From an uncultured Pseudomonadota bacterium (GTDB lineage Bacteria > Myxococcota_A > UBA796 > GCA-2862545): DNA of 64,000 bases. Under the pieces are notes generated by a model, which saw only the letters and a program-made list of their open reading frames with translations, did not search any database and was not told the origin of the DNA. Shown here piece after piece: positions 1-64,000 of this stretch. How positions within the stretch are numbered: the first letter of the stretch is position 1; every line of letters starts with the position of its first letter. The position numbers were made by a program, and so were the translations under genes. The stretch spans positions 1-64,000 of the forward strand of contig CAIOSP010000073.1 in NCBI GenBank assembly GCA_903861005.1, given 5' to 3'.

Positions 1-675
1 CGCCTGGACGTCGATCGCCGCCAGCTCATCCCCCGTCAGGCGCAGGCGCAGGAAGTGGTCCTTGTGACCCTCCGCCCCCGCGTCGATCCAGGCCAGATCG
101 CCGGTCGACACCTGGTAGATGAAGTCGCGCGCCTTCTTGGCCGACCACAGCTGCTCCATCGGCGAGCGCGCCGGCGCAGGCATGGCCGGACGGACCACCC
201 GCGTCACCCCGCCGAGCTCGGACATGAGCGCCTCGGCGCCGCGAGCGTCGAGCAGGGCATGGTGCCACGAGAGCACCACCACGCGACGCTCGCCAAGGCG
301 GGCCGTCGACACCCGGACCGGGGCCTCGCGCTCTACGTCCAGGCGCATCGCCAGGCGACCCAGGAGCGCGTCCTCGTCCGAGAGGTCTCCCAGCACGACC
401 GGACCGCCCCAGGTCTCTCCCAGGGCCTCCCAGGCGGGCGTGCGGAGGGGCGGCAGGGCTCGAAGCCGCAGCCGGGCCAACCAAAGCCAGCGGGGCAGCG
501 CCCGAAGCCTCGCGTCCAGGTCCGCCGTCACGTCGGCGTCCAGCTCGGCGACCAGGTGGCACACACAGCCGACGCCGGTCCGGCGCCGCATGCGCCAGTC
601 CATCAAGTAGAGGAACCAGTCCGCCCCGTTGAGCGGGACGCGCGCGGGGAGCGTGACCGCCGCCTCAGCGACCAT
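1..675 (-). CDS. Condensation-domain-like acyltransferase, 3' part cut by window edge
   Basis: The minus strand is open from an ATG at 675 to the window edge (225 codons, no stop), so the C-terminal part is missing. Residues 137-146 read WHHALLDARG, the HHxxxD active-site signature of the condensation/PapA/wax-ester-synthase acyltransferase superfamily; His139 would be the catalytic base. The motif near residue 140 of a longer protein is normal for this fold. The gene starts 36 bases after the stop of an acyl carrier protein on the same strand, which suggests that the carrier presents the acyl or peptidyl group that this enzyme transfers. The acceptor cannot be read from the sequence. An inactive homologue remains possible because Gly follows Ala-Arg rather than Asp directly. 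Confidence 0.72.
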   Translation of the reverse strand, partial: MVAEAAVTLPARVPLNGADWFLYLMDWRMRRRTGVGCVCHLVAELDADVTADLDARLRALPRWLWLARLRLRALPPLRTPAWEALGETWGGPVVLGDLSDEDALLGRLAMRLDVEREAPVRVSTARLGERRVVVLSWHHALLDARGAEALMSELGGVTRVVRPAMPAPARSPMEQLWSAKKARDFIYQVSTGDLAWIDAGAEGHKDHFLRLRLTGDELAAIDVQA

Positions 676-711
676 GGACCACCGCCCCGCCGGCGCGCAG
701 GCAGGCCACCG

Positions 712-975
712 TCAGCGCGGACCCGCCGCGAGCTCGGCGACGCAGGCGCCCAGCGTTCGGACCGACCGGACGTGCTCGCGGGTCAGGCGCTCGAGCGGCA
801 CCGCTACCCCGAACCGCCGCTCCACAAACAAGACGGCCTCCATGAGCGCGAACGAGTCCACACCCGCGTCCGCGAAGGGGGTGTCCGTCTGCAGGGACCC
901 ACCGTCGCCCAGGACCTGGACGCTCAGAAAGTCTCGCAGTTCGCAACAGATCTCGTCGGCAGAAACGACGCTCAT
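712..975 (-). CDS. Acyl carrier protein
   Basis: This 87-residue protein has the size and layout of a free-standing acyl carrier protein. The phosphopantetheine attachment serine is Ser41 in GVDSFALMEAVLF, followed by the usual amphipathic helix and a VERRFGV stretch. A longer reading frame exists upstream, but the ATG at 975 is preceded by an AAGGGGATTGGGG ribosome-binding region, so I start there. It lies directly upstream of the condensation-type acyltransferase and probably loads it. The 'DSF' rather than 'DSL/DSV' after the serine is a little unusual and more typical of carriers in secondary-metabolite or lipid clusters than of the housekeeping AcpP. Confidence 0.85.
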   Translation of the reverse strand: MSVVSADEICCELRDFLSVQVLGDGGSLQTDTPFADAGVDSFALMEAVLFVERRFGVAVPLERLTREHVRSVRTLGACVAELAAGPR

Positions 976-1080
976 GCAACCCCAATCCCCTTGCATCCCG
1001 ATCAGACGCGGCCCGTGCGTAACGCCTATGGCTCCGCGAGGACACGCCAGGGCAACCGGATGGTCCACCCTCCCCGTATG

Positions 1081-1857
1081 TCACTCCGGGCACCCATCGT
1101 AGTCTTCGATGTCGTCGAGGTCCTCCGGATCGGAGTCGCAGCCGTCCAGGGTGTCCGGCACACCGTCCATGTCGTTGTCCGGGTCCGGGCAGCCGTCCTC
1201 GTCCTGCCAGCCGTCCTCGTCCTCGGTGGCGTCGGGGCAGCCGTCCTGCTTGTTCGGAATCAGGTCCTTGTCGCGGTCCTCGATGATGTCGAACCGCGCG
1301 CCGAACCCGAACGTCGCCATCAGCCCAGGCACGGGCGCCGTCTTTCCGTCGACCTGGGCCACGGCGAGCGTGCCATCCACCTGCGCCCGGAAGTGCAGGG
1401 CGCCCAGCGCGCGAATGTCGAGCGCGACGCCCGCGTGGGCCTCGAACACCCAACGATGGTACGGCGCGACGTCCAGCTCGATGGGGAGCGTCCGCCAGCG
1501 ACGGGACTCCACACCCACGCCCACGCGGAAGAGCGGACGAAGGATCGACGGCCCCGGCGCCGGGCCCACCAGGTAGGTCAGGTGCGGGCCAACCACCCGA
1601 AACTGACCACCCTCCTCCGGCAGGAAGGAGATCGGTAGATCGATCTCGATCCCCGAGTAACGGCCGAACCACACGCCCATGCGCGGCGACAGCGTGCCGC
1701 CCGCCGAGAGCAGCGCCGGCCCCGTCGGCAGCGTCTCACCGGTGACGACTAGGCCACCCTGCGCGCCCGTCTCGATGCCGGTGCCTGCGAGCGCCGCGCC
1801 AACCATCCAAGCTATGAGCAGCGCCAAGATCCCCCCGTCCCCACCGTGCCCGCGCAT
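1081..1857 (-). CDS. Outer-surface beta-barrel-like protein with thrombospondin type-3 repeats
   Basis: The 258-residue product begins with a hydrophobic signal-like segment (residues 10-25, ILALLIAWMVGAALAG). A middle region of alternating hydrophobic and polar residues follows that resembles a small outer-membrane barrel. The C-terminus (about 195-258) holds calcium-binding thrombospondin type-3 repeats such as DRDKDLIPNKQDGCPD and DEDGWQDEDGCPD. This layout is common in myxobacterial OmpA-like proteins, but no OmpA peptidoglycan-binding domain follows the repeats, so the cell-wall anchor is absent. The start is uncertain: there is no clear ribosome site before 1857, and a TTG at 1827 is an alternative. 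It lies only 16 bases from the divergent glycosyltransferase gene. Function unknown; a surface structural role is inferred. Confidence 0.7.
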   Translation of the reverse strand: MRGHGGDGGILALLIAWMVGAALAGTGIETGAQGGLVVTGETLPTGPALLSAGGTLSPRMGVWFGRYSGIEIDLPISFLPEEGGQFRVVGPHLTYLVGPAPGPSILRPLFRVGVGVESRRWRTLPIELDVAPYHRWVFEAHAGVALDIRALGALHFRAQVDGTLAVAQVDGKTAPVPGLMATFGFGARFDIIEDRDKDLIPNKQDGCPDATEDEDGWQDEDGCPDPDNDMDGVPDTLDGCDSDPEDLDDIEDYDGCPE

Positions 1858-1873
1858 TTATCACGGCCGACCG

Positions 1874-3007
1874 ATGTTCACCCCGTTCGACGGCTTCACG
1901 TTCTTCCCCGCGGTCATGTCCGCGACGCTCACGGCGTACAATCTGGTCGCGTGGCCCAGGGATCGACGGCTCGCCAACCCAACGTGCGCGGTCAGCGTGT
2001 TGATCCCCGCGCGGGACGAGGCCGCCCACATCGGGGACGCTGTTCGCGCCGTGCTCGCCGCCCTACGTCCGCAAGACGAGCTCATCGTCTGCGACGACGG
2101 CTCCACCGACGACACCCGGGCCATCCTCACACGGCTCGCGGCCACGGATGCCCGGCTGCGCGTGATCGACGGCGAGCCGCTGCCGGAGGGTCAGGTGGGC
2201 AAACCCCACGCCTGCCAACAGCTCTCCGAGGCAGCGCGTGGCGACCTGTTCGTGTTCCTCGACGCCGACGTCCGCCTGGCGCCCGACGCCCTGCACCGGC
2301 TCGCGGCGCTGCTCGACGACTACGACGCGGGCATGGTCACGGGGCTGCCGCACCAGGTGTACGGCAGCCTGGGCGAGCGGCTGATCATGCCGTTCCTGGG
2401 CATCACGTTCACGTCGTGGATCCCGCTCGACGCGGTCTGGCGCACCAAAGCGCCGTGGATCGTCGCGGCGATCGGTCAGGTGATCGCGGTGCGGCGCGAC
2501 GTCTACGAGCGCATCGGCGGCTTCGCGTCGGTCGCCGACCAAGTGGTGGACGACATCGCGTTCGCGAGGAGGGCCAAGGAGCGCGGGGAGCGCGTCGTGT
2601 TCGCGTCGCTCGACCAGAGCGCGTCCTGCCGCATGTACGACAGCGGCTACGCGATGTGGCGCGGCTTCAGCAAGAACCTGTTTGAGGGCCTGGGATCCCG
2701 CTGGTCGCTGCTGATCGCGTCGATCACCCTCTACGTCAGCGCGTTCGTGCTGCCCTTCGTGCGCGCGGGCGTGGACTATGCCGTGTGGGGCGACGTGGTG
2801 TGGACCGCGTCAGCCGCGGTGATCGCGAACGTGGTCATGCGCCTGCTGCTCGCGGCGCGCTTCGGCGATAGCCTGCTGGCCCTTCTGCTCCACCCGTTCG
2901 CCTCGCTGGTGGTCGTGGCGATGGCGCTGAACTCGGCGCGCTGGTCGCTGGGCGAGGGCTTACATTGGCGCGGCCGCACGTACCGGCGCCGCGGAGACCC
3001 GCCATGA
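1874..3007 (+). CDS. Membrane-bound GT2 family glycosyltransferase
   Basis: The 377-residue protein is a family 2 glycosyltransferase. It has an N-terminal membrane segment (about 8-27), the GT-A nucleotide-sugar site (SVLIPARDE 41-49, CDDGS 73-77), the metal-binding DAD triplet (130-132), a VVDDIAFA acid motif, and a GYAMWRGFSKNL loop where processive or lipid-acceptor GT2 enzymes have their (Q/R)xxRW region. Two or three membrane helices follow. I start at 1874 because the upstream extension is low-complexity and overlaps the divergent gene; no good ribosome site is visible. The stop overlaps the next gene by ATGA, so the two are translationally coupled. GT2/acyltransferase pairs occur in glycolipid and carotenoid glucoside pathways; the substrate here is inferred only as a lipid. 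Confidence 0.82.
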   Translation: MFTPFDGFTFFPAVMSATLTAYNLVAWPRDRRLANPTCAVSVLIPARDEAAHIGDAVRAVLAALRPQDELIVCDDGSTDDTRAILTRLAATDARLRVIDGEPLPEGQVGKPHACQQLSEAARGDLFVFLDADVRLAPDALHRLAALLDDYDAGMVTGLPHQVYGSLGERLIMPFLGITFTSWIPLDAVWRTKAPWIVAAIGQVIAVRRDVYERIGGFASVADQVVDDIAFARRAKERGERVVFASLDQSASCRMYDSGYAMWRGFSKNLFEGLGSRWSLLIASITLYVSAFVLPFVRAGVDYAVWGDVVWTASAAVIANVVMRLLLAARFGDSLLALLLHPFASLVVVAMALNSARWSLGEGLHWRGRTYRRRGDPP

Positions 3008-3780
3008 CTGACCTACCCTACGTGCCCCCGCCCACCCACCACCCGATGGGCCTGTTCCTCTGCCGCTTCGCCCCCTGGTACGCGGTGTGGATCGCGCGGC
3101 GGAACCTGGACGGCGTGTTCGCGAACGGCCTGGACGACGTGCGTCGACAGCTGGAGAAGGGCCCGGTGATCCTGGCCGCCAACCACCTGAGCTGGTGGGA
3201 CGGCCAGATCATGCTGATCGTGAACCGCTCGCTCGGCGTGACCGGCCGCTTTTTCATCGTCGCCGACCGGGCCCAGGAGCTCTCCTACCTGCGCCACCTC
3301 GGCGGCATCACCATCGACCGGGTGACCGTCGGCGGCACGATCGGCGGCATCGAGGAGGCCGCCGCGTTCCTGTCCGGCCCGGGGCGACTGCTCTGGATCT
3401 TCCCGCAGGCCCGCTACCGCTCGCCGTCCATTCGTCCGCTGGGCCTGGAGCGCGGCGTGTCGCTGCTGCACCGCATGAGCGGCGCCGTCGTCATCCCCAC
3501 CGGCATGCTGGCCGGTTGGCGTGATCTGCACGTCCCCGCCTGGGCCATCGGCTTCGCGGCCCCGGTGACGGGTCGCGAGCGCTTCATGGAGCGCCTGGAG
3601 AGCGGCATCGTCGAGCAGATCGACGCGCTGGACGTGTGGTTCGACACCCCGAACCGCCCGCCGATGCCCGCGATCGTCCCGTCGGTCATCGTCCCGTTCG
3701 AGAACCGCGCGGGTAGCCGCTTCTACCTGTTCTGGGCGCGCTTGTGGGGCGCGGTCACGGGGTTGTTCAAGCGCGATTGA
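3004..3780 (+). CDS. PlsC-type 1-acyl-glycerol-phosphate acyltransferase family protein
   Basis: This 258-residue protein belongs to the PlsC/LPLAT acyltransferase family. The catalytic NHxxxxD motif is NHLSWWD (residues 60-66). The second block, usually FPEG, reads FPQAR (133-137), which is a divergent phosphate-binding site and hints at an acceptor other than lysophosphatidic acid. A short hydrophobic stretch near the C-terminus could sit at the membrane. The ATG at 3004 overlaps the stop of the GT2 gene by four bases, so both are made together and probably act in sequence, glycosylating and then acylating a lipid. Acyl donors could come from the two carrier proteins encoded on either side. 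Confidence 0.82.
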   Translation: MTDLPYVPPPTHHPMGLFLCRFAPWYAVWIARRNLDGVFANGLDDVRRQLEKGPVILAANHLSWWDGQIMLIVNRSLGVTGRFFIVADRAQELSYLRHLGGITIDRVTVGGTIGGIEEAAAFLSGPGRLLWIFPQARYRSPSIRPLGLERGVSLLHRMSGAVVIPTGMLAGWRDLHVPAWAIGFAAPVTGRERFMERLESGIVEQIDALDVWFDTPNRPPMPAIVPSVIVPFENRAGSRFYLFWARLWGAVTGLFKRD

Positions 3781-3807
3781 GGGCGTTCGTCCTCATCTAC
3801 CCGCCGA

Positions 3808-4641
3808 TCAGTCCCGGAGGACGAGCGGCGGGAAGATCGTAGCTTTGCCCGACAAGATCTGCGCGCAGGTCTCAGAGTCCGACACCGGCATCATGAAGAA
3901 CGGGCTCCTGTTGGTGTCCGGGTGCGGGCGCTGCGGGCTGTCCACGCGCAGCCACCAGGTGTCCGCGCCGATCTTGAACATGTTCGGGGCGGTGTAGACG
4001 ACGCCCCGGACGGAGCCATCCGCCTGGAGGGTGCCATCCAGCCGAGCGACCGAACGCTGCGCCACGTAGACCCTGCCCGTGCCCACGAGCGGGTGGTGGA
4101 TGATCACCGTGGCGCCCGGGTGGCCGTCCCCGTCCGTGTCGACCAGCCGCTTGTCGGCCGGGTCGGTCGGGAGCGCGTCCTTCATCGGGTCGGCCAGGCG
4201 CACGCCGAACGCCTGCGCGTACTGCGTGGTGCGGAACTGCCCGCCCGCGTCCGGCGCCGCGAGCGTCCCCTGCCGATGCCGAACCTCGATACCGTTGATA
4301 AAGGCCTCCGGGTAGATCGTCTCCGCGCCGAACACCTTCTCCGTCTGGATGCCGCAGGTGGTCTCGTCGTAGCGGAAAGCCGTCCCGGTCTGGGTCATGC
4401 GCACCAGCGCCCAGACGGTGGTGTGGGTGTCGCGCCACTCCTGGTTGGAGAACGGGTTGGGCTCACGCATCTGCGAGGTGAATGTCTGCCGCATCGCGTA
4501 GGTGCGATTCACCGACGCGGGCGCAGGCACAGCGACCGCGTCCGCCGGAGAGGGCAAGGTCGGTGTCACCGCGGCGGGAACCGACGGGTCGGCAGCCAGT
4601 GCGGGGGTCGAGAGGCACAGGAGCAGAGCAAGGCGACGCAA
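3808..4641 (-). CDS. Secreted protein of unknown function
   Basis: This product of about 277 residues is not recognised. The reading frame runs back to an ATG at 4677, but a TTG at 4641 is the better start. It has GGAGG five bases upstream, and from there the protein opens with RRLALLLCLSTPALA followed by Ala-Asp, a textbook signal peptide. The mature part has an Ala/Pro-rich linker (about 20-45) and then a compact domain. That domain contains a short Asp-rich loop (DTDGDGHPG) like a calcium-binding EF-hand-type loop, and three cysteines. It is convergent with the acyltransferase gene and has no clear functional link to it. A periplasmic or extracellular location is inferred. Confidence 0.72.
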   Translation of the reverse strand: MRRLALLLCLSTPALAADPSVPAAVTPTLPSPADAVAVPAPASVNRTYAMRQTFTSQMREPNPFSNQEWRDTHTTVWALVRMTQTGTAFRYDETTCGIQTEKVFGAETIYPEAFINGIEVRHRQGTLAAPDAGGQFRTTQYAQAFGVRLADPMKDALPTDPADKRLVDTDGDGHPGATVIIHHPLVGTGRVYVAQRSVARLDGTLQADGSVRGVVYTAPNMFKIGADTWWLRVDSPQRPHPDTNRSPFFMMPVSDSETCAQILSGKATIFPPLVLRD

Positions 4642-4760
4642 GTCCACCTCCGAGGGCGCCGGTAACGTGGCGAACAACCCGCACCCACCGCGCGTTCGTC
4701 CCGCGTGGTCAACCGGGTCGGGGTCGCGTTACCTGCGGCAGCCTACCTGGAGGAGTGCCC

Positions 4761-5015
4761 ATGACCGACTTCGAGCGCGAGCTCCTTGGCGTGCTTCGCG
4801 AAGCGCTGATGCTCAACGAGCCGCCTGCGGGCTTCAACGCCCAGTCGAACCTGTTCCAGACCTTCGGGCTGGACTCGGTCGACGCGCTGGAGATCATGAT
4901 GGTGATCAAGCGCGAGTACGGCATCGGCTTCTCGCCGGTCGACGAGCAGAACAAGAAGATCTTCATGAACATCGACCAGCTGGCGGCCTACATCACCAGC
5001 AAGCGCAGCGCTTAG
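4761..5015 (+). CDS. Acyl carrier protein (second)
   Basis: This 84-residue acyl carrier protein has its phosphopantetheine serine at Ser39 in the motif GLDSVDALEIMMVIK, followed by the acidic recognition helix. The ATG at 4761 has a strong GGAGGAG ribosome site. It stands alone on the plus strand, between the secreted protein and the flavoprotein gene, and is not in an operon with fatty-acid synthase genes, so it is probably a specialised carrier. With the carrier at 712-975 it brackets the glycosyltransferase and acyltransferases. The body KREYGIGFSPVDEQNKK is more like carriers of aryl-polyene or lipid pathways than AcpP, but this is only an impression. Confidence 0.88.
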   Translation: MTDFERELLGVLREALMLNEPPAGFNAQSNLFQTFGLDSVDALEIMMVIKREYGIGFSPVDEQNKKIFMNIDQLAAYITSKRSA

Positions 5016-5026
5016 GGTTCGGGCCC

Positions 5027-5051
5027 GGCGCGCGGACGTCACGCGCGCGCC
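5027..5051. terminator. GC-rich hairpin between convergent genes
   Basis: GGCGCGCG at 5027-5034 pairs perfectly with CGCGCGCC at 5044-5051 across a nine-base loop. It lies between the end of the second acyl carrier gene and the end of the convergent flavoprotein gene, where a shared terminator would be expected. There is no U-rich tract, so intrinsic termination is not certain. Confidence 0.4.
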
Positions 5052-5075
5052 GCCCTCCCCCGCCCTGCTCCCGAA

Positions 5076-6329
5076 TCACCGACACGCGTCTCGCGCGGCC
5101 AGGTCGGCCGTGGCGAACGCCGCCTGGAAATTCAGGCCGCCGATCGGCCCAGACAGGTCCAAGAGCTCGCCGAACGCATACAGGCCTGGATGGCGCTTCA
5201 CCGCCATGGTCGTGCGCGACACCTCGTCCAGCGCGAGCCCGCCCGCGGTGACCTCGGCCTTGTCCCAGCCGAGCGTCCCCGACACCGGGACCCGCAGGCC
5301 CTTCAGCGCGTCGACCAAGCGGTTGCGGGCGCTCCGGTCCACCTGATGGAGCGGCGGGTTCTCCCCGCTCAGGCCAGCCTGCCGGCACACCGCCGCCATC
5401 AGGCGCGCCGGCAGCGCCTCACCCAACACGCGCGCCAGGTGAGGACCGCCCGGCGCCCTGGAGCCGTCCACGAGGGCCTGCCGCAGCTCCTCCTGCCCAC
5501 GGTGCGGCAACGTGTCGATCGCCACCGTCCAGCCCGTCACAGGCCCCGCCAGCGCGGCCCGCGCCACATGCGCGGACAGGTCCATGGCGCCGGGCCCGGA
5601 CAGCCCGTGGTGCGTGAACAAGACGGGCCGCGCGCGGCGCGCGACGATGCGGTCCGACGGGTCGTGCAGGCGCACCTCGGTCTCCTGGAGCGCGATCCCG
5701 GCAAGCTCCGTCACCCACTCGGCGTCGCTGGTCAGCGGCACCAGCGCCGGCACGGGCGTCACCTGGGTCAGCCCCAGCTCCCACAGCCAGGCGTAGCCGT
5801 CTCCGGTCGTCCCGGTCGCCGGGTAGGACTTGCCGCCCGGACACAGGAGCAGCTTGCGGCAGCGCAGGGTTCGGTCCAGCAGCGTGACGACCCACCCGTC
5901 GCCATCGGGCGCCACATGGTGCACCGCCGCGGCGAACAGGAACGCAGCCCCGGCCACCCGCGCCCGCTCGTAGAGCGCGTCGCGCACGTCGATCGCGCGC
6001 TGGCTGGCGGGGAAGACCTTCTCCAGGTCGGGCTCCTCGACGGTGGGGACGCCCATCGCGTGGAAGCGCGCCCGGACCTCAGAGGGGGGCAACGCGCGCA
6101 GGGCGGGCTGGATGAACCGCTCCCCGGCGCCAAACAGCTTGGCGGCTTCGTCCGGCCCCAAGGTGGTGGTCAGGTTGCAGCGCGTCCCGCCGCTGGCGAG
6201 CACCTTGGAGCCCGCTCGGGCGGTCTTCTCGACCACCAGGACCGTGCGACCAAGCGCCGCAGCGGTCCCCGCGGCCCACAGTCCGGCAGCGCCCGCACCC
6301 ACCACGATCACGTCCGCATCGTGTTCCAA
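5076..6329 (-). CDS. HI0933/BaiN-family FAD-dependent flavoprotein
   Basis: The 417-residue protein is an NAD(P)/FAD-dependent oxidoreductase of the HI0933 (YhiN/BaiN) family. The N-terminal dinucleotide-binding motif is VVGAGAAGLWAA (10-21), followed by the family signature KVLASGGTRCNLT. Further on it has LCPGGKSYPATGTTGDGYAW, also typical. The C-terminal FAD loop GLYAFGELLDLSGPIGG with GGLNFQAAFATA completes the fold. Length matches the family (about 400). The physiological reaction of most members is unknown; BaiN of Clostridium is a bile-acid reductase, but that should not be assumed here. The gene is transcribed away from the parS/parA region. Confidence 0.9.
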   Translation of the reverse strand: MEHDADVIVVGAGAAGLWAAGTAAALGRTVLVVEKTARAGSKVLASGGTRCNLTTTLGPDEAAKLFGAGERFIQPALRALPPSEVRARFHAMGVPTVEEPDLEKVFPASQRAIDVRDALYERARVAGAAFLFAAAVHHVAPDGDGWVVTLLDRTLRCRKLLLCPGGKSYPATGTTGDGYAWLWELGLTQVTPVPALVPLTSDAEWVTELAGIALQETEVRLHDPSDRIVARRARPVLFTHHGLSGPGAMDLSAHVARAALAGPVTGWTVAIDTLPHRGQEELRQALVDGSRAPGGPHLARVLGEALPARLMAAVCRQAGLSGENPPLHQVDRSARNRLVDALKGLRVPVSGTLGWDKAEVTAGGLALDEVSRTTMAVKRHPGLYAFGELLDLSGPIGGLNFQAAFATADLAARDACR

Positions 6330-6393
6330 GCGACCTCTCTCGGGGGCCTGCTATCGCGCTGCGAGGGCCTTGGTGACGAGGTCTTGGGGCCTG

Positions 6394-6409
6394 TGTTCCA
6401 CGTGGAACA
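6394..6409. promoter_or_regulatory. parS site 1 (perfect palindrome)
   Basis: TGTTCCACGTGGAACA is a perfect 16-bp palindrome matching the chromosomal parS consensus, with the CC/GG form known from myxobacteria. The dyad continues outward to 24 bp (6390-6413). It is the ParB-binding and loading site, about 420 bases before parA. Confidence 0.95.
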
Positions 6410-6567
6410 CAGGGGTGGGAAGCGCGCGACAGCAGCCACGGCGGGGGCTCCACCCGGAACAGGTCCGGCACCCCGGGGTCCGGTCGGACACCCAGCGGGG
6501 GGGACGCCAACCGTGCGCGGGGGCGGGTGGAGCGCCCGCCGCGCCCTGGACCGAGCGTGCCTTACGA

Positions 6568-6583
6568 TGTTCTACGTGGAACA
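6568..6583. promoter_or_regulatory. parS site 2 (one mismatch)
   Basis: TGTTCTACGTGGAACA differs from the perfect parS by one base in the left half (T for C). It is probably a weaker ParB site. It lies 174 bases from site 1 and 73 from site 3. Confidence 0.88.
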
Positions 6584-6640
6584 GCTGCGCGGCCAGCCGA
6601 CCCGCCAACCCTCGAACGCCCCGCGCGCACCGCGGGTGGA

Positions 6641-6656
6641 TGTTCCACGTGGAACA
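6641..6656. promoter_or_regulatory. parS site 3 (perfect palindrome)
   Basis: TGTTCCACGTGGAACA is identical in its 16-bp core to site 1. It is the site closest to parA, about 170 bases before its start, and is followed directly by an A/T-rich patch. ParB bound here could repress or modulate the parAB promoter as well as anchor the segrosome. Confidence 0.95.
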
Positions 6657-6826
6657 AAATTTTCGCGCGGCCAAAACGCGCACGGAATCGGACGCGTCGC
6701 GCGCAGGCGAGGTCGCGCACGCTCATGCGCGATGGACTGCCGAGATCCTCAGCGGTAACACTGGGGTCCCACCGGCAGCGCGCCCGCGCCGCCAACCCAC
6801 CCCGCTACCCCCCGGCACAAGCCTCC

Positions 6827-7617
<791 letters not shown>

Positions 7618-7621
<4 letters not shown>

Positions 7622-8508
7622 CCACGAAGCCCGTATCCAGGCTCGGCCGCGGCCTCGCCTCGCTCATCCCTGACTCTGCGCTCGACGGCACCGACACGTC
7701 GCCCAAGGCCGTGCTCCGCACCGTGCCGATCGACGAGATCTCGCCGAACCCCGAGCAGCCGCGCCACGTGTTCGCCGAGGAAGATCTGGCCTCGCTGGCC
7801 GACTCCATCCGTCAGCACGGCATCCTCAATCCGCTTGTCGTACGCCGCGCCGAGGGTCGCTACATCCTGATCGCCGGCGAGCGCCGCTTCCGCGCGGCGG
7901 CCCGCGCAGGGCTGTCCGAGGTGCCGGTGGTCGTCCGCGAGGCCGTGTCCGCCCGCGAGCAGCTGGAGCTGGCGCTGGTCGAGAACCTGCAGCGCGCCGA
8001 CCTGGACGCGATCGAAGCGGCCCGCGGCTACGCGCGCCTGGCCGACGACTTCAAGCTGACGCAGGAGGAGATCGCCACGAAGGTGGGGAAGGACCGCGCC
8101 ACGGTCTCCAACGCCATCCGCTTGCTCAAGCTGCCCCAGTACGTGCTCGACGCCCTACGCGAGAATCGGATCTCCGCCGGCCACGCTCGCGCGCTCCTGC
8201 CGCTCTCCGACGCCCCCGACGACATGCGCCGCGCCCTGGCCAAGGTGCTCTCCAGCCGCTTGAACGTCCGCGCGACCGAGAGCCTGGTCGCCGAACTGAC
8301 CAGCGCCCCCAAGCGCCTGCGCGACGCCGTCCGCGAGCGCCGCGACCGCACGTTTGAGGTGGCGACCAAGATGCTGCGCGAGTCGCTGCACACCGACGTC
8401 GCCATCAAGCCGCTCAAGAAGGGCGGCGGCTCGATCGTCATCGCCTACAGCAACGCCGAGGAGCTGGAGCGGCTCATTCAACGCATGCGCCAGGTGGCCG
8501 CCAAGTGA
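7618..8508 (+). CDS. parB: ParB chromosome-partitioning protein
   Basis: The 296-residue ParB/Spo0J protein starts with a LGRGLASLIPD segment, the ParA-activating N-terminal region. The CTPase domain follows with ISPNPEQPR, ILNPLVVRR and the GERRFRAA box (about 85-100). Then comes the helix-turn-helix that reads parS (TQEEIATKVGKDRATVSNAIRLLKLP) and a C-terminal dimerisation domain. Length is normal. It binds the three parS sites upstream, spreads as a CTP-gated clamp and links to ParA. Its ATG overlaps the parA stop, and its stop overlaps the bactofilin GTG, making a tight three-gene operon. Confidence 0.96.
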
Positions 8509-8855
8509 CCGAGCGCCCGTCGCGGCCCGCGCTGGCCGGGCTGCTCGGGCCCGGCGCGCACTACGTCGGCAGCCTGGTGTTCCAGGGCAAGGTGCGGGTG
8601 GAAGGCACGCTCAACGGCAGCCTTCGCACCGATGACCTGCTGGAGGTCGGGCCCGACGGTCGGATCGACGGGGAGGTCGAGGTGGCCCAGGCGCTGATCG
8701 CCGGGACCATCGACGGCGTGCTGCGCGCCAAGGAGCGGGTCACCCTGCTGGAGACCGCCGTGATCCGCGGGCGGGTGATCACGCCCTGGCTGGACATGCG
8801 GCTGGGCGCCCGGGTGAAGGGCGAGGTGGTCGTAGAGCGGGGCGGGAAACCGTAG
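8505..8855 (+). CDS. Bactofilin, BacM-like
   Basis: The 116-residue protein is a bactofilin, a polymer-forming beta-helical cytoskeletal protein. After a short tail it shows the repeating hydrophobic pattern of the family (GSLVFQGKVRVEGTLNG, LEVGPDGRIDGEVEVAQALIAGTIDG). The last strands contain RVITPWLDMRLGARVKGEVVVE. The start is a GTG that overlaps the parB stop, so it is made with the segregation proteins. In Myxococcus xanthus a bactofilin gene (bacM) also follows parAB, and other bactofilins there scaffold ParABS at the cell poles; the same kind of role is inferred here. Confidence 0.92.
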   Translation: MTERPSRPALAGLLGPGAHYVGSLVFQGKVRVEGTLNGSLRTDDLLEVGPDGRIDGEVEVAQALIAGTIDGVLRAKERVTLLETAVIRGRVITPWLDMRLGARVKGEVVVERGGKP

Positions 8856-8883
8856 CGGGCGTCGGCGAGCGGGATGTCCGCCG

Positions 8884-9978
8884 TCAGCCGCCAGCCTCGA
8901 AGGCGAACGCGTCCCACAGCGCCGGCCTCGCCAGCCGAAAGACCCCGGTGATCGCCGGATTTTCGATCATGCGCGTCCACGGAATGATCACCTGCGAAGC
9001 GGCGTTTGCGTCGATCGGACCGTCGCCTGGAGCCGCGGTTCGTATGACCGCGGTCTGCACCAGGAACGCGCCGAGGCCGTCCGCGACCGAGCCGACCGAC
9101 GCCCAGCTCTTCGCGAGCACGAACGAGCGCAGCAGGCCGAGCAGGTAGCGCCGGCCGTCGTCGGTGAGCGGGCGAGGGGAGCCGTGGTGGGCCTGCGCCC
9201 GCTCCAGCAGCGCGTGGGCCGTCTGGGCGAACGCGACGCGGTGGGGTTCGGCGCTCGGGTCCGGATCCAACGCCGCGCGCCCCATGAGCCTGCGGAGGGC
9301 CTCCACAACCGCACCCGTCGCCAGACGCGCCCGCCGCGCGTCGACGTCTCTCAGGGGCCTCTGGGCGAGCGTGAACAGCACGGCGCGCAGTCGGGCGACC
9401 GCGACCTCGGGCTCCAGGCTCGAATCGTCCAAGAGGGCGAGCAGGCGCGCCTCGTGCGGCATCCAGTCGGGCAGGGCGAGCCCGACGTCGGGGAGGATCG
9501 CCACGGTCTCCGGTGCGAAGCGTCGACGCGCGTAGGCGCGGGGCAGGGCGTCAACGGTCGCAGCCTGCTCCGCGACTGCGGTGCCGGTGTCCACGCCGCG
9601 GTGCAGCGACGAACACGACGCGCGCACGACCACGGCAGTTCCGGAGGGGTCGTCAAGCACGTGGAACGGGTACTCGCGGCAGAAACCCGGCTTGGCGGCG
9701 GCGCCGTACAGCCCGTGGATCGCGCACAGGTTGTCGGGCCGAAGGAAGACGCACGCGCCGTCTCGGTACGCGAGGAACAAGCCGTCGCCACCGTCCGGGC
9801 CTCGGCGGGTGGTGAACCAGGGCGCGGCGGCCGCCGGCGCCCACGCCGCGGCGACGTCGCGCTCGACGAGGGCCTGGATGATGCCCGGCTCCACCGGGCC
9901 CAGCTCGTAGCCGCGACAGCAGTCGCCGCAGCCGTGGCAGTCCCAGCGGGCGTCGGTGGTGGTGCGGAGGGTCGGCAT
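8884..9978 (-). CDS. YkgJ-family Cys-cluster (putative metal-binding) protein
   Basis: The 364-residue protein begins with a YkgJ/Fli-type cysteine cluster (zinc- or iron-chelating domain, family CxxCxxCC). CHGCGDCCRGYELG lies at about 14-27, then CAIHG with KPGFCREYPF near 110-125. The remaining 240 residues are helical and not recognised. Family members are thought to bind Zn or an Fe-S cluster, and some act in protein demethylation or modification, but no reaction can be assigned. The start is uncertain: ATG at 9978 puts the cluster close to the N-terminus as usual, while an ATG at 10008 adds ten residues; neither has a clear ribosome site. It is divergent from the next gene. Confidence 0.8.
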   Translation of the reverse strand: MPTLRTTTDARWDCHGCGDCCRGYELGPVEPGIIQALVERDVAAAWAPAAAAPWFTTRRGPDGGDGLFLAYRDGACVFLRPDNLCAIHGLYGAAAKPGFCREYPFHVLDDPSGTAVVVRASCSSLHRGVDTGTAVAEQAATVDALPRAYARRRFAPETVAILPDVGLALPDWMPHEARLLALLDDSSLEPEVAVARLRAVLFTLAQRPLRDVDARRARLATGAVVEALRRLMGRAALDPDPSAEPHRVAFAQTAHALLERAQAHHGSPRPLTDDGRRYLLGLLRSFVLAKSWASVGSVADGLGAFLVQTAVIRTAAPGDGPIDANAASQVIIPWTRMIENPAITGVFRLARPALWDAFAFEAGG

Positions 9979-10125
9979 GGGGGAGGGGTAGCCTTGGTTC
10001 GGCTCCATGCCTACCGCGAGCGGAAGCAGAAACCGCCATGTGTCGTTCGGTTGCGCCCGCGGGGTGGGCGTGCGACGGGCCGGAGACTGCGCAGCTGGGA
10101 CCCCACACACTCCGCGAGGACCGCC

Positions 10126-10533
10126 ATGGCCACGTTCGACCACAGCAAGGACAACCCGCTCCCGCTCAAGACGCCTCCGGGCACGTCTGAGTACACGATG
10201 CACGCGGACGTGAAGGACGGCGTCGCGGTGATCGTGTGCACGGTGGGCAAGACGGTGCTGCTCTACGACGCGCGCTGCATCACCGACCTGCACGCCATGC
10301 TCAAGGCGGCGGGTGACTGGGTGGAGCTGGGCGGCGCGGACGAGCAGAAGCCCGCCAAGGACGGCACGGTCGAAGCGTGGGGTCGGTCCGAGTCCAACCC
10401 GATCGGCGGCTGGTACGGCCTCAAGAAGGGCCTGCGCGGTCGGTTCGGCGTTTACGTCCCGCCGCTGATGGAGGCGCTGGGCTTGGTCGAGCTGGAGCAC
10501 AACGCGAAGGGCAACCGCGTCCGCGCGATCTGA
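10126..10533 (+). CDS. Conserved small protein of unknown function
   Basis: This 135-residue protein is not recognised. It is soluble with no signal peptide. The C-terminal third (NPIGGWYGLKKGLRGRFGVYVPPLMEALGLVELEHN) looks like a small helical or winged-helix module that could bind nucleic acid. The ATG at 10126 follows GCGAGGACCGCC, a modest ribosome site. The coding quality matches its neighbours, and the reading frame is well kept to the stop, so it is a real gene. It runs against the GH8 pseudogene and is divergent from the YkgJ-type gene. Confidence 0.72.
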   Translation: MATFDHSKDNPLPLKTPPGTSEYTMHADVKDGVAVIVCTVGKTVLLYDARCITDLHAMLKAAGDWVELGGADEQKPAKDGTVEAWGRSESNPIGGWYGLKKGLRGRFGVYVPPLMEALGLVELEHNAKGNRVRAI

Positions 10534-10557
10534 GCGAACGCGCACCGGGAGCGGCGC

Positions 10558-11884
10558 TCAGGGCGTCCAGGCGTTGCCGGACACGACCAGCAGGCACTGC
10601 AACGTGACGCTGTCCTCGTAGTAGCCCTCGAGCGTGTCGACGACGCGGCCGTAGACCGCGTTCAACCAAGCCTGCTGCGTGGGGTCGGTGAGCGCCGCGA
10701 CCGCGAACGGGGCTGCGAAGAAGGCGGTCCAGGCTAGGCGCGGCGTGACGGGGGCGCCGGACAGGTCGTAGCCTGGGTCGATCTCCAAAGGGTCGCCGAG
10801 CGTGGCGTCGTCGATCCATGAGGACATCGCGGTGACGGCGGCCAATGCGCGCGGATCTTCGCTCACCAGCGCGTCGAAGCCCAGGCGCCAGGGCACGCGC
10901 CCCGCATTGTAGCCGTACTGCCCGTCGGTCACGTCCTCGAGCAGGTCTGGGGCGGTGGGCTTGGGGTCAGCCTGTGTGCCGACGATGAAGTCAGGGAGCA
11001 AGCCGGTGCTCGGCGCGAAGTCGCGCTGCATCACGTTGGCGAGGTCGAGCGTCGCGTCGGCGACATCAAGCCAGGCGTCGTCGCCCGTGCCGGCGGCGAA
11101 CGCGCGAAAGTGCTCCGGCATCCAGTCCGACGAGCGTGTCGACCACTGGTCGAAGTCGACGCGAGCCGGATCGACCCAGTCGCCGAGCATGGGCAGATGG
11201 CTGTCGGGGCCGACCTCGGAGCGCAGGATGCCATCGAGCAGGTCGAGGGCCTTGGCGTGGTAGTCGACCGCGCCGCGCGAGCCCCACTGCGCGTCGGCGA
11301 GCAGAAGGCCGTAGGCCAGGTCGGCGTCGCCATCCAAGGCGCTGTCGTCGTCGTCGGGCGACGGCGCCTCATCCGCGGGGACCTTCCAGTCCATCAGGCG
11401 CGCGTCGATGTGGCTGCGGTGGTCGTCAAAGTAGGCGAGCAGCCCGTCGACGATCGACTGCGCGTGCGGGTCGTGGCCGGCCATGAGCGTGACGATCACC
11501 ACGCCGTAGCCCTGGCCCTCGCTGACCGTCGGCGCGCCGGGCCGGTCGGACATGCGCACGCGCAAACGCGCGGTGCCGTCGCCGCGCGCGGGCGCATCGG
11601 CCAGGTCAGCGGTCGTAGGCGTCGCGCACGGCCTGATCGAGCGCGCCCTGCGAGCCGGACACGCGCAGCGCGGCGCCCGGGTAGGTCAGATGCTGCGGAA
11701 AGGGACGGTAGGGGCCCGGCTCCAAGACGACGTCGGTGTCGGCGGGCACGTCCGTGTCGACCACGACGTCGGTGTCCGGCGACGCGACCGGATCGGTCTC
11801 GGACGTGTCGTCGCGATCCCGCGGGGCGCACGCCGCCACGAGCACCAGCAGCGCCGCGGCGCCAAGCCGACCGAAGCGGCTCAC
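10558..11884 (-). pseudogene. GH8 glycoside hydrolase lipoprotein, broken by a frameshift
   Basis: Two reading frames together make one glycoside hydrolase family 8 lipoprotein. The first (GTG at 11884, with GGAG upstream) gives a lipobox LVLVAAC, an Asp-Thr linker and the GH8 entry segment FPQHLTYPGAALRVSGSQ, then stops at TGA 11608-11606. The second frame, open through 11565 to 10558, carries the catalytic region: SEGQGYG with the general-acid Glu, LDGDADLAYGLLLADAQWG, SDWMPEHFRAF and YNAGRVPWRLGFD with the base Asp. A net +1 shift near 11605-11615 joins them at the length expected for the family. GH8 enzymes cut cellulose, chitosan or similar beta-1,4 glucans. Either the gene is recently dead or a base is wrong in the assembly. 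Confidence 0.8.
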
Positions 11885-11919
11885 CGTTCGCTCCGTCGCG
11901 CGACGCGGCCCCAAGCCGC

Positions 11920-13224
11920 TCACCGCTTGGTGCGCCGCGCGCGCGCGATGCGATCGTCGACCATGTCGCGGAAGGCGTCGCTGATGCGGTGCAGGCTAGG
12001 CAGTAGGTACGGGAAGTTCTTGCCGTGGTCGAAGCTGTGGCGCATCGACGGGTTGAGCTCGTAGACCAGAACGCGGCCGTCATCGAGCACCGTGAAGTCC
12101 ATGCCGAAGAATTCGAGCTCGGTGCGACGCGCGATCTCCTTGAGCGCGGCGGTGGCGCGCGGGCCGAGCACACCCTCGGCGTCCTGCACGAAGCGCGCCT
12201 CCTGCTCCATCATCCACGGCGTCGACTTCATCACGGTCATGCGGTTGCTGCCGTGCACGTTCCAGATGTCGTCCACGTGCGAGACCACCGGGTACATGCG
12301 GCCGTCGATGAAGAACACGCGCTTCTTGTTGAACCATTTTCCGTCGATGCGGTGGTCGAAGAACTCGATGGCGTAGAACGACGCCGAGGCCTGCTGCGCG
12401 CGGAACCAGTCGAGCGCGTCGTCCATGTTCTCGACGAGGCCCACGGTGCGGCCGGTCTGCGTGCCGGTGGCGCGCAGGATCACCGGCCAGGTCAGGTCGA
12501 GCGCGCGCAGCTGCGCGACCAGGCCCTCGTCGCCAGACGCGTCGCGATCCAGGCGCTCGGTGCGCGGGAACACGACGTCGGCGATGTCGCCCAGACGGCG
12601 GTGGTTGGCGTCGCGGGTGGTGTCCATCACGCCTCGCGGACGGTTGATCACCGGCACGTTCGGGTGCTGCGCGAGGAACGCGTCCAGGCGGCGCAGCGCG
12701 TCCCCTTCGAGGTCGACGTCGCTGATGCGGTTGAGGACGATGTGCGAGCCCTGCAGCGGCGAGCGCGTGAACGAGGTCTCGTCCACGAGGGTCCACGTGT
12801 TGCGGTCGTAGGTGCTCCAGTCGAGCAGGTACGTGGTGAGGAAGCGCGCGCCGCGGGCCTTCACCATAGCCGTGCCGTCGGGGTTCTGGCCGATCATCCA
12901 CGTGGAGCCGTCGCAGCCCTCGACCGCACAGATGGCGCCGCGCGACGGGGCCACCGCCGCGGACTGACGCTGGAGCGGGTAGCGACGGAAGAACTCGCGT
13001 GCGTGCGCCTTGCCCTCGGCGGCGCGGCCGAGCTGGTGCAGCAGCGCGGCGATCGCGCGGGCGGCCTCGGCGTCGTGCGGGACGCGGCCCGCGAAGTCCT
13101 GCCACATCGTCCGCGCGGACGCCCAGCGGCCCTGCTCAAGCTCCACGCGGGCGGCGCGGCGCGCGGTGTCGAGGTCACGGGTGGCGGCGGCGGGCTTGGT
13201 CGGCTTGGACATGGTGGTGCTCAC
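11920..13224 (-). CDS. ATP-grasp (RimK-like) protein with helical N-terminal domain
   Basis: The 434-residue product has an N-terminal TPR-like helical region (about 10-75). A C-terminal ATP-grasp fold follows: PVILRATGTQTGRTVGLVENMDD is the nucleotide-binding loop, EFFDHRIDGKWFNKKRVFFIDGRMYP a central strand, and EFFGMDFTVLDDGRVLVYELNPSMRHSF the metal-binding end (shown in pieces here). ATP-grasp enzymes ligate a carboxyl to an amine through an acyl-phosphate; the substrate is unknown. I prefer the GTG at 13224, five bases after GGGGA, to the ATG at 13212. It ends 35 bases before the GH8 lipoprotein start and follows another lipoprotein gene on the same strand. Confidence 0.74.
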   Translation of the reverse strand: MSTTMSKPTKPAAATRDLDTARRAARVELEQGRWASARTMWQDFAGRVPHDAEAARAIAALLHQLGRAAEGKAHAREFFRRYPLQRQSAAVAPSRGAICAVEGCDGSTWMIGQNPDGTAMVKARGARFLTTYLLDWSTYDRNTWTLVDETSFTRSPLQGSHIVLNRISDVDLEGDALRRLDAFLAQHPNVPVINRPRGVMDTTRDANHRRLGDIADVVFPRTERLDRDASGDEGLVAQLRALDLTWPVILRATGTQTGRTVGLVENMDDALDWFRAQQASASFYAIEFFDHRIDGKWFNKKRVFFIDGRMYPVVSHVDDIWNVHGSNRMTVMKSTPWMMEQEARFVQDAEGVLGPRATAALKEIARRTELEFFGMDFTVLDDGRVLVYELNPSMRHSFDHGKNFPYLLPSLHRISDAFRDMVDDRIARARRTKR

Positions 13225-13292
13225 GGTTGTCCCCAGTTGTTTGGGGGCAATCGGTACGCGCGCGCGCCACTTGAGCGCGCGGCGCGACGGGT

Positions 13293-14510
13293 TCAGGGCA
13301 TGAAGTCGCGGACCACGTGCACACGGGCCGATACGCCGGCCCGGTGCTCGGTGTAGTAGAGCAGCGCGTGGCCATCGAGTACGAGCACCTCGGGGTCGCC
13401 GCGCGCTGCGGTACCGCGCGTGACCTGGATGATCTGCGAGCCGTCGATCGACGCGACGTAGACCTGCGACGGGATGGAGCGCGACGCGCCGGGCACGGCG
13501 ACGAACGACACCCAGACCTGGCCCTCGTAGACGAAGGGCTCCAGGCTGGTATGGGCGTAGGGGCCGCCGCCGAGCGTGTCCTCCACGCCGAACGTGACCT
13601 GCCGCGTCCAGCCGTCCGCGCCCTCGCGGTACACGGCGATGCGCGTGGGGACGAGGTCGTTGATCTGGGGCGGGACGGTGTCGCTGACGTCGACGGTGAG
13701 CAGGCGGCCGCCCGCGGGGTCCTCGCTGATGAATGGGTCGGACTTGTAGCCCTCGTCGGTCGTCAGCATCGTCGTCTGCTTGGTGTGGATGTCGTAGCGG
13801 GCCACCTGGGCGAAGCCGGCGTCGTCCGCGATGAGCACGCCGATCGCGTCCTCGCCGGGGATCCAGCGCGGCGTCGGGTCGGCGGAGGTGGCGCCGGTGA
13901 ACGGGTGGTCGACGGTGTCGTCGATCCACCGCCACGCGAAGTCGAGGTCGGCCAGCTCGCCGCGGAAGAAGAGCATCGCCGCGCGGTCCCCGGCCGGGTG
14001 CAGCTGCGGGATCACGCCGCTGCGGTGGACCTGATCTCCGCCAGTCAGGAGCGACGCGATACCCGACCCGCGGGCCCAGCGCGCGACTTGGTTGAATCCG
14101 TCGGCGTCGGCCATCGTGAAGAAGATGGAGTCGCCGGAGTCGCCCCACTCGGGGCCGTTGTAGGTGGGCGGCGCGGTGGCCGACCCGGACATTGACGCCG
14201 CGTTGCCGAGCTTCAGGCCACGCCCATCGCCCGGCAGCCATTGGCCCGACTCAGGAACGACCGTCGCCGCCCAAGCCTTGCTGGTGTTGGGGTCCTGCCA
14301 GACGACCATCTTGAGGTCCGCGAAGAACTCGGGATCGATGGCGTCGTTGCCGAGCGCCACGCCCGCGTCGAACGGCCCGTTGGCGTCCGTGTCGGCCGCG
14401 TCCGTGTCGAGCGGGTCGGTGTCGGCCGTGGTGTCCACGTCGGTGTCCGTCGCGCCGTCGCCGTGCGCGCAACCCACCGCCAGGACCACGCTCGCCCACC
14501 AAGCCCGCAT
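13293..14510 (-). CDS. Lipoprotein with TolB-like beta-propeller repeats
   Basis: The 405-residue protein opens with a lipoprotein signal (VVLAVGC, cysteine at about 14). A linker of repeated Asp-Thr pairs follows (DTDVDTTADTDPLDTD). The rest shows PD40/TolB-like propeller blades with the pattern WGDSGDSIFFTMADADGFNQVARW and repeated 'D-gly-F-xQVARY' elements. The ATG at 14510 has GGAGG seven bases upstream. TolB-like propellers bind proteins or peptides; the partner is unknown. The Asp-Thr linker recurs in several lipoproteins of this window. It lies upstream of the ATP-grasp gene on the same strand, with a gap of about 70 bases. Confidence 0.75.
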   Translation of the reverse strand: MRAWWASVVLAVGCAHGDGATDTDVDTTADTDPLDTDAADTDANGPFDAGVALGNDAIDPEFFADLKMVVWQDPNTSKAWAATVVPESGQWLPGDGRGLKLGNAASMSGSATAPPTYNGPEWGDSGDSIFFTMADADGFNQVARWARGSGIASLLTGGDQVHRSGVIPQLHPAGDRAAMLFFRGELADLDFAWRWIDDTVDHPFTGATSADPTPRWIPGEDAIGVLIADDAGFAQVARYDIHTKQTTMLTTDEGYKSDPFISEDPAGGRLLTVDVSDTVPPQINDLVPTRIAVYREGADGWTRQVTFGVEDTLGGGPYAHTSLEPFVYEGQVWVSFVAVPGASRSIPSQVYVASIDGSQIIQVTRGTAARGDPEVLVLDGHALLYYTEHRAGVSARVHVVRDFMP

Positions 14511-14592
14511 CCGACACCCTCCGCGGCCGCAGCGTAGCCGACGCAAGCGCCACACGCGCGTCGCGGGGTAGGACGCGCGGGTGGAGGTCCGG

Positions 14593-15234
14593 GTGCAGCG
14601 CACAAGGCACGTGATCGGCATCGCCGGGGCGAGCGGATCGGGGAAGACGTCGCTGGCGCGCGCCCTGGTGGCGGCGCTGGGTCCGGAGCGCAGCACGCCG
14701 CTGTCGCACGACGACTACTACCGGCCGCTCACGCCCGCCCAGCGGGCCGCCGTGCACCAGCACGACTTCGACGCGCCGGACGCGCTCGACAACGCGCTGC
14801 TCGCCGCCCACCTGGACGCGCTGCGGCGCGGACTGGACGTGGACGTGCCCGTGTACGCGTTCGACGTGCACGACCGCGTGGGCGCCCGCCCTGTGGCCGC
14901 GCGGGACGTGATCGTGGTCGACGGCATCTTGCTGCTGGCCGTGCCCGAGCTGCGCGCCGTGCTCGACTTGGCGGTGTTCGTGGAGACGCCGCTGGAGCTG
15001 TGCCTGGCCCGCCGCGCGGAGCGCGACGTGGCGGAGCGCGGCCGCACCGTGGAGGGCGTGCACGCCCAGTGGGCGGCGACGGTCGCGCCCGCGTGGGAGC
15101 GCCACGTCGCGCCGTCGCGCGCGCACGCCGACGTGCTCGTCGACGGGACGCAGCCGCTCGATGGCGCCGTGGAGGTCTTGATCGCGAGGCTGACCCAGCC
15201 GGGCGCGGGGGCCCCAGCGCGCGGGCCGCGGTAG
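14593..15234 (+). CDS. udk: Uridine kinase
   Basis: The 213-residue protein is a uridine/cytidine kinase of the P-loop phosphoribulokinase superfamily. It has Walker A GASGSGKTS (near 12-20), the substrate motif SHDDYYRPL and the HDFDAPDALD element equivalent to the family's 'D(H)PDAFD'. It also has VPVYAFDVHDR and a lid region with RRAERDVAERGRT, which supplies the phosphate-binding arginines. It phosphorylates uridine and cytidine in pyrimidine salvage. I prefer the GTG at 14593, which has GGAGG five bases upstream, to the GTG at 14581. The N- and C-termini are short compared with E. coli Udk but complete. Confidence 0.8.
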   Translation: MQRTRHVIGIAGASGSGKTSLARALVAALGPERSTPLSHDDYYRPLTPAQRAAVHQHDFDAPDALDNALLAAHLDALRRGLDVDVPVYAFDVHDRVGARPVAARDVIVVDGILLLAVPELRAVLDLAVFVETPLELCLARRAERDVAERGRTVEGVHAQWAATVAPAWERHVAPSRAHADVLVDGTQPLDGAVEVLIARLTQPGAGAPARGPR

Positions 15235-15277
15235 ACTTCAGGGCTGGACGTCCACGCACGCCCCGACGGAGCACACC

Positions 15278-15598
15278 ATGGTTGAACCCGGCGCACCCGG
15301 TCAGGTCCCCAAGGAGAAGGGCAAGCCCAAGGAGCAGGGCGTGCCGCGCGCCAAGGGCGTCCCGCCCGGCAAGGGCATCCCGCCAGAGCAGGGCGTGCCG
15401 CGCGGCTCGGCGTCGATGCCGGTGGCAGGCGCGCACCGCGTGAAGGGCGCGCCGGGTCAGGTCGACCGCGGCGAGTCCGGTCAGCTCGACAAGCTGGCGG
15501 AGAACCCCTGGGCGCCCACGCCCGACACGGTGTTCATCGAGGAGGTCGATAAGCTGGTCCCGGCCAGCCGTCCGCCCCCCGCTGAGCCCAAGAAGTAG
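15278..15598 (+). CDS. Small low-complexity Lys/Gly/Pro-rich protein
   Basis: This 106-residue protein is basic and disordered in its first half. A short motif of about six or seven residues is repeated there: GKPKEQG, GVPRAKG, GVPPGKG, GIPPEQG, GVPRG. The second half ends in a more ordinary acidic and Pro-rich tail. GGAG lies six bases before the ATG. There is no signal peptide or membrane segment. Such proteins can act as flexible nucleic-acid or surface binders, but no function is claimed. It lies 43 bases after udk on the same strand and ends three bases from the convergent gene. Confidence 0.6.
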   Translation: MVEPGAPGQVPKEKGKPKEQGVPRAKGVPPGKGIPPEQGVPRGSASMPVAGAHRVKGAPGQVDRGESGQLDKLAENPWAPTPDTVFIEEVDKLVPASRPPPAEPKK

Positions 15599-15601
15599 CG
15601 G

Positions 15602-16174
15602 CTACGGGTCGGCCTCGTTGAGCAGGTCGTGGAGCCACTCGGCGCTATCCTCGTCCAAGCCCAGGTCCTCGCAGAGCGAGTCGACGTCGTCTGCGAGCGT
15701 GCCGGCCTCCAAGAAGGTCTGGTCCTCGGCCACGCGCACCGGGCGCGTCAGCCAGGGCCAGTTGGCCTCCAGGTGCGTGCGCTGCACCTCGTCGAGGGTG
15801 AACAGCTCGACGGTGTCCTCGGCAGGCACGCGGTGGCGCGAGCCGCGCAGGAACTCAAAGAGCGAGACGTCCGGATCGGCGGGGCAGGACGACGTCGTCT
15901 GATCCGGGCCGGACCAGACGAGCCCGACGACACGGCAGCCGGCGGGCAGCTTTCGGGTCGCACGCAGTTCGACAGTCAGATCGACCGGCCCGGACAGCGC
16001 GCCGGACACCGGCACGAGCACCTGCGGGCAGACTTCGTCGCCGTCGACGTCGACCACGTGGAGCGCCGCACCGTCCACCGTGGCCGGGAGATCCCCGCTC
16101 GGCACCAGCCGAAGCGCCACGATCACCCGATCGTCACGGCGCTCGTGGATCCGAAGTTCAAGCTCGACATCCAT
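15602..16174 (-). CDS. Acidic protein of unknown function
   Basis: The 190-residue product is not recognised. It is strongly acidic with no signal peptide. The first half looks like a small beta-sandwich (alternating strands with VIVALRLVPSGDLPATVDG), the second half is helical and ends in a very acidic tail (DDVDSLCEDLGLDEDSAEWL). I start at the ATG at 16174, with AAGGG upstream, because the longer frame adds an unlikely N-terminus. It is divergent from the peptidase gene, with 142 bases between the starts. Confidence 0.65.
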   Translation of the reverse strand: MDVELELRIHERRDDRVIVALRLVPSGDLPATVDGAALHVVDVDGDEVCPQVLVPVSGALSGPVDLTVELRATRKLPAGCRVVGLVWSGPDQTTSSCPADPDVSLFEFLRGSRHRVPAEDTVELFTLDEVQRTHLEANWPWLTRPVRVAEDQTFLEAGTLADDVDSLCEDLGLDEDSAEWLHDLLNEADP

Positions 16175-16316
16175 GTTCGAAGCACCCTTCGCGACAAGGC
16201 TAGGCACGGCGTCTCCGGCGGCAAGCGCCCGCGGTGCACGACGGTTGGTGACGGGTCAGGCCCTTGCCGATCGGCTGTTCCGCGCCCACGATCCACCCAC
16301 GGATGGCGGAGGATCC

Positions 16317-17354
16317 ATGCTGGGGAGATTGCTGGCGGTGTGCGCGGCGGCGTGGCTGACCTTCGCGGGGACAGCCTACGCCGAGCCTTCGTTCTCGAAC
16401 CCGCCGCCGGTGAGGTCGGACGTGGCGTGGCGACCCGCCGCGCTGCCCGCGGGCTGGGTGGAGTTGCCGGGTGCGGCGTTCACGGTGGTCGGGTCGCAGG
16501 ACGACATAGCCGTGATGCGCGACGTGTCGGACCACGGCGACGCCACGCTCACCAAGCTGGCGGGGTCGCTGGGCGTGCCGATCGGCGGCGAGGTGCGGGT
16601 CTACCTGACCGAGGACAACGACCAGTTCCGCTCGATGCAGCCCGAGGTGCCGCCCCGTTGGGCCGACGCCACCGCCTACCCGGGCCTCGGCGCGATCTTC
16701 CTGCGCGCGCCCTCTGCGCGCGGCGCAGACCCCAAGCCCCTCACCCAGGTCCTGGACCACGAGCTGATCCACATCCTGCTCGGACGCGCCTTCGCCCCCA
16801 CCGAGGTGCCGCACTGGCTGCAGGAGGGCGTGGCGCAGGTCTACTCGGGCGAGGCCGGGCCGGAGGTCACGCAGGCGTTGAGCCGCGGTCTGCGCAGCGG
16901 CGGCGCGTTCAACCTAGCCGACCTGGAGGGCGGGTTCCCCGAGGACCCGATGCGCGCGCAGCTGGCCTACGCCCAGTCCGCGGACTTCGTGCGTTGGATG
17001 CGCTTCAAGTTCGGCGATCAGGCGATCCCCAAGCTGGTGGAGTCCACGCGCAGCGGGCTGTCGCTGAGCGACGCGGTCCACCACGTCACCGGCGAGACGC
17101 TGACCGTGATCGACGCCGAGTGGAAGTCGCGCCTGCTGTCGTCCACGCCGGTGTGGCTGGCGCCCGAGAACCTCGACGAGGCCTTGTTCGCCGCGTCGGG
17201 TGTGGCCTTCCTGTGGGTCGGCTCCCGGCGCTGGCGCACCAAGACCAAGCGGATCGGCGGCTGGCGTGACCACGACGTCGCGCTGGGTCGCTTGGCCCGC
17301 GAGGTGTTGATCCAGCGGCACGGCGGTGGTGCGCGCGCCGGGCTGCACGGCTAG
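16317..17354 (+). CDS. Secreted gluzincin metallopeptidase (peptidase MA-like)
   Basis: The 345-residue protein has a signal peptide (1-22, ending TAYA). It then carries the zinc protease signature of the peptidase MA-like/gluzincin family: HELIH at 148-152 and a second glutamate in WLQEGVAQ (Glu170). This pattern is common in secreted proteases of Myxococcota. A hydrophobic segment near 300 (AASGVAFLWVG) could anchor the C-terminus in the membrane, followed by a basic tail. GGAGG lies just before the ATG at 16317. The gene is followed after 24 bases by a membrane glycosyltransferase and the two may share a transcript. The substrate is unknown. Confidence 0.8.
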   Translation: MLGRLLAVCAAAWLTFAGTAYAEPSFSNPPPVRSDVAWRPAALPAGWVELPGAAFTVVGSQDDIAVMRDVSDHGDATLTKLAGSLGVPIGGEVRVYLTEDNDQFRSMQPEVPPRWADATAYPGLGAIFLRAPSARGADPKPLTQVLDHELIHILLGRAFAPTEVPHWLQEGVAQVYSGEAGPEVTQALSRGLRSGGAFNLADLEGGFPEDPMRAQLAYAQSADFVRWMRFKFGDQAIPKLVESTRSGLSLSDAVHHVTGETLTVIDAEWKSRLLSSTPVWLAPENLDEALFAASGVAFLWVGSRRWRTKTKRIGGWRDHDVALGRLAREVLIQRHGGGARAGLHG

Positions 17355-17378
17355 TCGCCCGCGTCGCTCGGACGCCCG

Positions 17379-18785
17379 ATGGAACCTGTGACGCGGCCCA
17401 CACGCCCAAGCCCGCTCGCCGATCCGCTCTTCTGGGCGGCGGTCGTGGTCGCGCTCGCGCTGCGCGCCGCGCCCATGCTGCTCTGGGACTGGGCGAGCGA
17501 CGACTGCACCCGCGACGAGTGCATCTACAAGATCGTCGCCAAGCCGATCTTGAGCGGGGAGGGGCTGGGCTTGGCGCCGGCCTTCTGGTTGCCCGCGCCC
17601 GGCTACGCGTACCTGATGGCCGCGTGCCACGCGCTGTTCGGCAACTTCGAGTCGGTGAAGTGGGTGCAGTGGGCGCTGACCGTGCCCACCATGGCCATGC
17701 TCTACGCGCTCGCCGCGCGCGTCGGCGGCGAGAAGCGCGCCGCGCGGCTGCTGGCGTGGGGTTTCGCGATCCACCCCACGTTCGTCTTCTACACGGGCAC
17801 CATGTGGACCGAGACGGTCTACACGACGCTGCTGGTCACGTTGACGTTGGGGCTGCTCTGGGCGCGAGAGGGGGGCGCCCGGCGCGCGATCGTCCCGGGT
17901 CTGGCACTGGGTCTGTCGGTGCTGTTCCGCGGCGTGGCGACCTACCTGGCGCCCATCGTCGTGGCGGCCCTGGTCGCGCCTGACGTGCTGACCGCGGGAC
18001 GCGCGGCCTGGGCCGAGTCGTGGACGCGCCTGCGCGGGCACGCGGCGGCGCTGGTGGCCACGCTGCTGCTGGTGGTCGCGCCGTACTCGGTCGCCGCCTC
18101 GCTGCGCTGGGGCGGGTTCGTGGTGTCCGACGCGACGCTCGGCCACGTCGCCTCGCTCGGCAACGACGACTTCCCGCCGGTGACCTTCGACTACGGCATC
18201 GGCCAGCTGACCGGCGACGTGTACGACGCCACGCGCAACAGCGGACAGGTGAACTGCCCGCGCCGCCTGGGCGTGCTGGAGATGGACCAGTGCAAGATCG
18301 ACGAGGTCAAGCACTGGATCGCGCACCACAAGGCGGAGTTCGTCCGCCGGATCCCCACGCGGCTGGCGCAGCTGTTCAACCCGCACAGCTTCCTCACCCG
18401 ACACCTGCGCTGGAACGACTGGCCCGGGATCCCCTGGGAGCTCAAGGAGCTGCTGGTCGCGTACCAGGCGCTGTTCACGATGGTGGTGGTGTGGCTGGGC
18501 ACCCTGGCGATCTGGGGCCGGGCGCGCGGCGCCGCAGGACTCATGACGGTGGGGTTGATCGCCTACACCGTGGGTGTGATCGCCACGGTCTACGGGATCT
18601 CGCGCTTCCGGCTGCCGCTGGAGCCGTTCTGGATGCTCTGGCTGGCCGTCGCGCTGACCGACGTTCGCGGATCCTGGCGCAGCCTCACGGCGTCGAACTG
18701 GCGCCTGGCGGGCGCCATGATCACGCTGCCGACGCTGATCGTGCTGACCTTGCGGTACGCGTGGAGCGGCTGGCCGGGGCTGTGA
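17379..18785 (+). CDS. GT-C (ArnT/PMT-like) membrane glycosyltransferase
   Basis: The 468-residue protein has about ten predicted membrane segments and the GT-C layout. The first extracytoplasmic loop after helix 1 carries the Asp-rich motif DWASDDCTRDECIY that places the acidic catalytic residues. WVQWALTVPTMAMLYALAAR and HPTFVFYTGTMWTETVYTTLL follow as typical helices with short loops. Such enzymes use polyprenyl-phosphate sugars to decorate lipids or proteins on the outer face of the inner membrane. The acceptor cannot be told. It begins with an ATG 24 bases after the peptidase gene. Confidence 0.75.
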   Translation: MEPVTRPTRPSPLADPLFWAAVVVALALRAAPMLLWDWASDDCTRDECIYKIVAKPILSGEGLGLAPAFWLPAPGYAYLMAACHALFGNFESVKWVQWALTVPTMAMLYALAARVGGEKRAARLLAWGFAIHPTFVFYTGTMWTETVYTTLLVTLTLGLLWAREGGARRAIVPGLALGLSVLFRGVATYLAPIVVAALVAPDVLTAGRAAWAESWTRLRGHAAALVATLLLVVAPYSVAASLRWGGFVVSDATLGHVASLGNDDFPPVTFDYGIGQLTGDVYDATRNSGQVNCPRRLGVLEMDQCKIDEVKHWIAHHKAEFVRRIPTRLAQLFNPHSFLTRHLRWNDWPGIPWELKELLVAYQALFTMVVVWLGTLAIWGRARGAAGLMTVGLIAYTVGVIATVYGISRFRLPLEPFWMLWLAVALTDVRGSWRSLTASNWRLAGAMITLPTLIVLTLRYAWSGWPGL

Positions 18786-19165
18786 ACGCGCCCGGATCTC
18801 AGATGCCGTGCGGGGACGATCCACAGCCGCACCGACCCCATTCTGCGGCAAATCCACAGGCGCGTCCGTAGTCCACGCGCAACACCCGCGGCGACCTCCG
18901 AAGGTTCGAACCGCCAATTCGAATTTGTTCGACGCCGGGCTCAAGCGATACCCGCGCGTCACCGTACGATCACGGCATCTCCATGATGTCGGTATTTCCA
19001 ATGCTTTTCACGTGCCAATCCAGTACCAACTGACTGACTTCGGCTTTTGCCGGCCGTCCGGAAAACTCCGCAGCGTAAGAATTCGCCCTGCGGGTTTCCC
19101 GTGTGGTACCGATCTCGGCGTGAGGGGGTTGCCGCAAGGCGCTCCCAACTCCCCAGGAAGTCGTC
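18786..19165. other. Intergenic region with paired TTCGAA palindromes
   Basis: These 380 bases hold no credible gene. They include two 10-bp perfect palindromes, GGTTCGAACC (18903-18912) and AATTCGAATT (18916-18925), with centres 13 bases apart, and a third half-site at 18928-18932. A locally A/T-richer stretch (about 18985-19090) follows, likely to contain the promoter of the small membrane-protein gene that starts at 19166. No clear -35/-10 pair can be given. Confidence 0.5.
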
Positions 19166-19480
19166 ATGCAGACCACCGAGCGCGCCACCTCCCAGTCCCT
19201 CAACCGCATCCCGGTGAAGGGCCACGGCCGCGACCACAGCAAGGACTTCTCCATCTGCGACGAGCCCACGCTCTCGCCGATGGAGCACGACCTGGAGGCC
19301 CGCCCTGCGCAGAAGACCGCTCTGGACCGCGGCGAGCGCGCGCACCGCCTCGGCACCCGCACCGACGTCTACGACGAGCCGGCGCCGGATGACTGGATGC
19401 TGGTCGCCGTCGGCCTCGGCATGTCGTCTTCCATGCTGGCCCTGCTGGTGATGCTGTTCAGCGGCTACGGCGCGGTCTGA
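19166..19480 (+). CDS. Small single-pass membrane protein, SGYGAV-tail family (copy 1)
   Basis: The 104-residue protein has a charged, hydrophilic N-terminal region and a single C-terminal membrane helix (about 78-97). It ends in FSGYGAV. Its last 41 residues align with those of the gene at 19641: the segment VYDEPAPDDWMLVAVG matches VYEESPSADWLLVTLG, and the last nine residues MLFSGYGAV are identical. I do not recognise the family. AGGA lies seven bases before the ATG. A C-tail anchor or a signal-arrest orientation is possible. It is followed by a G/C hairpin. Confidence 0.7.
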   Translation: MQTTERATSQSLNRIPVKGHGRDHSKDFSICDEPTLSPMEHDLEARPAQKTALDRGERAHRLGTRTDVYDEPAPDDWMLVAVGLGMSSSMLALLVMLFSGYGAV

Positions 19481-19519
19481 TCCGGTTGAGCTTGCCGCCA
19501 CGCGGCGCTCCCTAAGACC

Positions 19520-19533
19520 CCCCCTTGCGGGGG
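19520..19533 (+). terminator. Possible hairpin after copy 1
   Basis: CCCCC at 19520-19524 pairs with GGGGG at 19529-19533 over a TTGC loop, 40 bases after the stop of the first SGYGAV-tail gene. A second C-run (19543-19547) offers an alternative partner. No U tract follows, so this is only a weak terminator or attenuator candidate. Confidence 0.3.
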
Positions 19534-19640
19534 TACGGGGTTCCCCCAACGGTTTCCGTGGGGCACCTCGCATACTGTGGATCCATGGTCACGGGTTTTG
19601 CCTGCCGGAGCAGGCCTACCGAGTCCGCGGAGCCAGCACC

Positions 19641-19853
19641 ATGAAGCCTTCGACCGCCTTCGCCGCGCCCCCCGACACCGCCCTGTCATTCCAAGAGGAC
19701 GAGCGCGGCCGCTCGGTCCGTTTGGGCGGCGGCCACGTGGTCTACGAGGAGAGCCCCAGCGCAGACTGGCTGCTCGTGACGCTCGGCGTCGGGGTCTGCT
19801 CGTCGATGAGCATGGTGCTGATGATGCTGTTCAGCGGCTACGGCGCCGTCTGA
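19641..19853 (+). CDS. Small single-pass membrane protein, SGYGAV-tail family (copy 2)
   Basis: This 70-residue protein is a shortened paralogue of the product at 19166. The N-terminal 28 residues are different; from VYEESP on it aligns closely, with one membrane helix (about 44-63) and the identical end MLFSGYGAV. The DNA of the last thirty bases is nearly the same in both genes, so the duplication is either recent or under strong constraint. No function is known. GCCAGCACC precedes the ATG, which is a weak ribosome site. The gene ends 55 bases from the convergent enoyl-CoA hydratase. Confidence 0.7.
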   Translation: MKPSTAFAAPPDTALSFQEDERGRSVRLGGGHVVYEESPSADWLLVTLGVGVCSSMSMVLMMLFSGYGAV

Positions 19854-19874
19854 TCCAGCCGGTGTCGGCCAGGA

Positions 19875-19891
19875 CGCCCTACGACAGGGCG
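19875..19891. terminator. Hairpin between convergent genes
   Basis: CGCCCT (19875-19880) and AGGGCG (19886-19891) form a perfect six-pair stem with a five-base loop, between the second SGYGAV-tail gene and the end of the convergent enoyl-CoA hydratase. It could serve both directions; no U tract is seen. Confidence 0.4.
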
Positions 19892-19907
19892 ACCGGCCGG
19901 ATCCACC

Positions 19908-20675
19908 TCACGCGAACCGGGAGAAGTCCGGCGCGCGCTTCTCGAGGAAGGCCGTGATCGCCTCGGCGGTCTCGGGGCTCTTGAGCCGACCGATAAAGGT
20001 CTCGCCCTCGCGCGACAGGGTCTCCTTGAGGCCCGGGAACGCCGCGCGGAGCAGCGCCTTGGTCTGACGCACCGCCTCGGGCGGGAGCGCGCCAAAGCGC
20101 GCGGCGGCGGCGCGGGCCGTGGCGGCCAACTCGGCGGTGGGGACGACCGCGTTCACGAACCCCATGCGGAGCGCCTCGTCCGCGCCGAACTTCTCACCCA
20201 GGAGAAGCAGCTCGGTCGCGCGGCGGTGGCCGACCAGCGCAGGCACCAGCAGGCTGGAGCCGGCCTCGGGCACCAGGCCTAGCTGGACGAACGGCATCTT
20301 GAACAGCGCGGTCTCGCTGGCGTAGGCCAGGTCGCAGTGCAGGAGCAGCGTGGTGCCGAGGCCCACCGCCGCGCCCTGGACCGCCGCCACCATGGGCTTG
20401 GGGTAGCTGGCGATGGTCGACAGGAAGCGCATGACCGGGCTGGTCTCGCTGGTCGGCGGCGACTGCATGAAGTCCACCAGGTCGTTGCCGCTGGTGAACG
20501 CGCCGCCCGCGCCCAGGAAGAGCACGGCGCGCACGGTGGGGTCGGCCAGACCGTCGAGCAGGGCCTCGGTGAGCGCGTCGTACATCTCGATGTCGAGCGC
20601 GTTCTTCTTTTCGGGGCGGTTGAGCGTCAGCTCGAGGACGCCGTCTGCCTTGGACACCAGGACCTTGCTGCTCAT
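19908..20675 (-). CDS. Enoyl-CoA hydratase/isomerase family protein
   Basis: The 255-residue protein belongs to the crotonase superfamily. It has NRPEKKNALDIEMYDAL at the N-terminus and the oxyanion-hole segment LFLGAGGAFTSGNDLVDF. PKPMVAAVQGAAVGLGTTLLLHCDLAYAS is next, then PFVQLGLVPEAGSSLLVPALVGHRRATELLLLGE (in parts). The position of the second glutamate of true hydratases is taken by Pro-Glu-Ala, so it may be a hydratase or an isomerase; the exact substrate is unknown. It starts at ATG 20675 with GGAG seven bases upstream. It follows the ketopantoate-reductase-like gene on the same strand after 44 bases. Confidence 0.88.
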   Translation of the reverse strand: MSSKVLVSKADGVLELTLNRPEKKNALDIEMYDALTEALLDGLADPTVRAVLFLGAGGAFTSGNDLVDFMQSPPTSETSPVMRFLSTIASYPKPMVAAVQGAAVGLGTTLLLHCDLAYASETALFKMPFVQLGLVPEAGSSLLVPALVGHRRATELLLLGEKFGADEALRMGFVNAVVPTAELAATARAAAARFGALPPEAVRQTKALLRAAFPGLKETLSREGETFIGRLKSPETAEAITAFLEKRAPDFSRFA

Positions 20676-20719
20676 CGTTGAACTCCGGGAGGGCGCTTTC
20701 GTGGCCGCCCGGCGTATCG

Positions 20720-21760
20720 TCAGCCGCGCGTCGTGGCGAACAAGCGCTCCAGCGCCTCGACGGAAGGGGACGAAGCGCCCGCGCCAAAGGCCCGCACCGC
20801 GTCCACGGCGGCCTCGTTCACCGGCGTAGACAGCCCATGCCGGGACGCCGCGCTCACCACCTCGCCGTTCAGGAAGTCGATGGCGGGCGGCTTCCCCTGC
20901 TCGAGCGCGCGCAGCATCGACGAGCGGAGGTTGCGGTACTTCGCACCCACCACCCACACCAGCGCGTGCTTGATCGCCAGCGACGGCGACGGGCCAGCGC
21001 GGTCGGCGTCGGTCAGGGCGACGCGGTCCAGGTCAAACGTGCCCGCGATGCGCTGCATCTTCACGCCCTCCGCGCGCGCGACGACCACCGCCTCGGACAG
21101 GATCTCAAGCCCCAGCCTACGGACGAACGCCCGGGCGATCAGCGGGCCCACCCGGTCTCCGCCCACCGTGCCCAGCGTGGAGATCGCCGAGTTGAGCGCG
21201 AGCTTGGTCCAGCGGGTGCCGAGCAGGTCGTGGGTGAGCTCCACGCGACCGAGCGGGCCGAGCGCGTCGGCCAGCGCCGCCAGGCGCGCGTCGGAGGCGC
21301 CGTCCGGGCGACCGAGGATCACCCCGCCCTTGCTGGTCCGCCGCACCACGCCGGGCGCGTCCACCGACGCCCCAAACGCGACGACCGCGCCCAGCACGGC
21401 GTCGTCACCGACGATCTGCGCGACGCGGCGCTCGCACAGGCCGTTCTGCATCACGACCACGGCGCCGCCCGGCGCCAGATGCGCCGCCACCTGCCGGGCC
21501 GCGTCCTCGACCTCGGTGGGCTGGGTGGCGAGCAGGATGAGGTCGTAGCGGTCGCTGGGCCCGAGCGAGGTGGTGGCGCGCACCGGCACGCGGGTCTCCG
21601 CGCCGACGTCGCGCAGCACCAGGCCCGCCCCGAGCGCGGTCGCCGTGGGGCCCGGCCGCACCAGCACGGTCGGCGCCAGCCCCCGCGCGTGCAGCGCCGC
21701 CAGCGTCACGCCGCCGATCGCGCCCGCGCCCACCACCAGGATCTGGGGTGACCCGCTCAC
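20720..21760 (-). CDS. 2-dehydropantoate 2-reductase (PanE/ApbA) family protein
   Basis: The 346-residue protein has the N-terminal dinucleotide fold ILVVGAGAIGGVTLAAL (7-23) and the PanE-type hinge LATQPTEVEDA. The catalytic lysine region is GTRWTKLALNSAISTLGTVGG, which matches the family (Lys and Asn of W-x-K-L-x-x-N). The C-terminal domain ends in SMLRALEQGKPPAIDFLNGEV, also typical. It is somewhat longer than E. coli PanE (303). It would reduce ketopantoate with NADPH in CoA synthesis, but paralogues in this family act on other keto acids, so no symbol is given. The GTG at 21760 has GGAG seven bases upstream. Confidence 0.85.
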   Translation of the reverse strand: MSGSPQILVVGAGAIGGVTLAALHARGLAPTVLVRPGPTATALGAGLVLRDVGAETRVPVRATTSLGPSDRYDLILLATQPTEVEDAARQVAAHLAPGGAVVVMQNGLCERRVAQIVGDDAVLGAVVAFGASVDAPGVVRRTSKGGVILGRPDGASDARLAALADALGPLGRVELTHDLLGTRWTKLALNSAISTLGTVGGDRVGPLIARAFVRRLGLEILSEAVVVARAEGVKMQRIAGTFDLDRVALTDADRAGPSPSLAIKHALVWVVGAKYRNLRSSMLRALEQGKPPAIDFLNGEVVSAASRHGLSTPVNEAAVDAVRAFGAGASSPSVEALERLFATTRG

Positions 21761-21907
21761 GCGCGAACTCCGCGCCCGACGCGCTCCATGCCCATCCGAC
21801 TCCCCCGACCAGCCTGCACCATGTATCGCGATGGCAGACCCTGCACGCGGGGGCGTCGAGCGCGCTAGAGTCCCGGCGCCGCCCCTCTCCGGCACCCGGG
21901 AGCCTTC

Positions 21908-22381
21908 ATGTCGGTCAACGTCCTCCTCCTCCTCCACCTCGTCGGCTTCGCCGCCCTCAGCGCGGGCACCTTCCTGGGATCGATCACCGGGGCGGGCGCG
22001 CGCCGCACGAGCAAGGTCGCGGAGCACGTCGTGTACGCCGGCCTGCTCAAGCGGCAGATGATCCTGACCATGATCGGCTCGTGGACGCTGCTGCTCACCG
22101 GCCTGGCCCTGGTGTCGACCGAGGGCCTCTCGCACGGCACGCCGTGGGTGTCGGCCTCGATGGGCATCTGGGTGCTGTCGCTCGTGTCCGCGGTGACCTT
22201 GGGTCGCCCGCACGCCATGGCCGTGGGCAAGGCGCTGGGCGAGGCGACCGGCAGCGGCGCCACCGAGTCCGCCGCCCTGCAGGCGCTGTACGGCACCGGC
22301 CGCGCCAAGATGGCGTCGCGCATCCAGGAGACGCTGTTCCTCGTGAACTTCCTCCTCATGATCTTCAAGCCGGGCGCGTAG
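21908..22381 (+). CDS. Small four-helix membrane protein
   Basis: The 157-residue protein has four predicted membrane segments (about 5-25, 50-70, 82-100 and 138-155). It resembles predicted integral membrane proteins of the DUF2269 type in length and in the pattern of a first helix with glycine/serine, then LLKRQMILTMIGSWTLLLTG. There is no catalytic motif. The ATG at 21908 follows CGGGAGCCTTC, a ribosome site (GGGAG). It lies between divergent and convergent neighbours and is not in an operon. Confidence 0.7.
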   Translation: MSVNVLLLLHLVGFAALSAGTFLGSITGAGARRTSKVAEHVVYAGLLKRQMILTMIGSWTLLLTGLALVSTEGLSHGTPWVSASMGIWVLSLVSAVTLGRPHAMAVGKALGEATGSGATESAALQALYGTGRAKMASRIQETLFLVNFLLMIFKPGA

Positions 22382-22492
22382 TCCCCGCGGGGGTCGTCGG
22401 CCGACCTTGCGTGTCGTTGACGACCCCTTTCAGCTTTCTTTCGAAGATCCCAAGCGGCGCCCGCGTCTCATCGGCACAACACGAGGTGCCCG

Positions 22493-23053
22493 ATGTCCCG
22501 CCGCTTCCCGACCTTTCTCGCTGGTGTCGTCTTTGGCCTGTCCCTGTCTGCCGGCGTGGCGGTCGCGGGCTCGCCGTTCGAGATGGCCTTCCGCTCGCTG
22601 CGCGCGGCCGCGGACGACAACGCCCAGATCCAGGCGATCGCCGTGCAGGTGCGCGAGCCCGCCGTGCGTGACCAGCTGATGGTCGCGTCCAGCCGCCTGG
22701 GCCGGCACCTGGCCGAGGTGCGCGGCGCGGTCCGGGCCGACCTGCCCCCGCCCGTGCCCCAGGGGCCCATCGCCACCGACGAGCGCGACTTCGCGGCGAT
22801 CTTGTGCGCCATGGACGATGAGCCGTTCAGCGACGACAAGATGTCCGTGCTGCGCGACGCGTCCCGGGGTCGCGCCTTCACCACCGACCAGGTCATCCGG
22901 GTGCTGGAGCAGTTCGCGTTCAGCGACGACAAGGTCGACGCCGCCGCCATGCTGTACGCGCAGCTGACGGACCCGTGGAACTGGTACCACGTGTACGGCG
23001 CGCTCACGTTCTCGTCGGACAAGGACGACCTGCGGCGCCGGACGACCGGCTGA
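22493..23053 (+). CDS. Secreted DUF4476-domain protein
   Basis: This 186-residue protein starts with a signal peptide (about 1-26, GLSLSAGVAVAG). The mature C-terminal half fits the DUF4476 pattern: CAMDDEPFSDDKMSVLRDASRGRAFTTDQVIRVL, then EQFAFSDDKVDAAAMLYAQLTDPWNWYHVYGALTFSSDKD in two helical repeats (quoted in parts). Myxococcota have many such small secreted proteins. No enzyme residue is visible; a protein-binding role is inferred. The ATG at 22493 has a GGTGCCCG context rather than a strong ribosome site, but no other start fits the signal peptide. Confidence 0.7.
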   Translation: MSRRFPTFLAGVVFGLSLSAGVAVAGSPFEMAFRSLRAAADDNAQIQAIAVQVREPAVRDQLMVASSRLGRHLAEVRGAVRADLPPPVPQGPIATDERDFAAILCAMDDEPFSDDKMSVLRDASRGRAFTTDQVIRVLEQFAFSDDKVDAAAMLYAQLTDPWNWYHVYGALTFSSDKDDLRRRTTG

Positions 23054-23083
23054 CCTAGGCGCGGCGCGCGACGACGCGCTCCG

Positions 23084-24019
23084 CTAGCGAGGGAAGGCCC
23101 GCTCCACCTCGCGCACGAACGCCTCCGTGGCGTCCACGTGCGCGAAGTGCGAGCCCTCGGACAGCCAGGTCATCGACGACGCGGGCAGCAGGTACGCGAG
23201 CCTGCGACCGACGCGCGGCGGAACCATCGGGTCCTGCCGCACGTAGAGCAGCGACAGGGGGATGGGGAAGTCGCAGTGGGCGTCCCGACGCGACTCCAGC
23301 GAGCGCCAGAAGCGCCGCATCACCGTCACGTCCATCATGTCGCGCAGCTGCCGGTAGAAGCCCCGCATGCCTTCGGGCGTGGCGAGCACCATGCCGTACT
23401 CGCGGGTCTCTTCGCGCGACTTGAGGGTCTCGTCCCAGTAGTGCACGTTCTTCCAGGCCCAGCGCTCCGGATCACGCCGCACCAGCGCGCCCAGCAGCGA
23501 CTGCGCCCCGGGCAGGCGGATGGCCGCCCACAGCGCCCACAGGCGGGGCTCCGGCATGGCGGGTGAGTGGACCACGAGCAGGCGGCCGATCGCGCGCGGG
23601 TGGCGCAGCGCGTGGATCATCGCGAGGTAGCCGCCCATCGAGTTCCCCACGACGTCGCAGCCGGTGATGCCGAGCCGGTCTTGCAGCGCGCGCAGCCACT
23701 CCGACACGGCCTCAGGCGTGCAGGGCTTCTCGGGGGACATGGTGCGGCCCGCGCCCACCAAGTCCGGGATGTAGAGCGTGAAGCGCGCCGAGAGCGGCTC
23801 GATCGCGTAGCGCCACGAGTAGCCGGTGGTCATCAGCCCGTGGATCAGCAGCAGCGGCGGCCCTGAGCCGACCACGCGCACGCTGGTCGGCACGTCGCCC
23901 AGCGCCTCCGTCCACACGTCGATCACGCTCTCGGGAAGCGTGAAGAACGGGTGCGGAAGGCGCGGGTGCTCCGGCAGCGACTCGAACGGGACTGGCTCGA
24001 AGGGGTTGGGCATCGCCAC
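23084..24019 (-). CDS. Alpha/beta hydrolase
   Basis: The 311-residue protein is an alpha/beta hydrolase without a signal peptide. The oxyanion segment is LLLIHGLMTTGYSW (57-70), the nucleophile elbow GNSMGG (Ser127), the acid is in RQDPMVPP and the histidine in EGSHFAHVD. The layout matches the epoxide hydrolase/haloalkane-dehalogenase-like subgroup, and a lid region sits between the nucleophile and the acid. The substrate is unknown. The GTG at 24019 (GGGA upstream) is used; an ATG at 24013 is almost as good. It is divergent from the lipoprotein hydrolase gene at 24085. Confidence 0.82.
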   Translation of the reverse strand: MAMPNPFEPVPFESLPEHPRLPHPFFTLPESVIDVWTEALGDVPTSVRVVGSGPPLLLIHGLMTTGYSWRYAIEPLSARFTLYIPDLVGAGRTMSPEKPCTPEAVSEWLRALQDRLGITGCDVVGNSMGGYLAMIHALRHPRAIGRLLVVHSPAMPEPRLWALWAAIRLPGAQSLLGALVRRDPERWAWKNVHYWDETLKSREETREYGMVLATPEGMRGFYRQLRDMMDVTVMRRFWRSLESRRDAHCDFPIPLSLLYVRQDPMVPPRVGRRLAYLLPASSMTWLSEGSHFAHVDATEAFVREVERAFPR

Positions 24020-24084
24020 GCAGTCTATCCCGCGACGAGCCCGTCGCGTGGTGGTACCCTGCGAGTCCGCCGGAGAGAGAGCCC

Positions 24085-25218
24085 ATGCGCCTGATCGTCG
24101 CCCTCGCGTTCGCCCTGACCGCCTGCCAGGGATCGCCTGACGCCACCGACGCCACCGACGACACCGACGTCGTCGCCGCCGACCCGGCCACGCCCGAGGC
24201 CTGGATCGACGCGCTGGCCGCGGTAGGCCCGTACCAGGTCGGCTTTCGCGAGACGTCGATCACGTACACCGACAAGCTGGGCGAGCCACGCACCATTCGG
24301 GTCGACATCTGGTACCCGACCGACGCCACGTCGGGCGCTGAGGCCAGCTACCTGGGCGGCGCCATCCCCGCGCCCGGCATCTGGCTTGAGCCCGAGCCGT
24401 CCGCCGGCAAGTTCCCGCTGGTGCTGTTCAGCCACGGCCACCAGGGTGGCGCCGAGAACCTGAGCCGGACGTTCGACCACATGGTCACGCACGGCTGGGT
24501 GGTGGTCGCCCCCGAGCACACCGGCGACACCACGTTCGACCTGGGCCAGCGCGACACGCAGATCTACTGGCGCCGCCCCACGGATGTGTCGGCGACGCTC
24601 GACCACGTGCTGGACGTCGACCCCATCTCCGCGCACCTGGACGGGCGCATCCTGGGCGTGGGCCACAGCTTTGGCGGCTACACCCAGTGGCCGCTGGCCG
24701 GGGCCCACTGGGACGTCGACGACATGATCGCCAAGTGCGCGACGGAGCCTGACGGCCTGTGCTCCACCTGGACCGACGCGGACGAGGCCATCTTCCGCGC
24801 GGGCGCGTCGGATGACCGCATCCAGGCGTTCGCCACCCTGTCCGGCGGCGACTTCGACCGCTTCAACGCGGTGGGCGTGGGCACGGTCGACCGGCCGATG
24901 ATGCTGGTCACGGGCGACCTCGACGAGGGCAACCCCGAGAAGACCGCGCAGTACTGGGACGCGCTGCCGACCGGCACCTACGTGCGCGCCACCCTGGCCC
25001 ACGGCGACCACCAGTCCTACGGCGACTACGCGGGCACCACGTCCATCCCCGGCACCAACCCCGACCACCTGGACGGCGAGCGCAGCCGCCGGATCACCGA
25101 GGTGCTGCTGGGCGCGTGGGGTGCGCGCGAGGTCTTGGGCAAGTCCAACCTGGACGGCGTGCTGGACGGCTCGGTCGAGATCGACTCGGATCTGACGGTG
25201 GAGACGCAGTCCCGCTGA
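24085..25218 (+). CDS. PAF-acetylhydrolase-like alpha/beta hydrolase lipoprotein
   Basis: The 377-residue product begins with a lipoprotein signal (ALTAC, cysteine at 14) and an Asp-Thr-rich linker (DATDATDDTDVV). The catalytic domain fits the platelet-activating-factor acetylhydrolase/dienelactone-hydrolase type: VDIWYPTDA, PLVLFSHGHQGGAEN, then the elbow GVGHSFGGYT (Ser195) with acid TGDLDEGN and histidine in AHGDHQSYGD. The protein is likely anchored to a membrane facing the outside. It would cleave small esters or acyl chains, but no substrate can be named. It is divergent from the cytoplasmic hydrolase upstream. Confidence 0.82.
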   Translation: MRLIVALAFALTACQGSPDATDATDDTDVVAADPATPEAWIDALAAVGPYQVGFRETSITYTDKLGEPRTIRVDIWYPTDATSGAEASYLGGAIPAPGIWLEPEPSAGKFPLVLFSHGHQGGAENLSRTFDHMVTHGWVVVAPEHTGDTTFDLGQRDTQIYWRRPTDVSATLDHVLDVDPISAHLDGRILGVGHSFGGYTQWPLAGAHWDVDDMIAKCATEPDGLCSTWTDADEAIFRAGASDDRIQAFATLSGGDFDRFNAVGVGTVDRPMMLVTGDLDEGNPEKTAQYWDALPTGTYVRATLAHGDHQSYGDYAGTTSIPGTNPDHLDGERSRRITEVLLGAWGAREVLGKSNLDGVLDGSVEIDSDLTVETQSR

Positions 25219-25265
25219 GATCGGTCGGAGACCCGCTTCAAGGCACGGACTTTGCAAGCAGAGCG

Positions 25266-25312
25266 TCCCAAGGGACTTGGTTCGCCGCCGCAAGGATGAA
25301 CCTCCCTTGGGA
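25266..25312 (+). promoter_or_regulatory. Inverted repeat covering the ribosome site of the PhyH-type gene
   Basis: TCCCAAGGGA (25266-25275) is the exact reverse complement of TCCCTTGGGA (25303-25312), 27 bases apart. The right arm contains GGGA of the ribosome site just before the GTG at 25319, so the stem could hide it. It may instead be a protein-binding dyad. Confidence 0.4.
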
Positions 25313-25318
25313 GACGCC

Positions 25319-26113
25319 GTGCACCAGGACGCCGCGCAAGGGCTGAGCCCTGAGCAGGTCAAAGGGTACTGGGACGACGGGTTCCTCATCGGGATGCCGA
25401 TCTTCGACGCCGAGGAGACGCGCCAGATCCGCGAGGAATTCCTGGCGATCGAGGCGGAGCAACGCGCGGCGCACGGTGGCACCTGGGAGATCCGGCACCA
25501 CTACCCGTGGCAGACAGCCGACCACCCCATGAAGGCGCTCTACCACCGCATGGCGCTCAACCCGCGCCTGGTGGCGGCGGCCGCCGCCATCCTCGGTCCG
25601 ACCGTGCTCATCCGCAACTGCGACGTGTTCGTGAAGGAGCCAGGCGTGAGGCGCACGGTGGCCTGGCACCTGGACACCGCCATGCACGACGGCACCGAAG
25701 ACGCCTACCTGACCGCGTGGGTCGGCCTGGGCGAGGACGGCGCCAACGCGCACAACGGCGGCCTGCAGTTCCTGCGTGGTGGCCACCGGATCGACATCCC
25801 CGACCGCCCCGCCGACCGCCACCGCCTGAGCTTCACGTCTACGGCCATGACGATCGTGAAGCCGGAGTTGGTGGTGCAGACCGACATGCCCCAAGGCCAC
25901 GCGTCCTTTCACCACGCCTGTATGCCGCACTTCTCGGGGCCCGACCTGAGCCCACACCGCCGCATCGGCTTTGTGGTGCGGTTCATGGGCTCGGGCATCA
26001 GCGCCAACATGGCGGAGAGCGGCAGCGCCACGCTCGCGGCCGGGACGTACACCCGCACCGAGTTCGCGCTGAAGGACGACTTCCCCGTCACCTGGACACC
26101 GCAGATCCCCTGA
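25319..26113 (+). CDS. PhyH-type Fe(II)/2-oxoglutarate dioxygenase
   Basis: The 264-residue protein is of the phytanoyl-CoA dioxygenase (PhyH) family. The iron-binding HxD is His117-Leu-Asp119 in AWHLDT. The distal histidine and the 2-oxoglutarate arginine sit in SFHHACMPHFSGPDLSPHRRIGF (His198 or His199, Arg214/215), quoted in shortened form. The fold is complete and the length is usual. These enzymes hydroxylate, halogenate or epimerise small molecules or peptides. I choose GTG 25319 because GGGAG lies five bases upstream and the residues before it are atypical; a TTG at 25277 is the alternative. The radical SAM gene follows after 58 bases. Confidence 0.83.
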   Translation: MHQDAAQGLSPEQVKGYWDDGFLIGMPIFDAEETRQIREEFLAIEAEQRAAHGGTWEIRHHYPWQTADHPMKALYHRMALNPRLVAAAAAILGPTVLIRNCDVFVKEPGVRRTVAWHLDTAMHDGTEDAYLTAWVGLGEDGANAHNGGLQFLRGGHRIDIPDRPADRHRLSFTSTAMTIVKPELVVQTDMPQGHASFHHACMPHFSGPDLSPHRRIGFVVRFMGSGISANMAESGSATLAAGTYTRTEFALKDDFPVTWTPQIP

Positions 26114-26171
26114 CCGGCCCCCCGACGCGCACCCCACCGGCGAGGACGCCCCGCCGAACCTGGAGAGACCC

Positions 26172-27680
26172 ATGCTCGAACGCCGCAGCATCCCGATCCG
26201 GCCGATGAAACCCGCCACAGGGGGGCTCGGCTTCTTCCGGTTCGGGAAGGTGGGCGAGCGGGTCATCCTGACCAACGACGCCGGCCAGTGGCACACGCTG
26301 ACCCCGGACGACTTCCGCGCGTTCGTCGAGGGGAACATGCCGCCCGAGCACCCCCAATGGGCGGCGCTCACCCAGAAGTGCTTCGTCCGCCGCCCTGGCG
26401 ACGTGGTCGAGACCGCCGAGCGCATCCGCGACCGCTACGGGTTCCTGGGCCGCGGCCCGCACCTGCACGTCATCGTCACCACGCTGCGCTGCAACCAGGG
26501 CTGTGGCTACTGCCACGCGTCGCGCCTGCCCATGGACCGCCACGACGCGGACATGGACGTGGCGACCGCCCGCACGGTGGTGGAGCGCGTGCTCGACACG
26601 CCCAACCCCAACATCGTCATCGAGTTCCAGGGGGGCGAGCCCACCGCGGCGTTTGACGTGATCCAGGCGTCCGTCGAGCACGCCCGCGCCAAGAAGAAGC
26701 CGCACCAGAAGATCGTGTTCTCGCTGATCACCAACTTCACGTCGATGGACGAGGACAAGGCCAACTGGCTGATCGACAACGAGGTCCTGGTCTGTACCAG
26801 CCTGGACGGCCCGGAGGCGCTGCACAACGCCAACCGCGCGTGGACCGGCGGCGGCAGCGCCCAGGCGTCGGTGCTCAGCTGGATCAGCTGGTTCAACAAG
26901 GCCTACATCGCCCGCGGCAAGGACCCGGACCTGTGGCACGTGGACGCGCTGATGACCACCACCCGCGCCACGCTCTCGCAGTGGAAGGCCGTGGTCGACC
27001 TGTACGTGGGCCTGGGCATCCGCACCATCCACTTCCGGCCGCTCAACCCCTACGGGTTCGCCGAGAAGAGCTGGAACAAGATCGGCTACACCATGGACGA
27101 GTTCCTGGAGACCTACGCCAAGGTCCTGGACTACGTCATCGCGCTCAACCGGGACGGCATCTCCATCCAGGAGGGCACCGCCGCCACGTTCCTGCAGAAG
27201 CTGCTCACCCCGCACGACCCCAACTACGTCGACATCCGCTCGCCGTGCGGCGCGGGCACTGGCCAGGTGGCCTGGATGCACGACGGCAGCGTCTACCCGT
27301 GCGACGAGGCCCGCATGCTCGCCGCCACCGGCGACTCCACGTTCCGTCTGGGCGACGTGAACGAGATGAGCATGGCCGACGTGCTCATGCACCCCACCGT
27401 GAAGTCCATGGCGCTGGCGTCCACGCTCGACTCGCTGCCGATGTGCTCGGACTGCTGGGCCAAGCCGTTCTGCGGCGTGTGCCCCATCCACACCTGGCGC
27501 AACGAGAAGGACCTGTTCGGCCAGCGGCCCAAGTCGTCCATGTGCCACCGGTTCTACAAGACGTTGGAGATGTTGGTCGAGCGCATGGACCACGACCCAG
27601 ACGGCTCGACGCTGCGCGTGTTCCACCGCTGGACGCTGCGCCGCGAGCAGGTGCAGCACCCCGAGGACGCCTGCGCGTAG
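26172..27680 (+). CDS. HxsB-like radical SAM/SPASM peptide maturase
   Basis: The 502-residue protein is a radical SAM enzyme. The N-terminal 95 residues (VILTNDAGQWHTL...) resemble the accessory domain of HxsB from the His-Xaa-Ser system. The iron-sulfur motif is CNQGCGYC (Cys107, 111, 114). Other shared signatures are IEFQGGEPT, LMTTTRATL and FRPLNPYGFAEKSW. The C-terminal SPASM region has SPCGAGTGQ, GSVYPCDEARMLA, then CSDCWAKPFCGVCP and SSMCHRF. This is a fuller cysteine set than HxsB as I know it, giving two extra clusters. GGAGAG precedes the ATG. Maturases of this type modify ribosomal peptides, but no HxsA/C/D partner or clear precursor gene lies nearby. Confidence 0.8.
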   Translation: MLERRSIPIRPMKPATGGLGFFRFGKVGERVILTNDAGQWHTLTPDDFRAFVEGNMPPEHPQWAALTQKCFVRRPGDVVETAERIRDRYGFLGRGPHLHVIVTTLRCNQGCGYCHASRLPMDRHDADMDVATARTVVERVLDTPNPNIVIEFQGGEPTAAFDVIQASVEHARAKKKPHQKIVFSLITNFTSMDEDKANWLIDNEVLVCTSLDGPEALHNANRAWTGGGSAQASVLSWISWFNKAYIARGKDPDLWHVDALMTTTRATLSQWKAVVDLYVGLGIRTIHFRPLNPYGFAEKSWNKIGYTMDEFLETYAKVLDYVIALNRDGISIQEGTAATFLQKLLTPHDPNYVDIRSPCGAGTGQVAWMHDGSVYPCDEARMLAATGDSTFRLGDVNEMSMADVLMHPTVKSMALASTLDSLPMCSDCWAKPFCGVCPIHTWRNEKDLFGQRPKSSMCHRFYKTLEMLVERMDHDPDGSTLRVFHRWTLRREQVQHPEDACA

Positions 27681-27731
27681 GCGGCGCGTTGTCCGGCTGT
27701 GCCCCGCGCGACCACAGGGATACGCGCGGGC

Positions 27732-28964
27732 ATGAACCTGGAAGACCTACAGCCGCTAGGCTTGGTCGCGGGGCCCTTGCTCGTGGGCGCAGGCCTGCGC
27801 GCGGCCGTCCCGGCCCGGTGGGCGCTGCCGGCGATCGGCGCGTTGACGGCGGCGCTGCTGTTCGCGTCGCTGCAGGCGTCATGGCTCAACCCGGCGGACG
27901 TGCTGCTGTCGGCCCTGCTGGCAGGGCTGGGCGTGTGGGTCGCGGGCCAGTCGAACGGGGAGCGCCGACTGGCGGCCCTGGGCGGCGTCCTGCTGTTCAC
28001 AGCGACCGGCGAGGGCGCGGCCCGGCTGACCACGTCGCCGATGCCGGGCGAGCCGTCGCCCCTGGCGATCGACCTGGAGAACATCTCGTCCTTCTGCACC
28101 GCACAGGCCACCCGCCAGCCCCAGCCGCTGCCGACCGACTCGCACTACGTGCTCCACCTGGGCGACTCGATGATCGCCTGGGCGCCGGCCGACACCGCCC
28201 TGGCGATCGCGCGACTGGACGCCACCGACATCCACGCCCACGTGCAGGCGGGCATCGTGGGCACCGGCCCTGACTGCGCGCTGCTGGTGCTTCGCGACAT
28301 GCCGCCCGCCGACCTGGTCGTCCTGCACCTGTTCGCGTTCAACGACCTGGCCGACCTGGACGCGGGCTACGCGTGGTGCGACGGCCAGTCGCTGTTCGAG
28401 TACGACACCCACCCGCCCACCCTGCGCTGCCCGGACGGCCCCGCAGGCGCGTTGGGCGTCACCGGGCGGGTGATGGCCACGCCGGCGCCGTGGGTGCTCC
28501 GCTGGGCGCGGTCGAAGTCGGCGATGGCCGTGCTGCTGACCGACACCTGGGAGGCGGCCCGATACGCGTGGCCGGGCGCAGACCGCCGCATGCGCAACGA
28601 CCGCGAGGAGGCACGGCTGGCGAACCTGACGAGCATTCTGCGGATGACCCAGGACGAGGTCCGCGCGCGCGGCGGGACGCTCGTGGTGTCGCTGGTCCCG
28701 GTCCGCAAGCAGTGGCTCGACCCGACGATGGAGGATCGCCTGACGCGGATGCGCGCCACGCTCGACCCGCTGGGCGTGCCCACGATCGACGCGTCTCATC
28801 TGCTGGCCGACGCGGAGGACGCGGGCGTGTCGCCGAACGTGATCTACGCGAACGAACGCCCCGGCGACCCGCACTTGGCGGAGGAGGGGCAGCGTCGGTA
28901 CGCCGCGTGGCTCGCGGAGGCCCTGGCGCCCTGGCTGGCCGTGGTCCCGCGCCGCGCGCCCTGA
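27732..28964 (+). CDS. Membrane-anchored SGNH-type hydrolase
   Basis: This 410-residue protein has three or four N-terminal membrane segments (within 8-95). A globular domain with SGNH hydrolase marks follows: the GDS nucleophile block in LHLGDSMIAW (144-146), an Asn block in LFAFNDLADL, and a C-terminal Asp-x-x-His in GDPHLAEEGQ (about 383-391). The region between has cysteines that could form disulfides. Such enzymes deacylate or acylate sugars or peptides in the periplasm. It lies 51 bases after the radical SAM gene on the same strand, so it may belong to the same unit, though the link is inferred. Its stop forms a short stem with the convergent gene. Confidence 0.75.
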   Translation: MNLEDLQPLGLVAGPLLVGAGLRAAVPARWALPAIGALTAALLFASLQASWLNPADVLLSALLAGLGVWVAGQSNGERRLAALGGVLLFTATGEGAARLTTSPMPGEPSPLAIDLENISSFCTAQATRQPQPLPTDSHYVLHLGDSMIAWAPADTALAIARLDATDIHAHVQAGIVGTGPDCALLVLRDMPPADLVVLHLFAFNDLADLDAGYAWCDGQSLFEYDTHPPTLRCPDGPAGALGVTGRVMATPAPWVLRWARSKSAMAVLLTDTWEAARYAWPGADRRMRNDREEARLANLTSILRMTQDEVRARGGTLVVSLVPVRKQWLDPTMEDRLTRMRATLDPLGVPTIDASHLLADAEDAGVSPNVIYANERPGDPHLAEEGQRRYAAWLAEALAPWLAVVPRRAP

Positions 28965-28971
28965 CCGCGGC

Positions 28972-29481
28972 TCAGGGGTCGGCGCTCAGGTGGAGGACGC
29001 CGCTCTGCCCGTCGGACACGGTGCTCCCGCAGGCGTCAGACACGGTGGCGGTCACCGTGACCGTGGCGCCCTCGACGTCCGCCGGGTCCATGATCGACAA
29101 GATCAGCCGCTCACCAAGCAGGGTCGGCACGCCGTGCGCGTCGGGCGTGAACAGGCGGGGCAGGTCGGCGTACCCGGCGAGCGAGGCGCCCGCGGCGTCG
29201 GTGATGGCGAAGCTGACGATCAGGTTGTCCGGATCGGCGTAGTCGCGGGTGGTGGGCACGAACAGCCCGGCCACCTGGACGGACCCGTAGACGTGCCAGC
29301 CGCCCTGCGGCCCGTGCCAGAACGGTAGGTCGGCGCCGTCCTCGTAGGGGGTGAACACGTCCAGGCCGGTGCCGACGGTGACGCTGGGGGTGCCCAGGCC
29401 GTCGCAGGCGCCGGGCGGGGGGCCGGGGTCATCGGGCGTGCAGGCGGTCAGCAGGGGCAGGGCGATCCACCCGCGTCTCAT
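28972..29481 (-). CDS. Small lipoprotein of unknown function (operon end)
   Basis: This 169-residue protein begins with a lipoprotein signal (LPLLTAC, cysteine at 14) and has no recognised domain. The mature part has the strand-rich look of a small Ig-like or beta-sandwich domain, with two cysteines (GACDG and SDACGS) that may pair. The ATG overlaps the stop of the upstream protease gene by ATGA. It is the last of five lipoprotein genes reading leftward from 34888. Its stop lies eight bases from the SGNH gene, where a six-pair stem (28959-28977) includes both stop codons. Confidence 0.75.
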   Translation of the reverse strand: MRRGWIALPLLTACTPDDPGPPPGACDGLGTPSVTVGTGLDVFTPYEDGADLPFWHGPQGGWHVYGSVQVAGLFVPTTRDYADPDNLIVSFAITDAAGASLAGYADLPRLFTPDAHGVPTLLGERLILSIMDPADVEGATVTVTATVSDACGSTVSDGQSGVLHLSADP

Positions 29482-30203
29482 GGGGTCCCCGCGAGCACGA
29501 TCGCGCGCTCGGCTGCGTCCAGGGTGGGCAGGCAGGCCTGGCTTCCGGGCGTCATCAGGCCGCCGACGCGGCCGCTGTGCGACAGGCCAAAGGCGTGGCC
29601 TAGCTCGTGGGCGAGCGTGGTGTCCGGGTGGCTGGCGGGGATGCGCCGCGCGGCGTCCACGCCGGCGAACACCACGGGGTCGGCGTCGATCGGGGCGTTC
29701 ACCGCGTGGGCGACCGCGCCGTCGTCGCCGGGCATCCAGGTGTAGCCATCGAGCGCGTCGAGCGACCGCGCGATCGGCGAGGCGGGGTCGAGCACGGTGG
29801 GCATGAGGACGACGACCACGCCGCCGCGTGCCGGGGTCGCGTGCTCCCAGACCAGGCCCCGGATGGGCGCGGTCCATTCGAAGGGGTCGGAGCCCGCCGC
29901 CACAAACGCGGCCGTCGATCGGGTGTGGCCAAAGCGCGGGTCGATCTGCAGCGACACGCCCTCGCGTCGCCACAGGGTCCGCGCGATGGCCAAGCGCTCG
30001 GTCGCCTGCTCCACGGTCACGCCTGGGCCCAGCACCACACGCACCGACACCGCGCGCGACGGCCACTCGGCTGGGGCCAGCTCGGACGGGCAGGACGCGA
30101 TGTCGACGTCGGGAGTGGCCGCGACGGCCACGACCTCCGGCGCGGGCGCGGCGGGCGGTCCGGCGCAGGCGAGCAGCGCAACGACGGCCCAGGTCGGCTT
30201 CAC
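29478..30203 (-). CDS. Metzincin-like metallopeptidase lipoprotein
   Basis: The 241-residue protein carries a lipoprotein signal (VVALLAC, Cys13). Near its end it has the metzincin zinc-binding motif HELGHAFGLSH (199-209), the Glu being catalytic, with the family's Met-turn in GGLMTPG (Met217). The rest of the sequence shows the predicted strand-helix layout of a short archaemetzincin or matrixin-like domain. It may trim surface proteins or peptides. The GTG start overlaps the cytochrome stop by GTGA, with GGGAG five bases upstream. It is the fourth gene of the lipoprotein operon. Confidence 0.82.
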   Translation of the reverse strand: MKPTWAVVALLACAGPPAAPAPEVVAVAATPDVDIASCPSELAPAEWPSRAVSVRVVLGPGVTVEQATERLAIARTLWRREGVSLQIDPRFGHTRSTAAFVAAGSDPFEWTAPIRGLVWEHATPARGGVVVVLMPTVLDPASPIARSLDALDGYTWMPGDDGAVAHAVNAPIDADPVVFAGVDAARRIPASHPDTTLAHELGHAFGLSHSGRVGGLMTPGSQACLPTLDAAERAIVLAGTP

Positions 30204-31564
30204 AGCGGCTCCCAGGTGACGTCCGCGCTGGCCGCGTCCATGTCGACGATGCCCAGGCGCGGCACCAGCGCGTCCAGGCCCAGCGCCCGCAGCAGGAAGG
30301 GACCGAGCGGGCGGAAGCGCAGGCGGGCGGTGGCCTGCAGGGGGGCCGCGGCGTTGGCGGGGACCGGCACGAAGTAGCGGAAGGTGCGCTGCACGCCCGC
30401 GGGGATGGCGGTGCTGCTGTGGTCGGCGGCCAGCCAGGGGAAGAGCGTGGGCTCGCCCGCCGGGTCTACGAAGCCCGAGCCGATCGTGACCAGGTCAGCG
30501 TCGCCGTAGGGGTCCAGGCCGGACCAGCGGTTGCGGAGGTCGCCCTGCGCGTCGAGGTCGCCGCTGACGTAGACGACGTCGCCGTTCGCGTCGGTGACGG
30601 TCAACTCGATCCACAGCTGACGGTTGAAGGTGGACCCGGTGGGGAGCGAGTGCCCGTCCACCTGGTTGACCACGGTGACGTCCAGGTCGAGCTCGCCGCC
30701 GGGCTCAGCACCCGGGCGCGCGTCCAGCGAGACGGTGGCCGCCGACCGGAGCAGGTCCGTGGTCGCGGCGATCAGCTCGCCGCGGGTGGCCTCGTCCACG
30801 AAGTCGTCCTGGAGCGGCACGTCTACGCCGATGAAGCGGTGGCTGTGCAGCATCGGTCGGTCAGGCCCCTGCACCGCCGCCTTGCCCGCGCGGACCGGCA
30901 TGTGGCAGTCCTGGCAGGTGCGACCATCAGCGCCGGCGGGGCTCTCCAACCACTCGGCGTAGGCGCGCTCGAGCGGCAGGTCCGACACCTCGACGACGTC
31001 GTGGCAGCTGCCGCACAGCTCAGACTGCGCGAAGATCGGGGAGGCCTCGCTGCCGTGGGCGTCGGTGGGCGTGGAGTCGCTGAGCGGGCCGCGCAGGGGG
31101 CCGGTCGGGTCGAGCACGTGGCCCGCGTTGTTCTCGCGCACCAGCTCGGAGATGCGGTGGCAGGCCACGCAGGTCACGCCCTCGCGCACCACGGGCGACA
31201 GCGCGTCGAACGTGAAGCCAGGCCCGAACTCGCCGCCGCGCACGCCGATCGCGCTGTGGCACTGAATGCAGAACTGGGTCTGACGGCCGTCGTGGTTGGA
31301 CACGCGCACGCCGGACAGCGCCTGGAAGACCGGGTCGCGGATGGCGTCGGCGTGCTGCGAGCTGGACCACTCGGCCGCGTGGTCGGGGTGACAGGCGGCG
31401 CAGGTGGTCGACGTCTCAAAGTCCGCCGGGTCGAGGGTGGGCTCGGCGGGCCGGCTCAACGGGTCATGCGCCTCCAAGTCCACCGGCAGGTCGGTGTCGG
31501 AGGGCGGCGTGGGTTCCGGGCAGCCCGCCAGCAGCAGCGCGGACAGCAGGGCGGTGCGGTTCAC
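30200..31564 (-). CDS. Five-heme c-type cytochrome lipoprotein
   Basis: The 454-residue protein has a lipoprotein signal (ALLLAGC). The N-terminal half has five CxxCH heme motifs: CAACH, CIQCH, CVACH, CGSCH and CQDCH. The extra histidines (SSQHADAI, LHSHRF) could be axial ligands. The layout resembles the cytochrome c-554-like (tetraheme) family that transfers electrons in the periplasm. The C-terminal 200 residues are a beta-rich domain of unknown role (for instance TVVNQVDGHSLPTG). The GTG start overlaps the preceding stop by four bases. The di-heme oxidoreductase encoded upstream is a natural electron partner. Confidence 0.85.
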   Translation of the reverse strand: MNRTALLSALLLAGCPEPTPPSDTDLPVDLEAHDPLSRPAEPTLDPADFETSTTCAACHPDHAAEWSSSQHADAIRDPVFQALSGVRVSNHDGRQTQFCIQCHSAIGVRGGEFGPGFTFDALSPVVREGVTCVACHRISELVRENNAGHVLDPTGPLRGPLSDSTPTDAHGSEASPIFAQSELCGSCHDVVEVSDLPLERAYAEWLESPAGADGRTCQDCHMPVRAGKAAVQGPDRPMLHSHRFIGVDVPLQDDFVDEATRGELIAATTDLLRSAATVSLDARPGAEPGGELDLDVTVVNQVDGHSLPTGSTFNRQLWIELTVTDANGDVVYVSGDLDAQGDLRNRWSGLDPYGDADLVTIGSGFVDPAGEPTLFPWLAADHSSTAIPAGVQRTFRYFVPVPANAAAPLQATARLRFRPLGPFLLRALGLDALVPRLGIVDMDAASADVTWEPL

Positions 31565-33924
31565 AGGGTCTCCAAGAAGGCGACCAGCGCCTTGCGGCTG
31601 GCCTCGTCGAGGTCCTGGTAGGCGTCGCGGGACGTGGTGGCCTCGCCCGCGTGTTGGCGGATGGCGGTGTCCAGGTCCGCGGCCTCGCCGGAGTGCAGGT
31701 AGGGCGCCGTGCGGGCCACGCCCCACAAGGGCGCGGTGCGGAACGCGCGCATGTCCGCGGCGCCGTCCTCAATGCCCAGGGCGTCGTCGGGCAGGACCGT
31801 GTGGAGCAGCAGGTCCGAGTAGAGCGGCACCGGTCCGTTCTCGCCGGCCAGCGCCGGGACGTGGCAGAGCGCGCAGCCGACCGAGTGGAACAGGCCCTCG
31901 CCCGTGGCGGCCGCGGCGGCGTCCGTGGCGGGGGTGCGCGGGGGCGGGCCGAGCGACCGCAGGTAGTCGGCGAGCAGGGCCGTGTCGTCGAGGGTGAGCT
32001 CGGGGTCGGGGTGCCCGTCGTTGTCCTGTAGGCGGCCGAACGTCAGGCCGGGCTGAAGGGGGAGCGACAGGCCGATCTCCGTGCTGAGCGCGTCGCGAAC
32101 GAACTCGTCGACGGTGGGGACCTGGGACTTCCACCCAAAGCGACCAACCCGGCCGCCGTCCACGATGGCCACGCGGCCGCGGATGCCGTCGTGGTCGCGC
32201 GCGTCGTCGGGGTCGGCGTTCGCGGCGATCACCTCGTCCGGGATGGAGTCGATGAGGCCCAGGCCGAACAGGTGCGGCGTCTGGCGGTGCTCGAAGATCG
32301 CCGCCTCGGCCTGCGGTCGAACGGCCACGTCGGACAGGATGGTCTGCTTGTGCAGGATGGTGCCGACGTAGGGCTGGGCGAAGTCGCCGCCGGGCGTGAT
32401 CACGCCGTGGCGCATCACGTTCACGTCCAGGGGGCCCGCGCCGCCCAGCACAGGGTCAAAGTGGCAGGCACGGCAGGAGTCACCGTTGAAGCGCGGCCCT
32501 CCCACGCCGTCCTCGCGGCCAAAGTCGCGGTCGAACAGGGCGCGTCCGGCCTCAAAGCGGACCAACGCGTCGCCCGTCAGCGCGGTGACCGGCCCGCCCC
32601 ACTCGCCCACCATGGGCGCGGGCGTGCCCGGCGGGACCAAGCCGTCCGTGCGCTGGGCCGCGCCGCCGAGCGACGCGACGAAGGCCAGCAGGTCCTCGCG
32701 ATCGCCGTCGTCCAGGGCCTTGTAGGCGTCGACCGCGGCCTTGGCCTCGCCGCCGTGCCAGCGGACGGCGCCGTCGAGCGTGGAGGAGCGACCGTCGTGC
32801 AGGTAGGGGCCCTCGGCGGTGACGCCCCACAGCGGCTGGGTGCGGAACTCGCGGCCGGTGGCCTCCTTCATGATCACGTGGTCGGCCAGGGCGTCGCCCA
32901 TGTCGTGCAGGAGCAGGTCCGAGTAGATCGGCAGCGCCCCGTGCGGGCCCTCCAGCCTGGGCAGGTGGCAAGCGTTGCAGCCGACCGTGTCGAACACGAC
33001 CGCGCCGTGCTTCGTCGTGGCGTCCAGCTCGTCGGGGCGCGGGCCCGCCAGCAGCATGGCGAAGGACACCAGGTCGAACAGGTCGTCGGTGGACAGCTCG
33101 GGGTCGGCGACGCCGTCGTCGTCTAGGGTGGGGCCGTCGGGTGCGGCCGCCTGGGCGAAGCGCAGCAGGTCGTCGACGAAGGCGCGCGTGCGGCTGTCGG
33201 CGGCGGCGTCCTGGGCGCTGGAGTCGACCGGCAGGGCGGCGCGCTGGTCGTCGGTGAGCGGGTCGGTGGTGATGCCCGCGTGGTTGAACAGCGGGCCGCG
33301 GATGAAGCCCTCGATCGACACCGTCTGGGCCTTCATCCCGAAGCGCCCGACGAAGCCGCGGTCGTAGTTGGGGCGGCCGCTGATCCCGTCGCCATCCTTG
33401 TCGTCGGGGTCCGAGTTCGCGAGGATCACGTCCTCAGGCAGCTCGGCGATCAGGCCCACGCCAAAGAACGGGATGGGGTTGCGCTGCGCGACGACGTTGA
33501 CCTCGTCGGGCACGGCGGGCCGGGCGATCCCTCCCTCGTTGGGGCCGTAGTGGTACATCCGCACCACGCCGCCCGCCATGCCGGCGCTCTCCGCGGGCAG
33601 GAAGGCGCCGTCTGACCCCACCACGGCGGACAGCAGGAAGTTGCGGTACAAGCCGGCCCCGCCGCCCACCAGCGGCTTCTCGTGGCAGCCCGCGCAGGAG
33701 CTGATGTTGAACGCGGGCCCCAGGCCGCCCGCGCGCGTGAAGCGCCGCACCGCCACGTCGTGGCCGCGCTGGAAGGTCGCGAGCTGGTCGTCGGTAGCAA
33801 AGCCGACCGGGTCACCCAGCGCGCCCGTCGCCTCCATCGAGTACGCCCCGTGCTCGCCGGGCACGGGGGGGTGGCAGGCGACCAGCGCCGTCAGGAAGAG
33901 GGGGAGCAGCGTCCTTAAACCCAT
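31561..33924 (-). CDS. Tandem di-heme oxidoreductase (DUF1111-like) lipoprotein
   Basis: This 787-residue protein is a duplicated di-heme oxidoreductase of the DUF1111 ('thiol oxidoreductase', MauG-like) type. After a lipoprotein signal (LTALVAC), each half repeats the same plan. The first has CAGCHEKPLVGGG and CNACHLPRL, the second CRACHFDPVLGGAG and CALCHVPAL, so four hemes in all. Both halves also share RVGRFGWKSQ/FVGRFGMKAQ and EFRTQPLWGV/AFRTAPLWGV with HDGRSSTLDGA-like loops. Normal members carry one such unit of about 400-500 residues; the fusion is unusual. It is the second gene of the operon. Confidence 0.85.
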   Translation of the reverse strand: MGLRTLLPLFLTALVACHPPVPGEHGAYSMEATGALGDPVGFATDDQLATFQRGHDVAVRRFTRAGGLGPAFNISSCAGCHEKPLVGGGAGLYRNFLLSAVVGSDGAFLPAESAGMAGGVVRMYHYGPNEGGIARPAVPDEVNVVAQRNPIPFFGVGLIAELPEDVILANSDPDDKDGDGISGRPNYDRGFVGRFGMKAQTVSIEGFIRGPLFNHAGITTDPLTDDQRAALPVDSSAQDAAADSRTRAFVDDLLRFAQAAAPDGPTLDDDGVADPELSTDDLFDLVSFAMLLAGPRPDELDATTKHGAVVFDTVGCNACHLPRLEGPHGALPIYSDLLLHDMGDALADHVIMKEATGREFRTQPLWGVTAEGPYLHDGRSSTLDGAVRWHGGEAKAAVDAYKALDDGDREDLLAFVASLGGAAQRTDGLVPPGTPAPMVGEWGGPVTALTGDALVRFEAGRALFDRDFGREDGVGGPRFNGDSCRACHFDPVLGGAGPLDVNVMRHGVITPGGDFAQPYVGTILHKQTILSDVAVRPQAEAAIFEHRQTPHLFGLGLIDSIPDEVIAANADPDDARDHDGIRGRVAIVDGGRVGRFGWKSQVPTVDEFVRDALSTEIGLSLPLQPGLTFGRLQDNDGHPDPELTLDDTALLADYLRSLGPPPRTPATDAAAAATGEGLFHSVGCALCHVPALAGENGPVPLYSDLLLHTVLPDDALGIEDGAADMRAFRTAPLWGVARTAPYLHSGEAADLDTAIRQHAGEATTSRDAYQDLDEASRKALVAFLETL

Positions 33925-33931
33925 GCTGTCC

Positions 33932-34888
33932 TCAGCGCGTCGAGCGCAGGAGCGCGACGCCGTCGAACGGCTCCGCGAACACCCCGCCCACCGCGTACGT
34001 GTTTCCCAAACCGTCCGACCACATCGCGTGCAGATCCAGGCCCGTAGACACGGCCTCCGGCGTCAGCGCGCCGGTCGCCACGTCGAACGTGCCGACGTAG
34101 CCGTAGACGCCGCCCACCACGGCCGTCTCCGGCCCCTCCATGGCGACAGCGTTGAGCCCGCCCACGCCGCTGGGCGCCAGCGTGTCCCAGGCCGACCCGT
34201 CCCAGGTGGCGACGCGCGCGTTGCTGCGCCCGCCCACCGCGACCATCTGGTCGGCGGACGTACCCCACAGGCTGACGAAGTCGTCGTCGGCCTTGGACCC
34301 CGCCGCCACCTGCTGCCACTCCGTGCCCAACCCCTGCACGATCAGCCCGCGCTCGCCGACCGCGAACAGCGTGCCGTCCACGCCCCACACCTTGAACAGC
34401 GAGGTGGCGCTGCGGTTGTTCTGCGTGGGCATGAGCGTGACCGGGCTGAAGCTCGACCCGTCCCAGTGCAGCAACACCGGCACGTCGTCGCCGACGTTGC
34501 CGCCTACGGCCCATAGGTCGTCGTTCGCGAACCCGAACACGCCCCACAGGTCCTCGGTGGTGCCGGTGGGCAGGTTGGCCCAGGCTTGGCCGTCCCAGCG
34601 CAGCGCCGTGCCGCCGCGTCCGACGGCGAACACGTCGTCCGGGCCGAACCCGTAGGCCCAGACCAGCAGGCCGGAGCCGTCGGGGACGTCCTCCTCGGCC
34701 CAGTTGTCCGCCGACCCGTGGAAGGCGCGGCCGCCGGTGGTGTCGCCGCCCACGATCCAGACGTCGTCCGGGCCGCTGCCCCACACGCCAGACAGGGCCG
34801 CGTCGCCGGAGACGGCGTCGAGCGTGCTCCAGGTCGCGGGGCCGCCGCAGCCGGCGAGCAGGAGGAGCGGGGCGAGGAGGCGGGGCAT
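33932..34888 (-). CDS. Beta-propeller lipoprotein
   Basis: The 318-residue protein has a lipoprotein signal (LLLAGC) and several repeats of 'WGxxxxDvWaVG' (GVWGSGPDDVWIVGG, GVFGFANDDLWAVGG, LWGTSADQMVAVGG), which build a beta-propeller found often in myxobacterial surface proteins. These are protein or ligand binders; no enzyme motif is seen. It ends seven bases before the di-heme gene and begins the operon of five lipoproteins. The promoter must lie in the 200 bases between 34889 and the toxin-antitoxin pair, where nothing obvious for this direction is seen. Confidence 0.78.
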   Translation of the reverse strand: MPRLLAPLLLLAGCGGPATWSTLDAVSGDAALSGVWGSGPDDVWIVGGDTTGGRAFHGSADNWAEEDVPDGSGLLVWAYGFGPDDVFAVGRGGTALRWDGQAWANLPTGTTEDLWGVFGFANDDLWAVGGNVGDDVPVLLHWDGSSFSPVTLMPTQNNRSATSLFKVWGVDGTLFAVGERGLIVQGLGTEWQQVAAGSKADDDFVSLWGTSADQMVAVGGRSNARVATWDGSAWDTLAPSGVGGLNAVAMEGPETAVVGGVYGYVGTFDVATGALTPEAVSTGLDLHAMWSDGLGNTYAVGGVFAEPFDGVALLRSTR

Positions 34889-35029
34889 GGGGGCTGCCGG
34901 GTGTGAGGGGACACGGCGAGCGCGGGCATCGCCTGGGCCAGGATGCCACGGCGGGATGCAAGGTTCGTGCCTCCGGGGGCTGCGGGGGGCGAAGGAGACG
35001 CCGTCCCGGAGGCCGGCCGGACATCTCTG

Positions 35030-35068
35030 TTGGACCGCGACCTTCCAGTCGACTAAACTATGTTAGTC
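35030..35068 (+). promoter_or_regulatory. Promoter and autorepressor operator of the toxin-antitoxin pair
   Basis: A likely sigma-70 promoter reads TTGGAC (35030-35035), 18 bases, then TAAACT (35054-35059). The -10 box lies inside a dyad GACTAA-N6-TTAGTC (35051-35068). It is 20-30 bases ahead of the antitoxin start. This is the usual place for a Phd-type antitoxin to bind and repress its own operon. Confidence 0.65.
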
Positions 35069-35089
35069 TAGTTCACACCGGGAGCTGTG

Positions 35090-35335
35090 ATGCGGTCCGT
35101 CAACATGCACGACGCCAAGACCAACCTCTCACGGTTGGTCGAACAGGCCGCCCACGGCGAGTCGTTCGTGATCGCCCGCGCGGGCAAGGCGCTGGTGAAG
35201 GTGGTCGCCGTCGACGCGCCGACTGGCGACGACCGCCGTCGCCTGGGCTTCATGGAGGGCGAGTTCGACGTGCCCGAGGACTTCGACCACATGGGCGCCG
35301 TCGAGATCGAGGCCATGTTCGGCGGGCAGCCGTGA
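35090..35335 (+). CDS. Phd/YefM-type antitoxin
   Basis: The 81-residue protein fits the Phd/YefM antitoxin family. It has the N-terminal DNA-binding pattern VNMHDAKTNLSRLVEQAAHGESFVIARAGKALVKVV (in parts), and the acidic C-terminal tail (VPEDFDHMGAVEIEAMFGG) wraps the toxin. The ATG at 35090 is five bases after GGGAG; a GTG three bases upstream is also possible. The GTG start of the PIN toxin overlaps its stop by GTGA. It would neutralise the toxin and repress the operon at the dyad upstream. Confidence 0.88.
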   Translation: MRSVNMHDAKTNLSRLVEQAAHGESFVIARAGKALVKVVAVDAPTGDDRRRLGFMEGEFDVPEDFDHMGAVEIEAMFGGQP

Positions 35336-35718
35336 AGATCCTGGTCGACACACACTTGATCCTCTGGTCGGCCGCCATGCCCAAGAAGCTGCCGAAGGGG
35401 GCGCTGACGCTGCTTCGCAACCCCGACCACCAGCTCTGGTTCAGTGCGGCGAGCCTTTGGGAGGTGGCGATCAAGGGTGGCCTTGGCAGGCCGGACTTCC
35501 AGGTAGACACGTCACTCTTGCGCCGTGGTCTGGTGGACAACGGATGGATCGAGCTACCGGTGACTGGCGCACATGCAGTCGCCGTGGGCTCGCTGCCGTG
35601 GATCCACCGCGACCCGTTCGACCGCATGTTGGTCGCGCAGGCACGGGCGGAGGGGGTGATGTTGATCACCGTGGACGAACAGGTGGCGGCGTATGGGTCG
35701 CCGGTGCGGGCCGTGTGA
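35332..35718 (+). CDS. PIN-domain (VapC-like) toxin
   Basis: The 128-residue protein is a PIN-domain ribonuclease toxin. The acidic metal-binding residues are in place: Asp6 (LVDTHLILW), Glu44 (SLWEVAIKGG), Asp94/Asp97 (HRDPFDRMLVAQA) and Asp115 (TVDEQVAAYG). The WxxAIKxxLG and RDPFDR signatures fit the subgroup usually paired with Phd-type antitoxins. Such toxins cut tRNA or other RNA when the antitoxin is lost. The GTG start overlaps the antitoxin stop. No other transfer or phage sign is next to it, so this is a lone chromosomal pair. Confidence 0.88.
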   Translation: MKILVDTHLILWSAAMPKKLPKGALTLLRNPDHQLWFSAASLWEVAIKGGLGRPDFQVDTSLLRRGLVDNGWIELPVTGAHAVAVGSLPWIHRDPFDRMLVAQARAEGVMLITVDEQVAAYGSPVRAV

Positions 35719-35723
35719 GCGCC

Positions 35724-36632
35724 ATGACCTACCTCCCGTTCCTCCTGCCGCTACTGGGCGCCTGCACCCCCGTCGCCCCGCCCCACGGCGAGGTCGTCCA
35801 CGGGCTCGAGGACGTCGTCGGTCAGGCCGACCCGCCTACGGACATGCAGTGCGCGCCGCCGCGCTTTCGGCAGGACTGCTTCACCCAGGTGCCCGCGGGC
35901 CGGCTGCTCATGGGCGCGCAGGCGACCGACCCGGCCGCGCCCAACCACGACCCGGACGCCAGGTCGGACGAGGGACCGGTCCACCCGGTCGACGTGTCCT
36001 CGTTCTGGATTCAGCACGCGGAGGTGACAGCGTCCATGTTCCACCTGTGCGTGAAGGACGGCGTGTGCCGCCCCGACGACGTGCGGGCGGGGGCGTTCGC
36101 CACCTGGAAGCCCGACCAGGACGCGTCGCGGTCGGACGCGCCGATCAACGGCCTGTCGTGGGACGGGGCCAAGCGCCTGTGTGGCTACTACGGCGCCCGC
36201 CTGCCCACCGAGGCCGAGTGGGAGCACGCCGCCCGCGGGAACGACGGTCGCCGCTGGCCGTGGGGAAACGACGCCGCCTGCGGCACGATGACCGACGACT
36301 CCGCCCTGCGCGTGGGCCGCCTGGACGGGCCGATCGAGGCGCGCAAGCCGCCCTGCGCGCTGGACGGCCCCAAGCCCGCCAAGGTGCTGATGGGCGACAG
36401 CCCGTTCGGCCTGATCGGCATGGGCGGCAACCTGCTGGAGTGGACGGCCGACCTGTACCGGCCGACCTACGACCCGTCGGCCGCGGCCGGAACCCAGCGC
36501 GTGCAGCGCGGCGGCGGCTGGACCAGCGACGACCCGCTCGACCTGCGCGCCGCCGCCCGCACCCCCGCCGACCCGGCCCTGCACCTGCCCGACGTGGGCG
36601 TGCGCTGCGTGTGGGGGCTGGATGCGCCGTAG
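35724..36632 (+). CDS. SUMF1/FGE-fold lipoprotein lacking catalytic cysteines
   Basis: The 302-residue protein has a lipoprotein signal (LPLLGAC) and a formylglycine-generating-enzyme (SUMF1) fold: INGLSWDGAKRLCGYYGARLPTEAEWEHAARG (shortened), RRWPWGND, and GMGGNLLEWTADLY. In active FGE, two cysteines follow the GG[SA]W-type motif near the C-terminus. Here the segment is VQRGGGWTSDDPLDLRAAA with no cysteine, so it is probably a binding or structural member, not a sulfatase activator. The ATG at 35724 is used; a GTG at 35715 overlaps the toxin stop. The next gene begins inside its end by 11 bases, so the two are coupled. Confidence 0.82.
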   Translation: MTYLPFLLPLLGACTPVAPPHGEVVHGLEDVVGQADPPTDMQCAPPRFRQDCFTQVPAGRLLMGAQATDPAAPNHDPDARSDEGPVHPVDVSSFWIQHAEVTASMFHLCVKDGVCRPDDVRAGAFATWKPDQDASRSDAPINGLSWDGAKRLCGYYGARLPTEAEWEHAARGNDGRRWPWGNDAACGTMTDDSALRVGRLDGPIEARKPPCALDGPKPAKVLMGDSPFGLIGMGGNLLEWTADLYRPTYDPSAAAGTQRVQRGGGWTSDDPLDLRAAARTPADPALHLPDVGVRCVWGLDAP

Positions 36633-38040
36633 GGCCCTGACGCTCGCGCTGCTGGCCGCGCTGCCCGCCTGGGCCGCCAGCGCCGCCGTCGCCGACGCGT
36701 GGCGCCACGGGGGCACCGCCGTCTACGCCGACGCCGTGCCGCCCACCGCCTGGACCACACCTGTCTGGCGCGCGCCGCTGGGGGGCGCGGGGCACGCGTC
36801 GCCCGCCCGCCTGGCCGACGAGGTGTGCACCACCGCCGAGCCCACCGCCGTGGTCTGCGTCGACGCGACCACCGGTCGCCCACGCTGGCGCGCGACCAAC
36901 GACCGCCTGGACACCATCCCCGAGGCCGAGCGCGCCGCCGTCCGTGCGCGACTGACCGAGGAGCCCGCCCTCAAGCAGCGCCTGGACGCCGCGCGCCGCG
37001 CCCTGTCCGCCGTGCGCCGCGACGCCCGCAGCGCCACCCCGCCCGCCGACCTGAGCGCCCGCATGGAGGCCGCCGCCGCCGAGCTGGACCTGGTGAAGGG
37101 CAAGCTCGACGAGATCGCCGCCTGGACCACGCCGCCCATCTTGGACCCGGTAGGCTGGGCCTCGCCCACGCCCGCCACCGACGGGTCGAGCCTGTTCGTG
37201 CTCACCGGAAACGGCGTGGTGTCTTCGTTCTCGCCCGCGGGCGAGCGGCGCTGGACCACCTGGCTGGGCACGCCGCTGCGCCCCATGGTCGGCTACGAGT
37301 TCGGCACCGCCTCGTCGCCCGCGGTGATCGGCGACCGGCTGATCGTCGCCTACCGCAACCTCACCGCGCTCGACGCCCGCACCGGCGCCGTGCTGTGGAA
37401 GGACAAGCGCGAGTGGCGCCACTACGGCACGCCCGCCGTCGCGCAGGTGGGCGGCGTCGGTGTGATCGCCACGCCCGACGGGCGCCTGGTCGCCACCGCC
37501 GACGGCCGCGAGCTGGCCAACAAGCTCGGCGACATCTGGTACGTCGGCCCGGTCATCGCCGGGAACACGCTGTACGTCATTGGGTCGCGCGGGGAGCACG
37601 GCACGCCGGGCAGCGTCACCGGCAGCGCCTGGACGCTCGCCCCCGACGGCCGCGGCGGCGTCACGGCCACCGCGCTGTGGACCCGCAAGCTCGACACCAA
37701 GGAGCGCCTGTACGTGCCGCCTGTGGTGTACGGCGGGTTCGCCTACGTGCTGACGATCGACTCCGTGCTGCACGTGTTGGACGCCAAGACCGGCGCGGAC
37801 GTCGGGACGCTTTCGCTCGACGACGGCAGCCCGCTCGGCACCTTCCCCAGCCCCACGATCGCGGGCGACAAGCTGTTCCTGGGCTGGGAGAGCGGGCGGT
37901 GGGCGGCGGTGTCGCTGGGAGCGCGGCCGGCGATCGTGGCGGGCGGCAAGCTGCCGGAGAACGGCCGGGCGACGCCGGTGTTTGAGGGCAAGAGCGTGTT
38001 CGTGCGGACGGCGGGGGCGCTGCTGCGGTTCGATCGCTGA
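36622..38040 (+). CDS. Secreted PQQ-like beta-propeller protein with coiled-coil insert
   Basis: The 472-residue protein has a signal peptide (about 1-21, ALPAWAASA). A propeller of PQQ/YWTD-type blades follows ('VCVDATTGRPRWRA', 'LTALDARTGAVLWKD', 'LHVLDAKTGADVG'). Between the first and second blades sits a helical insert (about 95-170) rich in Ala, Arg and Glu that could be a coiled coil. Such proteins are often assembly or binding scaffolds, as in BamB, or quinoprotein-like without PQQ; no cofactor residues are evident. The ATG overlaps the end of the SUMF1 gene by eleven bases. Confidence 0.8.
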   Translation: MRRRALTLALLAALPAWAASAAVADAWRHGGTAVYADAVPPTAWTTPVWRAPLGGAGHASPARLADEVCTTAEPTAVVCVDATTGRPRWRATNDRLDTIPEAERAAVRARLTEEPALKQRLDAARRALSAVRRDARSATPPADLSARMEAAAAELDLVKGKLDEIAAWTTPPILDPVGWASPTPATDGSSLFVLTGNGVVSSFSPAGERRWTTWLGTPLRPMVGYEFGTASSPAVIGDRLIVAYRNLTALDARTGAVLWKDKREWRHYGTPAVAQVGGVGVIATPDGRLVATADGRELANKLGDIWYVGPVIAGNTLYVIGSRGEHGTPGSVTGSAWTLAPDGRGGVTATALWTRKLDTKERLYVPPVVYGGFAYVLTIDSVLHVLDAKTGADVGTLSLDDGSPLGTFPSPTIAGDKLFLGWESGRWAAVSLGARPAIVAGGKLPENGRATPVFEGKSVFVRTAGALLRFDR

Positions 38041-38130
38041 GCGCGCATCCTGGTCCGTCGTACCGACGACCCGTGCGCCCCGACCGGCTGGCTCGAGACA
38101 AGGCGCACCGGGCCACCACGCCCGGCGTCG

Positions 38131-39099
38131 TCAGCGCGTCGGCGCCGCGTACTTCAGCTCCACATGGAACCGCGCGTCACCCTCGGGCTCGGCGTCCTTG
38201 GGCCGCCACCGCCAGCGCGTCAGCGCCTTCCACGTCGCCTCGCGCATCCCGGGCGGGCACGCCTCCATGTCGAACCAATACGGGCGCCCCGCGGCGTCAA
38301 CGAACACGTCCACCGGACAGACCGTCCCCTCCAGCGGCAGCGCGCCGTGGAGCTGTCGCCAGTCGATCGGGGCCCGCCGAGCGATGTCGAACGCGGCCAC
38401 CGTCGACGACCGCACGTCCGCCTGCGCCGTGTGGCCTGCGGGGTACGCGGGCGCCTGCCAGCGTACGGGCGCGTCGAGCTCGGCGGAGTCGACGTGACCG
38501 CCTTCCATTCGGAAGTCGATGCCCAACTGAAAGTTGGCCTGAGCGGGCGCGCCCTTCCAGTCCAGCGGCTGAAAGGTCCACCGAGACAGGGGCGGCACAA
38601 CCTCCTCTTGGTAGGGCAACGGGCAGGAGCTCGCGTCGACATGGGTGACCGTGCCGGTCGCACCTTCGACGCGGAGCACCGCCGTACACCGCACTGACGT
38701 GAGCGCGAGGCCAAGCATCGACGCTGGGTAGGGCGGTGGAACTTGCTTTCGAGGCGCGAGCAGCGGGTCCACGTGCATCTCCACCGTGCCCCGACCGTTC
38801 ACGCGACGGAACACCACAGACACGCGCACCGTCGAGCTGTTCGGGGCGCTCGGCATCCCGGTGAAGATCCACCCCGGGACCGCCGCGCGCGTCGCCTCCG
38901 CGAAGGGCGCGTCACAGCCGACCACGTCCAGGAGCGCCGGCGGCACCCCTTCGACCAGGTCCAGGTACACGCGGCACTGCTGATAGGCGCCGTTGGGCGC
39001 ATCGGCGGGGAAGGTCGGGCGCGTGCCGTCCACGCGAACGGGTTCGGCGAGCGCCGTCAGCGGTGCAGCCAGCGACAGGACCATCACGAGTCTGCGCAT
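38131..39099 (-). CDS. Secreted protein with three TonB C-terminal-like domains
   Basis: The 322-residue protein has a signal peptide (1-18). Three repeats of a TonB-C-like unit follow, each with a proline-rich or tyrosine entry (RPTFPAD, PPPYPAS, APAYPAG) and a cysteine in a 'vdasgxpxxvxvxxC' strand. Each ends in an aromatic-rich helix-turn (AVPGWIFTG, LSRWTFQPLD, LTRWRWRP). TonB itself has a single such domain after a membrane helix; there is no membrane helix here, so it is probably periplasmic or secreted, not an energy transducer. Six or so cysteines are probably paired in disulfides. Confidence 0.7.
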   Translation of the reverse strand: MRRLVMVLSLAAPLTALAEPVRVDGTRPTFPADAPNGAYQQCRVYLDLVEGVPPALLDVVGCDAPFAEATRAAVPGWIFTGMPSAPNSSTVRVSVVFRRVNGRGTVEMHVDPLLAPRKQVPPPYPASMLGLALTSVRCTAVLRVEGATGTVTHVDASSCPLPYQEEVVPPLSRWTFQPLDWKGAPAQANFQLGIDFRMEGGHVDSAELDAPVRWQAPAYPAGHTAQADVRSSTVAAFDIARRAPIDWRQLHGALPLEGTVCPVDVFVDAAGRPYWFDMEACPPGMREATWKALTRWRWRPKDAEPEGDARFHVELKYAAPTR

Positions 39100-39162
39100 C
39101 CGACGTCTCCAGGGATCGCCGCGCGACGCCCGCCCAGCGCCCGGTCGGTAACCGACCGGAGA

Positions 39163-39414
39163 TCACGGCGCGGGCGCGTCGGTGTCCGGTGCTGGGTCCG
39201 TGTCGAGCGACACGTCGGTGTCCACGACCGGATCCGTGTCGAGGGAGACGTCGGTGTCGCCAAACGGGTCCGTGTCCCAGACGTCGGTGTCGCCGGTGTC
39301 GTCGTACCCGGGGTCGTAGAACCCGGTGTCCTCGGGGTAAATCAGGTCGCCTTCGCAGCTGTTCTCGAGGCTGGTCACGACCGCGAGGAAGATCAAGGGC
39401 AACCACTCCAACAT
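39163..39414 (-). CDS. Small secreted Asp-Thr-rich protein
   Basis: The product of about 83 residues starts at ATG 39414 with a hydrophobic segment (LPLIFLAVVTSL). The rest is a run of Asp-Thr elements, for example DTDVSLDTDP, present twice with DTDPVVDTD between. There is a cysteine right after the hydrophobic part (ENSCEG), but this is a poor lipobox. No domain follows the linker, so this looks like the Asp-Thr linker of other lipoproteins without a cargo. It could be a real small surface protein or a decayed gene. Confidence 0.5.
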   Translation of the reverse strand: MLEWLPLIFLAVVTSLENSCEGDLIYPEDTGFYDPGYDDTGDTDVWDTDPFGDTDVSLDTDPVVDTDVSLDTDPAPDTDAPAP

Positions 39415-39498
39415 GCGATCTCCCCTGGCCCGTGCTCCTCCACCCACCGCCACGATAGCCCCCACTCACCTCACCCGCGCCTCAAACCTGGAGACCCC

Positions 39499-39837
39499 AT
39501 GCGTCTCGCCTTCGTGGCCTTGTCCCTGCTGCTCGCGTCCGCCTGCGACTTCGGCCTCAGCTCCGGCTGCGACTTCCGCGACGCCACGCTCGCGAGCCCC
39601 GAGCCGCGCTGTCAGGAGCGCTCCGGCCTGTCGTCTGCGGCGTTCGGCGCCATGTGCGACGGCCTGGGCGGCGAGACCGTGAAGGACGGCTGCGACACCA
39701 CGGACGCGATCGTCGGCTGCGACATCGGCAGCCAGGGTGACGGGACGAAGGTCATCGACTGGTACTATGACCCCAAGACGCGCGAAGAGGCCGAGGCCGA
39801 CTGCGCCGACGACGAGGGTGAGCTGGTCGAGCCCTAG
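39499..39837 (+). CDS. Small Cys-rich lipoprotein
   Basis: The 112-residue protein begins with a lipoprotein signal (LLLASAC, cysteine at about 16). The short mature part has seven or eight more cysteines (FGLSSGCDF, EPRCQE, GAMCDG, DGCDTTD, VGCDIGS, EADCADD). Disulfides are expected. GGAGACCCC precedes the ATG at 39499. Family not recognised. It ends 27 bases before the membrane protein at 39865 and may be transcribed with it. Confidence 0.72.
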   Translation: MRLAFVALSLLLASACDFGLSSGCDFRDATLASPEPRCQERSGLSSAAFGAMCDGLGGETVKDGCDTTDAIVGCDIGSQGDGTKVIDWYYDPKTREEAEADCADDEGELVEP

Positions 39838-39864
39838 TCGTTCCTCCTCCACGCCTGGAGTCCC

Positions 39865-41982
39865 GTGTCCGAACCCTCCCGAACCACCCTGGTCGAGCGC
39901 GCCGCCGCGGTGGCGCTGGCGTTGGGCACGGCGTGGGTGGCGGTCGCCCGGGTGACGTCGAACCTGGGCGTGTACGTCACGTGGTCTGACCGCGATCTGG
40001 CCCGCAGCGCCGTGCCGTTCTGGCAGCTGCCCACGTCCGGCCCGGAGCTGTCGTACGGGCTGGGGGCGCGCATCCCCGGCGGGGCCTTCCATGTCCTGTG
40101 GTGGATGGCCCAGCAGATCAACCCCGACCCTGGCGCCGTCTGGCAGCTGCAGGTCGCGCTCGACGCGCTGGCGTGCGCGCTGCTCGGCGCGGTGGTGGCG
40201 AGGCGCGCGGGGGCGCTGGCGGGCGCAGTGACCGCGGCGCTGCTGCTGTCGACCGACCCCAACGCGATCGTGCAGCTGACGCTGTGGAACCCGGCCTGGG
40301 TCACGCCGTTCGTGGCGGTCGCGGTGGCCGCCTGGATTCGGGTGGTGTTCGACCGCGACCCGGGCGCGCTGCCGGTGTGGCTCGGCGCCATCGCGCTCGG
40401 CACGCAGATGCACATCAGCGTGGGCATGCTCGCCCTGACCATGGCGCCGGGGATCTGGATGGCGCGCGCGCCAGGCACCCGGAAGTGGCTGGGGATCGCG
40501 GTGCTGACCGCCGTCGCCATGTGGGCGCCCTACCTGGTCAGCGAGGCGCGGACGGGCTTCCCGAACTCGTCGCTGCTGTTCAACCCGGCGCAGGTGGCGG
40601 ACCACCAGGCGCTGATCTCCGCAGACGCCCACCCGATCAAGACCTTCACCGAGGGGCTGCGCGCCCTGTCCGGCGAGAACGGCCTGAGCGTGCTGGCCAA
40701 CGCCCGCCAACGGGTGGTCCCGCACCTGGACTGGATGGGCGCCGTGGGGCCCGCGCTGATGGCGCTGGGGCTGCTGGTCGGCCTGTGGCGGACCCAAGGC
40801 GGGGATCGCCTCCGAACCTTGAGGATCGCCGCGTTGTTGGCCGTGGTGCTGACCGTGGGCGAGCTGGCCCGCGCGCGGCCCTTCAATCTGCTGTCGACCG
40901 ACAACGTCCGCTACTTGCTGGAGATCGCGCCGGTGTGGGCGGCGCTGGGCGGGCTGTCCGCGGCGGCGCTGCTGTCCGCGGTCCGCGCGCGGAGCCGGGC
41001 GGCGGCCGGGGCGCTGTCGCTGCTGCTGACGGCCGCGGTCGGCATCCAGGTGTGGGGCGTACAGGTCCGCAACGTGTCGATGAGCACGGCCACGCAGGGC
41101 TGGACGCGCACCGAGCGCTGGCTGGACGCGCTGTCCAAGAACACGACTTGGTCGCGCACGGACATCGCGGGCCGCGTGGTGGTGGCCACCCAGCTGGGCG
41201 ACCGCCCCTGGAACCGCGAGACCACCTACCCGATCGACAACCTGCTCCTGCACGAGGGCAGCGCGTTCCCGGGCTCTCGTCCCCCGCCCTGCGGGGTGGT
41301 GTTTGTCGTGCCGTCCGACGACGACATCACGTCGCGCGTGGACGCCGCCGCCGTGGCCGCCGCGCTGGGGCCAGACGTCGCGCCCGTCACCGTCGACGCG
41401 ATCGACTCGCTGGGCCCGGGCGTGGCCGTGGCCCGCTACCACCCGGAGCTCGGGCGCTGCCCGACGAACATGATCCAGCGCTACCTGCCGACGGCGGAGG
41501 AGGAGCTGGCCCGGACGGAGTCCGCGGGCATGACGCCCGGCACCGCGCGCCGCCTACCCGACGACGGCCCGACCCGGCGCTGGGTGGTGAAGATCGACGC
41601 CAGCGCAGGTCAGCCACCGGTGGTGTCCGTGCCCACGCTGCTGGAGGTGGTCCGCAAGCCGGAGGGCCTGACGGTCACGCTGCACGCGAACGCGCTGCGC
41701 GGCCACGCCTGGAACTCGGGCGCGTTCGTCGATGGGCGCATCCTTCGGCCGCGGCTGGTGGTGCTCGACACGAACGGCCAGACCACCCAAGTGGCGCCCA
41801 TCGCCGAAGGGGTCGTGGGCCGGGGTGGCGACATGACCCCAATCTTAGCCCTGACGTCCGCCATGCCGGGCGCGGGGCTGCGGCTGGAATTCGACGTTCA
41901 GCCTGACCTTCTGAAGGACCCAAACGCGACCACCGGGCCCACGTCCACGGTGGCGATCGATCTGCCCGACGGGGCGCCCTGA
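39865..41982 (+). CDS. Large polytopic membrane protein, GT-C-like (paralogue 1)
   Basis: The 705-residue protein has about ten membrane segments in its first 400 residues and a large soluble C-terminal part. The first loop reads TWSDRDLARSAVPFWQLPTSGPELSYG, with an Asp-Arg-Asp like the catalytic loop of GT-C glycosyltransferases. It aligns along its length with the protein at 44700: shared parts include WSDRDL.RSAVPF, GARIPGGA, LWNPAW and LGRCPTN/VGRCPTN. The GTG at 39865 has GGAG four bases upstream. The two paralogues flank gyrA. A glycosyl or lipid transfer on the outer face of the membrane is inferred from topology. Confidence 0.75.
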   Translation: MSEPSRTTLVERAAAVALALGTAWVAVARVTSNLGVYVTWSDRDLARSAVPFWQLPTSGPELSYGLGARIPGGAFHVLWWMAQQINPDPGAVWQLQVALDALACALLGAVVARRAGALAGAVTAALLLSTDPNAIVQLTLWNPAWVTPFVAVAVAAWIRVVFDRDPGALPVWLGAIALGTQMHISVGMLALTMAPGIWMARAPGTRKWLGIAVLTAVAMWAPYLVSEARTGFPNSSLLFNPAQVADHQALISADAHPIKTFTEGLRALSGENGLSVLANARQRVVPHLDWMGAVGPALMALGLLVGLWRTQGGDRLRTLRIAALLAVVLTVGELARARPFNLLSTDNVRYLLEIAPVWAALGGLSAAALLSAVRARSRAAAGALSLLLTAAVGIQVWGVQVRNVSMSTATQGWTRTERWLDALSKNTTWSRTDIAGRVVVATQLGDRPWNRETTYPIDNLLLHEGSAFPGSRPPPCGVVFVVPSDDDITSRVDAAAVAAALGPDVAPVTVDAIDSLGPGVAVARYHPELGRCPTNMIQRYLPTAEEELARTESAGMTPGTARRLPDDGPTRRWVVKIDASAGQPPVVSVPTLLEVVRKPEGLTVTLHANALRGHAWNSGAFVDGRILRPRLVVLDTNGQTTQVAPIAEGVVGRGGDMTPILALTSAMPGAGLRLEFDVQPDLLKDPNATTGPTSTVAIDLPDGAP

Positions 41983-42040
41983 TCCCCGGCGCACGGAGGG
42001 TCAGATCGGGTTAACCGCGTGGGTCTGAAGGAGGGTCTTG

Positions 42041-44662
<2,622 letters not shown>

Positions 44663-44699
44663 TCGTGGGATGGTCCACGCCGTGCCAGGGGGGCGCGGC

Positions 44700-46781
44700 G
44701 TGAACTCTGACCGACGGCCGCAAGGTCGCGGCGTCGCCATCGTCCTGATGGTGCTGACCGCGTACGTGGCCCTGCACAGGCTGTGGGAAGGCAACTTCAC
44801 CTACGTGATCTGGTCGGACCGCGACCTGGTCCGCAGCGCGGTGCCGTTCTTCCAGCTACCCACGACGGGCGCCGAGCTGTCGTACGGCACCGGCGCGCGC
44901 ATCCCGGGCGGCGCCTACCAGGCGTTGGTCTGGCTGGCGGAGCAGGTGACCCGCGACCCGCAGGGCGTCTGGCGGTTCCAGGTGGGCCTGGACGCCCTGG
45001 CAGCGGCCATCCTGGGCCTGGGCGTGGGGCGGCGCTTTGGCTGGCTGGCAGGAGCGCTGGCCGCGGCAGCCGTCCTGGGCGCCGATCCGAACACGAACAC
45101 CCAGGACCGCCTGTGGAACCCGGCGTGGCTCCCGCTGTTCGCCGCGCTGGCGACGGCCGCCTGGGTGCGGGTGGTCGCGGACCGAGATGCAAGGGCGCTG
45201 GTGTTGTGGGGCGTGGCGATCGCGCTGGGCGGGCAGATGCACGTCACGGCGCTGCTGCTGGCCCCTGCCATGCTGCCAGGCATCGCCACCGCCCGCGCGC
45301 CCCACACGGGTCGATGGCTTCTGGCTGCCGCAGTCGGGGCGCTCGCGGTCTACGCCCCCTATCTGGCGTCCGAGGCGGCGCACGGCTGGCCGAACACGCG
45401 CCTGCTGCTGCACCCTGACCAGGTCACCGACGCCGCCATGCTGGTGTCGGGCGACGCGCGCCCCTGGCAAACCGTCTGGGAGACCCTGACCACGCTCGCC
45501 GGCGAAGAGTCGATCCAGCAGCTGTCGACGCGCTTTGGGGCGTGGATGATCGCCGTAGGCGCGGTGGCGCCGGCGCTGGTGGCGGGCGTGCTGATCGACC
45601 TGGGTAGGCGCAGCCCGCTCAGCGAGGCGCGCCGACGCGTGCTGATCGGGCTGGTCACCGCCATCCTGATCGAGATCGCCATGTTCGCCCGCGCACGGTA
45701 CTTCGCGATGGGGTCGTCGGACACCACGCGCTACCTGCTCGCGCTGACGCCCCTGGCCGCCACGCTGCTCGCCGTGGCCGGCGCCGCCGCGGTGAAGGCC
45801 GCGGCCGCGTGGGGCCGAAACGCCGTACCGATGATGGCCACGCTGCTGGGCGCGTCGATCGGCGTGCACCTGCTGACGGTCGAGCTGCACACCCGCGAGC
45901 ACAACGCCACGCACGACCACTGGCCGGGCCTGATCGGCTGGCTGAACGGCACCCAGGCCGCCACCGGCTGGACCCTCGACCAGATCGCCGGCCGCGTCGT
46001 CGTCACCGAGGGCATCGGTCCGCACGCGTGGAGACCCCACCGCGCCGTGCCGATCGACGCCCTCCTCCTGGCGCGCGGCCTGCGCTTCCCGGGTTCGCTG
46101 GCGCCCCCGTGCGCGGTGCTCTTCCCCATGTCGCCGGCGGACCCGGCCCCCCTCGACGACGCCACGCTCGCCGCCACCCTGGGCGACAGCGTGGTCGGCC
46201 CCGTGGTCGAGGCCCGCCACCAGGTCGGCCCCAACCTGGCGCTCGTCGTCTACCACCCGTCCGTTGGCCGTTGCCCGACCAACCTGTCCAACCGCTACCT
46301 GCTCACCCCGGAGGAGTCGCTGGCACGCGCCGGGTGGGCCTCCACGCCCGCCGGGACCGCGGCCGCCGTGCCCGCCGAGCAAGGCCGCGCGTGGGTGCTC
46401 AACGTCGACCTGACCGCAGGCGTCAGCAAGCCCTCGGTCGAGGCGCCCATGCTGATCACCGTGCGCCCAGAGGGAGCCGGCGTCGAGGTGGCGCTGCACG
46501 CCAACCTGCTGCGCGGCTACGCCTGGAACGGCGGCTTCTTCGCGAACGGCGACGCGGACCACCCGCGGCTGATCGCCACCCTGGCCGACGGCACCCGCCA
46601 GACGATCGACCTGGCGGTGGGCCGGGTCGGGAGCGGCGGCGAGCTGACCCCGCTGCGCGTCCAGGCCCAAGTCCCGGCCGACGCCAAGCTCAGCTTCGCG
46701 ATCGACGTGCAGCCGCAGCGCGCCTACGACACCCGCGTCAAACGCGGCGCGCCGACGGTCGTGCAGATCCCGCTGCCCTGA
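44700..46781 (+). CDS. Large polytopic membrane protein, GT-C-like (paralogue 2)
   Basis: This 693-residue protein is the paralogue of the product at 39865. It shares the first-loop pattern IWSDRDLVRSAVPFFQLPTTGAELSYGTGARIPGGAY (in parts), the LWNPAW segment, helix pattern and the VGRCPTNLSNRYL element, plus a C-terminal domain with LLRGYAWNGGFF (GHAWNSGAF in the other). About ten membrane segments precede a soluble C-terminal part. The GTG at 44700 has AGGGGG six bases upstream; an ATG at 44670 is possible. It starts 37 bases after the gyrA stop, so it may be co-transcribed with gyrA. The reaction is unknown. Confidence 0.75.
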   Translation: MNSDRRPQGRGVAIVLMVLTAYVALHRLWEGNFTYVIWSDRDLVRSAVPFFQLPTTGAELSYGTGARIPGGAYQALVWLAEQVTRDPQGVWRFQVGLDALAAAILGLGVGRRFGWLAGALAAAAVLGADPNTNTQDRLWNPAWLPLFAALATAAWVRVVADRDARALVLWGVAIALGGQMHVTALLLAPAMLPGIATARAPHTGRWLLAAAVGALAVYAPYLASEAAHGWPNTRLLLHPDQVTDAAMLVSGDARPWQTVWETLTTLAGEESIQQLSTRFGAWMIAVGAVAPALVAGVLIDLGRRSPLSEARRRVLIGLVTAILIEIAMFARARYFAMGSSDTTRYLLALTPLAATLLAVAGAAAVKAAAAWGRNAVPMMATLLGASIGVHLLTVELHTREHNATHDHWPGLIGWLNGTQAATGWTLDQIAGRVVVTEGIGPHAWRPHRAVPIDALLLARGLRFPGSLAPPCAVLFPMSPADPAPLDDATLAATLGDSVVGPVVEARHQVGPNLALVVYHPSVGRCPTNLSNRYLLTPEESLARAGWASTPAGTAAAVPAEQGRAWVLNVDLTAGVSKPSVEAPMLITVRPEGAGVEVALHANLLRGYAWNGGFFANGDADHPRLIATLADGTRQTIDLAVGRVGSGGELTPLRVQAQVPADAKLSFAIDVQPQRAYDTRVKRGAPTVVQIPLP

Positions 46782-46849
46782 CACAAGCGGACATCGGCCA
46801 GTCGCCGGTCGATTGCCCCACCGACCGGGCCGGGTGACGACAGCGCACC

Positions 46850-47674
46850 ATGCGCGCCCCGATCCACACGCCGTCGTCGATGCTGCAGGCCGCGCGCGCG
46901 CGTCCCCGCTTCACCGCGTGGAGCGTGATCGCCGTGCTCGCCGCCTTGGTGGCGTGGTCCAGCCCGGTGTCGCCGCTCGCCGTGGGCCAGGCGGACGTGC
47001 TCTACGGCCGCGGCAGGCCCTACGACGCGCTCCAGGCCTACGACCGCATCGGGCAGTGGAACCCGTGGCCCTCGCTACGCCTGACCGCCGACGAGCGCGC
47101 AGCCACCATCGCCGCCGTCGACCTGGACGACCCGCGCCTGTCGCGGACGTTCCTGGAGCGTATCCTGGCCGAGGACTCCGCCAGCGGGTCGGTGAAGGCC
47201 AGCGCCTGGGAGCGGGTGGGCTACGTCGCCTGGACCACCGAGCAGCACGCCGAGGAGGCCGCAGGCGCCTTCCAGATGGCCTACAAGCTCGACATGATGG
47301 CGACCGAGGCCGAGCGACGGCTGATCGCCGCGGCGCGCGCCCGGACCGACGCCGGGGACCTGGCGCCCGCGCTGCAGGCCTGGGAGCGGGTGGCCGAGCA
47401 CATCCCCGCGTCGCGGGGCTTGGCGCGGGTGAACCAGGCGTCGCTGCTGCTGGCGGAGGGTGAGGTGCAGGACGCCCTGTCCGCCTACGACCAGGCCGCC
47501 GCCTCCACCGACGACCCGACCTTGATCCAGGTCGCCAAGATGGGCGCCGCGACCTGCAAGGAGCGCCTGGGCGAGGTGGACGGCGCGCTTGAAGATCTGG
47601 ACCAGGCCCACTTGCCCTCGTCCGTGGCGACCGAGCGCCAGCGCCGCCTGGAGGAGCGCAAGCCCGGAAAATGA
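46850..47674 (+). CDS. Membrane-anchored TPR protein
   Basis: The 274-residue protein has an N-terminal basic stretch, one membrane segment (about 22-42) and about five TPR-like helical pairs (for example GRPYDALQAYDRIGQW, GDLAPALQAWERVAEH, GEVQDALSAYDQAAAS, GEVDGALEDLDQAHL). The TPR part probably faces the periplasm. It binds a partner protein. It follows the GT-C-like gene after 68 bases, and could be part of the same unit. The ATG at 46850 is preceded by CGCACC, a weak ribosome site. Confidence 0.75.
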   Translation: MRAPIHTPSSMLQAARARPRFTAWSVIAVLAALVAWSSPVSPLAVGQADVLYGRGRPYDALQAYDRIGQWNPWPSLRLTADERAATIAAVDLDDPRLSRTFLERILAEDSASGSVKASAWERVGYVAWTTEQHAEEAAGAFQMAYKLDMMATEAERRLIAAARARTDAGDLAPALQAWERVAEHIPASRGLARVNQASLLLAEGEVQDALSAYDQAAASTDDPTLIQVAKMGAATCKERLGEVDGALEDLDQAHLPSSVATERQRRLEERKPGK

Positions 47675-47737
47675 GCCGCGCGCACGTCGACGACGACGCG
47701 CCCGACGCGGTAACCGGCGACACGTGAGAGGCTCACC

Positions 47738-49015
47738 ATGACATCCCGTTCTTCCCGACTGTTGACCGAAGCCCGCAACGTCATCCCGGGCGGCGTGAAT
47801 TCGCCGGTGCGCGCCTTCCGCGCGGTCGGTGGGGAGCCGCCGTTCATCGCACGCGGCGCCGGCAACTACCTCTATGACGTCGACGGCCACGAGTACGTCG
47901 ACCTGGTGTCGTCGTGGGGCGCGCTGCTGCTTGGCCACGCCAACCCAGGCGTGGTGGCGGCGGCGACTGAGGCGATTGGCCGTGGCAGCTCCTACGGCGC
48001 CCCGACCGAGTCGGAGATCCGCCTGGCCGAGGCCATCCGCGACCGCTTCCCGACCATGCGCAAGGTCCGGCTCTGCTCCAGCGGCACCGAGGCGACCATG
48101 CACGCCATCCGCCTGGCCCGCGGCGCCACCGGCCGTGACGTGATCGTGAAGATGGACGGCTGCTACCACGGCGCCCACGACTCCGTGCTGGTCGCCGCCG
48201 GCTCGGGCGTGGCCACGCTCGGCATCCCCGGCTCACCCGGCGTCCCCGCGGGCACCGCCGCCGACACCCGCGTCGTGCCGTACAACGACCTGGCCGCCAC
48301 CGCCGCGCTGTTCGAGCGCGAGGGCCGCAAAATCGCCTGCGTGATCGTGGAGCCGGTCGCCGGCAACATGGGCACCGTCCCGCCGCTCCCCGGCTACTTG
48401 GAGGGCCTGCGCGCCCTGTGCAGCGACTACGGCGCGCTCCTGATCTTCGACGAGGTCATGACGGGCTTTCGCGTGTCGCGAGGCGGCGCCCAGCAGCGCT
48501 TTGGCGTGGCGCCCGACCTCACCACCCTGGGCAAGGTTTGCGGCGGCGGCTTCCCGCTGGCCGCGTTCGGCGGCCGTGACGACCTGATGGACCAGCTGGC
48601 GCCCGTGGGCCCAATCTACCAGGCGGGCACGCTGTCGGGGAACCCGGCCGGCGTCGCCGCGGGCTTGGCCACCCTCAACCAGCTCGACGACAGCGTATAC
48701 GACACGCTGGAGGCCTCCGGCGCCGCCATCGAGGCCGCCCTGGCCGAGCCGCTCGCCTACTACGGCTTCAGCTTCGCCCGCGTGGGCAGCATGTTCACCG
48801 TCTACTTCCGGCCCACCGCGCCCACGAACTACGACGAGGCCAAGACCTGCGACACCGCGGCGTTCGCCCGCTTCTTCAACGCAGCCCTGTCGGGCGGCGT
48901 CTACCTGCCGCCCTCACAGTTCGAGGCGGCCTTCTTTGGGGCCCTGCTGACCGGCCGCGCGCTCGAGCAGGCATGCGACGGGCTGTCCGCGGCCTTGGTC
49001 GCTGCCGCGGAGTGA
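47738..49015 (+). CDS. hemL: Glutamate-1-semialdehyde 2,1-aminomutase
   Basis: The 425-residue protein is HemL, the class III PLP aminomutase that turns glutamate-1-semialdehyde into 5-aminolevulinate in the C5 heme pathway. The start IPGGVNSPVRAF, the substrate region SSGTEATMHAIRLARG, the Asp of LLIFDEVMTGFR and the PLP lysine Lys266 in TLGKVCGGG are all present. The length is the family norm. AGAGG lies about six bases before the ATG. It stands between the TPR gene and the ATP-synthase Fo genes, and is transcribed in the same direction. Heme made here serves the several c-type cytochromes. Confidence 0.97.
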   Translation: MTSRSSRLLTEARNVIPGGVNSPVRAFRAVGGEPPFIARGAGNYLYDVDGHEYVDLVSSWGALLLGHANPGVVAAATEAIGRGSSYGAPTESEIRLAEAIRDRFPTMRKVRLCSSGTEATMHAIRLARGATGRDVIVKMDGCYHGAHDSVLVAAGSGVATLGIPGSPGVPAGTAADTRVVPYNDLAATAALFEREGRKIACVIVEPVAGNMGTVPPLPGYLEGLRALCSDYGALLIFDEVMTGFRVSRGGAQQRFGVAPDLTTLGKVCGGGFPLAAFGGRDDLMDQLAPVGPIYQAGTLSGNPAGVAAGLATLNQLDDSVYDTLEASGAAIEAALAEPLAYYGFSFARVGSMFTVYFRPTAPTNYDEAKTCDTAAFARFFNAALSGGVYLPPSQFEAAFFGALLTGRALEQACDGLSAALVAAAE

Positions 49016-49185
49016 TGCATCGGGCGCGATCCAGCGGTGCAAGCGCCGCAGACGATCGCGCTCGACTCTCGCCGATCCGGCCATGCGTCGGTCGGCATTG
49101 ACGCTGTGAGGTGGTCTGGCTAATGGGCCGCCCCTCGACGACGGCAACATCGCCCACTCGGGGCGGATCCGGTGGTTCAGACTTG

Positions 49186-49575
49186 ATGCACCCGCGCGCT
49201 TACGTCCACGCCTGTGCCGCAGCCATGCTGCCCCTGATTGGGGTCGGTGGGCTGTTGGGCGGCCGGGATGTCGCGCTCGGCACGCTGCTCGCGGGCCTCG
49301 CGGTCCTCGCGCACCTGTCGATGGGTGAGAGCATCGTCCGCCGCTTCGTGCAGGCCGCCGCCACCCAGGACGACCCGGCCGCGGTCGGTCACTTGATGGC
49401 CCGCCAACTCACCACGGTCCCGCTGGGCGCCGTGCTCATCTCCATGGTCGGCGCGCTGCCCACGGGCCTCGCGTACACCAGCCTGGCGGCCGGCGCTCTC
49501 GTCGTCGCCCTGATGTCGGCGCTTCACAGCGCAGACGCCCGCTCTCTCACCGTCTCCGCGGAGGCCTCGTGCTGA
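49186..49575 (+). CDS. AtpI-like small membrane protein
   Basis: The 129-residue protein has four predicted membrane segments (about 10-30, 33-48, 75-92 and 95-112). It lies directly before atpB and overlaps it by seven bases, the place of the ATP-synthase assembly factor AtpI. The similarity is of topology and context, not of clear motifs. It has a stretch GESIVRRFVQAAATQDD in the loop. The ATG at 49186 is chosen; a TTG just before it is possible. AtpI helps c-ring assembly in other bacteria, and the same is inferred. Confidence 0.65.
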   Translation: MHPRAYVHACAAAMLPLIGVGGLLGGRDVALGTLLAGLAVLAHLSMGESIVRRFVQAAATQDDPAAVGHLMARQLTTVPLGAVLISMVGALPTGLAYTSLAAGALVVALMSALHSADARSLTVSAEASC

Positions 49576-50351
49576 TCGCATCCGGCTTCTCTTTCTGGCA
49601 CCTGATCCCCGGCGTCGAGGACAGCTCGCTGTTCCCGTTCGCCATGAACGCCGACGGCCACGCTGGCAGCTACACGTTCATCAGCGCCTGGCTCAGCGCG
49701 TTCATCATCATCGCGTTCGCCGCGGCCGCCAACATGGGCCTCAAGCGCGCCATGGCCCGTGACGGCCTGGCCAAGTTCGAGGCGGACGAGTCGCTGAACG
49801 CCCGCACCGCCGCAGAGGTCCTGGTGGACGCGCTGCGCGGCCTCATGGGTGACCTGATGGGCAAGGCGGACGTCAAGACGTTCCTGCCGCTCATCGTCGG
49901 CCTGTTCACCTACATCTTCGTCAGCAACCTCCAGGCGTTGGTCCCGGGCCTGCAGCCCCCGACCGACAACATCAACTCGAACCTCGGCATGGCCGTGATC
50001 GTGATGGTGACCTACTGGGTGGTCGGTCTGACGCGCGACCCGAAGGGCTTCGTGGGCCACATCCTGGGCCCCGTCCTCCCGCTCGCGCCGCTGATGCTCA
50101 TCATCGAGCTCATCAGCCTCGTCGTCGTTCGTCCGGCGTCGCTCGCCGTTCGTCTGACTGGCAACATCTTTGGTGACCACACCGTGTTCACCATCATGTC
50201 TGGCCTGACCTACGTGGTCGTGCCTGTGATCTTCCTGGTGCTCGCCACGCTCGTGTCGGTCATCCAGGCGTTCGTGTTCTCCCTGCTCACGACGATCTAC
50301 ATCTCGCAGTCGCTGCCCCATGGCGACCATGCAGACGATTCCCACCACTGA
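49569..50351 (+). CDS. atpB: ATP synthase Fo subunit a
   Basis: The 260-residue protein is subunit a of F-type ATP synthase. It has the conserved essential arginine in SLAVRLTGNIFGDH, the NLQALVPGLQPPTDN segment after TM2 and the C-terminal VSVIQAFVFSLLTTIYIS helix. It forms the ion half-channels with the c-ring. The GTG at 49569 overlaps the upstream gene. atpE follows 43 bases after its stop. The F1 genes and subunit b are not in the window, so the ATP synthase is split over two loci, as in many deltaproteobacterial relatives. Confidence 0.95.
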   Translation: MLIASGFSFWHLIPGVEDSSLFPFAMNADGHAGSYTFISAWLSAFIIIAFAAAANMGLKRAMARDGLAKFEADESLNARTAAEVLVDALRGLMGDLMGKADVKTFLPLIVGLFTYIFVSNLQALVPGLQPPTDNINSNLGMAVIVMVTYWVVGLTRDPKGFVGHILGPVLPLAPLMLIIELISLVVVRPASLAVRLTGNIFGDHTVFTIMSGLTYVVVPVIFLVLATLVSVIQAFVFSLLTTIYISQSLPHGDHADDSHH

Positions 50352-50394
50352 ACCCCTTTGAACTTTGCCCGCGGTGTCGGGCGTGGAGGCGATG

Positions 50395-50712
50395 ATGAAG
50401 CGCAACAACTGGATGACGATGGTCCCCGTGATGGCCGTCCTTCTGCTCCTCGGCAACACCGCGTTCGCGCAGGAGGCCGCTGACAACAGCAAGGGCCTGA
50501 TCGGCATCGGCGCCGGCCTCGCGATCGGCATCGCCGCCCTCGGCGGCGGCCTCGGCCAGGGCAACGCGGCCCGCGCGGCCTACGAGTCGATCGCCCGCAA
50601 CCCGCAGGCGGCCGGCAAGATCAACACGCCGTTCTTCGTCGGCATGGCGCTGATCGAGTCGCTGGTCATCTACGCGCTCGTCATCGCGTTCTTCCTCCAG
50701 GGCAAGATCTAG
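50395..50712 (+). CDS. atpE: ATP synthase Fo subunit c
   Basis: This 105-residue subunit c has an N-terminal extension (about 1-24, ending NTAFAQ) that looks like a signal peptide, then the usual hairpin. Helix 1 has GGGLGQGNAARAAYESIARNPQA and helix 2 FFVGMALIESLVIYALVIAFF (in parts). The ion-binding Glu is in LIES. The Gln of GLGQG, the Ser after the Glu and the Tyr four further are those seen in sodium-binding rings, with Leu instead of Thr at the next position. GGAGG lies just before two ATGs; the second (50395) has the better spacing. Two hairpins end the operon. Confidence 0.93.
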   Translation: MKRNNWMTMVPVMAVLLLLGNTAFAQEAADNSKGLIGIGAGLAIGIAALGGGLGQGNAARAAYESIARNPQAAGKINTPFFVGMALIESLVIYALVIAFFLQGKI

Positions 50713-50719
50713 TTCGCCT

Positions 50720-50739
50720 CCACGGGGTCACCCCCGTGG
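50720..50739 (+). terminator. Hairpin just after atpE
   Basis: CCACGGGG (50720-50727) pairs with CCCCGTGG (50732-50739) over a four-base loop, seven bases after the atpE stop. It lacks a T-run and may protect the 3' end of the abundant subunit c message rather than end it. Confidence 0.55.
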
Positions 50740-50777
50740 GCTGACGGCGCGGCCTGCCGCGTCGATCGAGCGAACAG

Positions 50778-50823
50778 AAGGCGCCAGGACCTCGGACCCC
50801 GTGTCCATGGTCCTGGCGCCTTT
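50778..50823 (+). terminator. Strong terminator of the atp operon
   Basis: The arms AGGCGCCAGGACC (50779-50791) and GGTCCTGGCGCCT (50809-50821) are perfectly complementary over 13 pairs and followed by TTTCTGCGTCTT. A smaller GGAC/GTCC stem can form in the loop. No gene is visible from here to 50942. Confidence 0.8.
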
Positions 50824-50942
50824 CTGCGTCTTGCCGATCAGGTCTTACCGGCGCTTGACGCAACCATGTCCCGTCCGCGGAAGGATCGACACGGCCCGCG
50901 TGCTACTCATCACCGAACGTCACGCGCCCGTAGGGAGCCGCC

Positions 50943-51785
50943 ATGTCGCGCCTAGCCCGACTCCTCCCCCTCTTCGTCATCGCCACCTGCGCCGCCAAAG
51001 GCAAGAAGCACGAGTCCGAGGTGCCGGCCCCGCCGCCCCAGGGCTGGTCTGCCGAGCCCACGGGCGGCCAATGCTGGTACCCGCCGGACTGGTCCACCAT
51101 GGGCTACGGCGACCGCCGCAGCAAGCACTCCGACGCGATCATCGCGATGGTGTCGCAGTGGCGCGGCGAGCGCAACGACGGGATCTTGCTCCACGCCCCC
51201 ACGGTGGACGGCGTCGAGGGCCTGCTGCTGCTCTACCCGGACAAGGCTGAGCAGGTCGCGGTCACCAACCTCGGCTACTGCAAGAAGGCCCTGGCAGGCG
51301 GCGGCACGTCCGAGTGGGAGAGCTGGCTCGCGTCGCTCCCCGCCCAGATGACGGCCGGCGAGTGCGACAAGCCCCTGGACGCCACGCTGTTCTGGTACCT
51401 GGACATCGACCAGGCCTGGCAGGGCAAGGCCTCGGTCTGCGAGGACAACGTCATCCACATCACGGCCAGCGCCCAGGACCTCTTCAAGCTGTCCAAGAAC
51501 GGCACGTACATCTCGGCCGCCGGCGACACGACCGTCAGCTCGTCGGGCAGCCAGGATCCGTGCGGCACCGAGCAGTGCCACCCCGGTGAGCTGCTGCTCC
51601 GCTTCACCGGCAAGAGCGGCATCGAGATCATCAAGCCAGTCGGCCTGGACCTGACCTTCGACCCGCCTGAGCACGGCGTCATCGAGTTCATGGTCAACGA
51701 CGCCACCTTGAACGACAACACGTTCAAGGTCGACAAGGGCATGCAGCACCACACCTCCGTCACGTACGCGCCCGTCGGCAAGTGA
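50943..51785 (+). CDS. Secreted lipoprotein of unknown function
   Basis: The 280-residue protein has a lipoprotein signal (FVIATC, Cys16) and a charged linker rich in Lys. The body is not recognised; it contains QCWYPPDWSTMGYGDRRSKH near the start and several cysteines (YCKKA, GECDKP, SVCEDN, DPCGTEQCHPGE). The C-terminal half is strand-rich. A GGGAG ribosome site precedes the ATG at 50943. It ends 38 bases before the discoidin-like gene on the same strand, so they are probably an operon. Confidence 0.75.
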   Translation: MSRLARLLPLFVIATCAAKGKKHESEVPAPPPQGWSAEPTGGQCWYPPDWSTMGYGDRRSKHSDAIIAMVSQWRGERNDGILLHAPTVDGVEGLLLLYPDKAEQVAVTNLGYCKKALAGGGTSEWESWLASLPAQMTAGECDKPLDATLFWYLDIDQAWQGKASVCEDNVIHITASAQDLFKLSKNGTYISAAGDTTVSSSGSQDPCGTEQCHPGELLLRFTGKSGIEIIKPVGLDLTFDPPEHGVIEFMVNDATLNDNTFKVDKGMQHHTSVTYAPVGK

Positions 51786-51823
51786 TGGCCACGCGCACCT
51801 CGCGCCAACCAGAGAGACCTCCC

Positions 51824-52774
51824 ATGCGCTTCACCCCCGCCATCCTCCTCGTCGGCGCGCTCGTGCCCGCGCTCGCCTTTGGCGGGTTCAACGCGTCCTC
51901 GTACAAGAAGCCGTCGAGCCGCTCGACCGCCAGCCCGTACGACGCCGGCGCCGCCCTGGACGGCGACCCGACCACGGCCTGGGTGATCGACCCCGAGCAG
52001 ACCAACGCCGGCCAGTGGATCGAGCTCGACGTCCCCCGCGGCAAGATCGACAAGGTCAGCGTGGTGGTGGGCTGGAACAAGGACCCTGAGTCCTGGGACG
52101 ACTACGCGCGCCTCAAGGCCGCCCGCATCGAGATCTACAACCTCGACACCGACGACGGCCAACCCAAGATGGTCGCCGAGAAGGACGTGGCGTTCGAGGA
52201 CAAGCGCGACGCGCAGACCATCGACCTGGCCGACATCGCCGTCGGCGGCGAGTACAACGGCGGCCGCGTGCGCCTGGTCGTGCAGGACGTGTACCCGGGC
52301 AAGGACTACGAGCATCTGGCCCTGGGCGAGGTGTTCGCCCGCCTGATCGAGTTCGACGCCACCACCCGCAAGCTGGTCGAGTCCAGCTCGACGGCCGACG
52401 GCAGCAGCGCCGACAACCTCGTCGACGACAGCGTGAAGACCGTCTGGTCGCCCGCGGCCACCGACGCCAAGCCCTCCTTCACGATCGACGGCGGCAAGTT
52501 CAGCGTCAGCTCGATCGGCGTCCTGGCTGGCCCCAAGACTGGCGCTCGCCCCAAGAAGATCGAGGTCAGCCAGGGCGGCAACACGCGCACCTACGACGTC
52601 GCCGACCTGGCCACCGCGCAGTTCTTCGATGTGCCCGCGGTCATGGGCTACAACGGCTCGGGCGTGGGCAGCGTCACCGTGTCGGTCCTGGAGACCTACC
52701 CGGGCACCGTCGCCACCGCGCCGCTCGCCATCGCGGACGTGAAGTTCCGCGCCACGCTCCTGGAAGCGTTCTAG
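51824..52774 (+). CDS. Secreted protein with two discoidin-like domains
   Basis: The 316-residue protein has a signal peptide (about 1-20). The mature part has two domains of the discoidin/NADase-type glycan-binding kind. Each begins with a 'daa-LDGDPTTAWVID' or 'NLVDDSVKTVWSP' element, then a 'W-I-E-L-D-V' or 'SFTIDGGKF' strand, with the domain's later loops KDYEHLALGEV and a final FRATL. F5/8C-like domains bind sugars or phospholipids at surfaces. The ATG at 51824 follows GAGAGACCTCCC. It ends in a converging position with the TPR protein gene at 52805. Confidence 0.72.
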   Translation: MRFTPAILLVGALVPALAFGGFNASSYKKPSSRSTASPYDAGAALDGDPTTAWVIDPEQTNAGQWIELDVPRGKIDKVSVVVGWNKDPESWDDYARLKAARIEIYNLDTDDGQPKMVAEKDVAFEDKRDAQTIDLADIAVGGEYNGGRVRLVVQDVYPGKDYEHLALGEVFARLIEFDATTRKLVESSSTADGSSADNLVDDSVKTVWSPAATDAKPSFTIDGGKFSVSSIGVLAGPKTGARPKKIEVSQGGNTRTYDVADLATAQFFDVPAVMGYNGSGVGSVTVSVLETYPGTVATAPLAIADVKFRATLLEAF

Positions 52775-52804
52775 AGGACGACCGAGCGCGCCGCCGCCCC
52801 GACG

Positions 52805-53707
52805 TCAGGGGCAGGTGGCGCGGATCGCGTCGAGCGGACCCTGAGCGAGCGCCGCGTACTCGGGGCCCAGCTTGGCCGCCGCGCACAGCGGCTCGACCGC
52901 CTGCTCTGGGTGTCCCAAGCGGATCAACGCCACGCCGAGGCCCAGGTGCCCGTCGGGCAGCTTGGGGCGCGCGGCGGCCACGCGGCGGAACTGCTTGGCG
53001 GCGCGCTCCGGGTTGGCGCCCACGCTGCGCCAGCCCGCGGTCAGGCGGAGCAGCCAGTGGGGCGTCTCGCCGGGGGGCGCCTCGGGCAGCGGCGGCACAA
53101 TGAAGGTCGGCGTGTTCGGCTTAGGAGACCCGTCGTCCAACAGGCGACCCAGGAACACGGTCGTCCCCGCGGACACGCGACCGGCGCTGCCCGTGTCCTC
53201 GGCGTCGGCCGCCACGGCGCCAGGCACCGGCGGCGTCCGGAAGACCGGCTTCACGTCCGGCGGCGCCGGGTGGCTCAGCTGGACGGGCTGCAGCACGGGG
53301 AGCGGCTCGGGGGCAGGCTCCAGGCGGCCATGCAGCCCCATGCCCACAGCCACACCCAGCGACATCACGAGCACGACGCCCAGCACCGCGCCCGCGGCGA
53401 TCAGCCCCACCTTGGCCGGGTCACGGCCCTCGACCAGAATGGGCTCGGTCCCGCGCGCGCGGGCGGGCAGCGGCGGCGCCGCAGAGCCTCCCGTGCCCAT
53501 CACCAGGCCCATGTCGTCTTGGGTACGAGGCCGAGCATGAAAAGCCGGGACGTTACCCGACGAGCCCGACGCCGACGGGGAGCCGAGCTTGCGGTCCCAC
53601 GTCCGACGCCCGACGATCACCCACGCCCCGTCCTTGGTGACCCACACCGTGTCGTCCGCGAGCGGGATCGGTGAGAGGGGGCCCTTGAGCTGAGGGGGCG
53701 TGTCCAC
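52805..53707 (-). CDS. Membrane TPR protein
   Basis: The 300-residue protein has a cytoplasmic N-terminal region (1-95) with a short strand-rich start (DDTVWVTKDGAWVIVGRRTWDR). One membrane helix (about 98-125, IAAGAVLGVVLVMSLGVAVG) follows. A periplasmic Pro-rich linker leads to a small TPR domain at the end (AAKQFRRVAAARPKLPDGHLGLGVALIRLGHPEQA in parts). It lies three bases after the GltJ-like gene on the same strand and has the same plan, so the two products may work together. Confidence 0.75.
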   Translation of the reverse strand: MDTPPQLKGPLSPIPLADDTVWVTKDGAWVIVGRRTWDRKLGSPSASGSSGNVPAFHARPRTQDDMGLVMGTGGSAAPPLPARARGTEPILVEGRDPAKVGLIAAGAVLGVVLVMSLGVAVGMGLHGRLEPAPEPLPVLQPVQLSHPAPPDVKPVFRTPPVPGAVAADAEDTGSAGRVSAGTTVFLGRLLDDGSPKPNTPTFIVPPLPEAPPGETPHWLLRLTAGWRSVGANPERAAKQFRRVAAARPKLPDGHLGLGVALIRLGHPEQAVEPLCAAAKLGPEYAALAQGPLDAIRATCP

Positions 53708-53710
53708 GGG

Positions 53711-55747
53711 CTACTCGCAGCTCAGTCCGGCGCCCTGCAGGACCGCCTCGATCTCACGCTTGTCGGTGGCGCCGGCGCGTGCGCGCGCCTTGCACAGTCG
53801 GACCTTGGCCTCAGGCATTCGGCCCTGCTTCACGTAGGCGTACCCGAGCCCGTAGTTCGCATCGACGCTGCTGGGCATCAGGCTGGTGGCCTGCTCGAAG
53901 TAGTCGGCGGCGGACGACGCGTTCCCGGCGTCCAGCGCGGTCCAGCCCTGGTCGACCAGGCCAGACACACGCGCCGTGTTGTCCACGGCGGCCACCGGGC
54001 CCTCGCTCGGCGGCGCCGAGCGCTCCTCGCGGGCGGGCGGGGTGGAGGGCGGGTCCCAAGGCGACGGACCGTCCTGCGGCGGCGGCGCGGTCAAGGAGCG
54101 GACCGGGGTCGGCAGGTTGAGGTGCGCGGTGGGGCCCGGTGGCGGCGGCTCGGTCGAGCCAGCGGGCGCCAGGGTGCGCAACGAGGGGACGCGCGCGGAC
54201 GGCGGGGCAGTCGACGGGGCCGAGCTGACGACCGCCGGCTGCGCGGGCGCGGCAGACGGCGCGGGCGCAGGCACAGGCGCCGCAGAAGGGGCCGGCGCGG
54301 GCGCGGGGGCGACCGCCGCCGCGGCTTCGGGCGAACCGGCGGGCGCTGGGGCGACCTCTGGGGCAGGGACCGCGGCGACCGGCGCAGGCGCCGTCACAGG
54401 CCCGCCGGAGCCCTCGCCAATCCACCACAGGCCCAACACGACCACCACGACCGCCGTGGCCGCGCCGAACATCCAGAGGCTGTTCAAGCCGCCGGCAGCG
54501 TGCGCGACGCGGTCGTCGTCATCCTCGTCGTCGACGCCGAACGAGGCGTCCGCCGCCGACGCGGCGATCGGCTTGGGCGAGGCCACCGCCGCCGCCATCG
54601 AGGCGGGCGCGTGGCGGACGGCCGCGCTCATCTCCTCGGTGTGATCGTCCTTGGTCCGGCCAAAGGTGACGGCATCCTCTTCGGCCGGCACCACCGCCGG
54701 GCGACCCTTGAGGTGCTCGGGCACGGGAGGGGCGTCCAGGTGGTCCAAGCCGATGTTCACGGCCGGGTAGGCGGCGGACTCCTCGGTGCGCTCCGGCGCG
54801 CCCAGCCCCACCAGCCCGGTCCACGGGCGACGCGGCGGACGACGGACGGACGGCGCCTGACCGCCCCCGTGGGCCTCGATCTCGGCGACCGCCTCAAAGA
54901 ACACGGCGAGCGCTTCCAGATCACTCGCGCGCTGCCAGGGGCCGGCGCGGAATGACAGGTGGTCGTCGGCGTCCACGCGCCGCTCGATCACCCAGCGCTG
55001 CACGGTGGCCAGATCGGCCACGTCGAACATCTCGCCGCCTTGCAGCAGGACGAAGTCGCCCTCGCCGCGCGGGGGTGTGGTCAGCTCGTCGGCGGTCTCA
55101 CGGAGCGGGACGATCGCCTCGGGCGGGACAGCCGGCGCGGTCGCGTCGAGCACCTCCGCCGCGTCCGCGCCATGGGCCAGGTCGCGCTCCAGGTCCGCGA
55201 GCAGCGCGGCGCCGGACGGCGTCACCACCTCAGCCGGCGGGGGCATGGGGTCGTCGGCGTCCGACAGGGTGTCGCCGTCCCGGTCGGGGGCGACGGCGGT
55301 GCGCTCGTGCACATGGACCGAGGACATCTCGAGCGTTGTCTCGGAGTCGTGGTCGCCCGGCGCACGGGCGAACGGCGCAGGCATCGACAGCGACTGCTCA
55401 GACTCGGGCAGCGAGTCGTCGACGAGCGTGCTGCCGGGGACGTGCCCGGTCGGCGACTCAAACCGGGGCGGGGCAGGCGGCTGCGCGGGCATCGGGGCGA
55501 CGACCCGAACCGCGGGCTGGGCCGGCACAGGCGCCGGCGCTGCTGGCGAGCCGTCGACCACGACCGGGCCAAGACCCGGGTAGGTCCCCGATGATCCGTC
55601 ATCCAGCATCTGGAGGCCGATCGGATGGACCTCCTGGCGGGCGCCGCAGCGCGCGCACTGCATCCCAAATGGACGGCCCGACGCCACCACCCACGGAGGG
55701 GGTGCGATGTCATGGACCGCATGGCAGGCGTTGCAGGTGACCCTCAC
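53711..55747 (-). CDS. GltJ-like zinc-ribbon/GYF-like/TM/TPR protein
   Basis: The 678-residue protein starts with an MJ0042-type zinc ribbon (Cys5, Cys8, Cys31, Cys34; VTCNACH and QCARCG). A disordered acidic/Pro segment follows. Next is a GYF_2-like domain near 230-280 (FVLLQGGEMFDVADLATVQRW then GPWQRASDLE) and one membrane helix (about 425-447). A long Pro/Ala-rich periplasmic arm and a C-terminal TPR pair (about 595-670) follow. The ZnR-GYF-TM-Pro layout is that of GltJ of the Myxococcus gliding machinery, where these domains switch on MglA and AglZ; GltJ ends in TonB-like domains, not TPR. GTG 55747 has GGAGG five bases upstream. Confidence 0.75.
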   Translation of the reverse strand: MRVTCNACHAVHDIAPPPWVVASGRPFGMQCARCGARQEVHPIGLQMLDDGSSGTYPGLGPVVVDGSPAAPAPVPAQPAVRVVAPMPAQPPAPPRFESPTGHVPGSTLVDDSLPESEQSLSMPAPFARAPGDHDSETTLEMSSVHVHERTAVAPDRDGDTLSDADDPMPPPAEVVTPSGAALLADLERDLAHGADAAEVLDATAPAVPPEAIVPLRETADELTTPPRGEGDFVLLQGGEMFDVADLATVQRWVIERRVDADDHLSFRAGPWQRASDLEALAVFFEAVAEIEAHGGGQAPSVRRPPRRPWTGLVGLGAPERTEESAAYPAVNIGLDHLDAPPVPEHLKGRPAVVPAEEDAVTFGRTKDDHTEEMSAAVRHAPASMAAAVASPKPIAASAADASFGVDDEDDDDRVAHAAGGLNSLWMFGAATAVVVVVLGLWWIGEGSGGPVTAPAPVAAVPAPEVAPAPAGSPEAAAAVAPAPAPAPSAAPVPAPAPSAAPAQPAVVSSAPSTAPPSARVPSLRTLAPAGSTEPPPPGPTAHLNLPTPVRSLTAPPPQDGPSPWDPPSTPPAREERSAPPSEGPVAAVDNTARVSGLVDQGWTALDAGNASSAADYFEQATSLMPSSVDANYGLGYAYVKQGRMPEAKVRLCKARARAGATDKREIEAVLQGAGLSCE

Positions 55748-55848
55748 CGCGTCCTCCCTCTCGATGCGCGCCACTGCGCGCACATCGCCCTGTTTCTATC
55801 CGATCGTCGCACGCACGATGTCTGAAACGTGTGGTGACGCGCGGTCGA

Positions 55849-56301
55849 TCAGCGGAAGAGCGCGTACCAGGCCACAGCGGCCACCACGAGCACGACGATG
55901 CCGATGACCAGCACGGGGGGCGAACCACCCGACGACTTGTCACCCTTGCCGGCCTCGCGGAGCTTGCGAGCACTGGCGGCATCACCGACCGGACGGGCCG
56001 GCGGCGGGCTGGGAGGGGCCGGATCGGCGCCATCCTCAGCGCGGGCCCGGTCCGCGGCAGCGCGGATCTCCTTGGCCAGCTGCGAGCCGTGCGGCATCAC
56101 GGTGGTGGGGACGTCGGCGTCATCCTCGTCGTCCGCCGCATAGTTGCGGCCACGGGAGGGAGCGGGCGCCGGCGCCGCGGCTTCACGGAAGACAACGAAC
56201 TTGTGCGCGCAGCTCGGGCACGAGATCCGGGCACCCTTGCCCGGGATCTTCTCGTCGTTGATCCGGTACTTGGAGGAGCAGGATGGACAGGTGACGATCA
56301 T
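55849..56301 (-). CDS. Zinc-ribbon (MJ0042-type) membrane protein
   Basis: The 150-residue protein starts with an MJ0042-type zinc ribbon: Cys5, Cys8 (VTCPSCSSKYRINDEKIP), then Cys28 and Cys31 (ISCPSCAHKF). A disordered region follows and one C-terminal membrane helix (about 125-147). The same zinc-ribbon pattern is at the start of the GltJ-like protein that follows on this strand after 101 bases, suggesting a shared role, for instance as a binding adaptor at the membrane. The ATG at 56301 is chosen over an ATG at 56340 since zinc ribbons of this type start with M-x-x-x-C. Confidence 0.78.
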   Translation of the reverse strand: MIVTCPSCSSKYRINDEKIPGKGARISCPSCAHKFVVFREAAAPAPAPSRGRNYAADDEDDADVPTTVMPHGSQLAKEIRAAADRARAEDGADPAPPSPPPARPVGDAASARKLREAGKGDKSSGGSPPVLVIGIVVLVVAAVAWYALFR

Positions 56302-56357
56302 GGCAGTCAGGAATCCTTCGGAGCGGCGAGAACGTAGCACACTCTGCCGTTCATCGG

Positions 56358-58655
56358 TCAGTCAGACAGAATCTGTAGGCGATGATCGGCCATCTGAATC
56401 CACTCGGTACGCCCTTTAAACGCGATCCAGACCCTGGGTGGCGAAACCTGCCGAATGGTGCCTGTACCTATCCCCTCGCAGAGCACGCGCACCCCCACCG
56501 ATAGATCTTCCGCCGACTCCACCGGTCGGGTTCGGTACATGTCGACCGGCGCGGGCTCGCCCTCGTCGTCCTGACGGGGAGGGGCCGCAGCACGTCGCCG
56601 CATGGTGACAAAAGCCGAGAGCTTGTCTTCTTCGACCGTCCGGGTCACCCGCGCGAGCTGCGCCGCCTCCTCGGTCTTGGCCTCCAGCTCCGGGACGTCG
56701 CCGTCGCAGGCGTCGAGCGGGATGCCATACAAAAACCGGCTCGCCGCCACCGGCTCGGACCCCACGGCATTTGGATTGCGGGGGTCAAAGCGCGGGGAGC
56801 GCTTGTGCCGGGTGATCACCAGGCGGTCCTTGGCCCGGGTGAACGCGACATAGGCCAGCCTGCGCTCCTCCTCGACGCCGCCCTCGGCCTCGGCTCGAGA
56901 GTGGGGGAACTGGCCCTCGACCACGTGGACCACGAACACCACCGGGTACTCAAGCCCCTTGGCGTTGTGGACCGTCATCATGGTCACCACGCCGCCCTCG
57001 GGGATCTCCTCGTCGTTGCCGACCAGCGTCGCCTTGTCGAGCCACGCATGGAGCAGCTCGATCGGCGTACCCGCGACCTCCTCCGGCTCAAAGTCGGTCG
57101 CGAAGCGCAGCAGCTGGTTGAGGTTGTCGACCCGGGCCTGGGCCTCGGCGTCACCGTCGTCGCGCAGCATCTCGAGGTAGCCGGTCGACTCCAGCACCCG
57201 GTGGATGAGCGGCGCCGGGCGCTCGACCTGGGCGGCGTCCGCCATCTGGTCGATCATCTTCACGAAGCCCGCCAGCGCCTTGCCCACGCGATCCTGGCCC
57301 ATCGCCATGGAGCGGGCGGCCTTGAGCAGCGGCTCGCCGCGCTCGGTCGCCACGGCGCGCAGCTTGGTGAGCGTGGTGGTGCCTATCCCGCGTGGGGGGA
57401 CGTTCACGATGCGCAGAAAGGCCGCGTCGTCGGCCGGGTTGGCGACCAGGCGCACGTAGCTGACGGCGTCGCGGATCTCGCGGCGGCTGTAGAACGGCCT
57501 GCCGCCCACCACCTTGTGGGGCACGGCCGCGTCCCGAAACGCCAGCTCGAACGGCAGGCTGGTGGCGTTGGTCCGGTAGATGACGGCGATGTCGCCCCAG
57601 GCCGTGCCGCGGTCGTGCAGCTGCCGGATGGCGATCGCCACGCCGCGCGCCTCCTCGCGTGGCTCGTCGAAGTTGCGGAAGGTGACGCGCGAACCGCCCT
57701 TCTTGTCCTCGGTAAACAGCCGCTTCACGATGCGGTCGCCGTTCTTGGCCACCACCGCGTTCGCCAGCTCCAGGATGCGCTCGGTGCAGCGGTAGTTCCG
57801 CTCCATCCGCACCGTGGTCGCCTCGGGGAAGTCTTGCTTGAAGTCCAGGATGTTGCGGATGTCGGCGCCGCGGAACCCGTAGATCGACTGGTCGTCGTCG
57901 CCCACCACCGCCAGGTTGCGGCGTTTAGCGGTCAGCAGCTTGAGAAGCTTGTACTGGGCGGCGTTGGTGTCCTGGTACTCGTCGACCATCACGTAGTGGA
58001 AGCGGTCGACCCACTTGTTGAGCACCTCCGGGTGGTGCTCGAACAACTCCACAACCTTGTTGATCAGGTCGTTGAAGTCCATGGCGTCTGACGCCCGCAG
58101 CGCCTCCTCGTAGGCCCGCCACAGCTTAGCCAGCGGGTCGGTCGGCCGCAGGCGGTGGTCGCGCAGCAGCTCGTCGACCGTGTCCATGCGGTTCTTGTAG
58201 TGGTCGATCTTGGACAAGATCGCCGACGGGGGGTTCATCTTGGGGTCCTGGCCCTGATCGACCAGGATCTGGCGCAGCAGGCGGAGCTGGTCGTCGTCGT
58301 CGTAGATCGCGAACCGACGGGTGTAGCCCAGGTGCTCGGCGTCGATGCGCAGGATGCGGCAGCACGACGCGTGGAAGGTGCTGACCCACAGCTTCGCCCC
58401 GCGCGGGCCGGTCAGCTGCGACACGCGCTCCTTCATCTCGTGGGCGGCCTTGTTGGTGAAGGTCACCGCCAGGATGTTCATCGGGTCGATGCCCGCGTGC
58501 ACCATGTAGGCGATGCGGTGCGTCAGCACGCGCGTCTTGCCCGACCCAGCCCCCGCCAGGATCAACAGCGGCCCGTCCACGTGCGTGACGGCGGCGCCCT
58601 GCTCGGGGTTGAGCGGCCCGAGCTCGTCGGGCAGCGGCGGGTAGGTCTTGCTCAT
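56358..58655 (-). CDS. pcrA: UvrD/PcrA-type ATP-dependent DNA helicase
   Basis: The 765-residue SF1A helicase has Walker A AGAGSGKT (34-41), the '[13 protein letters not shown]' motif Ia, VDEYQDTN (motif II), [15 protein letters not shown] (III), RNYRCT (IV) and VNPPRGIG (as NVPPRGIG) with LEYPVVFV and [13 protein letters not shown] (V, VI). A C-terminal Tudor-like segment ([18 protein letters not shown]) that binds RNA polymerase in PcrA is present. The protein unwinds DNA in nucleotide excision repair and clears replication or transcription conflicts. Its ATG overlaps the preceding GlmU-like stop by ATGA. The length is slightly above E. coli UvrD (720). Confidence 0.93.
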
Positions 58656-59497
58656 CCGGACTTCTTCGACGCCCGGCTGGCCGCCTTGTTCCGGGCCAGG
58701 ATCTTGGCCCCGACGCCGTCCAGGTGCCGCTCCTGCGCCCGGGTGATCGCCAACGCGCCAGGCTCCACGTCGGTCGCGACCACCGAGCCCGCCGCCACCA
58801 GCGCCCCGTCGCCAATCACCACCGGCGCCACCAGGCTGGAGTTGGTCCCGACGAACACGTCCTCGCCGATGGTCGTGCGGTGCTTGCGCGCCCCGTCGTA
58901 ATTGCAGGTGATCGTGCCCGCGCCGATGTTCGACCGCGCCCCGATCTCAGCGTCGCCCAGGTACGTCAGATGGTTGGCCTTGGCGCCGGCGCCCAGCACC
59001 GTGTTCTTCGTCTCGACGAAGTTCCCGATCTTGCTGTCGGGCCCCAGCTTGGTGCCGCTCCGCAGGTGGGCGAATGGCCCGACCACCGCGCCCGCGCCGA
59101 TCTCGGCGTGGTCGGCCACCGTGTAGGGCTTGAGCTCAGCGCCCGGCCCTACCGACGTGTCCTTGAGGTGGCAGCCCGGGTGGACCACCGCGCCTGACGC
59201 CACCGTGGTCGTGCCCAGCAGGTGGCAGCCACCCCACACCGTGCTGCCCGGCTCCAGCGTCACCCGTGGGCCCATAAACGGCGCCTCGCCCACGAAGCGC
59301 ACCCCGCGGCACACCGCGTCTGCCTGAATCGCGGCCAGCCAGGTCGCCTCGGCCACACGCAGCCCCGCCACGTCGGCGATCGGCGGCGCGCCAAGGTCGT
59401 CGACCACCAGTCCGTCGCGGACCAGCGTCGAGATCGGCTCGCCGAGCAGGGCCTTGTCGGCCGCCCACGGCGTCAGACGGGCAAACAGCGGTCCCAC
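58652..59497 (-). CDS. GlmU-type acetyltransferase domain protein (no pyrophosphorylase domain)
   Basis: The 281-residue protein is a left-handed beta-helix acyltransferase. It matches the C-terminal acetyltransferase half of GlmU, with [43 protein letters not shown] and [18 protein letters not shown] as in GlmU (shortened). It keeps the histidine and the asparagine-tyrosine region, but the N-terminal uridylyltransferase domain is absent: the first 90 residues are a short different domain. It may acetylate GlcN-1-P with a separate pyrophosphorylase, or act on another sugar. GTG 59497 with GGAG six bases upstream is chosen. It is coupled to pcrA, and divergent from a TetR gene. Confidence 0.82.
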
Positions 59498-59562
59498 GAT
59501 CCACTCCAAGGCTCCCCCACGACTAACCGGGCCGGGCCTCCGGGTTACGGCCGCGCCCACGC

Positions 59563-60150
59563 ATGTCGCACGACACCCCCACCACCGGCGAGCGCACCCG
59601 CGCCCGCATCCTGGACGCCGCCCTGCCCCGGTTCGCCGCGGAGGGGTACGCCGGCACCAGCGTCCGCACCCTGGCCGACGCCGCCGGCGTCAACGTCGCC
59701 ACGTTGGCGTGGCACTTTGGCGACAAGGAGGGCCTGTACCGGGCCTGCGTCGAGCGCCTGTACGCGGACCTCGCCCAGGTCGACACCTCCGCGCTGGAGG
59801 GGGACGACCCGCTGGCCGCCTTGGTGCGCCGCGCCTGGGCCTTCACCCAGTCCCGCCGCGACCACATCCGCCTCCTGCACCGCCACCTGCTGGACCAGGG
59901 CTCCCACCATGACGTGCTCGCCGAGCGCTGGCTGGATCCCCTGGTCGACGGCGCCCGCCCTGCGCTGGTCGCGCTGCGGCCCGACGCCACCGACACCGAG
60001 CGCCGCCTGCTGCTGTTCACGGCGGCCCACGTCATCGTCCGCTTCGTCCTGGACGACCCCGCCTTCCTGACCCGGGCGGTGGGCGTCGAGACCGAAGACG
60101 AGATCGTCGCGTGGCTGGTTCGTGTCGTCCGAGCGCTGATCCTGGCCTGA
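59563..60150 (+). CDS. TetR-family transcriptional regulator
   Basis: The 195-residue protein has an N-terminal TetR DNA-binding domain: [56 protein letters not shown] (in parts), with a normal recognition helix. The C-terminal part is helical and probably binds a ligand of unknown nature. It is divergent from the GlmU-like gene (65 bases between starts) and lies 74 bases before fusA. TetR regulators commonly act on the gene divergent from them, but no operator dyad was found in the short gap. The ATG at 59563 starts close to the HTH. Confidence 0.85.
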
Positions 60151-60224
60151 CCCCCCCTCTGAACGCCGCTTGCACCGACCGTGCCCCCCGAGTAAGGGGC
60201 GCGCCCGTTTGACCTGGAGAACCA

Positions 60225-62312
<2,088 letters not shown>

Positions 62313-62334
62313 GGCCCCTTCGCCCTCAAGCGCG

Positions 62335-62378
62335 CGACGCCGTCGCCTGGTCCTCCAGGCGGCGGCGTTGTCGTTTTA
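62335..62378 (+). terminator. Strong rho-independent terminator of fusA
   Basis: A 16-pair stem runs from 62335-62350 to 62355-62370, with a TCCT loop and two G-T wobble pairs, followed by TCGTTTTA. It begins 23 bases after the fusA stop and is one of the clearest terminators in the window. Confidence 0.88.
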
Positions 62379-62522
62379 GGGGTGTGCGACACCCCATCCG
62401 GATTCACCCGCACGCCTCAATGACCGCGCCGCTCGCGCGTCGCGGAAATGTGTTCGCCCCGTTCAAACCTCGATCGGTTAGGGGCGCGCCAAGTTGGCAC
62501 CTCCTCCCGGAAAGGCCCCTCC

Positions 62523-63719
62523 ATGACCTCCGCCACCGTCCTCCACGCGCTGTTTGAACGCGTCGGCGCGCCCCGCCCCGGACACCCCGCGGTGGTCGTC
62601 GCGCGGCCCGGCGTGGGCAAGACGCCGCTGGTCGTGCATGTCGCCGTGGACGCGATGATCGCCGGAAAGAACGTGCTGCACGTGTCGCTGGGCGACGGCG
62701 TCGAGCACGTGAACGTCCACTACAACGAGGTCCTGCGCGGCTCCAAGCGCCTGGCCGCCGACCACACCGACACCATCGAGCTGCTCCGCCGCCGCATGGT
62801 GCTGTCCTACCTGGAGCGCGACTTCGACGCGGCCAAGCTCGCCCACCAGGCGCGCATGCTGTCCGCCGCCGCCGCGTTCAAGCCCGACATGCTGGTCGTC
62901 GACGGCCTCCACGCCCGCAACTACAGCACGCACGCCACGGCCCTCGCCGAGCTCTCCCGCGAGTTCGCCGCCCCGCTGTGGCTCACCGTCTCCACCGAGG
63001 ACGGCGAGGCGCCCGCGGGCCCCACGCCCTCGTTCGTGCTCCGCCTGGACCCCGACCACGGCGCCATGCGCCTGGTGCACGTCCTCCCCGCCGGCGACCT
63101 GCCGCTCCCCTGGGTGATGGACCCGGCCACCCTCGCCCTCGCCGTGCCCGGCGAGGTCGCAGCGCCCGCGCGCCTGCGCCCCGCCCAGACCACGCTCTAC
63201 TCGGGCGGCGCCCAGGGCGCTGAGGCCGCGTTCGGCGAAGCCGCCGCCCGTCGCGGCCTGCGCGAGGTGAACTTCACCTTCGAGGGCCACCACCCCGCCC
63301 GCACCGACAACCAGGTCGCGCTGACCGCCCGCGAGCTGGACCAGGGCGAGGTCTCCCTGGTCTACGTCAGCCGCAAGCTCAACCGCGTCTGGCGCGACGA
63401 CGCCCTCGTCCAGCGCGTCCTGCAGATCCTCTGGCACGTCATCAGCCGCGCCGACCAGGTCTTCGTCGTCGGCGCCATCCAGCCCGACAACACCGTCGTC
63501 GGCGGCACCGGCTGGGGCGTCGAGCTCGCCCGCATGTGGAAGAAGGACGTCTGGGTCTACGACCAGCCCCGCCGCGTCTGGTTCCAGTGGGACGGCGCCG
63601 CCTGGGTGCAGGGCACGGCGCGGATCACGTCGTCGGCCATCGCGGGGAGCGGGACAAAGAACCTGGAGCCACACGCGGTGGAGGCGATCGACGGGTTGTT
63701 TGTGGGGAGCTTCGAGTAG
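62523..63719 (+). CDS. P-loop ATPase fused to a SLOG-like ligand-sensing domain
   Basis: The 398-residue protein has two halves. The N-terminal half (1-205) is a RecA-like P-loop ATPase with Walker A ARPGVGKT (27-34) and Walker B DMLVVDG (Asp127), like the DnaB/RecA type. The C-terminal half (222-398) starts with TLYSGGAQGAE (228-234) and continues with VYVSRKLNRVW, ADQVFVVGAIQPDNTVVGGTGWGVELA and VWVYDQPRRVWFQW, a Rossmann-like layout of the SLOG family that binds nucleotide-derived ligands. SLOG domains sense signals in several nucleotide-activated systems. It stands alone after the fusA terminator; the ATG at 62523 is used. The role is not known. Confidence 0.72.
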   Translation: MTSATVLHALFERVGAPRPGHPAVVVARPGVGKTPLVVHVAVDAMIAGKNVLHVSLGDGVEHVNVHYNEVLRGSKRLAADHTDTIELLRRRMVLSYLERDFDAAKLAHQARMLSAAAAFKPDMLVVDGLHARNYSTHATALAELSREFAAPLWLTVSTEDGEAPAGPTPSFVLRLDPDHGAMRLVHVLPAGDLPLPWVMDPATLALAVPGEVAAPARLRPAQTTLYSGGAQGAEAAFGEAAARRGLREVNFTFEGHHPARTDNQVALTARELDQGEVSLVYVSRKLNRVWRDDALVQRVLQILWHVISRADQVFVVGAIQPDNTVVGGTGWGVELARMWKKDVWVYDQPRRVWFQWDGAAWVQGTARITSSAIAGSGTKNLEPHAVEAIDGLFVGSFE

Positions 63720-64000
63720 CGTCTCGCCTGGCGCCTCCAACCGGAACGAACAGGGACGCCCTGTGGTGCCGACGGTGCTTGCGTTCCGCCCCACCCACCG
63801 ACGCCAGCCCCGCGCGACTGCCGCGCCCTCGCGGAGATCGATCGCGGGGCCACGAGGACGGGACGTTCACATCGGTGCCGGACGACCCCTTGCGCGCCCA
63901 TCCGCTGCGAGACGCCAAGGCGCAGCGTCCCGCGCCGTGCATCGCCACCACCCGGGCGCCCGTGGGAAGATCTGGCCGCGGCGCCGCCCTCTGCCGCGGC
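63720..64000. other. Right edge, no gene recognised
   Basis: From the end of the ATPase-SLOG gene to the window edge no reading frame looks like a real gene. Open frames exist on both strands but are low-complexity Arg/Ala/Pro-rich, as expected from high GC. A gene may begin beyond the edge. Confidence 0.4.

Follow-up and report, generated by a model that had tools for sequence, protein, structure and literature searches.

What does a gene for a radical SAM maturase do when it lies between an oxygenase gene and a hydrolase gene, and which peptide or protein would its product modify? The locus raising this question is part of a 64,000-nucleotide stretch of DNA (the window) from a myxobacterial-type genome. 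A first-pass annotation of the window described three genes in a row, encoding a PhyH-family oxygenase, an HxsB-like radical SAM protein and a periplasmic SGNH enzyme, and proposed that they act together. The row itself is real (Table 1). The three genes are coding and co-directional, with a third-position GC of 0.92-0.98 and intergenic gaps of 58 bp (PhyH-hxsB) and 51 bp (hxsB-SGNH). The SGNH-type gene has an alternative GTG start at 27699. A lipoprotein esterase gene that the earlier account omitted is located 100 bp upstream of the PhyH gene in the same direction, and the four genes may be on one transcript. A hairpin with exact 10-bp arms covers the PhyH ribosome-binding site, with a folding z-score of only -1.3.

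Table 1. Genes of the locus, with the evidence for each assignment
Feature	Position	Strand	Evidence
Alpha/beta-hydrolase lipoprotein esterase (chlorophyllase/PAF-AH-like)	24085-25218	+	PF07224 33.7 bits, PF03403 28.8 bits, both above cut-off
PhyH-family Fe(II)/2-oxoglutarate oxygenase	25319-26113	+	PF05721 57.8 bits (cut-off 22 bits)
hxsB paralogue (radical SAM/SPASM)	26172-27680	+	TIGR03978 468.9 bits; cysteine columns; tree
SGNH-type hydrolase candidate, membrane-anchored	27732-28964	+	GDS and GDPHL motifs; PF16822 17.6 bits, below cut-off

The radical SAM gene represents an additional HxsB, located away from the canonical His-Xaa-Ser (HXS) gene set of this genome. Its kinship with HxsB had been recognized, but the protein is not merely similar to HxsB. 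It passes the cut-off of the TIGR03978 equivalog model (370 bits) over its full length (residues 21-487 of 502 align with model positions 3-465 of 466), and scores slightly higher than the HxsA-linked HxsB of the same genome (461.1 bits). CteB/SCIFF-type maturases (PDB 5WGG) have a similar radical SAM and SPASM layout, which aligned over residues 106-448. However, the window protein scores only 87 bits on the SCIFF model against a cut-off of 425, which places it in a different family. The radical SAM CX3CX2C motif is intact (C107, C111 and C114, in the sequence CNQGCGYC), and seven SPASM cysteines are present at positions 359, 377, 425, 428, 434, 437 and 458. The gene does not look decayed because its frame is intact, its catalytic and SPASM cysteines are complete, and its third-position GC is 0.98. 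The SPASM cysteines had been described as extra, but they are the full set typical of HxsB proteins in other phyla, where HxsB occurs beside HxsA and HxsD. They do not set the window copy apart; within this order, some of these cysteines have been lost from the HxsA-linked copies. In an HxsB tree, the window copy is on a long branch with a moderately supported placement (SH-aLRT 87-93) that was unresolved in another analysis.

Where are the other components of the HXS system? The models used were NF038313 (HxsA4), TIGR03978 (HxsB), TIGR03977 (HxsC), TIGR03976 (HxsD) and NF038332 (HxsC4). Within the window there is no His-Xaa-Ser repeat indicative of HxsA, no HxsD match, and no HxsC or HxsC-type radical SAM gene, just as the first-pass annotation reported. 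The genes are missing from the window but not from the organism. A canonical HXS locus on contig C93 encodes HxsA4 (193.6 bits), HxsB and HxsD (58.4 bits, cut-off 50), all above cut-off. HxsA4 is a His-rich (His-Gly-Ser)n repeat protein. The genome has two HxsA4 genes, of which the second is split into two halves at the ends of contigs C40 and C168. Its N-terminal part is almost identical to that of the canonical HxsA4, and it may be a plain duplicate on which the canonical enzymes act. The window copy represents a variant of the known HXS modification system: HxsA4 and HxsD are encoded on other contigs, whereas a standard locus links HxsA, HxsC and HxsD, none of which is linked to the window copy.

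Loci of this kind recur. Eighty HxsB loci had 1.5 kb or more of flanking sequence on each side. HxsD was present at 66 of them, and HxsA and HxsD were both missing at 13. An HxsC-type gene was found within 3 kb at 8 of these 13 loci versus 3 of the other 67. The window copy is one of this recurring class, in which HxsA and HxsD are not linked and an HxsC-type radical SAM gene is usually adjacent to HxsB. In the present genome, the HxsC-type gene is unlinked and lies on another contig (C4:7114-8004). Its product scored 388 bits, compared to 115 bits for the runner-up in the same genome. Judged by its sequence, it falls in a related but unnamed group, because it scores well below the curated cut-offs for HxsC4 (167.6 of 500 bits) and HxsC (96.9 of 267.9 bits). 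In a tree of HxsC-type proteins, the C4 protein groups with the partners encoded at three sister loci (L074, L075 and L078; support 98/97), and the branching agrees with that of the HxsB tree. Species relationships are not reflected in the grouping, as two genomes of one family (G051 and G058) fall apart in both trees alike. Within the order, this HxsB class occurs in five genomes, each of which has an HxsC-type gene and, in addition, a canonical HXS locus. The genome-level co-occurrence of the HxsB class and the HxsC type gave a Fisher value of 1.8e-5, an overestimate of the association, as four of the five genomes carry the two genes linked. Both kinds of HxsB were found together in three more assemblies (L078/L085, L109/L153 and L128/L086). 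A congener (G001) has the HxsC-type gene, and no HxsB partner was found in its assembly, which is 85% complete.

Which molecule does the window HxsB act on? A linked short precursor has no space in the 58- and 51-bp gaps; likewise, the HxsB and HxsC-type frames at L074, L075 and L078 overlap or abut, leaving no room for one. When reading frames of 30 amino acids or more were clustered, no candidate precursor family shared with the window emerged. Frames in common were limited to hxsB with its antisense shadows and the gene at 33932-34888, which is weakly similar to one at L078; a PHROGs comparison gave no match. Since no precursor fits the tight gaps, the gene for the substrate probably lies at another place in the genome, and HxsA4 is the most plausible candidate. 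The earlier view of a candidate peptide-modifying enzyme with an unlinked precursor is supported, and the adjacent oxygenase has ThoJ of a RiPP pathway as its nearest solved relative.

The model favored here, with moderate confidence, is that the window HxsB and the C4 HxsC-type enzyme form a maturase pair working in trans, with HxsA4 the likely substrate and the SGNH protein a probable bystander. HxsA4 would be bound by HxsB at its leader-like N-terminal region, and hydrogen abstraction by the Fe-S clusters of HxsB (radical SAM and SPASM) would lead to a modification on the HxsA4 repeats. The ThoJ-like oxygenase would be specific to this lineage and may add hydroxyl groups to the same peptide, plausibly on histidine residues. 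Several points weigh against this model: the evidence tying the HxsB/HxsC-type pair to HxsA4 is indirect, the window HxsB has a long branch and a moderately supported placement, the second HxsA4 may be a plain duplicate, and the resemblance to ThoJ extends to a PhyH paralogue away from HXS genes.

A competing reading, which has a considerable though smaller chance of being correct, is that the genes of the locus are neighbors by chance: a redundant HxsB paralogue, a PhyH directed to a lipid or metabolite and a cell-envelope SGNH esterase without a joint function. It is compatible with the maturase-pair model as regards HxsB itself. Evidence for it comes from a neighbor survey of HxsB loci, a check set beforehand, in which phmmer and profile searches found neither the PhyH nor the SGNH-type protein at any of 117 other HxsB loci. 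The trio is therefore not a conserved system, the outcome that the first-pass annotation had itself named as speaking against its proposal. At the DNA level, only the hxsB paralogue has a match in the congener; the rest of the region has none. The SGNH-type gene is most likely an unrelated neighbor and not part of the HxsB system. Its motifs partly bear out the earlier assignment as an SGNH enzyme, but its similarity to AlgX is weak, with a Pfam score below the cut-off of 26.5 bits. Its predicted structure has a mean pLDDT of 40, and sequence searches brought up no relative of solved structure. The only other family member in the order adjoins SxtJ-like and carbamoyltransferase-like genes, a type of group known for SGNH proteins, whereas the window gene has no such neighbors. 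The short gaps, the single strand and the intact hxsB frame with its full cysteine set argue against a purely chance arrangement.

One lead remains for the oxygenase. A second, more doubtful reading is that PhyH and the window HxsB constitute a dedicated lineage module, in which HxsB performs a radical modification and the oxygenase beta-hydroxylates HxsA4 histidines. The two genes are adjacent on one strand. The oxygenase has the conserved residues H117, D119 and H204 (HxD...H) and the 2-oxoglutarate-binding R215, and it shares its fold and catalytic residues with ThoJ/TsaJ of thioamitide RiPPs, although it is about 22% identical to them. Its family profile matched ThoJ best among solved structures (138.9 bits, next 74.2), and so did its fold (6ZYL, Z 22.8), but the lead over proline hydroxylases (Z 20.7) is small and the PDB ranking is biased by which oxygenases have solved structures. 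TsaJ, a ThoJ homologue, beta-hydroxylates a histidine of a RiPP (PMC8153245). By this analogy, PhyH is plausibly a ThoJ-like candidate peptide-histidine hydroxylase. The resemblance to ThoJ is common to a PhyH paralogue on contig C151 that has no HXS genes beside it. The closest PhyH homologue (about 50%; G012:C276) lies ~7 kb from HxsC-type genes of an HXS locus on the same contig, which favors the module, but this homologue's gene overlaps one for an HpnN-like MMPL transporter, pointing to a role in lipids in G012. PhyH adjoins no other HxsB locus. At E 1e-40, PhyH matches occur in only 6 of 379 genomes of the phylum, all in one order.

It is quite improbable that the HxsB/HxsC-type pair acts not on HxsA4 but on a protein of the DUF1501 / DUF1549-DUF1585 / cytochrome c cassettes. 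On C4 and in the congener, such a cassette is next to the HxsC-type gene, and in a distant genome (G044) it sits between the HxsC-type and HxsB genes. However, none was seen at L062, L073, L074, L075 or L078 (some of which are short contigs), and these cassettes are abundant in these bacteria, so their recurrence may be due to chance. Hardly credible as the precursor are the SGYGAV-tailed proteins at 19-20 kb proposed earlier: although small, paralogous, encoded in the same window and of coding-type third-position GC, they are lineage-specific (this genome only, bar a marginal match in one other genome of the 60 sampled), absent from other sampled genomes with this HxsB class, share a C-terminus predicted to be a transmembrane helix, and are separated from hxsB by several unrelated genes.

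No statement on the HXS product was found in the open-access literature searched. The comparison of loci reveals a recurring HxsB class that lacks linked HxsA and HxsD and has an HxsC-type enzyme as its partner; current models label the window member of this class an ordinary HxsB. The pair can be split between distant loci, and therefore precursor searches restricted to neighboring genes will fail. The locus also offers a chemical hint: a ThoJ-like oxygenase lies next to HxsB, and the same genome has two genes for the His-rich HxsA4. It is a speculative and rather unlikely prospect that the (HGS)n repeats of HxsA4 are modified in trans by three enzymes together: this oxygenase, the SPASM-complete HxsB and the unlinked HxsC-type enzyme. 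If so, the product would be a long repeat protein carrying histidines or serines altered by beta-hydroxylation and radical chemistry.

Neither HxsA nor HxsD was found at 13 of 80 HxsB loci surveyed with 1.5 kb or more of flanking sequence on each side, and HxsD lay within 3 kb at 66. The first-pass annotation described the window as free of HxsA, HxsC and HxsD; a gene of the HxsC type (related to HxsC but below its curated cut-offs) lay within 3 kb at 8 of these 13 loci versus only 3 of the 67 others. At loci L075, L074, and L078, the HxsB and HxsC-type frames touch or overlap, and hardly any room is left by the flanking genes; the pair therefore resembles a single functional unit that lacks a linked precursor. 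The window HxsB clusters with the HxsB of these three loci (SH-aLRT 87-93), a placement left unresolved in a smaller tree. A sister pair at L073 sits amid another radical SAM gene, a GNAT gene, and a very large polyketide-synthase-like gene.

Coordinates of features in the window, elsewhere in its genome (G000), and at compared loci
Feature	Position	Strand	Remark
SGYGAV proteins	window 19166-19480; 19641-19853	+	tandem paralogues
Partial third SGYGAV copy	G000:C111:7259-7357		
Alpha/beta-hydrolase lipoprotein	window 24085-25218	co-directional with next three genes	
Inverted repeat	window 25266-25312		TCCCAAGGGA/TCCCTTGGGA
PhyH oxygenase	window 25319-26113	co-directional	PF05721
Radical SAM/SPASM protein (HxsB)	window 26172-27680	co-directional	TIGR03978
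SGNH-type hydrolase	window 27732-28964	co-directional	alternative GTG start 27699; GDS and GDPHL motifs
Two heme-rich proteins	window 30200-33924	-	five and four CxxCH motifs
HxsC-type gene	G000:C4:7114-8004		
DUF1501 / DUF1549-DUF1585 / cytochrome c cassette	L172:7096-12282 (G000:C4)		adjoins HxsC-type gene
Same cassette	L192:5815-14131 (G044:C334)		between HxsC-type and HxsB
HxsA4, putative N-terminal half	G000:C40:1-478 (L225)	-	
HxsA4, putative C-terminal half	G000:C168:4577-4832 (L224)	-	
Sister HxsB/HxsC-type pair and flanks	L073:5623-18000 (G058:C166)		
~480-500 aa protein	L010:5774-7225	-	no Pfam or NCBIfam match
~480-500 aa protein	L173:2308-3813	+	no Pfam or NCBIfam match

The four genes at 24085-28964 all have a third-position GC of 0.92-0.98, which fits real genes at the GC level of the window (~71%). 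Along almost the full length of TIGR03978 (cut-off 370), the radical SAM protein scored 468.9 bits. It had been called HxsB-like; the kinship holds, but by the curated criterion its sequence identifies it as HxsB itself. Upstream of the PhyH frame, the 3' arm of an exact 10-bp inverted repeat covers the likely ribosome-binding site (folding z-score only -1.3). The heme-rich pair lies on the opposite strand, a little over 1 kb past the SGNH gene.

Where is the partner of this HxsB? The genome of the window (5.8 Mb in 223 contigs, the window being C73) holds one strong match to the L075 HxsC-type protein, on contig C4 (57% identity, 388 bits); the second-best match scored 115 bits. In the HxsC-type tree, the C4 protein groups with the partners at L074, L075, and L078 (support 98/97). 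A second HxsC-type clade (L073, L062, and genome G044) recurs in the HxsB tree. Since G051 and G058, genomes of one family, separate in both trees, the two clades cut across taxonomy. An HxsC-type gene was present in 5/5 genomes that carry this HxsB class within the order, and in only 9/63 genomes overall (Fisher 1.8e-5, inflated because the two genes are linked in four of the five); the trees therefore carry the argument for partnership. The ~480-500 aa proteins, similar to each other by eye, adjoin HxsC-type genes in two genomes and are possibly an unnamed HXS component.

The Hxs genes that the window lacks are encoded on other contigs of its genome. On C93, a second HxsB (461 bits) is accompanied by HxsA4 (NF038313, 194 bits), HxsD (58 bits against a cut-off of 50), and another two radical SAM genes, both under the HxsC cut-off. 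Runs of four consecutive His-Xaa-Ser units, scanned for across this genome, were confined to C93, the terminal part of C168, and the initial part of C40. The C168 and C40 stretches are likely the 3' half and the 5' half, respectively, of a single additional HxsA4 gene that assembly seems to have split inside its repeat. The C40 part has 92% DNA identity to the C93 HxsA4 gene with a different upstream region, and no other HXS gene was seen adjoining either half.

All five genomes holding the HxsA/HxsD-less class also have a canonical HXS locus with HxsA, and both HxsB kinds occur in three further assemblies (L078 with L085, L109 with L153, L128 with L086). This sharing of genomes favours HxsA4 as a substrate in trans. 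The DUF1501 / DUF1549-DUF1585 / cytochrome c cassette offers a rival source of substrate: it neighbours the HxsC-type gene on C4 and in G044, but was not seen at five other loci of the class. The small SGYGAV proteins, suggested earlier as precursor, share a C-terminal predicted transmembrane helix ending in that motif and are lineage-specific, with a single marginal match outside this genome among 60 genomes.

The SPASM cysteines, earlier described as extra, are better seen as retained. In this order, one to three of them are gone from the HxsA-linked HxsB proteins (L010, L048, L046, and others), examples being C377 replaced by S, N or D and C437 by R or Q; the window HxsB and other second copies of the order keep the full set. 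At 80 further loci from several phyla, HxsB usually has the full set, HxsA/HxsD-adjacent copies included, in a scan biased towards copies keeping the C377 region because its patterns include it. Thus, a full set and HxsA/HxsD linkage commonly go together.

The first-pass annotation had proposed PhyH, HxsB, and SGNH as a peptide-modification system and called for a neighbour survey. A PhyH relative stood beside HxsB at none of 117 other HxsB loci (phmmer and a seven-sequence profile), and at E 1e-40 the phylum sample of 379 genomes had PhyH in only six, all from a single order. These results refute a conserved linkage, and with it the trio as a conserved system. The SGNH assignment is a putative one from its two motifs; its AlgX profile match was below cut-off. 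Its one homologue in the order (G008, 33%) is followed by a small SxtJ-like and a carbamoyltransferase-like gene, named by reading of the sequences. Neither the SGNH nor the SGYGAV proteins support the proposed system.

Could PhyH still act with HxsB? The protein passes PF05721, and both its HxD...H metal residues and its arginine for 2-oxoglutarate are conserved. Among solved structures, ThoJ is nearest to its family in two comparisons: the profile gave 138.9 bits against 74.2 for the runner-up, and the fold gave Z 22.8 over 222 residues at 3.0 A, ahead of 20.7 for proline hydroxylase H11. Histidine hydroxylation of the RiPP thiostreptamide S4 is carried out by TsaJ, a ThoJ homologue, and ThoJ was described as consistent with that role (PMC8153245). 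A functional link is possible because of this nearness and because genome G012, which has the closest PhyH homologue, carries HxsC-type genes ~7 kb away on the same contig. Counting against it, the G012 PhyH gene overlaps an HpnN-like transporter gene, and a paralogue on C151 is even more ThoJ-like yet not near HXS genes.

Most likely, the window HxsB is an orphan that acts in trans, together with the HxsC-type enzyme encoded elsewhere, on a substrate whose gene is likewise unlinked. What remains of interest from the trio, with HxsA4 in view, is a ThoJ-like oxygenase adjoining HxsB. An orphan HxsB with a split HxsC-type partner would extend the HXS system by a new variant.
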